From positions 1-41,214 of IMG/VR virus record IMGVR_UViG_3300025128_000105: 41,214 nt of DNA; one strand, given 5' to 3'. Source of the stretch: a virus. The translations under genes and the position numbers were made by a program. Below the pieces are notes generated by a model, which was not told where the DNA came from, ran no database searches, and saw only the letters and a list, made by a program, of their open reading frames with translations. Positions 1-41,214 of this stretch are shown here, piece after piece; the first letter of the stretch is position 1, and each line of letters starts with the position of its first letter.

Positions 1-1608
1 TTGTGCAGCATTGCTTGCTTCTAACATTTCTTTGAACATAGCGCTCATTCTACTCATGCCAGATAACTCTGTTATAGCATTAAATATTCCATATCTTGGA
101 TCTTGAACTTCTCCTAATAATTCTCTTAAAACTTTTGGCGGTATATCTGCATCTTTCATAATTTGTTTTGCAAAATCTTCACCTTTTACATCCGATATTG
201 TTTTTTTAACGTAGTTTGGATCAGCTAAACCTCTTCTTGATTTTCTAGCTTTTACACCGTCCTCTAAAATTCTATCTACAATATTTTTTGCATCTTCATA
301 ATATTTAGTGCTATTAGGATCAAATGTTATATCTTTGTTTGCTTCTGCTATTTGTTTTCTAAAAAAATCTATTGATCTAATCATAGATTCATCAGTTGGT
401 TTATACTTACGAAACACACCAAGAATTGGTTGTTGTTCAAAAATTTTGTACGTGCTTTTTGTTAAAGTTTTTATTCTATCTTGTAATATATTTTTTAATT
501 CTTTAGAATTTAAATTACCTGTGGCCTCTATTAATCCGCCTATTTTAAGTCTTGACTCGTCTATTGTATCTATAATATTTTTTACAGTTTTTTCGTCCAC
601 ACCTTTTTTTGCAAGATCTTTTATAAAAGTGTCTGTTTTTTTAGGGTCTGATAATTTAGTTAAATCACCATCAAATAATAATTCATTTAATTCTTTATAA
701 AATTTATCTTTTTCTTTAGTTGTTAAAGATCTATCTAAAACTTCTTGCATTTGAGGAAACGCTCTTGAAATACCTCTATCTAATTGTTTAATAAGTTCTG
801 TGGTCCTGTTTAAATCACTTGCCTTAAAACCCTCCATGACTTTTTGTGAAGCAAACAAAGATTTTGTTAAATCTCCTTCTGGAGTAAACGCAGTTACTAT
901 TTTACCTAAAAACCTGTCTAGTCTTGAATTACTATAAATAAGTTCCTGTCCTCTAGTTGCCATGGCTTTTGCTGATTTACCTACACCTGCAACAAAAGGT
1001 GTTAATAACAAAGATTCACTACCAAATTTAAATCTATTCATTAATTTTCTAGTAGCGTCTTCTCGACCACCTTCTAATGCATATACATCTAATTGAGTTG
1101 GTCCTCTATCAAGTATGTCACCAAAACTACCTATTTCTTCAACGTCAGCAACAAACGCTTCTCCTGTTGCGCCTCCGATAGCACCTACACCAAACTTTGC
1201 ATAACCTGCTTTTTTATTTAACTCATCAGCTATTTGTCTTTGTTTTGTTAAATTTTTAGAACCAGCACTTACTAATTGACCTGCTTTTTTTGCATCAAAA
1301 TATTTTTGTGTTAATCTACTAGCTAGTTTAAAACCTGCGGTCCCTGGCACACCTATTTGAACTAGTGTTTGCACAAGTCGACCTACACCATTTTGTTCAG
1401 CAACCTCCTCAAATGGGTTTAACTTATCAAAAAACATTTCTACTGATGCAGCCGTATTTGTATCTAAACCTAGATCAATTAACTCTGCACCTAATGAAAA
1501 AGCTCCTTCAACAACTTTAATACCTCCAGATGCTATACCTGCAAGACCTGCGGTATACCAGGATGCTTCGTTGTTTTGTTCTGCTGGGATGAGCGGTTGT
1601 AGTGCCAT
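1..1608 (-). CDS. Large internal virion-type protein, 3' part missing
   Basis: The frame is open from an ATG at 1606-1608 to the left edge, giving 536 codons with no stop, so the C-terminus lies outside the window. The N-terminus reads MALQPLIPAEQNNEASWYTAG. Alanine/glycine-rich helical segments follow (AGLAGIASGGIKVVEGAF, LVQIGVPGTAGFKLASRL), then a long charged, helix-prone region rich in Lys, Asp and Leu. I see no catalytic motif in the visible part. It is the last gene of the late operon, 8 nt downstream of the next gene, and follows three other proteins that look like injected virion proteins. A large protein in this place in short-tailed phages is usually an internal core or ejection protein. 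That role is inferred from position and composition. Confidence 0.75.
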   Translation of the reverse strand, partial: MALQPLIPAEQNNEASWYTAGLAGIASGGIKVVEGAFSLGAELIDLGLDTNTAASVEMFFDKLNPFEEVAEQNGVGRLVQTLVQIGVPGTAGFKLASRLTQKYFDAKKAGQLVSAGSKNLTKQRQIADELNKKAGYAKFGVGAIGGATGEAFVADVEEIGSFGDILDRGPTQLDVYALEGGREDATRKLMNRFKFGSESLLLTPFVAGVGKSAKAMATRGQELIYSNSRLDRFLGKIVTAFTPEGDLTKSLFASQKVMEGFKASDLNRTTELIKQLDRGISRAFPQMQEVLDRSLTTKEKDKFYKELNELLFDGDLTKLSDPKKTDTFIKDLAKKGVDEKTVKNIIDTIDESRLKIGGLIEATGNLNSKELKNILQDRIKTLTKSTYKIFEQQPILGVFRKYKPTDESMIRSIDFFRKQIAEANKDITFDPNSTKYYEDAKNIVDRILEDGVKARKSRRGLADPNYVKKTISDVKGEDFAKQIMKDADIPPKVLRELLGEVQDPRYGIFNAITELSGMSRMSAMFKEMLEASNAAQ

Positions 1609-1616
1609 TTACACTC

Positions 1617-2417
1617 CTATGCTATTGGATCGTCTATACTTAAACCAAAGTCAGATGGTGGTAATTTTTTTCCTTCTTCTCGTTCTTCGCCAATGCTTAC
1701 ATCAGGTAATTTTATTTCAGCTATTGTTTTAAATTCATCAAAGTAAACTTCACCATTTATTATTTGTATATATTTATAATTATCATCAAAAGGGTCATAT
1801 ACAAACTTACCATTTAATTTACCCAATTGTTTTTTACCTAGTGATGAGTTTACTAAGTCTTTGTCTCTAACATCAAAAGTTAAAACACCACCATATCTAG
1901 GACCAGTAACTTGAGTTCTTAAATCATCAGCTAACGTTGTTTCAAATTTACCAGCTCTTTCTGCAACTAAAGGTGGTAAATCTGCTTCTATAAATGAACT
2001 AATAGAAAGGTTTAAAAGATCATCATCTGATTTCATAGATGCTATTTTTTCTCTAGATTCTATGTCTGCTTCTTGTAATTCTTTTTTAAACTCTTGGCCT
2101 TTTTCTCTTTCACTCGTTATGAAAGCTCTTTCAGCTGCTGTTTTTGCTCTTTCCATTTGTCCTGCTTGTAAAACGTTAAATGGATCTTTTGCAGCCGTTG
2201 CAGCTGTTTGAAATATATTACCTGTTGGTGGTGTAGATAAAAGGTTTAAACCAAAGCTAGTTAAAAAACCAGGCACACTTCCGGGCATAAAATTACCCAT
2301 AGCATATGGATTGGATCCTTGTTGATATTGTTTTCTTGGTTTATCTAGTCCTGATGTAATACCAGTTCCTGCAGAACCACCTATTCTAAACATTGGTCTT
2401 TTTAAAATTCTATTCAT
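1617..2417 (-). CDS. Internal virion-like protein with RPMFRIGG N-terminus
   Basis: A 266-residue protein. The N-terminus (MNRILKRPMFRIGGSAGTG) has a basic RPMFR-GG motif that I associate with marine phage structural proteins. A hydrophobic/glycine stretch (about 45-65) is followed by a strongly charged helix (about 85-130, AAERAFITSEREKGQEFKKE). The C-terminal third looks like beta structure, with GKLNGKFVYDPFDD and YIQIINGEVYFDEF. Its ATG overlaps the upstream stop by one base (TAATG), so translation is probably coupled. No enzyme motif is visible. A role as an internal or injected virion protein is inferred from its neighbours. Confidence 0.7.
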   Translation of the reverse strand: MNRILKRPMFRIGGSAGTGITSGLDKPRKQYQQGSNPYAMGNFMPGSVPGFLTSFGLNLLSTPPTGNIFQTAATAAKDPFNVLQAGQMERAKTAAERAFITSEREKGQEFKKELQEADIESREKIASMKSDDDLLNLSISSFIEADLPPLVAERAGKFETTLADDLRTQVTGPRYGGVLTFDVRDKDLVNSSLGKKQLGKLNGKFVYDPFDDNYKYIQIINGEVYFDEFKTIAEIKLPDVSIGEEREEGKKLPPSDFGLSIDDPIA

Positions 2418-3448
2418 TAACTTGTTGTTCCTTGAAAAGGTGTTGTAAATTTACCTGTTAATCCTCCATAAATACCAGCAAGTGTTGTACCAACTCCTAA
2501 AGCTGTTTGTAAAGGCGTAGGATTAGGCACGTTTGTAGATGAGAATTGTGCAGGGTATCCACCCATAATTCCTGTTACTTGTGAAGCGTACCTATCTAAT
2601 TGTTCTTGTGGTAAGAATGTTGCTTGTCTCGTTGCTTCTCTTTGTGCATCAAGAGTTGCTTGTTGTTGCGCTTGGTTCAGTGCGCCCAACTGACCTAAAC
2701 GTGAAATATTTTGTCCTGCTACTTGTCCTGCTTGTGCTCCTAATTGAGATTGAAATCCACCCAACCCTTGTTGTTGTGCAGCTAATGCACCCCTATTTGC
2801 AATATCTTGTTGTCTAGCTTGCATTGCTTGTCCGAATCCTTGTTGCAAGAGACCGGCTTGTAATAAAGCACGTTCTCTCGCAGCCCCTGTGCCAAACTCT
2901 GCGAGTTGCACTCCCGCTCGACCACTGCCGAGCGCACCCAAAGCTGCTTGTTGATCTCTGATCTGTTGTTCTTGTATTTGTTTATTACGGTCAAATTCTG
3001 CTAATGTTGCATCAATAACTTGTGTTTGAAAAGGAGACATAAATTGTTGCACTTGGGTCGTGGTTGGTGCTCCAAGTTGTACTCCACCTAGTGTTGTTGC
3101 TGCATCTGTTGCTGCTGTCTGTGCTTGAGTTAAAAACGGTTGAAATGCTGCAAGCCCTGTTGTTCCTGCTTGTGATTCTGCTATTGTTTGTGCTCTTTGT
3201 TGTAATGCATCTTGCGCTGCAACTTGTGGCGCAAGTCCAGTTAAACTTTGTTGTCTTATTTCAAACGCTCTAGCTGCATCTTGTCTGGCTTTAAAAGCAT
3301 CTGCATCTTCACCTGGTCTTTGAGATATACCAGCTAAACCTGTGGTTACTACGGGTACGCCTGTTTGTGCTACTACCTGTGTTGCTAGATCTTTACCTAG
3401 ATCTTCAACAAATTGTGCGGGTAATGTTCTTGTAGTTGTAACAGCCAT
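2417..3448 (-). CDS. Alanine/glutamine-rich internal virion protein
   Basis: A 343-residue protein dominated by Ala, Gln and Gly. Long heptad-like helices (about 55-270) lack aromatic residues, and the central segment contains MSPFQTQVIDATLAEFDR and QQAALGALGSGRAGVQ. A glycine-rich, more hydrophobic end (GVGTTLAGIYGGLTGKF) could touch or cross a membrane. This composition matches proteins stored inside short-tailed phage heads and ejected with DNA, such as the P22 gp7 or T7 gp14 type. No significant similarity can be claimed by eye. It starts at ATG 3448, overlapping the previous stop by one base. Confidence 0.72.
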   Translation of the reverse strand: MAVTTTRTLPAQFVEDLGKDLATQVVAQTGVPVVTTGLAGISQRPGEDADAFKARQDAARAFEIRQQSLTGLAPQVAAQDALQQRAQTIAESQAGTTGLAAFQPFLTQAQTAATDAATTLGGVQLGAPTTTQVQQFMSPFQTQVIDATLAEFDRNKQIQEQQIRDQQAALGALGSGRAGVQLAEFGTGAARERALLQAGLLQQGFGQAMQARQQDIANRGALAAQQQGLGGFQSQLGAQAGQVAGQNISRLGQLGALNQAQQQATLDAQREATRQATFLPQEQLDRYASQVTGIMGGYPAQFSSTNVPNPTPLQTALGVGTTLAGIYGGLTGKFTTPFQGTTS

Positions 3449-5409
3449 TATATAACTTCTCCTAGTCTTTGTGATGTTTGAAACATTTCTCTAGCGCCTT
3501 TTAATCCTTGCGATTCTTCAGATACATCACCTCCGGATTCGAGGTTCTTCATCATGTTATACATAACTTCAGCCCCTTTGTCCACATCTCCATCGCCTGC
3601 ATTTCTAACAGCATCAGCCGTAAATACAAACTCATTCTTTGATAATCTTGCAGGGACATCATCTGCCTTTTCCATACGTCCTATTGGCACAAAGCCACCT
3701 TCAGCTCTTAAATCCATTTCTTTACCACCCATATCTAGTAATGGCATAGTCTTTTTAGCTACAGGTTCTTTTTCTATATCTCCACCCTCAGCTGCAAATC
3801 TTCTAGGTATAAAAGCATATGGATCTTTTCTAATAGCCTCTATATCTATACCTTCTCCTCTGTAAGTATCCTCATCTTCATCTTCATCCTCTGGTTTTGG
3901 TGTCATGAAATATGATGCTAATGTAGGTAGACCAATGGCTCTTAAAGCAGACATTTTACCGCCAGTGCCAAAAATACCAGAAAAAGGTACAAGATTACCT
4001 TTTGCAGGATTTCCTAATAATTTTTCTCCACCGAATAAAATATTTTTTGCACCTGCTCTAGTAAAAATTGCAGGAAAATTAGCTGCAACCGAAGTTGGTG
4101 CGTAAGTTCCTAATTTAAATAAACTTCCCATTCCACCACCAGCTGCCAGTGATCCTAGTCCTGCTGTTCCTGCATATAATAATGCAGCTTTACCTACTGG
4201 TGACTTTGCAATTTTTTTAACTGTTCTTGTAACTTTCTTAACAAGTTTACCTAAACCATACATCTGTCTTGCAGATTCAAAATCAAACTCTCCACCTACA
4301 ACTGTGTCTGCTATACCACCTTTATTAAATAATCTGTATGCTTGTCTATTTTCAAATGGATTACCACCAACACTTGCGTAATAGTCTTCTTCTTCGACGG
4401 GTGCTGATGCTTGTGTTATAGGTATAAAAGGCTGTGCTCCTCCATCTCCTTCTTGTCTAAATTCATCTGGATATGAAGCTTTGTATTGATTGGGTGCAAA
4501 TTCTTTCATTAATTCTTTTGTTGATGTTTTTGAAGAATCAATACTTTGTAACAAACCTATTTCTTTAGATAAAGACTGTAATTTTTCTTTCGTAACAGGT
4601 CCACCCATTTTTGGGCCTACTATGTTCGCTAAAGTTCCAAATGTACTAAACCCTTTTACTGGAGTAAAAAAATCTATTTGTCTTTTATCAGCTAAAACAT
4701 CATCTATTGTTTTATCGCTATATAAATCAGTCATTCCTGTAATACTTGGAGCTTGATCAATTAAATCGTCAAATGTTTCAAGTGGATCATCATACGCTGG
4801 ATTAATATTAAGTAACTCTAAACCAGCCGCTATTTTATTTTTTCTTTGGTTTATATATCTATCAATCGCTTTTTGTTTAGTTCCTATATTATAAAGATTC
4901 ATTTTTTCTACAAAAGTTAAATCCTTTTGTTTGGCGTATCTGTTTCTAACACCTTTTGCTATTTGATTTGCTTCTTGTAAAGTTTTTAAATCATCTGTGT
5001 CTTTTATTCCAGCACCTGCGGATATGGCTCCCGCACGAAAACCTCTTGCCTGAGCGTCTGTCATACCTGCAACTCTTTCTCCTCTTTCTGCAGCACTTAC
5101 ATCCTCTCCAGAAAAACCTCCAACTGGACCGTCTTTATCACCTGCACTATCTAACGACATAATGCCTTCTGGACCTTCATTAGGTCCATCTTTCAAAGAT
5201 CCATGTATATCTTCTTTTAATAGTAATTTTTTTTCAGCGTCTGTAATATAAGCTAATTCTGTTGCTGGTTTGTTAGGACCAGACTTCCATTTTATAGGTA
5301 CATTAGAAACAGTTTCCTGTTCACCAAGGTAGTTTTTTACACCACCTTGCATAGCAACGTTACCGTCTTTTAACATCTGTCTAACTTGTTGTGCTCTTGT
5401 TATGGCCAT
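3448..5409 (-). CDS. Large structural protein with DDVPARLS-NEFVFTADAV C-terminal domain
   Basis: A 653-residue protein. The N-terminal half is charged and helical. A glycine motif (FNKGGIADTVVGGEFDF, about 360) is followed by a basic helix and an alanine/glycine hydrophobic segment (VGKAALLYAGTAGLGSLAAGG, about 405-425) that could insert in a membrane. The C-terminus has FVPIGRMEKADDVPARLSKN then EFVFTADAVRNAGDGDVDKG, a domain I have seen repeatedly in marine phage structural proteins. Upstream lies a Glu/Asp run (PEDEDEDEDT). It is coupled to the downstream gene by a one-base overlap. Likely an internal or tail-associated virion protein; its biochemical role is unknown. Confidence 0.75.
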   Translation of the reverse strand: MAITRAQQVRQMLKDGNVAMQGGVKNYLGEQETVSNVPIKWKSGPNKPATELAYITDAEKKLLLKEDIHGSLKDGPNEGPEGIMSLDSAGDKDGPVGGFSGEDVSAAERGERVAGMTDAQARGFRAGAISAGAGIKDTDDLKTLQEANQIAKGVRNRYAKQKDLTFVEKMNLYNIGTKQKAIDRYINQRKNKIAAGLELLNINPAYDDPLETFDDLIDQAPSITGMTDLYSDKTIDDVLADKRQIDFFTPVKGFSTFGTLANIVGPKMGGPVTKEKLQSLSKEIGLLQSIDSSKTSTKELMKEFAPNQYKASYPDEFRQEGDGGAQPFIPITQASAPVEEEDYYASVGGNPFENRQAYRLFNKGGIADTVVGGEFDFESARQMYGLGKLVKKVTRTVKKIAKSPVGKAALLYAGTAGLGSLAAGGGMGSLFKLGTYAPTSVAANFPAIFTRAGAKNILFGGEKLLGNPAKGNLVPFSGIFGTGGKMSALRAIGLPTLASYFMTPKPEDEDEDEDTYRGEGIDIEAIRKDPYAFIPRRFAAEGGDIEKEPVAKKTMPLLDMGGKEMDLRAEGGFVPIGRMEKADDVPARLSKNEFVFTADAVRNAGDGDVDKGAEVMYNMMKNLESGGDVSEESQGLKGAREMFQTSQRLGEVI

Positions 5410-5418
5410 TTGTCTATC

Positions 5419-5598
5419 TTATTTTGTTTTAGAAAAAATATCAAGTTTTGGCATTAAAACTGTAACATCTTTTCTTATATCAGTTTCTGGAATATTCTTA
5501 GATTTCCACTCTTCATCACTCATATATTGTTCTCCAGTTTTAATATTTGTTATTTTCTCTATTATTTTATCTGGATATATTGTTGGTATATCTTTCAT
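5419..5598 (-). CDS. Small conserved-looking phage protein, 59 aa
   Basis: A 59-residue frame from ATG 5596-5598 to a TAA at 5419. It begins MKDIPTIYPDKIIEKITNIK and contains the motif TGEQYMSDEEWKSKNIP, ending VTVLMPKLDIFSKTK. The start codon overlaps the stop of the upstream gene (TAATG), which supports expression. The mix of charged and aromatic residues is that of a small folded protein. I recall similar short proteins beside structural genes in marine phages but know no function. Confidence 0.72.
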   Translation of the reverse strand: MKDIPTIYPDKIIEKITNIKTGEQYMSDEEWKSKNIPETDIRKDVTVLMPKLDIFSKTK

Positions 5599-5936
5599 TA
5601 TGTAACCTCCCTTGGTTGAATTTCTAATATAGAAGCTATTACAAATAACTCATTTGCTTGAGCTGCCTGTACTTTTAATGACTCACCCTCTTCTATTATT
5701 AATGGATTTGTTAATAGTTCTAATGTTTCTTTAGATCCTACAGCTTTATCTTTGTATATGTTAAATATGGCTCCGCTAGCGTTTACTAAAGTTACAGTTA
5801 ATGTAGTACCCGACCCAGCATCTTCCGTTGCTAATAATGATTTAACAATAGATGTTTTAGCTGTTGGCACAGTATACAAAGTTGTTAGGTCTGTTGTAGT
5901 TAAATCTACTTTTTTATTTATAAAACTATTTGCCAT
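5598..5936 (-). CDS. Small beta-rich structural protein, 112 aa
   Basis: A 112-residue protein of alternating hydrophobic and Thr/Ser residues (DLTTTDLTTLYTVPTAKTSI, GTTLTVTLVNASGAIFNIYK), typical of a compact beta-sandwich virion component such as a tail or fibre accessory. It is coupled to both neighbours by TAATG overlaps. No catalytic motif is seen. The tail assignment is inferred because it sits directly downstream of the tail-hub-like gene. Confidence 0.72.
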   Translation of the reverse strand: MANSFINKKVDLTTTDLTTLYTVPTAKTSIVKSLLATEDAGSGTTLTVTLVNASGAIFNIYKDKAVGSKETLELLTNPLIIEEGESLKVQAAQANELFVIASILEIQPREVT

Positions 5937-6100
5937 TAATTTAAAAAGAAGTTTTGAGCTTCTACCTCCTCTTTTAGTTCTTGTTGATATGTTGTATTTA
6001 ATTTTACAATAACACCATCTAAGTCTCTAGTCTGTGCTTCGGCTACAGTATAGTCATATTCTACACTAGGTCTTGTTAATACTTGCACTATTTTTGCCAT
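5936..6100 (-). CDS. Small hypothetical protein, 54 aa
   Basis: The frame starts at ATG 6098-6100, overlapping the upstream TAA, and ends at 5936, overlapping the next ATG. The product starts MAKIVQVLTRPSVEYDYTVA and ends in a short helix with EELKEEV-like charge, predicted LNTTYQQELKEEVEAQNFF. The two-sided TAATG coupling is the main support. Function unknown. Confidence 0.62.
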   Translation of the reverse strand: MAKIVQVLTRPSVEYDYTVAEAQTRDLDGVIVKLNTTYQQELKEEVEAQNFFLN

Positions 6101-8307
6101 TATCTTCTTCCATCTGGTTGTATATCTAATCTAAAAGTTCCAAGTTTCCAACTTTGACTTACCGCTGTGTTTTCTATTTTAAGAGCTATCGCTCTGGCTC
6201 TTGCCCTAGTATCAACTTTTAGTGTGCTTGATGTTATATCAAATGGTCCTAAAGATGAACTTGCTTGTGAGTCATTTGGAAAATTTCTTAATTGTAATGT
6301 AACTCTTGTAGTCCCTGTTTGTGTTATAAAATCAGGAATAAATCTTCTTATCTTCATTAAAAATTCACCATCTCCTCTTATATCAGCCACGCCTGTTGAC
6401 TGACCTGTGATTCCTCTTCTTTGACTTATGTCAAAATCTCCTGATGATATATTAGATAGTATAGCAGTTATCGTTCCATTTCTATTTTGGTCTGTTCCAA
6501 CTTCGTGTTCATAGTAAGCTGTTCTACCCTCAGTATTTCCAATAACATCAAAAGATGCATCATTACCAGCATCATAATCTAATGCATGTGGTTGACCAAA
6601 TACTGCAGAATCTTTCCACATAGTTCTATCTAAAGTGCCAACTGTCCATACTGGTCTTTGTGGAGATGAATCAAAATAATTATATGTAACACATTTATTA
6701 ACTACATCTGATGTAGACGATGGATAAAACCAAATTACTTCACCAAATAAGTTATTTAGTCCTGCGGACACCATTTGGTTACCAGATAATAAATTTATAT
6801 CATCATAAACAAAATCTTCAACTAAACATGGTAAAGATTCTAGTCTACCAGCAAATCTAAAAAAACCATTTTCTGACATCCAATAAGCTGCACCATCAAC
6901 TTCCACACATGCGTTCTGTCCAACTAATCCACAGTTAGTTCCTACTTGTGAGAAAGCAAACGTAAACGGCGAGCCAACAAAACGTTGTGTAAATAATGCA
7001 GTATCTGTCCAAACATAAATAGCATCTCTACCTCTAATAGCTCCCATGATCCGTGATCCATCGGCCAGTCTTTGTGTACCAGCTGTATTAGTTGCTGTTG
7101 GTGTGTATGTATTAATATCTTCTTGGTCCGAGAATCTAATAAACATATCGTCTTGTGTCGTAATATCTCCAATAGTTGTTTCTGTTCCAAAAAATACTAA
7201 GTGACGGTCTGGAGTAGATACAACCATGTGTCTTGATGCTGTTGGTGCACCTGTAATAATTGAAGCTCTTGTCGTAGTTGCGTTACCTAAACTAGAGTCC
7301 CAAGAAAAAACAGCACTATCATGTATTAAACAAATAGCTTTATCACCAAAGTTATCTATAGACCACATACCAGGGTCTAATGCTAAACCTTCCGCTGTTT
7401 GTTGGTTCCAAGCTCCAAAGTCACTTGTGTTTGTTACAGTTGCTCCAGTTGAGTGTGAGGCCCTTGTCGTTCCTCTTACTGCTCTTGTAATACCTGTTAA
7501 ATCATTACCTGAAACTCCTGTATATGATATTTCTTCAGTTCCTACTTTTATAAAATTTGTTCCGGTATCTGGAAAACCAACTGTGCTTGTTAACGTTATT
7601 GAAGTTCCTGAACTTCCAGTTCCAAATGCATCATTACCTAAAGCCCCGTTTAATGTTGTGGTAATCGCATTTGATGCTTGTCCACCCCATGATCCAAGAC
7701 CCCAGCCATATCCTTTTTCTTGAACCGGTGTACCAACAGGATAATAGTGTTGCACTCTAATACCTCCAGATGTTGTAGCACCAGACCCAGATTCATTAGA
7801 AGGCATAGTTATCGTTAATGTTGCTGATGTAGGAGTAGAAGTTACCATAAATTTTTTATCGTCAAAATCAGAAGATCCAAAATTAGATCCAGTTATTGTA
7901 GAAAAATTATCTAATAAAATAATGTCTCCTGTAGATATACCGTGTGAAGTGCTAAAAGTTATTGTAACTTCTGGTTGTCCATTGGTTGTGCTAAATGCAC
8001 TTGTAAGAGTTGTTGTAGTTTTGATGGGGTGTATGTCATAAAATACACCGCCTGAAAACGCATATAAAATACGATTAGTCCCTATTATAGCATATCTTCT
8101 TGATTGACTGTTAATAAAATGATGAAGACCTCTACCAGCACCAGTTAATTCATTTTCATTCACGTTTCCCAGCTGATTCCAGCCGCCTATTTTTTCAGGT
8201 ATACCGTATCTAAATCTAACATTATCACAGTCTATCCACTGCCCTTCGGCCCCTGTGGCTGTAATTTGTTTATTTATTCCTGGTTGAAATCCTATTTTTT
8301 GCAACAT
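6100..8307 (-). CDS. Tail hub/nozzle-like structural protein
   Basis: A 735-residue protein. The N-terminus (MLQKIGFQPGINKQITATGA) and the segment QWIDCDNVRFRYGIPEKIGG resemble packaged-DNA-stabilisation or tail-nozzle proteins of P22 gp10 type, which close the portal channel. An inserted module around 235-300 has GFPDTGTNFIKVGTEEISYTG and TGITRAVRGTTRASHSTGA, a small beta domain common in phage tail proteins. The rest looks like a beta-propeller with Trp/Gly-rich blades (for example AIYVWTDTALFTQRF). A Shine-Dalgarno AAGGAATG precedes the ATG. It lies just downstream of the oxygenase array. The gp10-like assignment is by eye and moderate. Confidence 0.7.
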   Translation of the reverse strand: MLQKIGFQPGINKQITATGAEGQWIDCDNVRFRYGIPEKIGGWNQLGNVNENELTGAGRGLHHFINSQSRRYAIIGTNRILYAFSGGVFYDIHPIKTTTTLTSAFSTTNGQPEVTITFSTSHGISTGDIILLDNFSTITGSNFGSSDFDDKKFMVTSTPTSATLTITMPSNESGSGATTSGGIRVQHYYPVGTPVQEKGYGWGLGSWGGQASNAITTTLNGALGNDAFGTGSSGTSITLTSTVGFPDTGTNFIKVGTEEISYTGVSGNDLTGITRAVRGTTRASHSTGATVTNTSDFGAWNQQTAEGLALDPGMWSIDNFGDKAICLIHDSAVFSWDSSLGNATTTRASIITGAPTASRHMVVSTPDRHLVFFGTETTIGDITTQDDMFIRFSDQEDINTYTPTATNTAGTQRLADGSRIMGAIRGRDAIYVWTDTALFTQRFVGSPFTFAFSQVGTNCGLVGQNACVEVDGAAYWMSENGFFRFAGRLESLPCLVEDFVYDDINLLSGNQMVSAGLNNLFGEVIWFYPSSTSDVVNKCVTYNYFDSSPQRPVWTVGTLDRTMWKDSAVFGQPHALDYDAGNDASFDVIGNTEGRTAYYEHEVGTDQNRNGTITAILSNISSGDFDISQRRGITGQSTGVADIRGDGEFLMKIRRFIPDFITQTGTTRVTLQLRNFPNDSQASSSLGPFDITSSTLKVDTRARARAIALKIENTAVSQSWKLGTFRLDIQPDGRR

Positions 8308-8356
8308 GCATCATTCCTTAACATACTTTTTATGGTTTAGGTAGACGGCAGTTTAC

Positions 8357-8386
8357 TTGACTTTTAGGCGTTTATCAATATATAAT
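8357..8386 (+). promoter_or_regulatory. Sigma70-like promoter of the 8395 gene
   Basis: TTGACT (8357-8362), an 18-nt spacer and a perfect TATAAT (8381-8386). The expected start site (about 8393) falls at the ATG (8395), leaving no room for a ribosome binding site. It fires rightward, against the late operon. Confidence 0.65.
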
Positions 8387-8394
8387 GATTAAAG

Positions 8395-8607
8395 ATGAAA
8401 GACGTAAAAGACGATATTATTAAAGATTTAGAGTTAAAATTAGACATGGCTGAACAAGTAAAAGTGTCAGAGGTTCAGTTTAATACTGATCTTAAAGATC
8501 GAATAGAAAAGCTAGAATTGCATATCGAAACCTTGTTAAAGGTTAATGAATTCTTTAGACAAAAAGTATTAAAGTATAAGTCTATTGTTTCTAAGTTAAC
8601 GAAATAA
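8395..8607 (+). CDS. Small coiled-coil protein, possibly leaderless
   Basis: A 70-residue, highly charged helical protein starting MKDVKDDIIKDLELKLDMAE, with heptad-like Leu/Ile spacing over nearly its whole length (LELHIETLLKVNEFF) and no Cys or Trp. It is probably a dimeric coiled coil. It is the only likely plus-strand gene in the left 38 kb. Its 3' end overlaps the end of the last oxygenase gene by 17 nt tail to tail. Its promoter is strong by consensus and places the transcript start at the ATG. It could be a regulator or an early gene; the sequence alone does not say. Confidence 0.65.
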   Translation: MKDVKDDIIKDLELKLDMAEQVKVSEVQFNTDLKDRIEKLELHIETLLKVNEFFRQKVLKYKSIVSKLTK

Positions 8608-9112
8608 AATTATAATACCCTGTAATTAAATACCTAATTTTATTCTGAGGACAAGGTTGACCTCTGTGAGTGTGAGTAAAATAAGGTGGAAATAGAACAG
8701 CTTTACCTGCTTCTGACTCTATTGTTTCTCCACTAAAAAATTCTGTGCCACAATTATGGTCGCTTAAATAAAGTTGAAATACCATAACTCTTGTAGCATA
8801 GTCACCACAATGTTCTGAGTGCCATTTGTTAAAATAATCACCTGGTTTAAATTTTTTAAATCGTAAAGAAGTCATTGCCCATTTATCCTTTGTTAAGTTT
8901 AACTCTGGGTAATAAGAACAATACTTTTGAACCATATCTAAAGCTTCAGTAACAATTAATTTTTGAATTTTTTTATCTTTAATATCTTTAAAGCTATAAT
9001 TAGAGTCTTTATTGTTGTCTGTTATTAAACCCTTATCTAAAGCTTTTATTAAAGTTTTACATTTAGTCTTTGTAATAAATTGTTTTTTAACAGCTATAAA
9101 ATTTTTTTTCAT
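8591..9112 (-). CDS. 2OG-Fe(II) oxygenase-like protein A (HxE type)
   Basis: A 173-residue protein with the double-stranded beta-helix signature of prolyl-4-hydroxylase-like oxygenases. WHSEH gives probable metal ligands H98 and E100, THTHRG gives the distal His (H149), and KIRYLITGY gives the 2-oxoglutarate-binding Arg (R160). QLYLSDHNCGTEFF is the usual core strand with GGTEF-like turn. Members typically use Fe(II), O2 and 2-oxoglutarate to hydroxylate a protein, small molecule or nucleic acid; the substrate here is unknown. It is the last gene of an eight-gene array and a close paralogue of its neighbour at 9114-9632. GC is very low. Glu replaces the commoner Asp in the HxD motif. Confidence 0.85.
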   Translation of the reverse strand: MKKNFIAVKKQFITKTKCKTLIKALDKGLITDNNKDSNYSFKDIKDKKIQKLIVTEALDMVQKYCSYYPELNLTKDKWAMTSLRFKKFKPGDYFNKWHSEHCGDYATRVMVFQLYLSDHNCGTEFFSGETIESEAGKAVLFPPYFTHTHRGQPCPQNKIRYLITGYYNFISLT

Positions 9113-9113
9113 G

Positions 9114-9632
9114 TTATAAATTTAAAAAATTAACATACCCTGTTACTAAATATCTTGTTTTATTATCAGGGCACTTTTGTCCTCTATGTGTATGAGTAAA
9201 ATAAGATGGAAATATAACAACTTTTCCTTGTTCTGATTTTACAACTTTTTTATTATAAAACTCTGTGCCACATTTATGAGAGCTTAAATATAGTTGTATA
9301 TTTAAAACTCTAGTGGCATGATTATAACTATGTTCTGAGTGCCATTTTTCAAAATGTTTTCCTGGTTTAAATTTTTTAAATCTCATATGTGTTAATGACC
9401 ATTTGTTTGTAGTAAAATTAACTTCAGGAAATGCATTTATATATTCATTCCACAAAGGAAAAGTTTTGTTTTGTATTTGATTAAAAATAGGAGTGCCTTC
9501 TAAATCAAAACACTCATAACCATATTCTTGTTGTTCTGCTTTTTTCACTTTATCTTTCAGTTCTTTAATAAGTATATCACACTCTTCTTTAGATAAAAAG
9601 TTGTTTTTCTCAAATATAAAATTATTGTGCAT
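9114..9632 (-). CDS. 2OG-Fe(II) oxygenase-like protein B (HxE type)
   Basis: A 172-residue paralogue of protein A, with WHSEH (H98, E100), THTHRG (H149) and KTRYLVTGY (R160) at identical positions. The stretch RFKKFKPG just before the first ligand is identical in both. The N-terminal third differs more (YGYECFDLEGTPIFNQI), so the substrate pocket may differ. One base separates its stop from the next ATG, and its start overlaps the upstream gene by 11 nt. The pair looks like a fairly recent tandem duplication. The enzyme class is established by motif; substrate unknown. Confidence 0.85.
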   Translation of the reverse strand: MHNNFIFEKNNFLSKEECDILIKELKDKVKKAEQQEYGYECFDLEGTPIFNQIQNKTFPLWNEYINAFPEVNFTTNKWSLTHMRFKKFKPGKHFEKWHSEHSYNHATRVLNIQLYLSSHKCGTEFYNKKVVKSEQGKVVIFPSYFTHTHRGQKCPDNKTRYLVTGYVNFLNL

Positions 9633-10215
9633 AACTATACCAACCAGTGGTTATATATTTAATTTCTTTAGAAGAGGGAACACCTCTATGTGTAAATGTC
9701 CAATCAGCTGGCCAAATTAAAGTTAATCCTTTTTCAGGTTTAATTTTTAAATTTTGATAAAAAAATTCTGTTTCACCACCTTCTTTAATATCATTTAAAT
9801 AAGTCATAAAAACTAAATGCCTACGACAAGACTTTTCAGTAGCTCCTGATCTTTCATAATGATATTCATGAAATGCTCCTTTTTTAGGATACTTTTGAAT
9901 ATTCCAATTTTCATAAATACTCCATTGAGTATGCATCCAGTCTGCATAAACATATTTTTGTTTATATTTTTCTACAACTTTAGATAATGTTTTTAAATAC
10001 TCCTCTGGAACTTTATCTTTAATTACTGGTGATAAACTTAAATCTATAGAGTCTTTTATGTTCTTATACACGCCAACAACTCCTTTTCTATTACATGTGC
10101 CTCTAATAAGTTTTTTAGATTTATTGTGATATTTAATTAAACTATTACAAATTTTTTTGTCTATATACCACCCTGCGATAAAATTATTTTTTTTGTTGTT
10201 TTTAAATTCTTTCAC
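9622..10215 (-). CDS. 2OG-Fe(II) oxygenase-like protein C (HxE type)
   Basis: A 197-residue protein of the prolyl-4-hydroxylase-like group. GAFHEYHYERS gives candidate ligands H119 and E121, MTYLNDIKEGGETEFF is the classic core with the GGETEF turn, and FTHRGV gives the distal His (H176). Where an Arg normally binds the 2-oxoglutarate carboxylate it has Lys (K186 in EIKYITTGW). I recall similar proteins in marine cyanophages. It overlaps the upstream stop by 4 nt (ATGA). A Lys in place of the Arg may alter co-substrate binding but does not rule out activity. Substrate unknown. Confidence 0.85.
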   Translation of the reverse strand: MKEFKNNKKNNFIAGWYIDKKICNSLIKYHNKSKKLIRGTCNRKGVVGVYKNIKDSIDLSLSPVIKDKVPEEYLKTLSKVVEKYKQKYVYADWMHTQWSIYENWNIQKYPKKGAFHEYHYERSGATEKSCRRHLVFMTYLNDIKEGGETEFFYQNLKIKPEKGLTLIWPADWTFTHRGVPSSKEIKYITTGWYSYAQ

Positions 10216-10739
10216 GTTGCCTGCTTTGGATAAAAATTAAAACTTAATCCATATCTAGATTTATCAGTAGTATTTCTATTATTACCATGCATTAAAAAAC
10301 TAGAAAATAAAACAAAGTTACCCGGCTCAAATTCTAAAGTTTCGTTTATGTCACTAAAGTATAATGATTGACTGTGTTTATTTAATGCAATTGCACCTGA
10401 TACAAAAGCCGGTAAGTGTTGATGTTTTACAGTGTAATCAGAAAAAGATTGTTTAAACCCCCATGCATCTTGTAAAAGATATCGATTACATTCTTTAAAA
10501 TCAGTCGCATCTATTAAATCAAACATAGGTAATAATACCTTAATAAAGTTTTTATCATTTATAAAATATTGATACGAAGTCATGCCGCTAATAAGATTAG
10601 TTTGATAATTTTTGTTACTTTTTTCTTGTATTCCTTGTTCTATTTTATTTATAAAATATTTAGTGTCTAGTGACACCTTTCCCTTTACAAAAAAGTATTC
10701 TCTTTTCATTTCAGACTTTATTAATTTATTTATTTTCAT
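10212..10739 (-). CDS. 2OG-Fe(II) oxygenase-like protein D (HxH type)
   Basis: A 175-residue protein. The core reads VKHQHLPAFVSGAIALN, then EFEPGNFVLFSSFLMHGN and SRYGLSFNFYP. This follows the pattern of small putative 2OG-Fe(II) oxygenases in which H.H is followed by SGxxYL, then FPSxLxH and RxSxSFN. Candidate ligands are H106, H108 and H151, with R162 for 2-oxoglutarate. The Asp/Glu position of the classic HxD triad is His. Starts and stops of D, E and F interlock by ATGA. No substrate can be inferred; the triad needs a structure model to confirm. Confidence 0.75.
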   Translation of the reverse strand: MKINKLIKSEMKREYFFVKGKVSLDTKYFINKIEQGIQEKSNKNYQTNLISGMTSYQYFINDKNFIKVLLPMFDLIDATDFKECNRYLLQDAWGFKQSFSDYTVKHQHLPAFVSGAIALNKHSQSLYFSDINETLEFEPGNFVLFSSFLMHGNNRNTTDKSRYGLSFNFYPKQAT

Positions 10740-11383
10740 AACATTAAAAAATCACTATCTTTGTCAGAGATAGAAATTTCTTTTATAGAGGGCAATCCTA
10801 AATGTAACCGTCCGTCATATTTTAAACTTCTTTCGTTTTTTTTATTGTAATGTAAAAAAACTTGAACACAAGATTTCCCTTTAAAAGCTTCTCTCCAATG
10901 TTCTAAATCACAACCAGAATATATTAACATATCTCCTTGTTTTAAATCTATTTTAATTCCTTTTTTATTTTGTTTTTCCGTAGGATCTAAATATATAGGC
11001 CAAGAGTCTCCGCCTAAATTTAAAGTTGTAGATATTTCACAAGAAGGTCTATCTTTATGTCGTCTTAAAATATCTCCTTTTTTATACACACGACAATAAG
11101 AGTATGTTTCTATTAATTTTAATCCTGTTTGTTTTTCCATTAAAGGTTTTATATTTTTTAATAAAGTATCTGTAGCTGGGTCTCCATACATATTAAACGT
11201 TCCTTCTACTTGAGTATCTCCAATAGCACCATAAGTTGGATGTATTTTATTTCCATTGTTTGCTTTAGTAACAGTTTCAGCAACTTTTTTCTTAAGAATT
11301 AAATAGTCTTTTACAAAATCTGCTACTTTTGTATCTATTACTTTTTTTACAACTAAATATTTATTTTTTTTAAATTTATTCAC
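10736..11383 (-). CDS. 2OG-Fe(II) oxygenase-like protein E (HxD type)
   Basis: A 215-residue protein with RRHKDRPSCEISTTLNLGGD, giving canonical H109 and D111, then LKQGDMLIYSGCDLEHWRE with the distal His (H162) and VQVFLHYN closing the barrel. The Arg expected about ten residues after the distal His is not obvious (KGKSC instead), so 2-oxoglutarate may be held by a Lys. The segment ETYSYCRVYKKGDILRRH is the typical strand leading into the first ligand. A C-terminal extension of about 35 residues (LHLGLPSIKEISISDKDSD) is not shared by the others. Co-translated through ATGA overlaps at both ends. Confidence 0.82.
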   Translation of the reverse strand: MNKFKKNKYLVVKKVIDTKVADFVKDYLILKKKVAETVTKANNGNKIHPTYGAIGDTQVEGTFNMYGDPATDTLLKNIKPLMEKQTGLKLIETYSYCRVYKKGDILRRHKDRPSCEISTTLNLGGDSWPIYLDPTEKQNKKGIKIDLKQGDMLIYSGCDLEHWREAFKGKSCVQVFLHYNKKNERSLKYDGRLHLGLPSIKEISISDKDSDFLML

Positions 11384-11907
11384 GGTCTGCCCTTATCTAA
11401 TACTTCAAAATCTAAATTTAAAGTTTGTCTAATGCCCTTTGGTTGAGGGTAGGCTCCATGTAATATATGAACAGGCATAATTATTAAAGTTCCTTCTTCA
11501 GGTAAAAAATTATTACAGGTTATTTTATTACCGTCTTTTAAAAAATAATAAAATTCTCCTGATTGATGTAGATTATTTGTTGGAGGCATTTTTAAATATA
11601 AAACTGTAGCTAAATGGTTTGTTGGTTTATTGTGCCTGTGGACTAAATGATAATTATTTTCTTGGCCTATAACCGTCCATGCTGATAGTAAATTATATTG
11701 TTTATTATCTAATTTACAAAGTTCACTTTTAATTAAATTAATTACTTTTTTAAATTTAGATCTTTGATTAAATAAATCAAATTGTTTACAGTTAAAACCT
11801 CTGGTACTTTTTAGTGCTACATCTACTTCAATTCCTACAATATCTTTCATAATAAGTTTTATAGTGCTAATATCTATTTTAGTTTGTACTATCCAATCTT
11901 TATTCAT
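11380..11907 (-). CDS. 2OG-Fe(II) oxygenase-like protein F (HxH type)
   Basis: A 175-residue protein. Candidate ligands sit in YHLVHRHNKPTNHLATVLYL (H90, H92); GTLIIMPVHILHGAYP supplies the distal His (H150) and KGIRQTLNLDFE the Arg (R160). As in D and G, the second ligand position is His rather than Asp or Glu, while order and spacing match the double-stranded beta-helix family. The N-terminal 75 residues are helical and not similar to the neighbours. The start overlaps the upstream gene by 8 nt. Substrate unknown; class assignment moderate to good. Confidence 0.75.
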   Translation of the reverse strand: MNKDWIVQTKIDISTIKLIMKDIVGIEVDVALKSTRGFNCKQFDLFNQRSKFKKVINLIKSELCKLDNKQYNLLSAWTVIGQENNYHLVHRHNKPTNHLATVLYLKMPPTNNLHQSGEFYYFLKDGNKITCNNFLPEEGTLIIMPVHILHGAYPQPKGIRQTLNLDFEVLDKGRP

Positions 11908-12403
11908 AATCTGTTACTAAAGTATACCTTGGTTTTTTAATTTTTTCTGTAGGAAAAACTGCATCATGCACAATAGTGCCCTCAAAAATTAATATAGAAT
12001 TTTCGTGCCCTGGAATAATTATATCAACATTATTATCTACTAACCGTGTCCCTAAAGCATAATTATGATTACACACATAAAATATACTTGTGTATTTATT
12101 TTCTGGATGTTTGTGTAAAAATTGTTTTTGATTCTTAGTTACTTTTAAAGCCCAACATTTGTATAATTTATCTTTGCCGATATCTGTCATTATATCTGTT
12201 AATTTTTTAAAATATTTTTTCCAATGTGTGTCAGTAAATACTTTATGTAAGTTAGAAGTAGTTTGTTTACCTGATTTTAATTTATCAGAATGAGGATGTT
12301 TATTAAAATTTTTTACCAAATCTTTTTTTATTTTTTTAAAATCTTCTTCTGCCATAAAATTTTTAATATTAATATATTGATTATGATTCCAATTATTAAA
12401 CAT
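11900..12403 (-). CDS. 2OG-Fe(II) oxygenase-like protein G (HxH type)
   Basis: A 167-residue protein from ATG 12401-12403. An in-frame ATG at 12424 is also possible, but the chosen one follows the upstream stop directly (TAAAATG) and gives an N-terminus like the other members (MFNNWNHNQYINIKNF). FLHKHPENKYTSIFYV supplies H97 and H99, IVHDAVFP the distal His (H146), and KKPRYTLVTDYE the Arg (R159). SILIFEGTIVH resembles the strand before the distal His in this fold. It overlaps the next gene by 8 nt. Weakest of the eight by motif, but clearly of the same style. Confidence 0.7.
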   Translation of the reverse strand: MFNNWNHNQYINIKNFMAEEDFKKIKKDLVKNFNKHPHSDKLKSGKQTTSNLHKVFTDTHWKKYFKKLTDIMTDIGKDKLYKCWALKVTKNQKQFLHKHPENKYTSIFYVCNHNYALGTRLVDNNVDIIIPGHENSILIFEGTIVHDAVFPTEKIKKPRYTLVTDYE

Positions 12404-12404
12404 T

Positions 12405-13031
12405 TTATTTATATGGATACCCATACACCCACATTACCAAAGAATATCTTGTACCTTTAGTTACTGGTTTTACTTTATGCCATAAATAAGATGGAAATAC
12501 TATAATAGTGCCTCTAGTCCTAATTTCTTTAACTACAGTTTCAACATCAGATTTAGCCGAGTTTCTAAATTGAAAACAAAAGTCTCCACCTTCATAATCT
12601 TTTTTATCTGATAGACAAACAACTAAAGATAGTTTTCTTATTTTTCCTTTTGTTTTTTCTGATCCAAATTGTTTTCCATTTCCAACATCATTGTGCCAAG
12701 TGTAATGTTGGTTTTTTTTATATTTTGTAAATTGAATAGGTTCTGCCCAGTCTACTTGATGTTTCCACCCAGACATTTCATTAGCAGTATTAAGATATGG
12801 AAAAAGTAAATTATATAGCCATTGTTCGTCTATAAAAGAAACATAAGAATCTCTGTCTTTTTTTAAATTCTTTTTTTGTTTTTTATTTAAAGTTTTAAAT
12901 TTGTCTTGAGAAAAATTTCCAGTTCTCGCTGTTATTAATTTGGATTGTTGTCCTACTTTTATAATTTTATTACAAACTTTAGGCGTTAAAGCGCTAGCAA
13001 AATACCAATAAAGGTTTTCGTAATGAACCAT
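12405..13031 (-). CDS. 2OG-Fe(II) oxygenase-like protein H (canonical HxD)
   Basis: A 208-residue protein with the clearest prolyl-hydroxylase-like pattern: YTWHNDVG (H113, D115), LSLVVCLSDKKDYEGGDFCF (core strand with EGGDF turn), IIVFPSYLWHKVKPV (H185) and GTRYSLVMWVYG (R195). The start MVHYENLYWYFASALTP is typical of phage and bacterial PKHD-type hydroxylases, so I use ATG 13029-13031 rather than an upstream in-frame ATG at 13082. An AAAGAAAAGAAAG stretch precedes it. It is the first of the eight genes, 32 nt after a tail-associated gene. Fe(II)- and 2-oxoglutarate-dependent hydroxylation is the expected chemistry; target unknown. Confidence 0.88.
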   Translation of the reverse strand: MVHYENLYWYFASALTPKVCNKIIKVGQQSKLITARTGNFSQDKFKTLNKKQKKNLKKDRDSYVSFIDEQWLYNLLFPYLNTANEMSGWKHQVDWAEPIQFTKYKKNQHYTWHNDVGNGKQFGSEKTKGKIRKLSLVVCLSDKKDYEGGDFCFQFRNSAKSDVETVVKEIRTRGTIIVFPSYLWHKVKPVTKGTRYSLVMWVYGYPYK

Positions 13032-13063
13032 AATCTTTCTTTTCTTTTTTACTGTATATCTTT

Positions 13064-13531
13064 TTATTCTATTAAAATCCAAGTATTATTACTTGGATTC
13101 CAGTAATAATTTTGATTATCCTCTCTATTTAAATTTTCCCATCTTTGTTCAGCGTCATTCCATTCTGCAACATTTGCATAAACATCTTGTTCACTTCCGT
13201 CAGAATTAGTAAAAGTAGGGTTTCCTATTGTATTAGGTTTTGCAACAGGTGGAACCCATACATCATTTGTATCATCCCATGTCCAAGATTGAAAAGGTTG
13301 CATAGAAACAAATTTATTTTTATCTTCTTTCCAAACAGCTCCAATTGCTTGAACTCCTATTAAATCTTTATATTCGCCCTCACCAAATAATTTAACGCAA
13401 TGCTCTTGGGTGTCCATATCATCAATCATAAATATTTCACTACAAACTTTTAATTGCACACCTACATTAAAAGGATCTTGTTGTGACACAACTTTTGCTA
13501 CTTTTTTATAAATTTCAGATCCTCTTGACAT
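13064..13531 (-). CDS. Tail/virion-associated protein with Trp-rich repeats
   Basis: A 155-residue protein. The N-terminal part is helical with several Cys/Met (about 1-70). The C-terminal half holds three Trp-rich blocks of a W-x-W-(N/D) type: FQSWTWDDTNDVWVPPV, VAEWNDAEQRWENL and NYYWNPSNNTWILI. I recall this pattern from tail or host-recognition proteins of marine cyanophages and relatives; it probably forms repeated beta hairpins. It lies between the glycine-rich adhesin and the oxygenases, so a fibre-associated role is plausible. It is not an oxygenase: no H-x-D/E motif. Confidence 0.7.
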   Translation of the reverse strand: MSRGSEIYKKVAKVVSQQDPFNVGVQLKVCSEIFMIDDMDTQEHCVKLFGEGEYKDLIGVQAIGAVWKEDKNKFVSMQPFQSWTWDDTNDVWVPPVAKPNTIGNPTFTNSDGSEQDVYANVAEWNDAEQRWENLNREDNQNYYWNPSNNTWILIE

Positions 13532-13532
13532 A

Positions 13533-14402
13533 TTAAAAAACTATAGTTCCAGATACGTTAAATATTGCAAGTGTAGCTCCACCATCCGTTGCTGTTGAAT
13601 TTGATCCAGGTGATACTGTTAACGAAGTTCCTGTTGGATCTCTTAAAATAACATTACCAGTTCCTCCTGATCCGCCATCTCTTGCAGGTGATCCTCCCGG
13701 GCCGCCGCCTCCGCCGCCGCCTTGGCCGTTTCCGCCTGATTGAGTTTGACCATCACTTCGGCCACCAGCATTTCCTCCTCCGCCAGCGCCTCCACTTTTA
13801 ACACCAGATGCATTGGAACCTCCAGCTCCGCCGCCAGCTCTAGTTACAGACGATCCTGTAATTGAGTTTGCAGTTCCTGCTCCTCCTGGGCCACCATTTT
13901 GAGGGCCAGATCCGTTAGGTCCTACAGCGCCAGCTCCGCCGCCTCCGCCGCCAGAATTATTTCCGCCGCCGTTTCCGCCGTCATTACCTTCAGCAGGTGA
14001 AAAGCCTCCTGCGTTTCCTTCTCCGCCAGTACCGTTTAGAGCACCTCCGCCACCGGAGCCTCCAGGATTTCCATTAACACTAGGTGGTCCTCCACCTCCT
14101 CCCCCTGTAGAGAGAATAGTTCCTGCTTGTGAATTAAGTCCGTCTTGTCCTTTTGTTAAAGCAGGATCTGGAGAATCATTATCTCCGCCAGCTCCACCAG
14201 TTCCAACTGTAATAGTTGCTCCTGATTCTACTGTTACTTTAGTTCCTCCAGGAAAAGATGTTCTGTGACCGCCGCCGCCTCCGCCGCCGCCATCATCGAC
14301 CCCTCCGCCGCCGCCACCAGCGACTAATAAAAAATCAAAATCTAAAGTTTTTTTGGCATCTCCTCCGCCAAATCCTAATATTTTATATCCAAATGAACTC
14401 AC
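13533..14402 (-). CDS. Glycine-rich tail fibre adhesin
   Basis: A 289-residue protein. It starts MSSFGYKILGFGGGDAKK, followed by LDFDFLLVAGGGGGG and about 200 residues of glycine-dominated sequence with runs of 5-9 Gly and interspersed Asn, Ser and Pro (GGPGGAGT, GNPGGSGGGG, GGGGPGGSP). It ends with a short beta domain (VILRDPTGTSLTV...IFNVSGTIVF). Long glycine runs are known from polyglycine-II sandwich adhesins at phage fibre tips (the S16 gp38 type), which bind host surface receptors. GC is locally high because of glycine codons. Position next to the fibre gene fits a receptor-binding tip. Several Pro-Gly pairs are present. Confidence 0.8.
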   Translation of the reverse strand: MSSFGYKILGFGGGDAKKTLDFDFLLVAGGGGGGVDDGGGGGGGGHRTSFPGGTKVTVESGATITVGTGGAGGDNDSPDPALTKGQDGLNSQAGTILSTGGGGGGPPSVNGNPGGSGGGGALNGTGGEGNAGGFSPAEGNDGGNGGGNNSGGGGGGAGAVGPNGSGPQNGGPGGAGTANSITGSSVTRAGGGAGGSNASGVKSGGAGGGGNAGGRSDGQTQSGGNGQGGGGGGGPGGSPARDGGSGGTGNVILRDPTGTSLTVSPGSNSTATDGGATLAIFNVSGTIVF

Positions 14403-14414
14403 GTGTTTCTCCTA

Positions 14415-15791
14415 TTACGAGTCGTTAGCAGCACTTGTAGTAAAGAATAATTTAATACCTAATAGTTTTGCATCGGCTGTTAAACTATCTGCTGACACGT
14501 CTCTTGAAATTTGAAAAAATACATACTCATCTGCACCAGGTGAACCTGCAATAGTTACTGCTCCACTTTCTGCTGCAACTGCTAAATCGTTTGCTGTTCC
14601 ACTCATAGCTTTTGCTGTTGCAACAACTTGTGTTCCAAAAGCAGTATTTAAGTCTCCGTTATCAGCTAAAGCTACACCAGATAATCCCCATGCAGTGGTT
14701 CCAGTGTTTGTTGAGTTAGCTGTAAAAAATGCTTGAAAAGTTACTGTGCCTGCATTCCATGATTTAGGAAAGGCAACAGCAAACTGTGCAAATTCATCTG
14801 AGTCTTTATCGAAATCTAAAGACTTTAATTCTGGACCATTTGATAATTCTGTTTGAGCAAGATCTGCACAACCGCTTGTAGTGTTAGGGTACATAGCAGT
14901 TGCTGGAACCCAAATAGTTTCTTTACCTGCAATCTTAATTGCACCAGTAGCGTCCGAAGCGTCTACTGCTTTAGCAATTCCAGTTCCATTAGGAGCTATA
15001 GTTATATCTCCATTAGCTGCATCTGTAATTGTAATTGTACCTGAGTTAGTTCCTGAGTTTGTGTCTAAGACAAGGTCGTGTGCACCACTTGTTGTTAAAG
15101 TCGCTGCAGCAGCACCTGTACCTATTCTAGTTTCTCCTGAACCTTTTGGTTTAATATGAACATCAACGTTAGTTTCTCCACTTGCGCCTATGATTGGTGG
15201 GTTTCCAGTTGCTGCGTTAGTTATTTCTAATTCATTAACTGCTGAAGATGTTGTTTGAAATATTACTTGTTCGTTTCCATTTGCATCTGCAATAAAACCT
15301 GCGTCTGCAATTTTTGGAGCTGTTAAAGTTTTGTTTGTTAAAGTATCTGTTGATGCAGCAGTTATAAAACCTGTATCATCAATATCTGGGTTAGTTCCAT
15401 CGTTAGCAGTTGCATAAACTAATTTAACCGCTCCTGGAGCAACAGTTACACTGTCTCCTGAACCTGATACATATTTAAATACTACGTTCTGTGATCCACT
15501 TGTTGAATTTTTTAAAATATAAAAATCTTGAACATCGATAGGTATAGTAACATTTCTTGATCCTGTAAGTGATCCTGTAAATTCTATAACTCTGTGTGCA
15601 AGAGTTGCACCTGTTCCACCATCAGTTACTGCAAGATCTGTATCTCCAGAATCAGAAACTGCTTGTGTTGTGAAACCACCAGCTATTTGCTCTATAAGTT
15701 GTAAATTTGTATTAGTTTTATTTCCCCATTGACCAGCATTTTCACCGGTCGCTTGAAGTTCTATACCTAAGGGCGTAAATGTTGATGCCAT
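14415..15791 (-). CDS. Tail fibre / receptor-binding structural protein
   Basis: A 458-residue protein. The N-terminus (FTPLGIELQATGENAGQWG then NKTNTNLQLIEQIAGGF) is a widespread phage fibre anchor segment. The middle has repeated beta strands with TDTLTNKTLTAPKIADAGFI and GSGETRIGTGAA, typical of fibre shafts. The C-terminal 170 residues (from IWVPATAMYPNTTSGCADLA) form a separate Ala/Thr-rich beta domain, probably a tip or decoration domain. No intramolecular chaperone or enzymatic motif is seen. It lies immediately upstream of the glycine-rich adhesin. Confidence 0.82.
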   Translation of the reverse strand: MASTFTPLGIELQATGENAGQWGNKTNTNLQLIEQIAGGFTTQAVSDSGDTDLAVTDGGTGATLAHRVIEFTGSLTGSRNVTIPIDVQDFYILKNSTSGSQNVVFKYVSGSGDSVTVAPGAVKLVYATANDGTNPDIDDTGFITAASTDTLTNKTLTAPKIADAGFIADANGNEQVIFQTTSSAVNELEITNAATGNPPIIGASGETNVDVHIKPKGSGETRIGTGAAAATLTTSGAHDLVLDTNSGTNSGTITITDAANGDITIAPNGTGIAKAVDASDATGAIKIAGKETIWVPATAMYPNTTSGCADLAQTELSNGPELKSLDFDKDSDEFAQFAVAFPKSWNAGTVTFQAFFTANSTNTGTTAWGLSGVALADNGDLNTAFGTQVVATAKAMSGTANDLAVAAESGAVTIAGSPGADEYVFFQISRDVSADSLTADAKLLGIKLFFTTSAANDS

Positions 15792-15800
15792 AATTTTCTC

Positions 15801-16700
15801 CTATGCGACGTCACTATATGTTATATTTGTACCTGTTGCAACATCAGAATACGAAATATTTGAACCTGTGTCAACGTCTTGATATGCCTGTATTCCAAAG
15901 CCTGTTGATGTTCCAAATCCTGCCACAGAAACTGTTACTTCTTGTCCAGTTAAACCCATAACATCTTCTGGTGCGATAGATCCTACAGATAATGTAGCTG
16001 ACACACCAGATATTCCTACTACATCTGCAGGAGCAATACTTCCAACAGATGAAGTAATACTAAAACTAGGTATATTTATTATAGGGTTTGTGGTAATTAA
16101 AATATCTCCTAAAGTGATATCTATTTGCTGTCCAGTTAAACCCATGACATCTGCTGGAGAAATTGATCCAACAGAACTTGTAATATCTAGTCCAGTTAAG
16201 CCCATTACATCTGCAGGAGTGAGTGATCCAACACTTACAGTTGCTGGTTGACCTGTTAATGTTCCAGTAAAATCTGATTTTGCTAAAGGTGATCCAACAG
16301 AACTTGTAATATCTAGTCCAGTTAGTCCCATTACGTCTGCAGGAGTTAAATTAAATATACCCCAACTACTATTGCCCCACGTGCCTTCGTTCCAAGCCGA
16401 AGCTCCAAGAGAAGATAATATTTGAGTTGGCGCTTCTATTTCTACAGTTACTCCTGAGATACCCCAGTTTTCAACGCCCCAACCGTCTTGTCCCCAACCA
16501 GTATTTATTTCAGCTGTTATAGTTGGAGAACCTACACTAAGAGTAGCTGATATACCCGTAAGACTAACAGTCTCATTTGAAAGATCATTCCACTCACCAT
16601 CGTTCCAAGCTTTAGCACCCCAACCAGTTGCAAAAGGATCAGTTGTTCCCCAACGACCAGTATTCCAGGTTGTGCCTGATTGGTTCCAAGTGTTTGCCAT
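15801..16700 (-). CDS. Repetitive structural protein with ADVMGLTG repeats
   Basis: A 299-residue protein. The N-terminus is rich in WN/WG pairs (TWNQSGTTWNTGRWGTTDPF). The remainder is built of 20-25-residue beta repeats with the core PADVMGLTGLDITSSVGS, clear in at least five copies that range from near-identical to diverged (PADVVGISGVSATLSVGS, PEDVMGLTGQEVTVSV). The last 30 residues contain two YSDVATGTNI-like units. Such repeats usually make an elongated beta fibre or tail spike shaft. Copy number may vary between relatives. Its start codon lies within a perfect palindrome. Confidence 0.75.
   Translation of the reverse strand: MANTWNQSGTTWNTGRWGTTDPFATGWGAKAWNDGEWNDLSNETVSLTGISATLSVGSPTITAEINTGWGQDGWGVENWGISGVTVEIEAPTQILSSLGASAWNEGTWGNSSWGIFNLTPADVMGLTGLDITSSVGSPLAKSDFTGTLTGQPATVSVGSLTPADVMGLTGLDITSSVGSISPADVMGLTGQQIDITLGDILITTNPIINIPSFSITSSVGSIAPADVVGISGVSATLSVGSIAPEDVMGLTGQEVTVSVAGFGTSTGFGIQAYQDVDTGSNISYSDVATGTNITYSDVA
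16164..16324. repeat. 35-bp exact direct repeat inside the repetitive fibre gene
   Basis: The 35 bases at 16164-16198 recur exactly at 16290-16324, 126 bp (42 codons) apart. They encode the best-preserved copies of the protein repeat. Identity at DNA level points to recent duplication or recombination between units. Confidence 0.85.
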
Positions 16701-16718
16701 AAGGAGGGCCTCCTTATG
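16698..16718 (-). promoter_or_regulatory. Perfect palindrome over stop, ribosome site and start
   Basis: CATAAGGAGG, one central base, then CCTCCTTATG: a 10-1-10 perfect palindrome. On the minus strand it contains the stop of the 16714 gene, an AAGGAGG ribosome binding site and the ATG of the 15801-16700 gene. A hairpin would pair the start codon. Confidence 0.7.
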
Positions 16719-17151
16719 CTAATCTTATGATTGCGTTAGTTGCGTCTGCTGTAGGGAATTGAATTGTAAAAGTTCCACTTGTTACAGTTTTATCTGCACC
16801 AAAGGCAACCACAGCGACCGCTTTATTTGATTTATCTGAATTATAAATTAAACATCCGTTTGCTGTAAAAGAAGCATTTGTAAAACTAGCGTTAGCAAAA
16901 TCACAAACTGCTGTTGATGAATCTAATGTTGGTGTTACACTTGTAAGAGACACACCTCCAGACGTATAAGCCGTTCCAGATGAATTTGTAATCTCATTAG
17001 ATGAATTAAAAGCTGTAGTCCCTGCTCCTAATGTTGCAGAGCTAGTAAATAAAGCTAATTTAAAAGTATCTCCAGTTGTAGCTGTAAAGTTGTGTGTTCC
17101 AACTAAAAGCTCTTGTTTAAAACTATTACATATTGCCGATGTTATTGCCAT
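16714..17151 (-). CDS. Small beta-rich virion protein, 145 aa
   Basis: A 145-residue protein beginning MAITSAICNSFKQELLVGTH, with GDTFKLALFTSSATLGAG and then Thr/Ser-rich strands ending TFTIQFPTADATNAIIRLA. I recognise this as a recurring small structural protein near tail and fibre genes of marine phages. It has no charged helices or enzyme motif and probably forms a single beta-sandwich. It is translationally close to both neighbours. Confidence 0.72.
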   Translation of the reverse strand: MAITSAICNSFKQELLVGTHNFTATTGDTFKLALFTSSATLGAGTTAFNSSNEITNSSGTAYTSGGVSLTSVTPTLDSSTAVCDFANASFTNASFTANGCLIYNSDKSNKAVAVVAFGADKTVTSGTFTIQFPTADATNAIIRLA

Positions 17152-17161
17152 AATTTATCTC

Positions 17162-17866
17162 CTACGGGTTCACTGATCTTACCGGTATTCGAACAGTGCC
17201 ATCTGTATAGTCATCTCTTCTTCGTCTACCGACTTGCTCATTAGCAAACTTCTGTACCTCTTGTTTATATTTATTTTCGTATAAAGTCAACATATCTATA
17301 GGTCCTTTTAAAAAACCATACGTCTCTGATAAACAGCAATATAATAGCCCATTTGGAAAGTTAAGACTAATATAATTAGTGTCATTATTTTCTAATAAAA
17401 CAGGCATAAAATTAAAGTGTATTCTAAATTTGTATGCTTGATCTGGAGTAGGAGCTAAAGCTATACGTCCTGAAGTAGTGTCAGACTCCCCTGTTGCTCC
17501 TCCATACATAGCATAATATTTAGGTTTACCTCTTTTTGAGGACTCAGTAGAGGGTACATACTCTTGTAAATATGTATAATCTTTTTTTTCTAAATATGAA
17601 TTAGCACCTGTTACAGCCGATGTAGAATCGTAAACTTGTATACTTCTTACAAACAAACAACCAGCTGGAGCGTTAAATTGATCTTGGCCTACAACCATTG
17701 AACCTGTTTGTTGTTTTCTATCTGCATCAATAGGAACCTCTCTCATTATTCTATACTGTGCATTTAAAATAATATTTTCTAATACAGCGTCTGTTAAAAC
17801 ATTAGAATCAACCTCAGTATAACTTCTAATTTGTGTTTTTAATCCTGATGCGCTTAATCCTGCCAT
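17162..17866 (-). CDS. Head-tail adaptor / tail-tube-A-like protein
   Basis: A 234-residue protein. A helical N-terminus (SGLKTQIRSYTEVDSNVLTD, ILNAQYRIMREVPID) is followed by a beta-rich middle (FVRSIQVYD, ALAPTPDQAYKFRIHFNFMP) and a basic C-terminal tail (VGRRRRDDYTDGTVRIPVR). The layout resembles head-completion or gp4/tail tubular A-type adaptors that sit below the portal in short-tailed phages. A second protein of similar type lies at 18572-19324. The assignment is from overall pattern, not a diagnostic motif. Confidence 0.62.
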   Translation of the reverse strand: MAGLSASGLKTQIRSYTEVDSNVLTDAVLENIILNAQYRIMREVPIDADRKQQTGSMVVGQDQFNAPAGCLFVRSIQVYDSTSAVTGANSYLEKKDYTYLQEYVPSTESSKRGKPKYYAMYGGATGESDTTSGRIALAPTPDQAYKFRIHFNFMPVLLENNDTNYISLNFPNGLLYCCLSETYGFLKGPIDMLTLYENKYKQEVQKFANEQVGRRRRDDYTDGTVRIPVRSVNP

Positions 17867-18081
17867 TATACTATTCCTGCAACCTCTCTACAAATAGGAC
17901 AACTTTTTTTGTGTCTATTGTGTGTTCCACATTTTACTGCTTTTCCATTTTCATCTGTGTACAATGGAACTTCTGGTTTTGGAACGTGTAAATATAATTC
18001 TTCGTGCTCATCTATGTCATCACATTTACAAGCTTTAATACCAAATAAGTTACATATAAAATTTTTTATTTTTTTAATCAT
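17866..18081 (-). CDS. Small Cys-rich, probably zinc-binding protein
   Basis: A 71-residue protein with an N-terminal basic/hydrophobic helix (MIKKIKNFICNLFGIKACKC) and a C-terminal pair of Cys motifs (KCGTHNRHKKSCPICRE). The CGTHNRHKKSCPIC spacing suggests one zinc site with Cys/His ligands. It overlaps the upstream gene by 4 nt and the downstream gene by one base. Role in the adaptor gene cluster unknown. Confidence 0.68.
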   Translation of the reverse strand: MIKKIKNFICNLFGIKACKCDDIDEHEELYLHVPKPEVPLYTDENGKAVKCGTHNRHKKSCPICREVAGIV

Positions 18082-18572
18082 GCCGTTACTGTCACTGGTC
18101 CTGCAGACGCAAAACCCCCTCCTCCTGTTTCAGTTATACTAGATGTTGTAGCCGTTGCAAAGGTATAATTATCATCGTCTACTTTAGTAATTGAATATCC
18201 CGTAGCTAAATTTATTGTTGCTGCAGCCACACCTCCAACAACATTTGCATCCCTAAATCTAACAGTGTCACTTGTTGACCTACCATGATTTGGTTCATTT
18301 ACAGATATAGTAGTTGATCCTGAAGTTGTTGTAAAAGCATTTAAAGGTAAAATATTAGGAACAGCTGTTTCTATTCTATCAGGTCTTACATGTCGTAAAG
18401 ATATAGAATCACCATTCATAGGTTTTGGTTCTAATTGTGGTTGTTTTGGTTCAAATTCTGATACGTGCACAAAAGCACCATTCCATTCTCTAACCATTTC
18501 TTTGTATGGAAACTCCATACCAGATCTATCTGATATTGCTTTTGCGTATTTACCTGTTGCGTATTTTGCCAT
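18078..18572 (-). CDS. Structural protein, 164 aa
   Basis: A 164-residue protein. The N-terminus (ISDRSGMEFPYKEMVREWNG) is charged/aromatic and is followed by EFEPKQPQLEPKP. The C-terminal half is a beta domain with TISVNEPNHGRSTSDTVRFR and YSITKVDDDNYTFATATTS, similar in style to the insert in the tail-hub-like gene. It sits between two adaptor-like genes with one-base or ATGA overlaps, so a connector or tail-completion role is likely but unproven. Confidence 0.66.
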   Translation of the reverse strand: MAKYATGKYAKAISDRSGMEFPYKEMVREWNGAFVHVSEFEPKQPQLEPKPMNGDSISLRHVRPDRIETAVPNILPLNAFTTTSGSTTISVNEPNHGRSTSDTVRFRDANVVGGVAAATINLATGYSITKVDDDNYTFATATTSSITETGGGGFASAGPVTVTA

Positions 18573-19324
18573 TATGCTCCTGGGTAATATGCTTTAGGGG
18601 TAATGTGTGTGCTAGATGCAGAACCATCTTCTGCTAAGGCTCTTGCAAACTCATCCTCATAAGCAAGTTTTGTTGTTTGAACCATTTGTGGCATATATTT
18701 CATTGATAAATAATATGCTAGTCCAGATACCATACAAGGAACAAACCTAAATGGAACATCTGTTGCATTTGTATAATCTCCAGCATCTTGTATTCTTTTT
18801 ATAAAATAAAAATGCATATCTTTAGATGCATTAGTTGAATCTGGTGTTGGATAAATATGTATTCTAACTCTATCAATAAGTCTTTCTACCCAATATTGAT
18901 TTGGTGTTCCTTTTGATAATTTGTTAGAAAAACCTGCGTAAGTAGATCTATCTACTTTAGTCATCGGACTATCTGATTGTGTTGTTTGAGTTCTGTTTGA
19001 TCTTAGTTGTGCTTCAAGGACATCGGACATTCCAAAGATACCATTAGTAGGAGTAGTAACAGCACTTGTGCCATCACCACTAGCTCTGAAAAAATCATAA
19101 TCTGATTGACCTTCAATTAAATCCATGTTGGTTTCATCAATTTCCCAATAATGAATACCTCTGTTACCCCATTCTTGAAGTAATATATTTAAAGTTCTTC
19201 TAGCGTTTTTTAATTGATAACCAGCAACGTTTTGCTGACCTATTCTTTCAAAAGCCTCTTCTATTATTTCATCAATAGCAAAAGTTTTATCAAAAGTTGT
19301 TGTCCCCGAGGTGGTGTTAGCCAT
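18572..19324 (-). CDS. Head-tail adaptor-like protein (P22 gp4 style)
   Basis: A 250-residue protein. A helix-turn-helix-like N-terminal region (IDEIIEEAFERIGQQNVAGY, NARRTLNILLQEWGNRGIHY) is followed by a beta middle and RVRIHIYPTPDSTNASKDMH, then a helical C-terminus (GLAYYLSMKYMPQM, KLAYEDEFARALAEDGS). The N-terminal half with EEAFERIG and LNILLQEW closely follows head-completion/adaptor proteins of P22-like phages, which bind the portal ring and begin the tail. Good by pattern; not checked by search. Confidence 0.7.
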   Translation of the reverse strand: MANTTSGTTTFDKTFAIDEIIEEAFERIGQQNVAGYQLKNARRTLNILLQEWGNRGIHYWEIDETNMDLIEGQSDYDFFRASGDGTSAVTTPTNGIFGMSDVLEAQLRSNRTQTTQSDSPMTKVDRSTYAGFSNKLSKGTPNQYWVERLIDRVRIHIYPTPDSTNASKDMHFYFIKRIQDAGDYTNATDVPFRFVPCMVSGLAYYLSMKYMPQMVQTTKLAYEDEFARALAEDGSASSTHITPKAYYPGA

Positions 19325-19332
19325 TTAACCTC

Positions 19333-19956
19333 CTATCCATCAAAGAATGTCGTAACACTTACTGCTGTTCCTGCTGGAATATCTATGAAAGCTCCTGCAT
19401 CAAATAACACTCCATCATCAGGTATGTATGGATCAATATAATCTTTTGTAGTTGTTGCAACTTGAAAAGAAAATAAAGACGTTCCTGTTACTGGTGATGT
19501 ATTGAAGTAAGATATATTTCCCACAGTTCCGCCAGTCGTAATGTGCATTCCTCTGACTCTTGTTCTACCAGCAGTTAATACAGCTTGTCCACCTGTGGTT
19601 CCCGCAGCGTTTCCAACTGAAGTATTTGTTCCAACTGTGCCACTAGTAGCTATTTGAGTAACCGTGTTAAAAAACTTAGTACCTGTTACTGTGTTTGCGT
19701 TTGGTCCAGTTATTGCTTCTGATAACGAATTACCTGCAATATCTGTTCCTGTTACTGTAAAAGTAACCCCAGAAATATCTGCTCCTGAAGTTAAAGTTAG
19801 TAAACATGCTTGGTCTGTTTGATGAAACGCACCTGTTCCAGCTGCCGCTGTTAAACTTAAATTAGCGGCTCCACTTGTAGTTTGCAATGCAGCTACTGAT
19901 GCTGTTGCAGCAGATAAACTGTTTAAAAATGTTTTACTTTTTACGTCTGTTGACAT
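19333..19956 (-). CDS. Beta-rich structural protein, 207 aa
   Basis: A 207-residue protein from ATG 19954-19956, chosen because AGGAGA lies just upstream; an in-frame upstream start at 19998 would run through the terminator hairpin. Low in charge, rich in Ala, Thr and Gly (AALQTTSGAANLSLTAAAGT, AVLTAGRTRVRGMHITTGG), ending in DGVLFDAGAFIDIPAGTAVS. A decoration or tail-sheath-like virion protein is plausible. It is the first gene after a terminator and would need readthrough or a weak promoter. Confidence 0.7.
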   Translation of the reverse strand: MSTDVKSKTFLNSLSAATASVAALQTTSGAANLSLTAAAGTGAFHQTDQACLLTLTSGADISGVTFTVTGTDIAGNSLSEAITGPNANTVTGTKFFNTVTQIATSGTVGTNTSVGNAAGTTGGQAVLTAGRTRVRGMHITTGGTVGNISYFNTSPVTGTSLFSFQVATTTKDYIDPYIPDDGVLFDAGAFIDIPAGTAVSVTTFFDG

Positions 19957-19977
19957 TTGTTTCTCCTTAAAATTAAA

Positions 19978-19997
19978 TGTGGGGCCGAAGCCCCACA
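19978..19997 (-). terminator. Intrinsic terminator after the lectin-like gene
   Basis: TGTGGGGC and GCCCCACA form an 8-bp perfect stem; on the minus strand the loop is TTCG, an extra-stable tetraloop. TTTAATTTT follows. It lies 11 nt after the stop of the 20009 gene. Confidence 0.82.
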
Positions 19998-20008
19998 CTA
20001 ATTATTTA

Positions 20009-20902
20009 TTATTCAAAAACGTTTCTACTACAAGAAATGTAATGAACATTTACTGCTTCAGCTGCCGCTGCACCTGCCTCTATACCAACGTATGGAATAA
20101 AGTCCACATCGTTAGTTAAAGCTCCAGTTTTTTGAGCTTGAGTTCCAGGTTGAACTTCAGTCACTGCAGTACCACCTGTGCTTCCAGATGTAGTTGTTAC
20201 ATTGTACTGAATACCATTTATAAAAATTGTAGCTTTTCTGTCGCTATCAATTTTAATTTTTAAATGATAAGGCGTATTTGCTGCAACAGTTACTGGTATT
20301 TGACTGATAAAATCAGTTCCACCAATACTGTGTATGAAGTGCCATTTAGTAAAATCAGTGAAAGACTCTGAGTTAGTAGCGTCCGTCTGAAATTTAAAAT
20401 ACACTTGATCATCATCAGTTGCAACTAATTGATCATTAGTTAATTTTAAACCAGCCCAAGTTTTTTGATTGTCAATTGCTGGTAACATGATTGATGTTTC
20501 CCACTCAACTGAGTTTTCAGTTCCCCATTTAACACCTGTCCAAGCTGATTGGTTAGTGTCAAGATGTGGAGCTATGATAGCTTGGTCTTGATCTGCGCCA
20601 GCAGTTGTCGCTAAGACACCTGCTGATGTACTTGGAAAAGTAACCAGTGCAGTTGTCATATTAGTTCCAAGTGCTTCAAAGTTTCTGTTAGCTGCTCTAG
20701 CTACTTCAACTGTGTAAGCTTGGTCAATGTCTGCATTAAGAGCTGGTCTTTGATAGAAAGGCTCACAAAGATAATATCTTCTTGCATCGTGCAATCCAAA
20801 ATCTTGTGTTCTATCTTGGAATTTTCCAGTAGTAGTGTTTTTTGATGTTAATTCAAAACCGTTCTCTACTCTAACCGGTCCTGAAAACGTAGTATTTGCC
20901 AT
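20009..20902 (-). CDS. Lectin-like structural/decoration protein
   Basis: A 297-residue protein. The N-terminus (FSGPVRVENGFELTSK) resembles other virion proteins here. Residues about 95-290 have the strand pattern of a concanavalin A/LamG-like jelly roll: VKWGTENSVEWETSIMLPAI, DDDQVYFKFQTD, then FISQIPVTVAANTPYHLKIK and DRKATIFINGIQYN, the canonical final strands of that fold. Such domains bind carbohydrates and decorate capsids or tails. It is flanked by its own candidate promoter with a structured leader and by a terminator, suggesting high independent expression. No metal-binding residues can be assigned with confidence. Confidence 0.72.
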   Translation of the reverse strand: MANTTFSGPVRVENGFELTSKNTTTGKFQDRTQDFGLHDARRYYLCEPFYQRPALNADIDQAYTVEVARAANRNFEALGTNMTTALVTFPSTSAGVLATTAGADQDQAIIAPHLDTNQSAWTGVKWGTENSVEWETSIMLPAIDNQKTWAGLKLTNDQLVATDDDQVYFKFQTDATNSESFTDFTKWHFIHSIGGTDFISQIPVTVAANTPYHLKIKIDSDRKATIFINGIQYNVTTTSGSTGGTAVTEVQPGTQAQKTGALTNDVDFIPYVGIEAGAAAAEAVNVHYISCSRNVFE

Positions 20903-20924
20903 AATTATATCCTCCTAGTTTTCC

Positions 20925-20965
20925 GAACATAGTCTCTAGGCCGCCGACTGCATGCGTCTATGTTC
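20925..20965 (-). promoter_or_regulatory. Leader hairpin of the lectin-like gene
   Basis: GAACATAG and CTATGTTC form an 8-bp inverted repeat around 25 nt. In the minus-strand mRNA the structure ends about 22 nt before the ATG, just upstream of AGGAGG. It could be a processing or stabilising stem, or an insulating leader. Confidence 0.5.
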
Positions 20966-20987
20966 TAATTAATTATGCAGTGATAAA

Positions 20988-21016
20988 TTTATATACTAGT
21001 TTTTAGTAGAGCGCAA
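20988..21016 (-). promoter_or_regulatory. Candidate promoter of the lectin-like gene
   Basis: TTGCGC, a 17-nt spacer and TATAAA on the minus strand. Its position in the only sizeable gap near the capsid genes supports it, but the -35 box matches only half of the consensus. Confidence 0.35.
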
Positions 21017-21063
21017 GAGGGCCTGTAATGTGAATGAGATTTATTCAACGATGTAGCTTTTTA

Positions 21064-21279
21064 TTAAGTAGCTACAGAAACTTGAGGAGCAGCATCGTCT
21101 ATTTTATTTTGCGCATTAGCTTTTTCTGCTTCTGCTAATTTGATCTGGCTAATTACTTCTCTGACTTTTCTGTCAATCTTAACCATATCCAGAGTATATC
21201 TACCCTGTTTAAGATGCTCCTGCTCCCATTGAAGATCTAGTCCCTTCTTTTGTGTGTAAAGGGTCTCCAGATGTTGCAT
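21064..21279 (-). CDS. Small coiled-coil protein, 71 aa
   Basis: Starts at ATG 21277-21279, which follows GGAGG at a 5-nt distance; two upstream in-frame ATGs lack such a site. The product (MQHLETLYTQKKGLDLQWEQ...) is highly charged and helical to residue 60, ending in a loose DDAAPQVSVAT tail. It overlaps the 3' end of the upstream gene by 71 nt in another frame, an unusually long overlap for this operon. A scaffold-like or accessory capsid role is possible from its position after the major capsid gene. Confidence 0.65.
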   Translation of the reverse strand: MQHLETLYTQKKGLDLQWEQEHLKQGRYTLDMVKIDRKVREVISQIKLAEAEKANAQNKIDDAAPQVSVAT

Positions 21280-21481
21280 TATCGCCTCCATTAATAACCT
21301 CCTCATAGGTTATTCTGTTTACTCTTGGATCCATCATTTCTCCAAGATACTCCCATTTTATATCAGATTTTCCTAATCTGTCAATGATAGCATTTTCTAT
21401 GCCTTCTGCGGAGTCTTCCGATTCTACTATAAAATCTGCGTGATATTTGTAAGCGTGTATTAAAACTCTGAATTTTTTCAT
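21209..21481 (-). CDS. Small hypothetical protein, 90 aa
   Basis: A 90-residue protein with an N-terminal alpha/beta segment (MKKFRVLIHAYKYHADFIVE, AEGIENAIIDRLGKSDIKWE) and a flexible Gly/Ser/Thr-rich C-terminus. The last 24 codons also encode the start of the next gene in a different frame. It is the first gene after the capsid terminator. I do not recognise the family. Confidence 0.65.
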   Translation of the reverse strand: MKKFRVLIHAYKYHADFIVESEDSAEGIENAIIDRLGKSDIKWEYLGEMMDPRVNRITYEEVINGGDNATSGDPLHTKEGTRSSMGAGAS

Positions 21482-21501
21482 TTTCTCACCGTTGATAATA
21501 A

Positions 21502-21527
21502 ATGGGGCCGTTTTAAGGCGGCCCCAT
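21502..21527 (-). terminator. Intrinsic terminator after the major capsid gene
   Basis: ATGGGGCCG and CGGCCCCAT form a perfect 9-bp stem with an 8-nt loop, followed on the minus strand by TTTATTATC. It sits 12 nt beyond the capsid stop codon. Partial readthrough must feed downstream genes unless they have their own promoters. Confidence 0.8.
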
Positions 21528-21539
21528 AAATTTTATTGA

Positions 21540-22454
21540 TTATGCACCTTCTACGCCAAAGATACCTCTGAAGTCAGATACTCCAAATGAGTATCTTTCT
21601 CTAGCTTTGTATCTTACGTTTCCAGTATCGAAGTCACCTTCCATTGCAGTTGTCAATGGAGCTCTTGTGAACATTTTCATACCATTTGGTACGTCTGTCA
21701 AGATATAGAACGAATCTGAATCTGTTAGGTAATTGTTCACTCTATAACCTTGAGGAACCATACCCATAGATACGATTGCGTTGATATCGTTGTCAGCTGT
21801 TCCAGTTCTACCTTGAGATTTTAATAATCTCTCAGCTGTGAACTGATTCTCCGAAGGAACTATCATTTTTAGTCCTCTAGCTGCAATTCTAAGTCCTCTC
21901 TCATCAGTCATTTTAGAGATGTCAATCATAGATTGCTCTAAAGATGTCTCATTAAGATCCGCTTGTGTAGATAATGTATTCTTCACATCTGGACCTGTAA
22001 GAGTAGGGTGGTCTGTAGCAAATAATGCTTTTCCATCCCCAGACTTAAATGTGCCAGTTGAAGGTAATCCATTGATTAATAACTCAACAGATTTTACTTG
22101 CTTAGCATTACTCATAGATCTTGCTAAAGCTTTTGTGTATCTAGCAGAAAGTCTGTCGTAGAGATTATCTTCGATAGCTTCCTCTGTGATAGCAAATGCT
22201 AAAGCTACAGTCTCGTGAGTGTATCTAGCAGTGTAAGTTTCCTGTGCATCATCAAATGATACTCCAGCACCTTCACCTTTTACTTGTGCATTTCCAAAAC
22301 CAGATAACATTACTTCTTCTTCAAAAGCTCTGTCACTGTTTTCGTTAGTATAAATTTCAGCATGCTGATTTTCATACCTTTTGTATTCCAAGCCGAACAG
22401 TGCGTTCAAACCTGGCTCTAGTTCTTTGACTAGTTGTGATCGTGATATTGCCAT
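21540..22454 (-). CDS. Major capsid protein (Mu gpT-like HK97 fold)
   Basis: A 304-residue protein. The pattern YTNENSDRAFEEEVMLSGFG, the charged helix RLSARYTKALARSMSNAK, the loop ALFATDHPTL and the C-terminal TARYTHET/ARERYSFGVSDFRGIFG strands follow Mu gpT-like major head subunits. It forms the icosahedral shell. Length is within the usual range for such subunits without an N-terminal delta domain, consistent with the separate scaffold-like gene upstream. It is followed by a strong terminator, as expected for the most highly made protein. Confidence 0.82.
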   Translation of the reverse strand: MAISRSQLVKELEPGLNALFGLEYKRYENQHAEIYTNENSDRAFEEEVMLSGFGNAQVKGEGAGVSFDDAQETYTARYTHETVALAFAITEEAIEDNLYDRLSARYTKALARSMSNAKQVKSVELLINGLPSTGTFKSGDGKALFATDHPTLTGPDVKNTLSTQADLNETSLEQSMIDISKMTDERGLRIAARGLKMIVPSENQFTAERLLKSQGRTGTADNDINAIVSMGMVPQGYRVNNYLTDSDSFYILTDVPNGMKMFTRAPLTTAMEGDFDTGNVRYKARERYSFGVSDFRGIFGVEGA

Positions 22455-22476
22455 TTTTGTTCTCCTATTCTAGCTA

Positions 22477-23124
22477 TTAGTTATACAAATTAGCAGCCGA
22501 GTTAATTACAACTACAACGTTTGCGCCTACTGCTGTTAAGTCTTCATTGTCTGGATCTTCTGCAGATCTTACAACTCTGAACATATGTGTTTCAGCAAGA
22601 GCGCCAACATCTAAAGTTATTGTTGACTGACCGTCTTTTGCGTTTGTTGCTGTAAAGTCATTACAATTACCACACTGACCTTTTATAGCCTGTGTGACTT
22701 CTGCATCTGCTTTACATACATACTCTTGGAAAGGATCGTCATTAACGAAACCTATACCATTTGTGCTTCCAGTGTTTGGATTAGTTGCAAAACGTTGTCC
22801 TGCTGCAACTGAGTTAGCAAACGTTGGTTTACCTGTTGTGTTATCTACGAAGAATGCTCCGTTAAATACTCCAACAAGAGATGCGTCTGTACCAGCCGCA
22901 TAGTCTAAACCACCTGCTCCGCCGTCATCAGTTGTGTCAAAAGACATGTCTTGCAAGAAACCTTGGTCTCCACTTCCATCTTCAAGTGCTACCGGGTTTC
23001 CTTTAAAAAGCCCAACACCAGTGTTGTCTTTGATATCGTATTTAGATTGACCACTGATAGCAGGTGTATTTCCTACTCTCATAGCCGCCTTAAATCCGAA
23101 ACCACTTGTGCTTCTATTAGCCAT
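22477..23124 (-). CDS. Capsid decoration-like protein
   Basis: A 215-residue acidic, glycine-rich protein. The N-terminus (GFGFKAAMRVGNTPAISGQS) is followed by KGNPVALEDGSGD and VGVFNGAFFVDNTTGKPTFA, a pattern common to small virion proteins encoded just upstream of capsid genes in marine phages. Two Cys (GQCGNCNDF) lie in its centre. It ends in a beta strand with NVVVVINSAANLYN. A capsid-cementing role is inferred from location and composition. Confidence 0.68.
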   Translation of the reverse strand: MANRSTSGFGFKAAMRVGNTPAISGQSKYDIKDNTGVGLFKGNPVALEDGSGDQGFLQDMSFDTTDDGGAGGLDYAAGTDASLVGVFNGAFFVDNTTGKPTFANSVAAGQRFATNPNTGSTNGIGFVNDDPFQEYVCKADAEVTQAIKGQCGNCNDFTATNAKDGQSTITLDVGALAETHMFRVVRSAEDPDNEDLTAVGANVVVVINSAANLYN

Positions 23125-23193
23125 GTTGTTTCTCCTTATGTACCTGCCCCTAAGGGCCTCCAGTACGGTTGATTGTATCGATGATATTTAAAA

Positions 23194-23652
23194 TTATTTT
23201 TTCGTACCACCGAAGGTTACACGGGATTGCCTCTCAACATTGATAGGCATCCTATTATCCTGCTCCTTCATTAGATCGTTTGCTACTGCTTCGCTTCGTT
23301 CTTCATGACGTTTAGTCATGTATTCCTGACGTTGCTTCGCGATCTCGACAGGTACCTTCGCAAGAAGAAGGCCGCCAACCCCAATCACTCCCTTGTATCG
23401 ACCTTCGTCGATGACTGGATAATCCGATGCATTCTCAACTTCTTCGGCACGAACTAGTTCATAACCTTCACGTTGTCGTGACGTTATGTTAGTTGTATCT
23501 TGGAAGCCTTGTACTTCAGCTCTTATCCATCTATACCTGAATCCATCAGGTGCAGGGGGTGCATCTAGAGATGATGGTGGAACCCACACTTTAGGCCTTT
23601 CAGACTTTGACCGTGTTTGGTTCGCACGAGAAGTATTTTTATTTTTTTCCAT
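23194..23652 (-). CDS. Phage head-module protein, 152 aa
   Basis: A 152-residue basic protein. After a disordered N-terminus come PPSSLDAPPAPDGFRYRWIR and TNITSRQREGYELVRAEEV, then IDEGRYKGVIGVGGLLLAKV and a charged helix (AKQRQEYMTKRHEERSEAVA). This order (APxGFxYRWxR, SRxxxGYELVR, GGLLLAK-P) is a recurrent phage head-module family of unknown role. It lies between the scaffold-like and decoration-like genes, suggesting a part in head assembly. Confidence 0.72.
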   Translation of the reverse strand: MEKNKNTSRANQTRSKSERPKVWVPPSSLDAPPAPDGFRYRWIRAEVQGFQDTTNITSRQREGYELVRAEEVENASDYPVIDEGRYKGVIGVGGLLLAKVPVEIAKQRQEYMTKRHEERSEAVANDLMKEQDNRMPINVERQSRVTFGGTKK

Positions 23653-23653
23653 T

Positions 23654-24616
23654 TTACGCTCCTTCCGTGTTTTTTAACTGTTTTGCGTACTCTTCGAGTG
23701 GCACACCTAATTTTTTCGCTATTGCGACTTGAGACGATGTGAGTCTCACTTGTTTGCGACCAGGCTTTACGCTTCTTTTAGCAGAAGCCACTGTCTGAAC
23801 AGGGGCGGTCGATTGCTTGTTATCAGTATTACCAAATTTATGCGGAAAGTCAAGTTTGATTCTTTTATCAACTTCTGCATAATACTCATCAGAGCTAGGA
23901 TCATACCCTTCTTTTTCAGTAAGATCCTTATGTATTTCAAATGCAGTATATGTCATTGCTCTATCAGTTCCAAACCATGCGTTTTTTGCAGCCCATGCTT
24001 CAGCTTTTGGATCCGTATTTATTGGATCATCTGTTTGAGGAATGTTAACATTACCACCTTGAGATAAGTTTGTTACAGGTTTTTCATCTGCAACGGGTTG
24101 ATTTAATTTAGCTTGTTCAAGTTTTGCATTCTCGAATGCGAGTGTTGCAATTCTTTTATTAGCTTCAACTTGAGCATTTGCATCTCCAGATTGTATCGCT
24201 GCAGCCAATTCTTTTTGTGCAGCTTCTAAGCCAGCTTGAATACTTGTCTCAAATTTTTTAACATACTGAGAATCTGTTTCTTTAAACTTCTTCTCTAGTT
24301 TTATTCTAGATTCTTCTACACCTTTAGCGTATTGTAAAGCAGCTTGTTCTCTTCGTTCTGCTTCTCTCATCTTACGAGTTAATTTCGCAATACGAGACTG
24401 AACACCTTTACTGTATTCTTCTAGTTTACTATCATCTTCTTTTGTTTCTTTTTCCTCTAATTTAGTTTCTCTTTCATTTTCAAATGTTTTATCTGTTTCT
24501 TGTTCCGTTGTTTCTGGCTGTTCTATTACAGCGTCATCTTTCTTTTCTTCGATTTCTATATCTGCACCGGGACCCGATGTATCTATATCAACCATTTTCT
24601 TTTCTTCTTCTGGCAT
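23654..24616 (-). CDS. Scaffold-like head assembly protein
   Basis: A 320-residue protein. Its very acidic Glu/Asp/Lys-rich N-terminus (about 1-75) is followed by long coiled-coil helices with Ala/Glu/Lys/Gln (about 75-180, RMREAERREQAALQYAKGV). A compact region AEAWAAKNAWFGTDRAMTYT and a basic C-terminus (SVKPGRKQVRLTSSQVAIAK) follow. Acidic N-terminus, central coiled coil and basic helical C-terminus are the usual layout of capsid scaffolding proteins, and the gene is directly upstream of the capsid block. No protease motif is seen. Confidence 0.72.
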   Translation of the reverse strand: MPEEEKKMVDIDTSGPGADIEIEEKKDDAVIEQPETTEQETDKTFENERETKLEEKETKEDDSKLEEYSKGVQSRIAKLTRKMREAERREQAALQYAKGVEESRIKLEKKFKETDSQYVKKFETSIQAGLEAAQKELAAAIQSGDANAQVEANKRIATLAFENAKLEQAKLNQPVADEKPVTNLSQGGNVNIPQTDDPINTDPKAEAWAAKNAWFGTDRAMTYTAFEIHKDLTEKEGYDPSSDEYYAEVDKRIKLDFPHKFGNTDNKQSTAPVQTVASAKRSVKPGRKQVRLTSSQVAIAKKLGVPLEEYAKQLKNTEGA

Positions 24617-24635
24617 AGCTTACTCCTTCCTATGT

Positions 24636-25040
24636 TTAAAACTCATGCAAGATGTCCTCTGGACTATCAATTGTTGCTAACACTTCATCGTCGTTTAGCA
24701 GACGCATTTCTCCACCATCTATTTTGATTCGACTACCTGCATATCGTGCAAACATAACCCAATCTTTCTCCTTGCACCATGGACCTTCAGGATACCTCTC
24801 TTTATCCTTATAACACTGCGGACCCATAGCCATTACTAGACCAACCTGTGATGCAACTTGCTGTCTCTCTAAAGTATTTTCAGCTAATATTACTCCACCC
24901 TTAGTTTTTTCCTTCATCTTAAAAGGTAAAACTAAAAGTCTCCATCCAGTTGGTTTTGGTAATTTTGGTTCTTCTTTTGTAGGTTCTACACCAACTAGTT
25001 TATTGTTTGGTGTTAATATCGATGACTGTTGCTTTTTCAT
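24636..25040 (-). CDS. GroES-like co-chaperonin
   Basis: A 134-residue protein. After about 30 flexible residues, PTGWRLLVLPFKMKEKTKGG matches the first strand and start of the mobile loop of GroES (RVLVKP...TxGGIxLP), followed by VILAENTLERQQVASQVGLV. The later part WVMFARYAGSRIKIDGGEMR then LLNDDEVLATI matches the conserved GroES core ending in a VLA-I strand. It probably partners the host GroEL to fold capsid or tail proteins, as T4 gp31 does for its capsid. An AAGGAGC ribosome site precedes the ATG. It sits two genes from the capsid. Confidence 0.85.
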   Translation of the reverse strand: MKKQQSSILTPNNKLVGVEPTKEEPKLPKPTGWRLLVLPFKMKEKTKGGVILAENTLERQQVASQVGLVMAMGPQCYKDKERYPEGPWCKEKDWVMFARYAGSRIKIDGGEMRLLNDDEVLATIDSPEDILHEF

Positions 25041-25227
25041 TTTGCTCCTTATCTTCTAGCAGGTTAGAGAGTTCCTGTTTCGTGGCTTCTAAGCCGTTAA
25101 TTTGTCCTATTATATACTTATAATTTTCCATACTGTCAACACTTCCTGATGTTATTGTAACAGATAATGCCTCTAATCTAGTATTTATAAATTTAAGTAG
25201 TCTTCTTATGACGTTTTCTAATTGCAT
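25000..25227 (-). CDS. Small helical protein, 75 aa
   Basis: The start is ATG 25225-25227 with AAGGAAA just upstream; an earlier in-frame ATG would add nine residues overlapping the previous gene. The product (MQLENVIRRLLKFINTRLEA...) is a two-helix protein with a short turn (VTITSGSVDSMENYKYIIGQ) and an acidic C-terminus. It overlaps the GroES-like gene by 41 nt. I know similar small coiled-coil proteins next to head genes, with no function. Confidence 0.66.
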   Translation of the reverse strand: MQLENVIRRLLKFINTRLEALSVTITSGSVDSMENYKYIIGQINGLEATKQELSNLLEDKEQNEKATVIDINTKQ

Positions 25228-25477
25228 CTTTTCCTTTCTTAGCAATGGATGCAACTTGGCTTTTACCCATAACTTTAGCCCGTTGTTCCATAACTGTTAA
25301 TATTTGTATTTTGCGTGCAAAGGGTTTACTTACACGTTTTACTTTTGCAACAGTTGCTCTTGCATCTGCTGGTGTTGCAAATTTTATACGGACAGTATCT
25401 CTAGGATTCTCGTCCGTATAAAGTCTTCGGCCAGAGCCTTTAGGTTTTTTACCCGTTCCTTTTTTTGGATCGGCCAC
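25193..25477 (-). CDS. Basic protein with YTDENPRD motif (GTG start)
   Basis: A 94-residue, strongly basic protein starting at a GTG preceded by AAGGAGTTATAG. It begins with KKGTGKKPKGSGRRLYTDEN, followed by a compact domain VRIKFATPADARATVAKVKR and SKPFARKIQILTVMEQRAKV. High lysine/arginine content suggests nucleic-acid contact. The motif YTD(D/E)NPR also appears in the large protein at 30420-32834. Its 3' end overlaps the next gene by 35 nt. Confidence 0.7.
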   Translation of the reverse strand: MADPKKGTGKKPKGSGRRLYTDENPRDTVRIKFATPADARATVAKVKRVSKPFARKIQILTVMEQRAKVMGKSQVASIAKKGKDAIRKRHKKTT

Positions 25478-25577
25478 CTATAACTCCTTGTAATGTTTTA
25501 GCTTGACCAGCATGTGTCTTAGATGCTTTTTTCAAACCTTTAATTACTTTCTTTATTTTTGCTTTGGCTTTTTTCAT
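25449..25577 (-). CDS. Tiny lysine-rich protein, 42 aa
   Basis: An ATG at 25575-25577, overlapping the upstream stop (TAATG), opens a 42-codon frame ending within the next gene. The product starts MKKAKAKIKKVIKGLKKASK and is almost entirely basic and helical. Coupling and the packed run of similar genes support it; a DNA-condensing or packaged role is conjecture. Confidence 0.6.
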   Translation of the reverse strand: MKKAKAKIKKVIKGLKKASKTHAGQAKTLQGVIGGRSKKRNG

Positions 25578-25711
25578 TATGCCTTCTTCTTTTTCATCTT
25601 AGCTTTTTTCTTTTTAGCCATGACGAATTTTTTTAATTGTGGTGGTATAGAACCTTTTTTCATTCCAGGTCTTTGCATCATCATACCGCCACCCATTTTT
25701 GCTTTTCTCAT
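25577..25711 (-). CDS. Tiny Met/Lys-rich protein, 44 aa
   Basis: A 44-codon frame starting at ATG 25709-25711. The product begins MRKAKMGGGMMMQRPGMKKG and ends in a long lysine run. Its stop overlaps the next ATG by one base. The Gly-Met-rich segment then poly-basic tail is a pattern I associate with small marine phage proteins of unknown role. Confidence 0.6.
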   Translation of the reverse strand: MRKAKMGGGMMMQRPGMKKGSIPPQLKKFVMAKKKKAKMKKKKA

Positions 25712-25712
25712 G

Positions 25713-26075
25713 TTAACACTTCCATCTTCTGCGAGCCTGTCTTAGTCTTGAATTAGGATCTTTTGCGGCTTTAGGAAACTTCTTCATTTGTCCTGCGCTT
25801 CTTGCACAAAATGATTTACGTCTTTTAGCAGCTTTAGATCCTGGTTTGACTTTGCCAGTGACCGCTGTTTTTAGTTTTGAGCCGGGATTTGCTCTTCGAT
25901 ATGCAGCCACTCCGGCCCTTGTCATGCCTGCACCTTTTTCCGTTGGACGGAAATTCTTTTTATTTCTTTTGGGCATTACGTCACCACCTCTTTTTAGAGC
26001 TGATCTGCCATCAGGAAAATTTCCATAATACTGTTTTGGTTCACCAAATCTTTGTCCGTAATCATTTCTAGACAT
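25713..26075 (-). CDS. Small basic Cys protein with RRKSFCARSAGQ motif
   Basis: A 120-residue protein. I use ATG 26073-26075 (MSRNDYGQRFGEPKQYYGNF), with GGAG eight bases upstream; the longer frame lies inside the upstream gene. The C-terminal domain has GVAAYRRANPGSKLKTAVTG, RRKSFCARSAGQMKKFPK and PNSRLRQARRRWKC, a conserved cysteine/arginine-rich unit seen in T4-like and marine phages and in some giant viruses (I recall it as DUF6321; unconfirmed). The two Cys could bind a metal or form a bond in virions. Function unknown. Confidence 0.72.
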   Translation of the reverse strand: MSRNDYGQRFGEPKQYYGNFPDGRSALKRGGDVMPKRNKKNFRPTEKGAGMTRAGVAAYRRANPGSKLKTAVTGKVKPGSKAAKRRKSFCARSAGQMKKFPKAAKDPNSRLRQARRRWKC

Positions 26076-26376
26076 ACATCGATCTCCTTGCCATAAAACC
26101 ACCACCCATAGCTTTTGTTCTTTTTGCAAATGTTTTAACATTTGTTGGTTTGCCACCAACTCCCTGTGCTACTGCTCTTTTTCTTTTTACAGCTGATCTT
26201 CTTTGACCTTCACTCATACGTCTAGCTTTTGCAAGTGGGACACATTTTGGATACTTACGTTTTGCATCTGCTTTCTGTTTTGATCTTCCACATTTTGAAA
26301 AAGATCCATCCTTCTTTTTACTTCCTATGTCTACCCACTTTTGGGCAAACCATTTATCTAAACCGTTTTTAGCCAT
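26068..26376 (-). CDS. Small basic Cys protein, DUF5872-like
   Basis: A 102-residue protein with LDKWFAQKWVDIGSKKKDGS, FSKCGRSKQ, RKYPKCVPLAKARRMSEGQR and GGKPTNVKTFAK. The WVDI..CGR..YPKCVP pattern recurs in marine phages and giant viruses (I recall the name DUF5872; unconfirmed). It overlaps its neighbours by 8 and 1 nt. Like the next two genes it is short, basic and Cys-bearing. Role unknown; structural DNA-binding is a guess. Confidence 0.72.
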   Translation of the reverse strand: MAKNGLDKWFAQKWVDIGSKKKDGSFSKCGRSKQKADAKRKYPKCVPLAKARRMSEGQRRSAVKRKRAVAQGVGGKPTNVKTFAKRTKAMGGGFMARRSMYV

Positions 26377-26639
26377 TAGGAATTCTTTCCGACAGCCTGT
26401 CTGTTCATTCCTTTTTTACAGATTCCACCACCTTTTAGACCCTGTCTTTTTAATCTTGCAGTTGCTTCCATTAATCCACCTTCAGCTTTGCTGCCTCTAA
26501 AATCTTTTCTCTTTACACCAGATGGATCTTTAATTTTACCCGCACAGATTTTGCTGGCATATGCGTTCGCGTATGCACTGGGATATACCTTGAATTTTCT
26601 TTTTGCTGCTGCTTTACCTCTAGGACATAGTTTAGTCAT
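26376..26639 (-). CDS. Small basic protein with YPSAYANAYASK motif
   Basis: An 87-residue protein. FKVYPSAYANAYASKICAGK is a conserved motif in many small virus and phage proteins; LCPRGKAAAKRK before it and GGGICKKGMNRQ after it add two more Cys-basic clusters. One-base overlaps couple it on both sides. The Ser/Tyr/Ala motif probably forms a short helix; function unknown. Confidence 0.72.
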   Translation of the reverse strand: MTKLCPRGKAAAKRKFKVYPSAYANAYASKICAGKIKDPSGVKRKDFRGSKAEGGLMEATARLKRQGLKGGGICKKGMNRQAVGKNS

Positions 26640-26770
26640 TATTTCCTCGCTGTTTGTTTTGCACGTTTAAAGTCAGATGCTTTTGGTGCACCTTTAGCAC
26701 CTTTTTTACGCATCTTACCACCACGTTTTCTTTTAGCATGTATATTTGCATATAAACCTTTTCCAGCCAT
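26639..26770 (-). CDS. Tiny basic protein MAGKGLYANIHAKRKR, 43 aa
   Basis: A 43-codon frame starting at ATG 26768-26770. The sequence MAGKGLYANIHAKRKR and later KGAPKASDFKRAKQTA matches a very common tiny phage protein I have seen near capsid and portal genes. Coupled to both neighbours by TAATG. Function unknown. Confidence 0.7.
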   Translation of the reverse strand: MAGKGLYANIHAKRKRGGKMRKKGAKGAPKASDFKRAKQTARK

Positions 26771-27258
26771 TATATAATTTTTTTCTTTGGTTTTTTCTTA
26801 CCGTTGATAACACCTCTACCTTTTAAGATATCAGCAAATGTAACTTTACCATCTCCTGTTAAATCAGGAAACTTTTTTTTCTTCTCAGCATCGCCACCTT
26901 TTTTAGCCTGCATTCTAATGTTTTGTTTTTGTTTTTCTTTTTTAATTTTTTTCTTTGGACCAAAAACTTCAGCTATTTTTTGCACGTTTGATTTTTTTGC
27001 AAACGGATTAGGTGTTCCTTTTTTATAACCAACTCTACCACCTTTAGCTTTTGAATCTACAATTTTAGATATTTTTTCTTTAAATTTAGAAAGTGGATTT
27101 TTTGTTTTAACATCTATTTTACCTTCAGGACTAAGCACTGATAGTATTTCATCTCTACTTTTAATTTGTTTATCTGCAATATCTTTTTTCTTTTTTAAAT
27201 TTTTTGCAATTTTAGGTACGACCATTTCGTATGCATATTTTGATGTTTTTTTAAACAT
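26770..27258 (-). CDS. Basic protein with GGRVGYKKG and EF-hand-like motifs
   Basis: A 162-residue lysine-rich protein. A helical N-terminal part is followed by DSKAKGGRVGYKKGTPNPFA, the same GGRxGxKxG element that recurs in the 32834-35110 protein. Near the C-terminus FPDLTGDGKVTFADILKGRG resembles a single EF-hand/dockerin calcium loop (D-x-x-G-D-G-x-x-x-x-D). It ends in a poly-lysine tail. It could anchor or process virion components; no function is established. Confidence 0.7.
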   Translation of the reverse strand: MFKKTSKYAYEMVVPKIAKNLKKKKDIADKQIKSRDEILSVLSPEGKIDVKTKNPLSKFKEKISKIVDSKAKGGRVGYKKGTPNPFAKKSNVQKIAEVFGPKKKIKKEKQKQNIRMQAKKGGDAEKKKKFPDLTGDGKVTFADILKGRGVINGKKKPKKKII

Positions 27259-27644
27259 TATTTTTTTCCTCCATTACGGAATATTTGTGTACCCTTTATA
27301 CCATAAATGCTCGCCACGACAAGGATCCAAAGATTTGTGAACCAGCTCGGGAGCTGCGAGAACATATCGAAGAACAATTTTACCTTGTCCATCGCTGTTG
27401 GGTCATCCGATATCACTGCCCAAGCGAGTACCAACACGGGCAAACTAAGAATTATCAAAACTGCCTCGTCTTTCCAGTCCGATTGTCTAGCCTCTAACAA
27501 TTTTCCCTGGTAAGCTTCGTCACCTCGGGCCATACGTTCAGCATGCATTAATTGTGCATCTGACATTGCCATTTTTGTCTTCTGCTTGTTAGCGTAAATT
27601 TTACTTCCTGCAGAGACGGCTAATTTTATCGCCGATAACCACAT
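27258..27644 (-). CDS. Holin-like membrane protein
   Basis: A 128-residue protein. A polar helical N-terminus (about 1-55) with LSAIKLAVSAGSKIY is followed by two clear hydrophobic segments: VLIILSLPVLVLAWAVI (about 62-80) and WILVVASIYGIKGTQIF (about 106-122). WKDEAVLIILSLPVLV and the DDPTAMDKVKLFF loop follow the layout of a 3-TM holin family I recall from gene transfer agents and marine phages. A holin would form the inner-membrane lesion at lysis. No endolysin is visible in this window. GC is higher here than in neighbours. Confidence 0.68.
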   Translation of the reverse strand: MWLSAIKLAVSAGSKIYANKQKTKMAMSDAQLMHAERMARGDEAYQGKLLEARQSDWKDEAVLIILSLPVLVLAWAVISDDPTAMDKVKLFFDMFSQLPSWFTNLWILVVASIYGIKGTQIFRNGGKK

Positions 27645-27645
27645 A

Positions 27646-27828
27646 TTAGTACGCTTTAGAGTTTCTTTTCTTTTCTGCTAACATTCTTTTCTGACCGCCA
27701 ACTGGCATTTCAGGTTTTCCTGTAGCAATATAATTAAAAGCTTGGTCAGCAGTTGTTTTAGATCTAGGATCTACCTCAATACTTTGCTCTGCAACCTTAA
27801 CTTCTTTTATTTTGTCTAGTTTTTGCAT
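27646..27828 (-). CDS. Small hypothetical protein, 60 aa
   Basis: A 60-residue protein starting MQKLDKIKEVKVAEQSIEVD, with DPRSKTTADQAFNYIATGKP and a basic end (KRMLAEKKRNSKAY). It lies one base from the next gene and directly follows the tiny gene upstream. The pattern is conserved-looking; no function known. Confidence 0.65.
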   Translation of the reverse strand: MQKLDKIKEVKVAEQSIEVDPRSKTTADQAFNYIATGKPEMPVGGQKRMLAEKKRNSKAY

Positions 27829-27960
27829 TTATGCTCCTTTTTTTACACCTTTTATAACACCTTTGTTCTTAGATGCATAGAATATCTTTTCACCCTTCTT
27901 TTTACCGTACTGTTTTTTCATGGATTTCATAATTTTTTTACCTTTTTTGTTTAATGGCAT
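27829..27960 (-). CDS. Tiny basic phage protein MPLNKKGKKIMKSMKKQYG, 43 aa
   Basis: A 43-codon frame whose ATG (27958-27960) overlaps the portal stop. It contains KKQYGKKKGEKIFYASKNKG, a widespread short phage motif found beside portal and terminase genes. Very basic, probably helical. Function unknown; good confidence that it is real. Confidence 0.75.
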   Translation of the reverse strand: MPLNKKGKKIMKSMKKQYGKKKGEKIFYASKNKGVIKGVKKGA

Positions 27961-30416
27961 TAATTATCCTCCGTAATAACCGCTGCCTGCTGCACTCCGG
28001 TCTTTGCAAGGCTAACTCCAGCTCTTAATTTAGCTAAATCTTCGTTTTGATCCATTTTATCCTCTGCAATCTCGCCTTGTTGCATCAATCTTGCTCTTGC
28101 AAGGTCAATTTGAGCTTCATCATTGTCTCTTTTTCGCTCATTTTCCATCGCACGAAGGTCAACCTCACGTGATTTTAGTTTTAAAAGAGGATCATTGTCA
28201 AATTGTGAGGTAATTTTCTTTTCTTCCTTCATAAATTCCTCAGTCATTTCTGCAATTAATACAGATTTTCTTGATTCAATCTGATTTGTTAAGGCTTGTA
28301 GCTGTTGTTGGATGTTTGGATCCATGGCAGCTTGTTGTTGCATCAACATCATCTGTTGCATTTGCTCTCTAAACTCTAATTGTACCTGTTCTTGTGCCAT
28401 TAGACTAATATGCTCTAAAATATTTTTTTGTATTGCAGCCATAACCGCAGGATTATTTCTAACAATATTAGTCGACATAAAATTTAAGTGTGCAGTTATG
28501 TGTGCTCTGTGGTCTTGGCCAGGAAAAGCTTGAAATGGTTTTCCTGCTAAAGCATTTATGTGTTCTAAACTTGGATCCATAGGTGCAGTTGGTGCTGGTG
28601 GTGGTAGAACTGCGTCTACATTTTTAACACCAATCGCTTCATACATGTTTCTGTAAACTTGATACAAGTTGTGTATCTGTGGGTTTGATGTTGCAAGTTG
28701 TAATTGTGTTTGTGCTAAGGTCACTCTTTGTGACATAGAAAATATATTTGGATCTGCAACAGGAACAATATCTATTCTGTTATCAAAGTCTGCTTGTTTA
28801 ATATTTCTTGCACCGCCTACAACATCGTATGGATATTCTGGTGGTAAATATTGTGATACAACTGTTGACAATAATTTAAATTCATCTCTCATAGCTGCAT
28901 AACATCTTTTGTGTATTGCGCTCATAACTCTTGAACCACGTTCTAATAATGCTATTGTTGTTCCAACAGCAGCACCTTGATTACCATCACCTACTTGCAT
29001 ATCAGCAATAGCTGCAAATCTTTGTCCTGCTTGCACAACAATACCTAATAAATTTAATAATGTTTGAGATGGTTCTTTGTATGGTAATGGAAAGAATGCA
29101 TCACGTAATGATCCACCCGGAGCATCAACATCTTTAAACTCACCTGGCTGTATTGGTGCTGCTTCGTCTCTAACTCTAACGCCTCTTTGTTTAAATCCTG
29201 CAGGTAAATTAGATAATGTTCCTGCATCTAATAATTGACGGAGAGCCGCCGTTGCCGTACGACTCAATCCGCCAATCATGTGAATGAGTCCAAAGCCATA
29301 AAATCCTAGTCCTGGCAGAAATTTAAAATGGACAAAATATTGGATCTTATTTTTCTTTAGATCATTGGGCGCATAGTTTCTCTTGATTGAGAGAACTATT
29401 CGGCTGCCTTCTTCTACAGTTACTATGTAGGGCAATTTTATTCCTGTTGGTTGTCCGTCAGCACCAACTTCTTCAAAACCTTCTAAGTCTAAATTAACAT
29501 GACACTCTAGCAAAGTGTATACTGGTTCTTGTTTACCAGTTTTTTTAGTGCCATCTAATTCACGTTCTTTTTTTTCTAAATCATTTTTTTCAACATTACC
29601 TGGGGGCCCTAATTCTACATCTCTATAGAATCCATTGACCTGTTGTTTTCTTAATTCATTTTCAGATATTTTAATTACGTGTATTACAGATTCCGCATCA
29701 TCAATACTTGTTGCTGTATATGGCACAACTAATTCATCTGCTGGTACAAATTTAGAAACTACTCTACCCATAGGTACATCATAGTAAACTTTTTTAAATG
29801 TAGATCCTGCGAGTGGTAAATGAAATAACATAGAATCAAACTCTGATTCATATTCTTTCATTTCATCCATGATTAAATAATTCATGTAATCTTTTACTCG
29901 TTGTGCCTGTAATTCTGTTTGTGGATTTTTAATCCCTATGATTTGAGTTCTTACTGGCCCATCTGACGGTAATAATTCTTTGTAGGCCTGAGCTTGAAAT
30001 TGTGTAACTGCTTCTGCTAACACTGGGTGTGTTGCACCTGAAGCTCCCTGAAATGGTTCTGTTCTATTTTCGTATTTAAATCCTAAAAGATCTAAACCTT
30101 CTGTATAAGATCTTTCCCAGTCTTTTCTAGAAGCTTTATAGTCCATGTAGTTTTGAACCATTTCATTTCCAACTGGTTCTAAAACATCGTCTGGTAAAAT
30201 ATCTGCTAAGTTATCAAAGTGTGCTTCTGTGCCCGGTATGTTTATAGCTCCCGGTTCAAAGTCAATTGTTGCACCACCATCTTCTTCTGGTACTACTTCA
30301 ACTGGTCCTTTTAATTCTTCTGGTTCCTGAACTTCAACTTCTTGTTGCACCTCTTCTTCTGAAGGCACCTCAAGTTTTGTTCTAGTGTTCGGGAGTCCTT
30401 TGTCTATTTCTGCCAT
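27960..30416 (-). CDS. Portal protein (P22-like, long form)
   Basis: An 818-residue protein. After an acidic N-terminus (about 1-70), NYMDYKASRKDWERSYTEG, YENRTEPFQGASGATHPVLA and QAQAYKELLPSDGPVRTQII form the characteristic portal clip/wing start of large P22-like portals. FHLPLAGSTFKKVYYDVPMG and GLIHMIGGLSRTATAALRQL follow. The C-terminal 200 residues are a long Gln/Met-rich helical barrel (QMQQMMLMQQQAAMD, KLKSREVDLRAMENERK), as in P22. It forms the twelve-subunit ring for DNA packaging and exit. It directly follows the two large proteins downstream of the terminase. Confidence 0.88.
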   Translation of the reverse strand: MAEIDKGLPNTRTKLEVPSEEEVQQEVEVQEPEELKGPVEVVPEEDGGATIDFEPGAINIPGTEAHFDNLADILPDDVLEPVGNEMVQNYMDYKASRKDWERSYTEGLDLLGFKYENRTEPFQGASGATHPVLAEAVTQFQAQAYKELLPSDGPVRTQIIGIKNPQTELQAQRVKDYMNYLIMDEMKEYESEFDSMLFHLPLAGSTFKKVYYDVPMGRVVSKFVPADELVVPYTATSIDDAESVIHVIKISENELRKQQVNGFYRDVELGPPGNVEKNDLEKKERELDGTKKTGKQEPVYTLLECHVNLDLEGFEEVGADGQPTGIKLPYIVTVEEGSRIVLSIKRNYAPNDLKKNKIQYFVHFKFLPGLGFYGFGLIHMIGGLSRTATAALRQLLDAGTLSNLPAGFKQRGVRVRDEAAPIQPGEFKDVDAPGGSLRDAFFPLPYKEPSQTLLNLLGIVVQAGQRFAAIADMQVGDGNQGAAVGTTIALLERGSRVMSAIHKRCYAAMRDEFKLLSTVVSQYLPPEYPYDVVGGARNIKQADFDNRIDIVPVADPNIFSMSQRVTLAQTQLQLATSNPQIHNLYQVYRNMYEAIGVKNVDAVLPPPAPTAPMDPSLEHINALAGKPFQAFPGQDHRAHITAHLNFMSTNIVRNNPAVMAAIQKNILEHISLMAQEQVQLEFREQMQQMMLMQQQAAMDPNIQQQLQALTNQIESRKSVLIAEMTEEFMKEEKKITSQFDNDPLLKLKSREVDLRAMENERKRDNDEAQIDLARARLMQQGEIAEDKMDQNEDLAKLRAGVSLAKTGVQQAAVITEDN

Positions 30417-30419
30417 TTA

Positions 30420-32834
30420 TTACTCCTTTATCTTCATAGCACGTTTAAACAGTCCTGACAACCCTTGTGAATCAGGATTCATGTTTTCTAGCATAGCTCC
30501 TGAGGGATCACCAGCCTGTTTTGCAATACCGCCACCAGCTAGTTTAGAAACACCACCTGCCTCTGCTATTGCACCTATACCTGCATCTTCTAGTATTTTA
30601 TCATATCCACCAAGGATATTTACCGTTTCATCAACAGGCAAATTTTGTTCTTCTAAATACTTGTTTATTTTTTCTGGAGTTAACATATCTCCTTCTTCTA
30701 TTCTTTTTTGAATTTGCATGTCTATTGCTCTTTTACTAGATGGAACAAACTTAGGTGCGTTAATTACAGATAATTTTTCTTGAGCATCTACTAACGCATC
30801 ATAGTATGCCTTGTCTTTAATTTTTAAATCCATTGGTTTTTCAAAACCACTTATTAATTTTTCTGCTCTACTTAATTTTCCAGATCTATATTTATCTTTT
30901 ATCTCGGCTTGTTTTTCATCTATTTTTTTTCTTAAAGCTTCGCTTTCATCTGGAATATAATCAGAATCGCCAACGCCAAAAAGTCCAGTTTGATAATTAT
31001 CTTTTAGTCTTTGTAATTGTTTTACAGCTTCGTTTTTATCATTAATTAATTCTTGTTGGTCTAACACATACTCAACTTTATCTTTATCTGTAGCTGCACC
31101 TATAAGTTCTTCTCTTACACCTTCATCATAACTTTTCATAAGTCCAAGTCCTCTAAGTGGTGCAGTTAAATAAGATTTACGCAAAGCTTGCATTGTTGAT
31201 TCTCCCTCACTAACTACTTTATCAAAACCTAACGCTGCCTCTAAAAATACTTCACTAACTACGCCTGTTTTAAATAAAGCTCTTGCACCTTTTGATCCAA
31301 AGTTTTTAAGTTTGTTTCCAAGTCTACTCGCTTCACCCGCACTCGCTGCACCTGTTCTTACTTTAGTAATTTCATTTCTCATACCAGTAACAGCTTCGTC
31401 TACTGAGCAAGTTCCAACTGTGCCACCGTTTGCTTTTGCGTTTGGGCAAAACTTCATAAGCTGTTTGTATAATGGCGTGCCTGGTTTAAGGTCTTCTGTT
31501 AATGGAACACCTTCTGTTTTTATTGCAACTCCTTTTTGAGTGGCTATGTCTGTTATATTTTTTTTAGCAGGTTCGCTTAACGCATCAAAATTTTTAACAT
31601 ATTTTGATGCATCTAATTTTTGTCCACGTTCACTTACAATTATAGGAGTATCAACTTTATATTTTTTTTGAAAAGCCTTAGATACTTTATTAAAATCATC
31701 TATGTCTGATGTATTAGCTGTACCATCTAATACTTTTGGAAGTAATCTACTAAATGGTCCATCTATAATTAAGCCTTTTCTAGAATTTATTTTTTTATTT
31801 ATTACTTGAGTTAATTCAGTGTAGCCAGGTGCATTTTCAAATGTAGCTGCTATACCCACAACTTCATCTAAATTAAACAGATCAGTATCAATTACTTTTA
31901 ATATATTAGTCCTTAACGTTTGTAATTTTTGACCTTTTGTTTTTAATAATTTATCTCTTATATTTAGTTTTGATCTCCTTAACTCTTCACTAGCAAATTT
32001 TCCCCATTGGTTTTGTGAGGGAAACTCTGATAGAATTTCGTCTAACAGTCCTCCTTGAGGGGGGATAAGTCCAGGCACTTCTCTAAACCCTAATAAAAAT
32101 TCTTGATATCTAATTAAATCTTGAGCTATCATTCTGACTGCATCGTCAGTGCTGTTTCCGTAAATTAATCGTGCAAGCTCTCTTACGTTATTGATATCCG
32201 TTGCATCTGTTTGTGCTATTCTATGAATAGCTTTTACAGCTCTATCAAAAGGCACTTTCTTTTCTAGTTTTTTAGTTACAGTAAGTTCCTCTGCTTTTTT
32301 AATTTTATTTTCAACGATTTCTTCAGTTGCACCATAAACCATTTTAGTGCTTTGTCCCGCAGATCCTGAAGGAACTTGTGCTTTAAATTTTGCATTCGCC
32401 GGTATGTCTGGATTTTTTTTATAATCTCTAGGTTCTACCTCCCTGACCACTTTATAAATTTTTCTAGGGTTGTCGTCCGTATATTTTCTTTGAGAAGTTT
32501 CTGTAAATTTTCCTGGTGGTACTTTTTTAATTATACCATCTTTAATAGCTTTAGTTATTATTCTACCTACTACAGATTGGTTGACTCCTAATTGTTTTGC
32601 AATGTAAGTTCTACCGCCTTCTCCTTTAGAGTAAGTATTTAAAATTTGTTTAATTTTATCTACATTTAAAACAGTTTTGTTTGGGCCATCAGCTAAAGCT
32701 GCTGGTGTAAAATATGTTGGAAATAGTTTTTTTATTTTTGCATCAGTAAGATCGACTCCGTCTTTTAACGCTAGCCTTGAGCTAGACTCAAGATACTGTT
32801 TCATCTGTCTATATTGCGGAGGTGTAAGTGACAT
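30420..32834 (-). CDS. Large virion-type protein with HTH and C-terminal AGGGIA motif
   Basis: An 804-residue charged helical protein. Residues about 72-105 read YSKGEGGRTYIAKQLGVNQS, a good helix-turn-helix (IAKQLGVNQSVVGRIITKAI). It also has YTDDNPRKIYKVVREVE (compare 25193-25477), a Cys pair KFCPNAKANGGTVGTCS (about 470), and a C-terminal SKLAGGGIAKQAGDPSGAML. The AGGGIA-type end is a recurring marine phage feature. Its place between terminase and portal is unusual. A DNA-binding virion or ejected protein is possible. No enzymatic motif found. Confidence 0.68.
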   Translation of the reverse strand: MSLTPPQYRQMKQYLESSSRLALKDGVDLTDAKIKKLFPTYFTPAALADGPNKTVLNVDKIKQILNTYSKGEGGRTYIAKQLGVNQSVVGRIITKAIKDGIIKKVPPGKFTETSQRKYTDDNPRKIYKVVREVEPRDYKKNPDIPANAKFKAQVPSGSAGQSTKMVYGATEEIVENKIKKAEELTVTKKLEKKVPFDRAVKAIHRIAQTDATDINNVRELARLIYGNSTDDAVRMIAQDLIRYQEFLLGFREVPGLIPPQGGLLDEILSEFPSQNQWGKFASEELRRSKLNIRDKLLKTKGQKLQTLRTNILKVIDTDLFNLDEVVGIAATFENAPGYTELTQVINKKINSRKGLIIDGPFSRLLPKVLDGTANTSDIDDFNKVSKAFQKKYKVDTPIIVSERGQKLDASKYVKNFDALSEPAKKNITDIATQKGVAIKTEGVPLTEDLKPGTPLYKQLMKFCPNAKANGGTVGTCSVDEAVTGMRNEITKVRTGAASAGEASRLGNKLKNFGSKGARALFKTGVVSEVFLEAALGFDKVVSEGESTMQALRKSYLTAPLRGLGLMKSYDEGVREELIGAATDKDKVEYVLDQQELINDKNEAVKQLQRLKDNYQTGLFGVGDSDYIPDESEALRKKIDEKQAEIKDKYRSGKLSRAEKLISGFEKPMDLKIKDKAYYDALVDAQEKLSVINAPKFVPSSKRAIDMQIQKRIEEGDMLTPEKINKYLEEQNLPVDETVNILGGYDKILEDAGIGAIAEAGGVSKLAGGGIAKQAGDPSGAMLENMNPDSQGLSGLFKRAMKIKE

Positions 32835-35110
32835 TATTCTCCTAACATTCTAGCGAGACCACCAGATGCTTTTTTAATTGATGGAATATTATCTGACACT
32901 TCATCTACGATTTCTTTTTTAGTTATTTCATTTATTTCATCAGCACCTGCCATAGTTCCGTCTTGATCAAACTCTACTCTGTATTCATCATACTCATCTG
33001 CTGGTGTTCCTTTTGTAGATTCATCACCTCTTCCTTTTTTATAATCCATAACAGTTCTATTGTTAATAACATCGTACGTTTCTTCGCCAGAAGAAGCCAT
33101 ACCGGGTCTATCTTTTATAATTTGCATATCACCTGTTCCAATATCTTCAGTTAATGTATACTCATCACCATTCTTACCTGTATAATAATATTCATTTACT
33201 CTTTCTTGAGGTTTGACTTTTGATTCTTTACCTAAAAGTTTAATTTTTTCTGCTAAACTAAAAAAATATCCTGGTGGCTCCGTGTTAGGAACAACTTTAC
33301 TTATATCTTTTGCAACTTTCGCTGTCTTAGCAGGTTTTAAAAATTTACCAACAATGGGTAGTGTTGCAAGACCGCCCATAATTTTCATAAACGTTCTTCT
33401 GTCCATACCATCTTTTAAACCAATACGTCCCCCTTCTGCAAAACGTTTCAAAAGTCTAAATTTAATTTCAGGTTTACCTGTCTCTATATTATACATTAAA
33501 GTTGCACCAAAACCTTCACCATCTTTATTAATACCTAATCCAATATCTCTGCTTTTAGATCCGCCCTCACCTAAAAATAATTCTTGACCATCTTTTTCAA
33601 TTCTAGTTCTACCCTTTCCGTATTGAAACTTTCCTAACAAATCTATTTTTTGAGATATTGGTATGTCTGCATTTACAATGGCATCAAGTGTTTCACTATC
33701 CATTGTAATACCTTTTGGTGCACCTGGAATTTGTTGTTTACCTGATTTAGATCCTGAAGCTTGAATATCAATAAAGTCAGACAACTTTGGTCCATCTTTA
33801 TAACCAATACGACCACCATCTGCTTTCTTATCCATGTAAATATTTTCGTGTACACTTAATAACATTTTTTCTAAAAACTCTGGGTCGTCTTTGTATTTCT
33901 CTTTGTACTCTTGAGAGATCTCTTTAAACATTTTATCTTGTTGTTCTTTTTTCTGTTCCTCATTCATATTCTTTAACATTTTTTTTAATTGATTAGTTAC
34001 TAAAGCACCACTAGCAGCAATAGGTATAACCTCTGATGCTACTTCTAATTCTTTTCCTGCCTGCATTCTTTCTTTTATACTTTTGTTATATTTTTTAGCG
34101 GCTTCAAGCGGACTGTTCTCACTTAAAAATTTTAAAAATCTTGGACCAAGACCTTGAGCAAAACCTATACGTCCACCTGTTGCAGACTTTAATCTATCTT
34201 TTGCAAGCTTGCTTTCAATATCTAACATTGTATCATCAAATTCTGGATCTCCTTTTTTTGGAAACTTAAATTGTGGATTTTTTTCCATGGATTTTTGAAG
34301 CTCTCTGTATTCTTCTATTAATTTTTGTAGTTGTCTATTTTTTCTATTTTTTTCAGTATTGCCAACCAGTGTTTTTAAAAAAGTTCTTCTTCCCGAGAAA
34401 AGTCCTGCTTTAAATCCTGCACGTCCACCTTTTGCTAATCCTTCGATTAATGGATCACCACGTTTTATCGTATCTAAAACTTCAGTATAACTCATGCCAT
34501 AGTTATCCATAACGTATGGAATCTGGCCCATCTTTCCAGACTTCATCATTGTCTGAATATCTTTATCAGTTGCGTTGCCATATTTTTTAAAGTCAGAAAT
34601 TGTTTTTTCTACATTATAATCTATCTCTCTTTCCTTAGCCATTTTTTTAATACCCATCTCTTCGTCAAATTTTGCTCTCATTGCAAGTGGTATTGCTTCT
34701 TCTCCAGAAACATTTTTTCCCATTCCAAACTTTTTCATTAACGCAAACTCTCTTGCTATATCAGGATCTTTTAACACTTGATTTGCTATGCCTCTAAAAT
34801 CACCCTTGTCTGTAGCTTCTTTTATATTGTCAAAAGGACTTGGCATTTTATCTGTAATATCTATGACATTATCGTTAGTGATTGTTTTTGCCTTTGCTGC
34901 AGTGGACTGGTTAATAAAAGCCATAGCTTCATTCATGGCTCCTTCTGACTTAATAGCGTTTGGGTTAATACCGTTTTCAATAAGAAGCTGTCTTAACATG
35001 CCTTCTTGAAAGTCTACTTTTTGAGTATTTGGTATTACCATAATACCCTCATCAGTTGCTTTCATTAAATTTTTTCTAGCGTAGTTTCTAATAAAGTTGA
35101 CTTTTGCCAT
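32834..35110 (-). CDS. Large repeat protein with GGRxGxKxG and RRTFLK motifs
   Basis: A 758-residue protein with repeated glycine-arginine elements: KGGRAGFKAG, TGGRIGFAQG, DGGRIGYKDG and EGGRIGLKDG, plus a final SGGLARMLGE. The first is followed by SGRRTFLKTLVG and the fourth by MDRRTFMKIMGGLATLPIVG, which resemble twin-arginine leaders (RRxFLK plus hydrophobic stretch) but lie inside the protein. Between elements are charged helical segments and a beta region (GFGATLMYNIETGKPEIKFR). It is encoded between terminase and the other large protein. Possibly a modular internal protein cut or folded at the glycine elements. Function unknown. Confidence 0.7.
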   Translation of the reverse strand: MAKVNFIRNYARKNLMKATDEGIMVIPNTQKVDFQEGMLRQLLIENGINPNAIKSEGAMNEAMAFINQSTAAKAKTITNDNVIDITDKMPSPFDNIKEATDKGDFRGIANQVLKDPDIAREFALMKKFGMGKNVSGEEAIPLAMRAKFDEEMGIKKMAKEREIDYNVEKTISDFKKYGNATDKDIQTMMKSGKMGQIPYVMDNYGMSYTEVLDTIKRGDPLIEGLAKGGRAGFKAGLFSGRRTFLKTLVGNTEKNRKNRQLQKLIEEYRELQKSMEKNPQFKFPKKGDPEFDDTMLDIESKLAKDRLKSATGGRIGFAQGLGPRFLKFLSENSPLEAAKKYNKSIKERMQAGKELEVASEVIPIAASGALVTNQLKKMLKNMNEEQKKEQQDKMFKEISQEYKEKYKDDPEFLEKMLLSVHENIYMDKKADGGRIGYKDGPKLSDFIDIQASGSKSGKQQIPGAPKGITMDSETLDAIVNADIPISQKIDLLGKFQYGKGRTRIEKDGQELFLGEGGSKSRDIGLGINKDGEGFGATLMYNIETGKPEIKFRLLKRFAEGGRIGLKDGMDRRTFMKIMGGLATLPIVGKFLKPAKTAKVAKDISKVVPNTEPPGYFFSLAEKIKLLGKESKVKPQERVNEYYYTGKNGDEYTLTEDIGTGDMQIIKDRPGMASSGEETYDVINNRTVMDYKKGRGDESTKGTPADEYDEYRVEFDQDGTMAGADEINEITKKEIVDEVSDNIPSIKKASGGLARMLGE

Positions 35111-36576
35111 TAATAATAATTCCTTTTACGTTGATCGATTTTTTCTTCGACATAGTCTTCAGGGTGTCCGATCAGACCGCCCTGTCTGAATCGCATGATC
35201 GCTTGGGTTGTGCTATCAACCAAGTCGTCATGATCACCATAAGGAAACGCAGCGCATTCTTCAATGACTTCTTCTGCGAATTTCTGCTCAGGCGCCCATA
35301 TCATACCAGATTCAAATAAAGGTGCAACCGCATTCACACGAGCATGCTTGTCGTTGCCTTTTGATGGGGTAAAGTTGATTACCGGTATATCCATTTTTCT
35401 TAGCTCGTATGTTAAAGGTAAACCTGATGCTTTTGCCTCCACGATAACAGATTCAGGCTTCCAGTAGGTATATTGTTCAAGGGCCAATCTCCGTAGTTCA
35501 GGGAACTCGTATCTACCTTTGATGGCATCGAGAAGTATAAGATTGGCCCCACTATCCTCATCAGGATAAAATATACCCCATGTGGTGATAGCTGAATAGT
35601 CTGCTGTTTCTTTTTTTAAGAAAGCTGTATCGTAAGATTGTATGACGTGTTGTAGTTGTGGAATATTCTCATTAGTATAAGTCCTCCACCACTCACGTTT
35701 TAATATTGCACCTTCTTCACTAGTTGGTTGTTGCATCCACTGTGCGTTCCATTTAGCAACGGGTAGAGTTGCTTTGACCTTTTCTAATTCATCTTGCTTC
35801 CAATACTCAGGCCACACTGGTCCGTGATCCATGAGCGCTGGAAATTCAACCACGTGCCACTGATCAGCTTTTACTTCTGCTTGGTTTTTAACCAACATAC
35901 CTGTTAAATCTTTTGTCGACCATCTAGTCATGACCAGCACGATCTTACCGCCTGGTTGTAAACGCTGACGTGGACCTGATGTATACCACTCGTAAGCTGA
36001 CTCTAGTGCTTTACCTGACATTGCATCTTGTTCCGAGTGTGGGTCATCTATAATTAATAAATCTGCACCACGTCCTGTGATCGCACCACCTACACCAGCT
36101 GCGAAGTATTCACCACCTTGCGAAGTCTCCCAACGTCCTGCTGCTTTAGAGTCTTCTTGTAAAGTTGTTTGAAAAATTTTTCCGTAGTCTTCTCTGTCGA
36201 TTAAATTTTTTGCTTTACGACCAAATCGTATTGCTAGTTCTGCCGTGTGTGTTGCTTGAATAATCTTGAGCTTTGGATCACGGCCCACCATCCAAGCCGG
36301 AAGTAAGAATGAGGCGAACTCCGACTTAGTATGTCTCGGGGGCATATTAATTATTAGTCGGTTTATTTCACCCGTAGCTAATTTATTAAATTTTTCTGCA
36401 ATGTGTCTGTGGTGGGACCCCTCTACAAAATCAGGCCATACACACTTTACAAAAGACAGAAAGTCATTCTTTGCTTTATTCTGTATCTGCTTTTCAGCGT
36501 GCATGACTTGAAGTTTTTTGAAGGTTTTCCTGACATCTGCAGGTAATTTTTCTATATTTACCTTATTCAAGTCCAT
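35110..36576 (-). CDS. terL: Terminase large subunit
   Basis: A 488-residue packaging ATPase and nuclease. The Walker A-type motif is INMPPRHTKSEF (about 76-87), Walker B LLIIDDPHSEQD (about 163-174), followed by motif III-like VLVMTRWS. The nuclease half has SYDTAF (first acidic residue), VIVEAKASG and YGDHDDLVDSTTQ (final acidic cluster). It pumps DNA into the prohead through the portal and cuts the concatemer. The start ATG 36576 is close to a hairpin-rich intergenic segment. GC is higher than in the structural genes downstream. Confidence 0.93.
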   Translation of the reverse strand: MDLNKVNIEKLPADVRKTFKKLQVMHAEKQIQNKAKNDFLSFVKCVWPDFVEGSHHRHIAEKFNKLATGEINRLIINMPPRHTKSEFASFLLPAWMVGRDPKLKIIQATHTAELAIRFGRKAKNLIDREDYGKIFQTTLQEDSKAAGRWETSQGGEYFAAGVGGAITGRGADLLIIDDPHSEQDAMSGKALESAYEWYTSGPRQRLQPGGKIVLVMTRWSTKDLTGMLVKNQAEVKADQWHVVEFPALMDHGPVWPEYWKQDELEKVKATLPVAKWNAQWMQQPTSEEGAILKREWWRTYTNENIPQLQHVIQSYDTAFLKKETADYSAITTWGIFYPDEDSGANLILLDAIKGRYEFPELRRLALEQYTYWKPESVIVEAKASGLPLTYELRKMDIPVINFTPSKGNDKHARVNAVAPLFESGMIWAPEQKFAEEVIEECAAFPYGDHDDLVDSTTQAIMRFRQGGLIGHPEDYVEEKIDQRKRNYY

Positions 36577-36797
36577 GGTACCAATATGTTTTCAGTATAC
36601 ATGAATGTCTAAATTATGCAATACAACCTGTAGTAGTGGGACCCCTTTTTACAAAAAGGGGTGATAGGGTCAAAAAAAGTTTGGATTTTTGGATTTGGTC
36701 TGGGACCCCTGACGCGTTAGCGCCAGGGGTGTTCATATGATGGCGTGGCGCGCCTGGCGCCACAACCTATAGTTGATGCATTTACTGCATACAACTA
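36577..36797. other. Hairpin-rich intergenic segment before terminase
   Basis: No convincing gene. Four stems: ACCCCTTTTT/AAAAAGGGGT (36641-36662, 10 bp perfect), ACCCCTG/CAGGGGT (36705-36730, with an inner GCG/CGC), GTGGCGC/GCGCCAC (36745-36763, 7 bp perfect) and ATAGTTG/CAACTAT with inner TGCA/TGCA (36769-36798). The word TGGGACCCCT occurs twice here and once at 36413 in the terminase gene. None has a clear T-tail. Possible packaging or regulatory element. Confidence 0.65.
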
Positions 36798-36986
36798 TTA
36801 ATCTAGTAATGTCATGTATGCGCTAGCATTCATCTTACCAAACTTATGTAAACCCTTTTGCACAGTTTTATAGTCCTCATCTATTTCTGCCTGTTTAATC
36901 ATAATGTATAACTTATATTCTTCTGGAGTTAACATTGTTGATTGACCAGAAAAAGGGTTCGTTGTTTTAATTGTTCTTTCTGTCAT
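36798..36986 (-). CDS. Small phage protein with NPFSGQS and AYMTLLD motifs
   Basis: A 62-residue protein. The sequence TTNPFSGQSTMLTPEEYKLY, with the end NASAYMTLLD, is a recurrent small phage protein upstream of terminase genes. The middle is a helical repeat (EIDEDYKTVQKGLHKFGKM). Its stop codon abuts the last of four hairpins, which may end its transcript. Function unknown. Confidence 0.72.
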   Translation of the reverse strand: MTERTIKTTNPFSGQSTMLTPEEYKLYIMIKQAEIDEDYKTVQKGLHKFGKMNASAYMTLLD

Positions 36987-37008
36987 AATATATATCCTAC
37001 ATTATCCT

Positions 37009-37335
37009 TTATGCGTTGTCAACCTCTTTTATTCTTGTTCTTGTAAAAGAATAATTGCCCCAATTACTTTGGATTGTTTCTTTTACAGGGTCCTCGATTG
37101 ATGTTTCTAGCGCCTCGGTCCTTGGATATAACTGCACAAATTCTTCTATATGTTTTTTAATAAAATCATGCATACAAGTTTGGTCGCAAAAATATTTCCA
37201 TATGGAATTGGCTCTATAATTATTCAATGCAATCTTAACTGTTCTTAAAACTTTAGAGCCTTTGACACCACGAACCCTTGTGGTTGTCGCTCGTTTATGG
37301 CAACTTGGACCATGGCACCAGACATAATCTGTCAT
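37009..37335 (-). CDS. Zinc-finger-like phage protein
   Basis: A 108-residue protein from ATG 37333-37335, which overlaps the upstream stop (TAATG); an in-frame ATG six codons earlier is less likely. It holds VWCHGPSCHKRATTTRVRG and WKYFCDQTCMHDFIKKH, giving C-x4-C and C-x3-C pairs with nearby His, likely one zinc site. The C-terminal part is charged. Host-takeover or DNA-binding roles are possible; none is shown by sequence. Confidence 0.72.
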   Translation of the reverse strand: MTDYVWCHGPSCHKRATTTRVRGVKGSKVLRTVKIALNNYRANSIWKYFCDQTCMHDFIKKHIEEFVQLYPRTEALETSIEDPVKETIQSNWGNYSFTRTRIKEVDNA

Positions 37336-37520
37336 TAGTGCCTTACTTTCCACGCAGTATTGGCAGTTCTATAACCATGTGCGTCTAGATCATAGTAAAC
37401 ATAATAAGGCACACCTTTTTTAGATGTTCCATATCTGCTTTTTTCGTCGTGCTTTCCTCGTCTTGTTATGTGCTTTTTGTGCTTGTTAGCCCAATAAGTT
37501 ATATAAAATGTTTTAGTCAT
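37335..37520 (-). CDS. Small basic protein, 61 aa
   Basis: A 61-residue protein (MTKTFYITYWANKHKKHITR...) rich in Lys, Arg, His and Tyr, ending VYYDLDAHGYRTANTAWKVR. It looks like a compact alpha/beta fold. It is the first gene after a promoter with a palindromic operator, and a ribosome site AGAAAGG precedes it. Function unknown. Confidence 0.7.
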   Translation of the reverse strand: MTKTFYITYWANKHKKHITRRGKHDEKSRYGTSKKGVPYYVYYDLDAHGYRTANTAWKVRH

Positions 37521-37541
37521 TTATGCCTTTCTGTTATGGGA

Positions 37542-37579
37542 CTATCCTATATTATAGGATAGCCCCTGTCAAGTGTTAA
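37542..37579 (-). promoter_or_regulatory. Promoter with palindromic operator
   Basis: On the minus strand: TTAACA (37574-37579), 17 nt, perfect TATAAT (37551-37556). A perfect 10-1-10 palindrome CTATCCTATA-n-TATAGGATAG (37542-37562) covers the -10 box up to the predicted start. A second TTGACA lies within the spacer. Repressor control is likely. Confidence 0.65.
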
Positions 37580-38514
37580 TTTACACTTTGTTGCATTTGT
37601 TTTCTTGCAATAGCGATTTTTTGATCTCTAGTTAAGACCTCCTTATCCTCCAAAAGACTAGCCAAATTTTCTGGGCTATAAATTGAAAGTGCCATTGAAC
37701 TACTTTCGTTCATCATTGTTTCATTTAAAACAACTCCGACTTTATCTGCAAGTGCTTTTGCTTGATCGAATGTTCTATAAGATTTCAAACCTAATCTTAA
37801 AGTTTTCATTTTGCTCTCAACATAATTATACATTTGTTCATGTTCTTTAATTACATTGTCAGCACTAGCACGATACATCTTAAAAAATTCCAAAGTGTTT
37901 TCATCAACTTTGAATTGTCTTGAACGACAATAAGATGTTCCAATTACCCAAAGTTTAAAATCATTTTCCCATTTTGCAACAGGGGTAATTACAGATTTGT
38001 CATCATTTGATGATGAATTAAAACCCAAAAATTTATTTACTGCACTCTCATCATTATAATATTTTGGATTTCTTTTTGAGTAATCATTATCAATAGATAA
38101 ATGAAAATCTGGGTTCAAACCTTTTGCTTTCATTTCATCACGATAATATGCTCTTGCAAAATTTCTACCCATGTCAAACCTTACATGAACTTCATCATCT
38201 GCTTGATACTCTTTACCATTGTCATCAACTTGAGTTATTGGCATTTGAACATTGAAACAATTATCATGGTATAACTCGCCACCACTAGAATTGTATTTAG
38301 AAATCATCTTTCTAATTGTATCAATATCCTCCTGTGGTTGATGAAACCTTACGACTTTATCAATAGCAACTTTTGCTTTCTCTCGCATAATGTCGTATTG
38401 TTCTTTTGCCTGTATCAATTTATCTTTTACTTTATCCTCGTAAAAAGATTGAAATTGATCTGCAATTACTTTTCGTTTTTCTGCGTTAAGTGTTATCTTT
38501 CTTTCTTTAGTCAT
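37576..38514 (-). CDS. Hypothetical protein, 312 aa
   Basis: A 312-residue charged protein. The N-terminal 70 residues are helical (ADQFQSFYEDKVKDKLIQAK), followed by a mixed region with DEVHVRFDMGRNFARAYYRD and WENDFKLWVIGTSYCRSRQF, and a helical C-terminus. The general layout is reminiscent of proteins annotated as nucleotide-modification-associated (Nmad) in phages, but I cannot confirm this. Its start overlaps the upstream stop by 4 nt (ATGA), and it ends in the operator region of the next unit. Probably expressed early from the 38.75 kb promoter. Confidence 0.7.
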   Translation of the reverse strand: MTKERKITLNAEKRKVIADQFQSFYEDKVKDKLIQAKEQYDIMREKAKVAIDKVVRFHQPQEDIDTIRKMISKYNSSGGELYHDNCFNVQMPITQVDDNGKEYQADDEVHVRFDMGRNFARAYYRDEMKAKGLNPDFHLSIDNDYSKRNPKYYNDESAVNKFLGFNSSSNDDKSVITPVAKWENDFKLWVIGTSYCRSRQFKVDENTLEFFKMYRASADNVIKEHEQMYNYVESKMKTLRLGLKSYRTFDQAKALADKVGVVLNETMMNESSSMALSIYSPENLASLLEDKEVLTRDQKIAIARKQMQQSVN

Positions 38515-38705
38515 GCTACCTCTTTCTGTATTTGTGTTTGTTCATACTTGACTAAAGTATAAATAACACTATCTTTTTTATTTATTAACTTATACCCTTG
38601 CAACATATCAGTCGCTTTGTCAATGTCATTTGTAAAATTACAAACTTCATAAATACTGTCAAAGCCTTTGAATGTTGTTTCTTTTATTATTAAGTACATA
38701 GTCAT
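38511..38705 (-). CDS. Small hypothetical protein, 64 aa
   Basis: The start ATG 38703-38705 is preceded by AAAGGAAAAAAT, a good ribosome site; an upstream in-frame ATG would lie in the promoter. The product (MTMYLIIKETTFKGFDSIYE...) is a small alpha/beta protein with DIDKATDMLQGYKLINKKDS. First gene after the divergent promoter, so probably early. Family unknown. Confidence 0.65.
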   Translation of the reverse strand: MTMYLIIKETTFKGFDSIYEVCNFTNDIDKATDMLQGYKLINKKDSVIYTLVKYEQTQIQKEVA

Positions 38706-38733
38706 ATTTTTTCCTTTCATATTAATTATTTTT

Positions 38734-38772
38734 AATTTATCACTTGACAATAGGATTGTCAAGTATTATATT
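38734..38772. promoter_or_regulatory. Divergent promoter pair on a palindrome
   Basis: CTTGACAA (38743-38750) and TTGTCAAG (38756-38763) form an 8-5-8 palindrome whose arms are the -35 boxes for both strands. Plus: TTGACA, 17 nt, TATATT (38767-38772). Minus: TTGACA, 17 nt, TAAATT (38734-38739). One protein could repress both. Confidence 0.6.
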
Positions 38773-38970
38773 GGATTAATTAATTTAATTTACTTGTTTA
38801 GACAATTAAATTAATGGGACAACTTCTGGTTGTGGTGTAAAGTAGATTGAAAGAGATCCAAACACACGCACAGCTAGAACTGATCCCTGATCCATTGGTG
38901 ACGGTAAAGGCTATAGCACACTGACCTACCCAATGGATCTGGGATCAGCTGCAAGCGTCAAGCCTCAAGC
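38773..38970. other. Structured intergenic region: two inverted repeats and heptamers
   Basis: No gene is seen. A 12-bp AT-only inverted repeat (38779-38790 with 38804-38815) is followed by a 19-bp inverted repeat with one mismatch (38880-38898 with 38930-38948, 31-nt loop) based on CTGATCCCTGATCCATTGG. Three CAAGC units at exactly 7-bp spacing (38952, 38959, 38966) end at the next -35 box. Could encode a small RNA or be an origin or att-like site; the sequence does not decide. Confidence 0.6.
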
Positions 38971-38999
38971 TTGACAAATAAAGAATAAAGGATTATATA
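38971..38999 (+). promoter_or_regulatory. Promoter of the GP88 gene
   Basis: TTGACA, 17 nt, TATATA. The -10 box ends six bases before the ATG (39006), so a start site at +7 would be the initiation codon; alternatively AGGAGA serves as a ribosome site for a longer transcript from 38744. Confidence 0.5.
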
Positions 39000-39005
39000 G
39001 GAGAA

Positions 39006-39632
39006 ATGGATACTAAAACAGCATTAAAGATTATAGGCGGCAGCCTGAGCAAGCCTTCAAAGATGCCGGGCTGGTCAATTGGTTTACCTGCCAAAGAATG
39101 CAAGACAGGCGCAAAGCTTCAGAAGGTCCCGGGCAGCGTATGCTTCGACTGCTATGCATTAAAAGGCTGTTACGTCTTCAAGGTTGTTCAGGATGCACAG
39201 TATCGGAGGCTGGCCGCGATCAAGTCACCGCAATGGGTTGAAGCCATGGCGCACCTGATCAACAGTAAAAAGCCGGATGTATTTAGATGGCATGATTCAG
39301 GAGATGTCCAGGATCTGGATCATCTTAAAAAAATTTATGAAGTCTGCAGGTTAACACCTTCAAAGCGTCACTGGTTACCGACCCGTGAAGCATGGATCAA
39401 GGACCACCTGACAGACAAGCCCAACAATTTAGTCATACGATTTAGTGCGCCCATGGTTGACCAGCGGGCGCCTGCTTCGTGGCCTAACAGCTCAAGCGTC
39501 ATCACCAAAGACCACCCATGGTTTGGTGCAACATCTAAAGCGTGTCCAGCTTCAGAACAAAACAATGAATGCAGAGACTGTCGAGCGTGTTGGGATCCTG
39601 AAATAAGAAATATTTCTTACTGGGCTCATTGA
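39006..39632 (+). CDS. GP88-family Cys-rich protein
   Basis: A 208-residue protein with the hallmarks of the phage gene-product-88 family: GGSLSKPSKMPGWSIGLPAK, VPGSVCFDCYALKGCYVFK, then FRWHDSGDVQDLDHLKKIYE, WLPTREAWIK and a C-terminal NECRDCRACWDPEIRNISYW. The CxxCYA and CRDCRACW clusters could hold zinc or an iron-sulfur cluster. GC is clearly higher than in the rest of the window, suggesting separate ancestry. CAAGC heptamer arrays lie on both sides. Function is not established for the family as far as I know. Confidence 0.85.
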   Translation: MDTKTALKIIGGSLSKPSKMPGWSIGLPAKECKTGAKLQKVPGSVCFDCYALKGCYVFKVVQDAQYRRLAAIKSPQWVEAMAHLINSKKPDVFRWHDSGDVQDLDHLKKIYEVCRLTPSKRHWLPTREAWIKDHLTDKPNNLVIRFSAPMVDQRAPASWPNSSSVITKDHPWFGATSKACPASEQNNECRDCRACWDPEIRNISYWAH

Positions 39633-39633
39633 C

Positions 39634-39810
39634 ATGTGGAGACACCCAAAATATTATAAAGAATTACGTAAGCGTAATAAACTGGATCAGGCTATTAGTC
39701 ATGCTAACTCAACGCGTGGGCCTAGCGACGTACGTCCTGATCCGGGCCCCAAGCAACAAGCTTCAAGCACCAAGCTCCGTGAGCAACAAGCGACAAGCGT
39801 CAAGCCCTGA
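39634..39810 (+). CDS. Small basic protein partly built from heptamer DNA, 58 aa
   Basis: An ATG one base after the GP88 stop opens a 58-codon frame starting MWRHPKYYKELRKRNKLDQA, a plausible folded basic helix. The last 20 residues (KQQASSTKLREQQATSVKP) come from the CAAGC repeats. It overlaps the nuclease gene on the other strand by 48 nt. Protein-like N-terminus and position favour a real gene, but the repeat tail may be an intrusion. An alternative frame (39629-39889) looks less natural. Confidence 0.45.
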   Translation: MWRHPKYYKELRKRNKLDQAISHANSTRGPSDVRPDPGPKQQASSTKLREQQATSVKP

Positions 39811-39881
39811 GGCACAAGCTTCAAGCGCCAAGCCACAAGCAACAAGCTCGCGTACCTTGGACCCTGGAAAAAGTTTCAAGC
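39750..39881. repeat. CAAGCNN heptamer array
   Basis: CAAGC occurs at 39750, 39757, 39764, 39771; 39787, 39794, 39801; 39815, 39822, 39829, 39836, 39843; and 39877: blocks of four, three and five at exactly 7-bp spacing, with the last two bases of each unit variable. Three more units lie at 38952-38970. Seven is not a codon multiple, so the constraint is on DNA. Confidence 0.85.
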
Positions 39882-40131
39882 ACCTCTGATCAAGGCTCTC
39901 TACTAAGATAAAACTGTTCTGTGGATGCTTCACATGAAACGCAATTTGATGTGGAGAAAGACGAACTTTGTTACTCTTCGTAACTTTAAGCTCTACAGTG
40001 AAAAAGGTGCCATAATCATTATAGCCCAATAGATCAGGAGTACCGGAAAGACTAAGATTTTCAAGTCTAATCCACGATATTTCTGGTATAGATTTTTTAA
40101 TTTTTGCATATAATTTTCGCTCGGGTTTCAA
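39763..40131 (-). CDS. VRR-NUC-type PD-(D/E)XK nuclease
   Basis: A 122-residue protein. LSGTPDLLGYNDYGTFFTVE and ELKVTKSNKVRLSPHQIAFH give the G-x-PD, E-x-K and downstream Gln/His of VRR-NUC-like nucleases (probable active-site residues D33, E47 and K49). Such enzymes act on branched or flapped DNA in phage recombination and repair. The last 35 or so codons fall in the CAAGC array and encode a Cys/Leu/Ala-rich tail (ELVACGLALEACASGLDACR) that looks secondary to the repeat. Start ATG 40129-40131. Confidence 0.78.
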   Translation of the reverse strand: MKPERKLYAKIKKSIPEISWIRLENLSLSGTPDLLGYNDYGTFFTVELKVTKSNKVRLSPHQIAFHVKHPQNSFILVESLDQRCLKLFPGSKVRELVACGLALEACASGLDACRLLLTELGA

Positions 40132-40146
40132 GGTAACTAATGCTTT

Positions 40147-40368
40147 CTAATTAGGTGTGTTAGGAGCGATAATTATCTTTTCTCTCGTAGGTTTGAATAC
40201 AACACGAATAGCACTTTGTCCAATTATATTTGACTCTTGCACTTCAATTCTTTTTATCTCTTCAAGGTGTCCATTGACTTCCATAAAGATACGAGCGTTA
40301 GAAACTCCGTTTCCTCTTTTGCCATTAGTAAATTGGTCTAAGTATTCCTGTAGATGTTTAACAAACAT
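40147..40368 (-). CDS. Small hypothetical protein, 73 aa
   Basis: A 73-residue alpha/beta protein: a helix (VKHLQEYLDQFTNGKRG), then strands ARIFMEVNGHLEEIKRIEVQ and SAIRVVFKPTREKIIIAPN. It lies head to head with the small terminase gene and would share its control region. Close to the nuclease gene downstream. I do not recognise a function. Confidence 0.68.
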   Translation of the reverse strand: MFVKHLQEYLDQFTNGKRGNGVSNARIFMEVNGHLEEIKRIEVQESNIIGQSAIRVVFKPTREKIIIAPNTPN

Positions 40369-40370
40369 TA

Positions 40371-40399
40371 TTGACTTTATAGGATAGTTACCTTAAATT
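40371..40399 (+). promoter_or_regulatory. Promoter of the small terminase gene
   Basis: TTGACT, 17 nt, TAAATT, ending seven bases before ATG 40407. The spacer contains TATAGGATAG, the same half-site as in the 37542-37562 operator. An outer TTGAC/GTCAA pair spans the element. Confidence 0.55.
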
Positions 40400-40406
40400 G
40401 TCAATC

Positions 40407-40928
40407 ATGGGATTACCAAAAAGACTTACAGAAATGCAAATGAGATTCGCTGAGTATTATGTATATGGGGACGAAAATGGACCTATGACTAAAACAGAAG
40501 CAGCTATCAAAGCTGGATATAGCCCGAAGAGAGCTAGACAAGAAGGATCAGAACTAACAAATCCAAAACTATCTCCGCTTGTTGTTAAGTACATGGGAGA
40601 ACTAAGAGAAGAAAGACTTAAAAAACATGAAGTAACTTATGAAGGCCACGTTGCAGAATTAGCAAGACTTAGAGAGGCCGCTTTAAAAAAAGGATCATTC
40701 TCTTCAGCAGTGAATGCGGAAGCAAACAGAGGAAAAGCAGCAGGATTATACATAGATAGGAAGATAATAAAAACAGGAAAGTTAGAGGACCTATCAGAAC
40801 AAGAGCTAGAAGCAAAGATGAAACAGATATTAGACGACTACGGACAGTTAATAAACGTGACTCCATCTACAACTTCTGAATCTTCTTTACCCAAGCCCGA
40901 GGAATCATCGTCCGATCCCCAAACGTAA
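40407..40928 (+). CDS. terS: Terminase small subunit
   Basis: A 173-residue protein from ATG 40407; a TTG three codons earlier is possible but overlaps the -10 box. LTEMQMRFAEYYVYGDENGP and KTEAAIKAGYSPKRARQEGS then LTNPKLSPLVVKYM are the classic DNA-binding (HTH) start of Terminase_2-like small subunits, followed by a coiled middle (LREERLKKHEVTYEGHVAEL) and LGDLSEQELEAKMKQILDDY-like C-terminal helix. It recognises packaging sites for the large subunit. It is on the opposite strand from terL and 3.8 kb away. Its 3' end overlaps the next gene by 62 nt antisense. Confidence 0.85.
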   Translation: MGLPKRLTEMQMRFAEYYVYGDENGPMTKTEAAIKAGYSPKRARQEGSELTNPKLSPLVVKYMGELREERLKKHEVTYEGHVAELARLREAALKKGSFSSAVNAEANRGKAAGLYIDRKIIKTGKLEDLSEQELEAKMKQILDDYGQLINVTPSTTSESSLPKPEESSSDPQT

Positions 40929-41154
40929 TTCCATCTTCATCTTTATCGTAAGAGGCAAAGAGTTTTATTGATTTGTTATCTTTAGAATATAACCAACCTT
41001 CATTAACAGGTCTTGCTAATTTCATTCTATCAAACTCTTTATCAGTAGCCCAGCCCGAGTCACTGACACAGTCAATCCACTCCACTCGAACTCTCGGATA
41101 AGGTATATCGGGAGATACATCAGTTGCGATTCTTTTTCGTCTTTTCCTAGGCAT
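40867..41154 (-). CDS. Small beta-barrel-like protein, 95 aa
   Basis: A 95-residue protein. A basic N-terminus (MPRKRRKRIAT) precedes RVRVEWIDCVSDSGWATDKE, GWLYSKDNKSIKLFASYDKD and GDRTMIPRAWVKKIQKL, a pattern I recall for a small SH3-like phage family (VxWxDxxSDxGW ... GWL ... IPxxxI). Unknown role; I see no catalytic residues. Beyond it (41155-41214) I see no gene. Confidence 0.72.
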   Translation of the reverse strand: MPRKRRKRIATDVSPDIPYPRVRVEWIDCVSDSGWATDKEFDRMKLARPVNEGWLYSKDNKSIKLFASYDKDEDGITFGDRTMIPRAWVKKIQKL

Positions 41155-41214
41155 AATATCTTATAATACAGGTCTCCGACTCTTTACAGGTTATAATTGG
41201 ACCACATCGAATTT

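Follow-up and report, generated by a model that had tools for sequence, protein, structure and literature searches.

Why would a phage carry eight consecutive minus-strand genes for what look like small oxygenases, at 8591-13031 of the 41,214-nt stretch of viral DNA analysed here (the window), and on what would their products act? The open reading frames, the profile searches and the gene order kept in relatives bear out the run itself, whose genes we call o1 to o8 in gene order; "MAHFA-family" is likewise a name given here, taken from the N-terminus in relatives.

14415..15791, minus strand: tail-fibre-like gene, upstream edge of the slot; phrog_31104 (no named function) over the N-terminal 139 aa
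13533..14402, minus strand: Gly-rich protein (37% Gly), presumed tail tip, candidate substrate; PF21722 Gly_rich_2, E 2.3e-12
13064..13531, minus strand: small MAHFA-family protein between the Gly-rich gene and the array, co-transferred with both
12405..13031, minus strand: o1, 2OG-Fe(II) oxygenase; PF13640 E 3.7e-16; phrog_61 1.2e-34; motif HND..H..R
11900..12424, minus strand: o2, 2OG-Fe(II) oxygenase; phrog_274 ("DNA endonuclease V"); HPE..H..R; prolyl-hydroxylase fold in the model
11380..11907, minus strand: o3, 2OG oxygenase; PF13759 5e-5; phrog_81 5.8e-15; HRH..H..R
10736..11383, minus strand: o4, prolyl-hydroxylase-like 2OG-Fe(II) oxygenase; phrog_2954 ("ferrochelatase") 4.6e-51; HKD..H
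10212..10739, minus strand: o5, 2OG oxygenase of phrog_81 type; PF13759 1.4e-6, above cut-off; HQH..H..R
9622..10215, minus strand: o6, 2OG-Fe(II) oxygenase; PF13640 3.1e-10; phrog_61 1e-38; HYE..H..K; GTG start
9114..9632, minus strand: o7, 2OG-Fe(II) oxygenase; PF13640 2.9e-6; HSE..H..R; close paralogue of o8
8591..9112, minus strand: o8, 2OG-Fe(II) oxygenase; phrog_61 4.3e-24; PF13640 2.1e-5, just under cut-off; HSE..H..R; close paralogue of o7
6100..8307, minus strand: "stabilisation"/virion structural protein, downstream edge of the slot; phrog_3287 4.3e-94

The array is encoded among late structural genes. Its genes are spaced by −20, −8, −4, −4, −4, −11 and +1 nt from o1 to o8, the 20-nt overlap of o1 and o2 exceeding the maximum of 11 nt given in the preliminary description; a longer TTG start of o1 is possible at 13082. 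All eight proteins matched PHROGs of the 2OG-Fe(II) superfamily, and o1, o2, o3 and o5 to o8 matched PF13640 or PF13759 (E 4e-16 to 5e-3), with o1, o5, o6 and o7 exceeding the curated Pfam cut-off and some other matches lying below it; o4 had no match in the single-sequence Pfam scan. Given these E-values, two confident predicted folds (o4 and o2, below) and the gene order conserved in relatives, the array is not a product of chance. By their profiles all eight proteins are 2OG-Fe(II) oxygenase-like, with predicted catalytic activity, and the earlier reading of eight such oxygenases in a late operon was right, the profiles agreeing with both models. In the seven array genes having a relative for comparison, dN/dS was 0.05-0.48, substitution ratios that show purifying selection acting on them. 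The GC content of the array is 26.5%, against ~37% in the rest of the window.

Taking HxD/E...H as the 2-His-1-carboxylate iron site, six proteins carry it, namely o1 (H113-x-D115/H185), o2 (H106-x-E108/H153), o4 (H109-x-D111/H162), o6 (H119-x-E121/H176) and both o7 and o8 (H98-x-E100/H149). HxH...H is found in o3 (H90-x-H92/H150) and o5 (H106-x-H108/H151), and the middle position in their family is His in 58/79 and Asp in 17/79. The residue expected to hold the 2OG carboxylate, an Arg or Lys ~10-13 positions after the distal His, is Arg in o1, o2, o3, o5, o7 and o8 and Lys in o6; o4 lacks either at the usual place, having instead an invariant R at His+2, Q at +12 and H at +16. GTEF-like turns are present in o6, o7 and o8. 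The only close paralogues in the array are o6, o7 and o8 (o7 and o8 share 48% identity over 172 aa); since the other pairs were barely detectable by BLASTP, tandem duplication was rejected as the main origin of the array save for these three.

The run is not a peculiarity of this phage. Across 80 relatives, between 0 and 11 oxygenase genes occupy the slot bounded by the tail-fibre gene and the "stabilisation" gene, with superfamily members in 76 loci. Eight genes in a row had been taken as unusual, a uniqueness rejected by sister contigs with 8-11 and by the cultured phage S-SM1, in which 9 of 11 consecutive genes encode oxygenases. Rows of oxygenases are common in ocean phages, partly hidden under wrong names; many members were overlooked because they are labelled "ferrochelatase", "DNA endonuclease V", "DNA endonuclease" or "hypothetical". 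Most arrays of relatives contain o1, and o6 has relatives in 434 phage records. Beyond this phage, o3 turned up in just three contigs, all near-identical to it (three IMG/VR loci). In the relative L088, o3 is cleanly absent at the start repeat ATGAATAAA, and it is apparently a recent insertion. Even close relatives differ freely in the number and composition of these genes, and o3 can be missing, so the earlier suggestion of a dedicated hydroxylation pathway, in the sense of steps taken one after another, finds no support.

To what, then, is the array tied? Identity to relative L086 is 92-100% over the segment from ~14.9 to 8.6 kb and 65-86% in the flanks; to L088 it is mostly 85-98% over the same block and near 60% in the flanks. 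In both comparisons identity steps near 14.9 kb, placing the C-terminal third of the tail-fibre-like gene inside the exchanged block, and falls at the 5′ end of the "stabilisation" gene. These identity profiles show the array, the Gly-rich gene and the MAHFA neighbour to have moved between phages as one block. Array similarity also tracked Gly-rich protein similarity, with partial Mantel r of 0.53 (49 loci), 0.63 (33 dereplicated loci) and 0.35 (28 loci with Gly >25%) at p 0.001-0.006, a signal that persisted without glycines. Tracking was best for the array-proximal C-terminus of the Gly-rich protein and less or absent for its N-terminus, so that some of the correlation may stem from nothing more than physical linkage. 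Among 53 loci compared, oxygenases were present in 44/44 with a Gly-rich tip, and the four oxygenase-free loci have lectin-like tip genes (Laminin_G_3, SPRY, DUF7483).

The trio of Gly-rich gene, MAHFA gene and array recurs in three lineages: HTVC023P-type phages, HTVC033P (HMO-2011-type) and the T4-like HTVC008M, S-RSM4 and S-SM1. An iterated MAHFA profile converged on array-adjacent homologues in HTVC023P, 023Pt_psg01, HTVC008M, S-RSM4, S-SM1 and HTVC033P; several small phages also carry the protein. A strict need for the Gly-rich tip was rejected: no Gly-rich protein accompanies the 3-5 oxygenases that L029, L037, L039 and HTVC027P encode on the opposite strand, and the Gly-rich gene of P-HM1 has no array next to it. 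The case for a strict need of the MAHFA-family protein is weak too, with 37 of the 80 relatives, some being fragments, lacking a detectable copy. Gly content correlated with oxygenase number (raw rho 0.42) but not significantly in independent-pair tests on the stabilisation-protein tree, and we therefore do not use it as proof. Pro-Gly and Asn-Gly pairs were not enriched in the tips, leaving no collagen-like target motif visible in the Gly-rich protein.

This linkage could also arise if the slot were a recombination hot spot for accessory metabolic genes, with oxygenases acting on host metabolites or drawing down 2OG and having no link to the tip. The rapid change in gene number (0-11) and an exchanged block that takes in physically adjacent genes would fit; a 2OG/nitrogen-signalling role has been proposed for cyanophages (PMC3037559), and Wittmers et al. 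2022 (PMC9599517) class these oxygenases as auxiliary metabolic genes. However, the contents of the slot are not random, given one superfamily in 76/80 loci; lectin-tip relatives lack oxygenases; and in the partial Mantel test array similarity did not follow that of the stabilisation protein, just as close a neighbour. We consider a hot spot unlikely, though it deserves real weight.

Structure models point to what the enzymes may do. The o4 model (pLDDT 93.5) matched P4H, PHD2 and SnoN folds at Z 15-17, and the o2 model (pLDDT 87.7) matched P. putida P4H (4j25, Z 17.1) and 2rg4 (Z 16.8), their closest solved folds being mostly protein hydroxylases, including P. putida P4H in its EF-Tu complex and PHD2. 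The likeness to prolyl 4-hydroxylases is a fold resemblance of predicted models. The lack of a double-stranded beta helix, or a scatter of the proteins among unrelated families, had been named as evidence against the oxygenase reading; the o4 and o2 models have the fold and the profiles show no such scatter. The iron site H109, D111 and H162 is invariant in 61/61 o4 relatives; in the o2 family H106 and H153 are invariant (42/42), position 108 is D/E in 35/42 and R166 is kept in 41/42. Both families are homologous to PF13759-type oxygenases in profile-profile comparison, the o4 family matching the o5-type family at hhalign E 4.6e-8. None of 61 o4-family members matched a ferrochelatase family in Pfam-A (E up to 0.1), the best recurring match being PF13532, a 2OG oxygenase family (4/61 members, weak), and ferrochelatase chains were missing from the 50 fold matches listed for o4, an absence that alone is no test. 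Neither o2 (E up to 1) nor S-SM1 gp054, annotated denV (E up to 0.1), matched the Pfam family of T4 endonuclease V, the pyrimidine-dimer glycosylase, nor was endonuclease V among the fold matches listed for o2; gp054 matched the o2-family profile at 1.8e-45. The "ferrochelatase" of the o4 family and the "endonuclease V" of the o2 family are therefore very probably 2OG oxygenases, as predicted from profiles and models. We found no earlier correction of the "ferrochelatase" name in the open literature searched.

That the array travels with the tail tip suggests chemical modification of the tip. Our best explanation, to which we give an even chance, is that the eight proteins are protein hydroxylases acting on the receptor-binding tip, as a modular set that can be enlarged. 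Small prolyl-hydroxylase-like 2OG-Fe(II) oxygenases would hydroxylate the phage's own receptor-binding tail tip post-translationally, the target being the adjacent Gly-rich protein and possibly the fibre C-terminus or the MAHFA-family protein, and adsorption would be affected. The enzymes would differ in the site or the type of tip that they suit; they are exchanged together with the presumed tip as one cassette, and single enzymes are gained or lost at the overlapping start/stop junctions. The "set of specificities" raised in the preliminary description is partly supported, fitting a set that is swapped with the tip and in which only o6, o7 and o8 are close paralogues; the specificities of the individual enzymes are presumed. 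More tentatively, and with the balance against it, a combinatorial, horizontally traded set of 2 to 11 hydroxylases, several with a three-His instead of a 2-His-1-carboxylate iron site, may be devoted to editing the tip of marine phages and so diversify host range enzymatically, above the genetic layer.

Alternatively, the enzymes might modify the host receptor (lipid A, a sugar or an outer-membrane protein) late in infection, preventing re-adsorption of progeny or sister phages to debris; enzymes that alter the receptor of a tip would therefore travel with that tip. On this view, too, the enzymes would be co-transferred with the receptor-binding module and their sets would be specific to the tip, and the late position of the arrays fits, but the best structural matches are mostly protein hydroxylases and we noted no sign of export or membrane association in these small proteins, making it quite unlikely. 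Oxidation of phage DNA bases (TET/JBP-like hypermodification) or AlkB-like repair of alkylated DNA is improbable: PDB sequence matches of the o4 family are Tet-like dioxygenases (best a Naegleria protein, a weak E of 0.05), the o2-family matches include a DNA 6mA demethylase (E 0.009) and PMC9599517 mentions other DNA hypermodification genes in pelagiphages, yet such E-values are borderline, both folds group with P4H/PHD2, and the genes belong to the tail module, varying along with the tip. That some members truly are ferrochelatase or DNA endonuclease V, so that the array mixes iron handling and repair with oxygenases, is scarcely credible: the PHROG and GenBank names say so, and o4 has matches in 156 phage records, with ferrochelatase as the name of most of those listed, but the prolyl-hydroxylase fold models, the invariant iron ligands, the lack of a Pfam ferrochelatase match in 61 members and the PF13759-type homology all speak against it.

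Labels on abundant marine phage genes are thereby corrected, and with the o4 family relabelled, the iron/heme and seasonal interpretations published for "ferrochelatase" (PMC9599517, PMC11561400) are undermined. A vague auxiliary-metabolic-gene story becomes testable as hydroxylated tail-tip residues in cultured phages. If tip modification proves true, phage-host specificity in the ocean would include a widespread layer, open to exchange, in which enzymes modify receptor-binding proteins.

Among characterised enzymes, P. putida prolyl-4-hydroxylase (4j25, 4iw3) and human PHD2 resemble o4 and o2 in predicted fold (Z ~15-17) and share their His-x-Asp/Glu...His iron site, but differ in sequence (~9-16% identity) and from o4 in the usual Arg/Lys position. 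The PF13759 structures 2rg4 (Oceanicola) and 3bvc (Roseovarius) resemble o3, o5 and most of the variable array members, down to the HxH motif, and the o5-family profile matched 2rg4 and 3bvc at ~1e-19 and prolyl hydroxylases more weakly; unlike o3 and o5, these are single uncharacterised bacterial proteins outside phage arrays. The closest published counterpart is the HTVC023P-type pelagiphages of Wittmers et al. 2022 (PMC9599517), the same phage group, for which eight non-orthologous 2OG-Fe(II) families are described as colocated "although not adjacent" and "ferrochelatase", always next to a 2OG gene, is treated as a separate partner function. The earlier impression that a run of eight had not been described is only partly right, given these colocated families and the published 2OG genes of cyanomyoviruses. 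Here, by contrast, the genes are contiguous, the "ferrochelatase" is itself a predicted 2OG oxygenase and the array travels between phages along with the Gly-rich tip, whereas the passages concerned draw no link to the tail tip. For T4-like cyanophages, Sullivan et al. 2010 (PMC3037559) tabulated up to five 2OG genes, a count that misses members named DNA endonuclease, endonuclease V, ferrochelatase or hypothetical. S-RSM4, S-SM1 and HTVC008M differ in being larger myoviruses, but in them, too, runs of the same families lie next to tail-fibre, Gly-rich and MAHFA-family genes.

The window is a 41,214-base IMG/VR virus record that covers a marine phage's structural half, with terminase, portal, major head protein, tail genes and a 'stabilisation' protein all on the minus strand. 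Since its stabilisation protein is 46-47% identical to those of 023Pt_psg01 and the pelagiphages HTVC027P and HTVC023P, the phage is assigned, by sequence, to the HTVC023P-like group. The eight ORFs announced in the preliminary description (o1 to o8, together the array) lie at the positions reported there, within a slot between the tail-fibre-like and stabilisation genes:

14415-15791, minus strand: tail-fibre-like gene
13533-14402, minus strand: Gly-rich gene (PF21722), encoding the presumed tail tip
13064-13531, minus strand: small MAHFA-family protein, named for the N-terminus of its relatives
12405-13031, minus strand: oxygenase o1
11900-12424, minus strand: oxygenase o2
11380-11907, minus strand: oxygenase o3
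10736-11383, minus strand: oxygenase o4
10212-10739, minus strand: oxygenase o5
9622-10215, minus strand: oxygenase o6
9114-9632, minus strand: oxygenase o7
8591-9112, minus strand: oxygenase o8
8395-8607, plus strand: 70-aa coiled-coil-like ORF
6100-8307, minus strand: stabilisation gene

From o1 to o7, successive genes overlap by 20, 8, 4, 4, 4 and 11 nt, and a 1-nt gap separates o7 from o8; the limit of 11 nt proposed earlier thus holds for six junctions and fails at o1/o2. Some 35 loci retain the opposite-strand ORF that sits at the array edge, after o8 and before the stabilisation gene, with identities of 43-100%; it is probably a genuine small gene running against the late operon.

All eight proteins fall into one 2OG-Fe(II) superfamily, as first proposed from motifs, with PF13640 or PF13759 matches in seven and superfamily PHROG matches in all eight. 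Structure prediction, the check suggested at that stage, was carried out for the two least certain members, o4 (pLDDT 93.5) and o2 (pLDDT 87.7), and both models adopted prolyl-hydroxylase-like folds with Z scores of 15-17 to P. putida prolyl-4-hydroxylase, PHD2 and the epimerase SnoN. At the iron site, H109, D111 and H162 of o4 are invariant across 61 relatives, H106, D/E108, H153 and R166 are conserved in the o2 family, and profile-profile comparison linked both families to PF13759-type members. In o3 and o5, HxH replaces HxD; the corresponding column of their PF13759-type family is His in 58/79 and Asp in 17/79, and 2rg4 and 3bvc share the HxH motif, which may form a 3-His metal centre. The PHROG of o4 carries the name ferrochelatase and the best PHROG of o2 that of DNA endonuclease V. 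For the proteins of PHROG 274, 2297 and 2954 and for S-SM1 gp053, gp054, gp060 and gp061 (L188), these two database names, like 'DNA endonuclease', appear to be wrong; the proposed correction is limited to these proteins and leaves genuine denV or ferrochelatase genes elsewhere unaffected.

Most array members are not recent duplicates, with clear paralogy by BLASTP confined to o6 and the o7/o8 pair (48% identical). Purifying selection acts on the seven genes that could be compared with a relative (dN/dS 0.05-0.48). The sister contig L088 lacks o3, its o2-o4 junction reading ATTATGAATAAATTT against ATTATGAATAAAGAT...GTGAATAAATTT at the o3 junctions of the window; one gene has been cleanly gained or lost at this start-codon repeat. 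Of the two, gain is the simpler explanation, because o3 was seen in only three other, near-identical contigs.

Such arrays, which the preliminary description had suggested seeking in other contigs, are widespread. Among 80 relatives found via the stabilisation protein, between 0 and 11 oxygenases occupy the slot upstream of its gene: at least two in 76 relatives and at least eight, not always strictly contiguous, in eight. In a representative set of 79 proteins (o5 of the window and 78 remote members from the relatives' loci), PF13759 matched 58 and phrog_81 matched 59. With profiles built in this analysis, cultured or complete phages yielded nine oxygenases among eleven consecutive genes in S-SM1, runs of nine in S-RSM4 and six in HTVC008M, five in 023Pt_psg01 and four plus one in HTVC023P, several run members being named DNA endonuclease, DNA endonuclease V, ferrochelatase or hypothetical protein.

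The array travels with the presumed tip. Compared with L086, the window contains one block of 92-100% DNA identity that begins in the C-terminal third of the fibre gene (about 14.9 kb), takes in the Gly-rich gene, 13064-13531 and o1 to o8, and ends where the stabilisation gene starts, with flanks mostly at 65-86%; for L088, identity is mostly 85-98% within this block and about 60% in the flanks. Across 49 loci, the more alike two Gly-rich proteins are, the more alike are their arrays (rho 0.52; partial Mantel r 0.53, p 0.001; r 0.63 after dereplication; r 0.35, p 0.006 for strongly Gly-rich tips), a relation that does not extend to the stabilisation protein, which flanks the array at its opposite end (r −0.01, p 0.53). 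Part of the correlation with the Gly-rich protein may come from linkage alone, because most of the signal lies in the C-terminus of the tip, the part closest to the array. Oxygenases are present in 44/44 loci with a Gly-rich tip, while in the four oxygenase-free loci (L066, L071, L080 and L082) lectin-like genes (Laminin_G_3, SPRY and DUF7483, checked in L066, L080 and L082) replace both Gly-rich gene and array. The Gly-rich protein, MAHFA-family protein and array recur together in three phage lineages: HTVC023P-type, HMO-2011-type HTVC033P (PMC9038755), and T4-like HTVC008M, S-RSM4 and S-SM1.

Exceptions exist. L029, L037, L039 and HTVC027P (gp72-gp74, L165:7295-8956) carry opposite-strand arrays and no Gly-rich protein, with a tail-collar-domain gene in its place in L037 (Pfam-confirmed) and HTVC027P (annotated), apparently a separate arrangement; P-HM1 is a further exception to the pairing. 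Oxygenase number was not significantly related to Gly content after phylogenetic control. In L046 (6043-8289), which has two oxygenases and no separate Gly-rich gene, a 748-aa fibre protein carries the Gly-rich domain as a C-terminal fusion (PF21722 at 501-714).

The best account is that the array would be a hydroxylase set dedicated to the tip, encoded among the late genes and exchanged between phages together with it. Family PF21722, position among tail genes and variability suggest that the Gly-rich protein forms the receptor-binding tip. It is the candidate substrate, although no substrate motif stands out in it. The main rival, in which the enzymes would modify the host receptor, also accounts for co-transfer. 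The simplest rival makes the slot a neutral hot spot where accessory genes gather. Superfamily membership, fold, iron site, selection, co-transfer and recurrence are established by the data, and catalytic activity, substrate and biological effect are inferred from them.

Some of these genes have been noticed before. In HTVC023P-type phages, Wittmers et al. 2022 (PMC9599517) described eight non-orthologous 2OG families lying close together and treated ferrochelatase as their partner; the study could not pursue where these families came from. For cyanophages, Sullivan et al. 2010 (PMC3037559) listed as many as five 2OG genes in a genome, together with a 'ferrochelatase domain' protein, and a 2024 time series (PMC11561400) reported joint enrichment of 2OG oxygenases and ferrochelatases in seasonal phages. 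Three points, for which we found no earlier statement in the open-access literature searched, are new: the ferrochelatase (o4) and endonuclease V (o2) families are very probably themselves 2OG oxygenases, the oxygenase genes are contiguous and number up to 11 in one slot, and both their co-variation and their joint transfer link them to the presumed tail tip.
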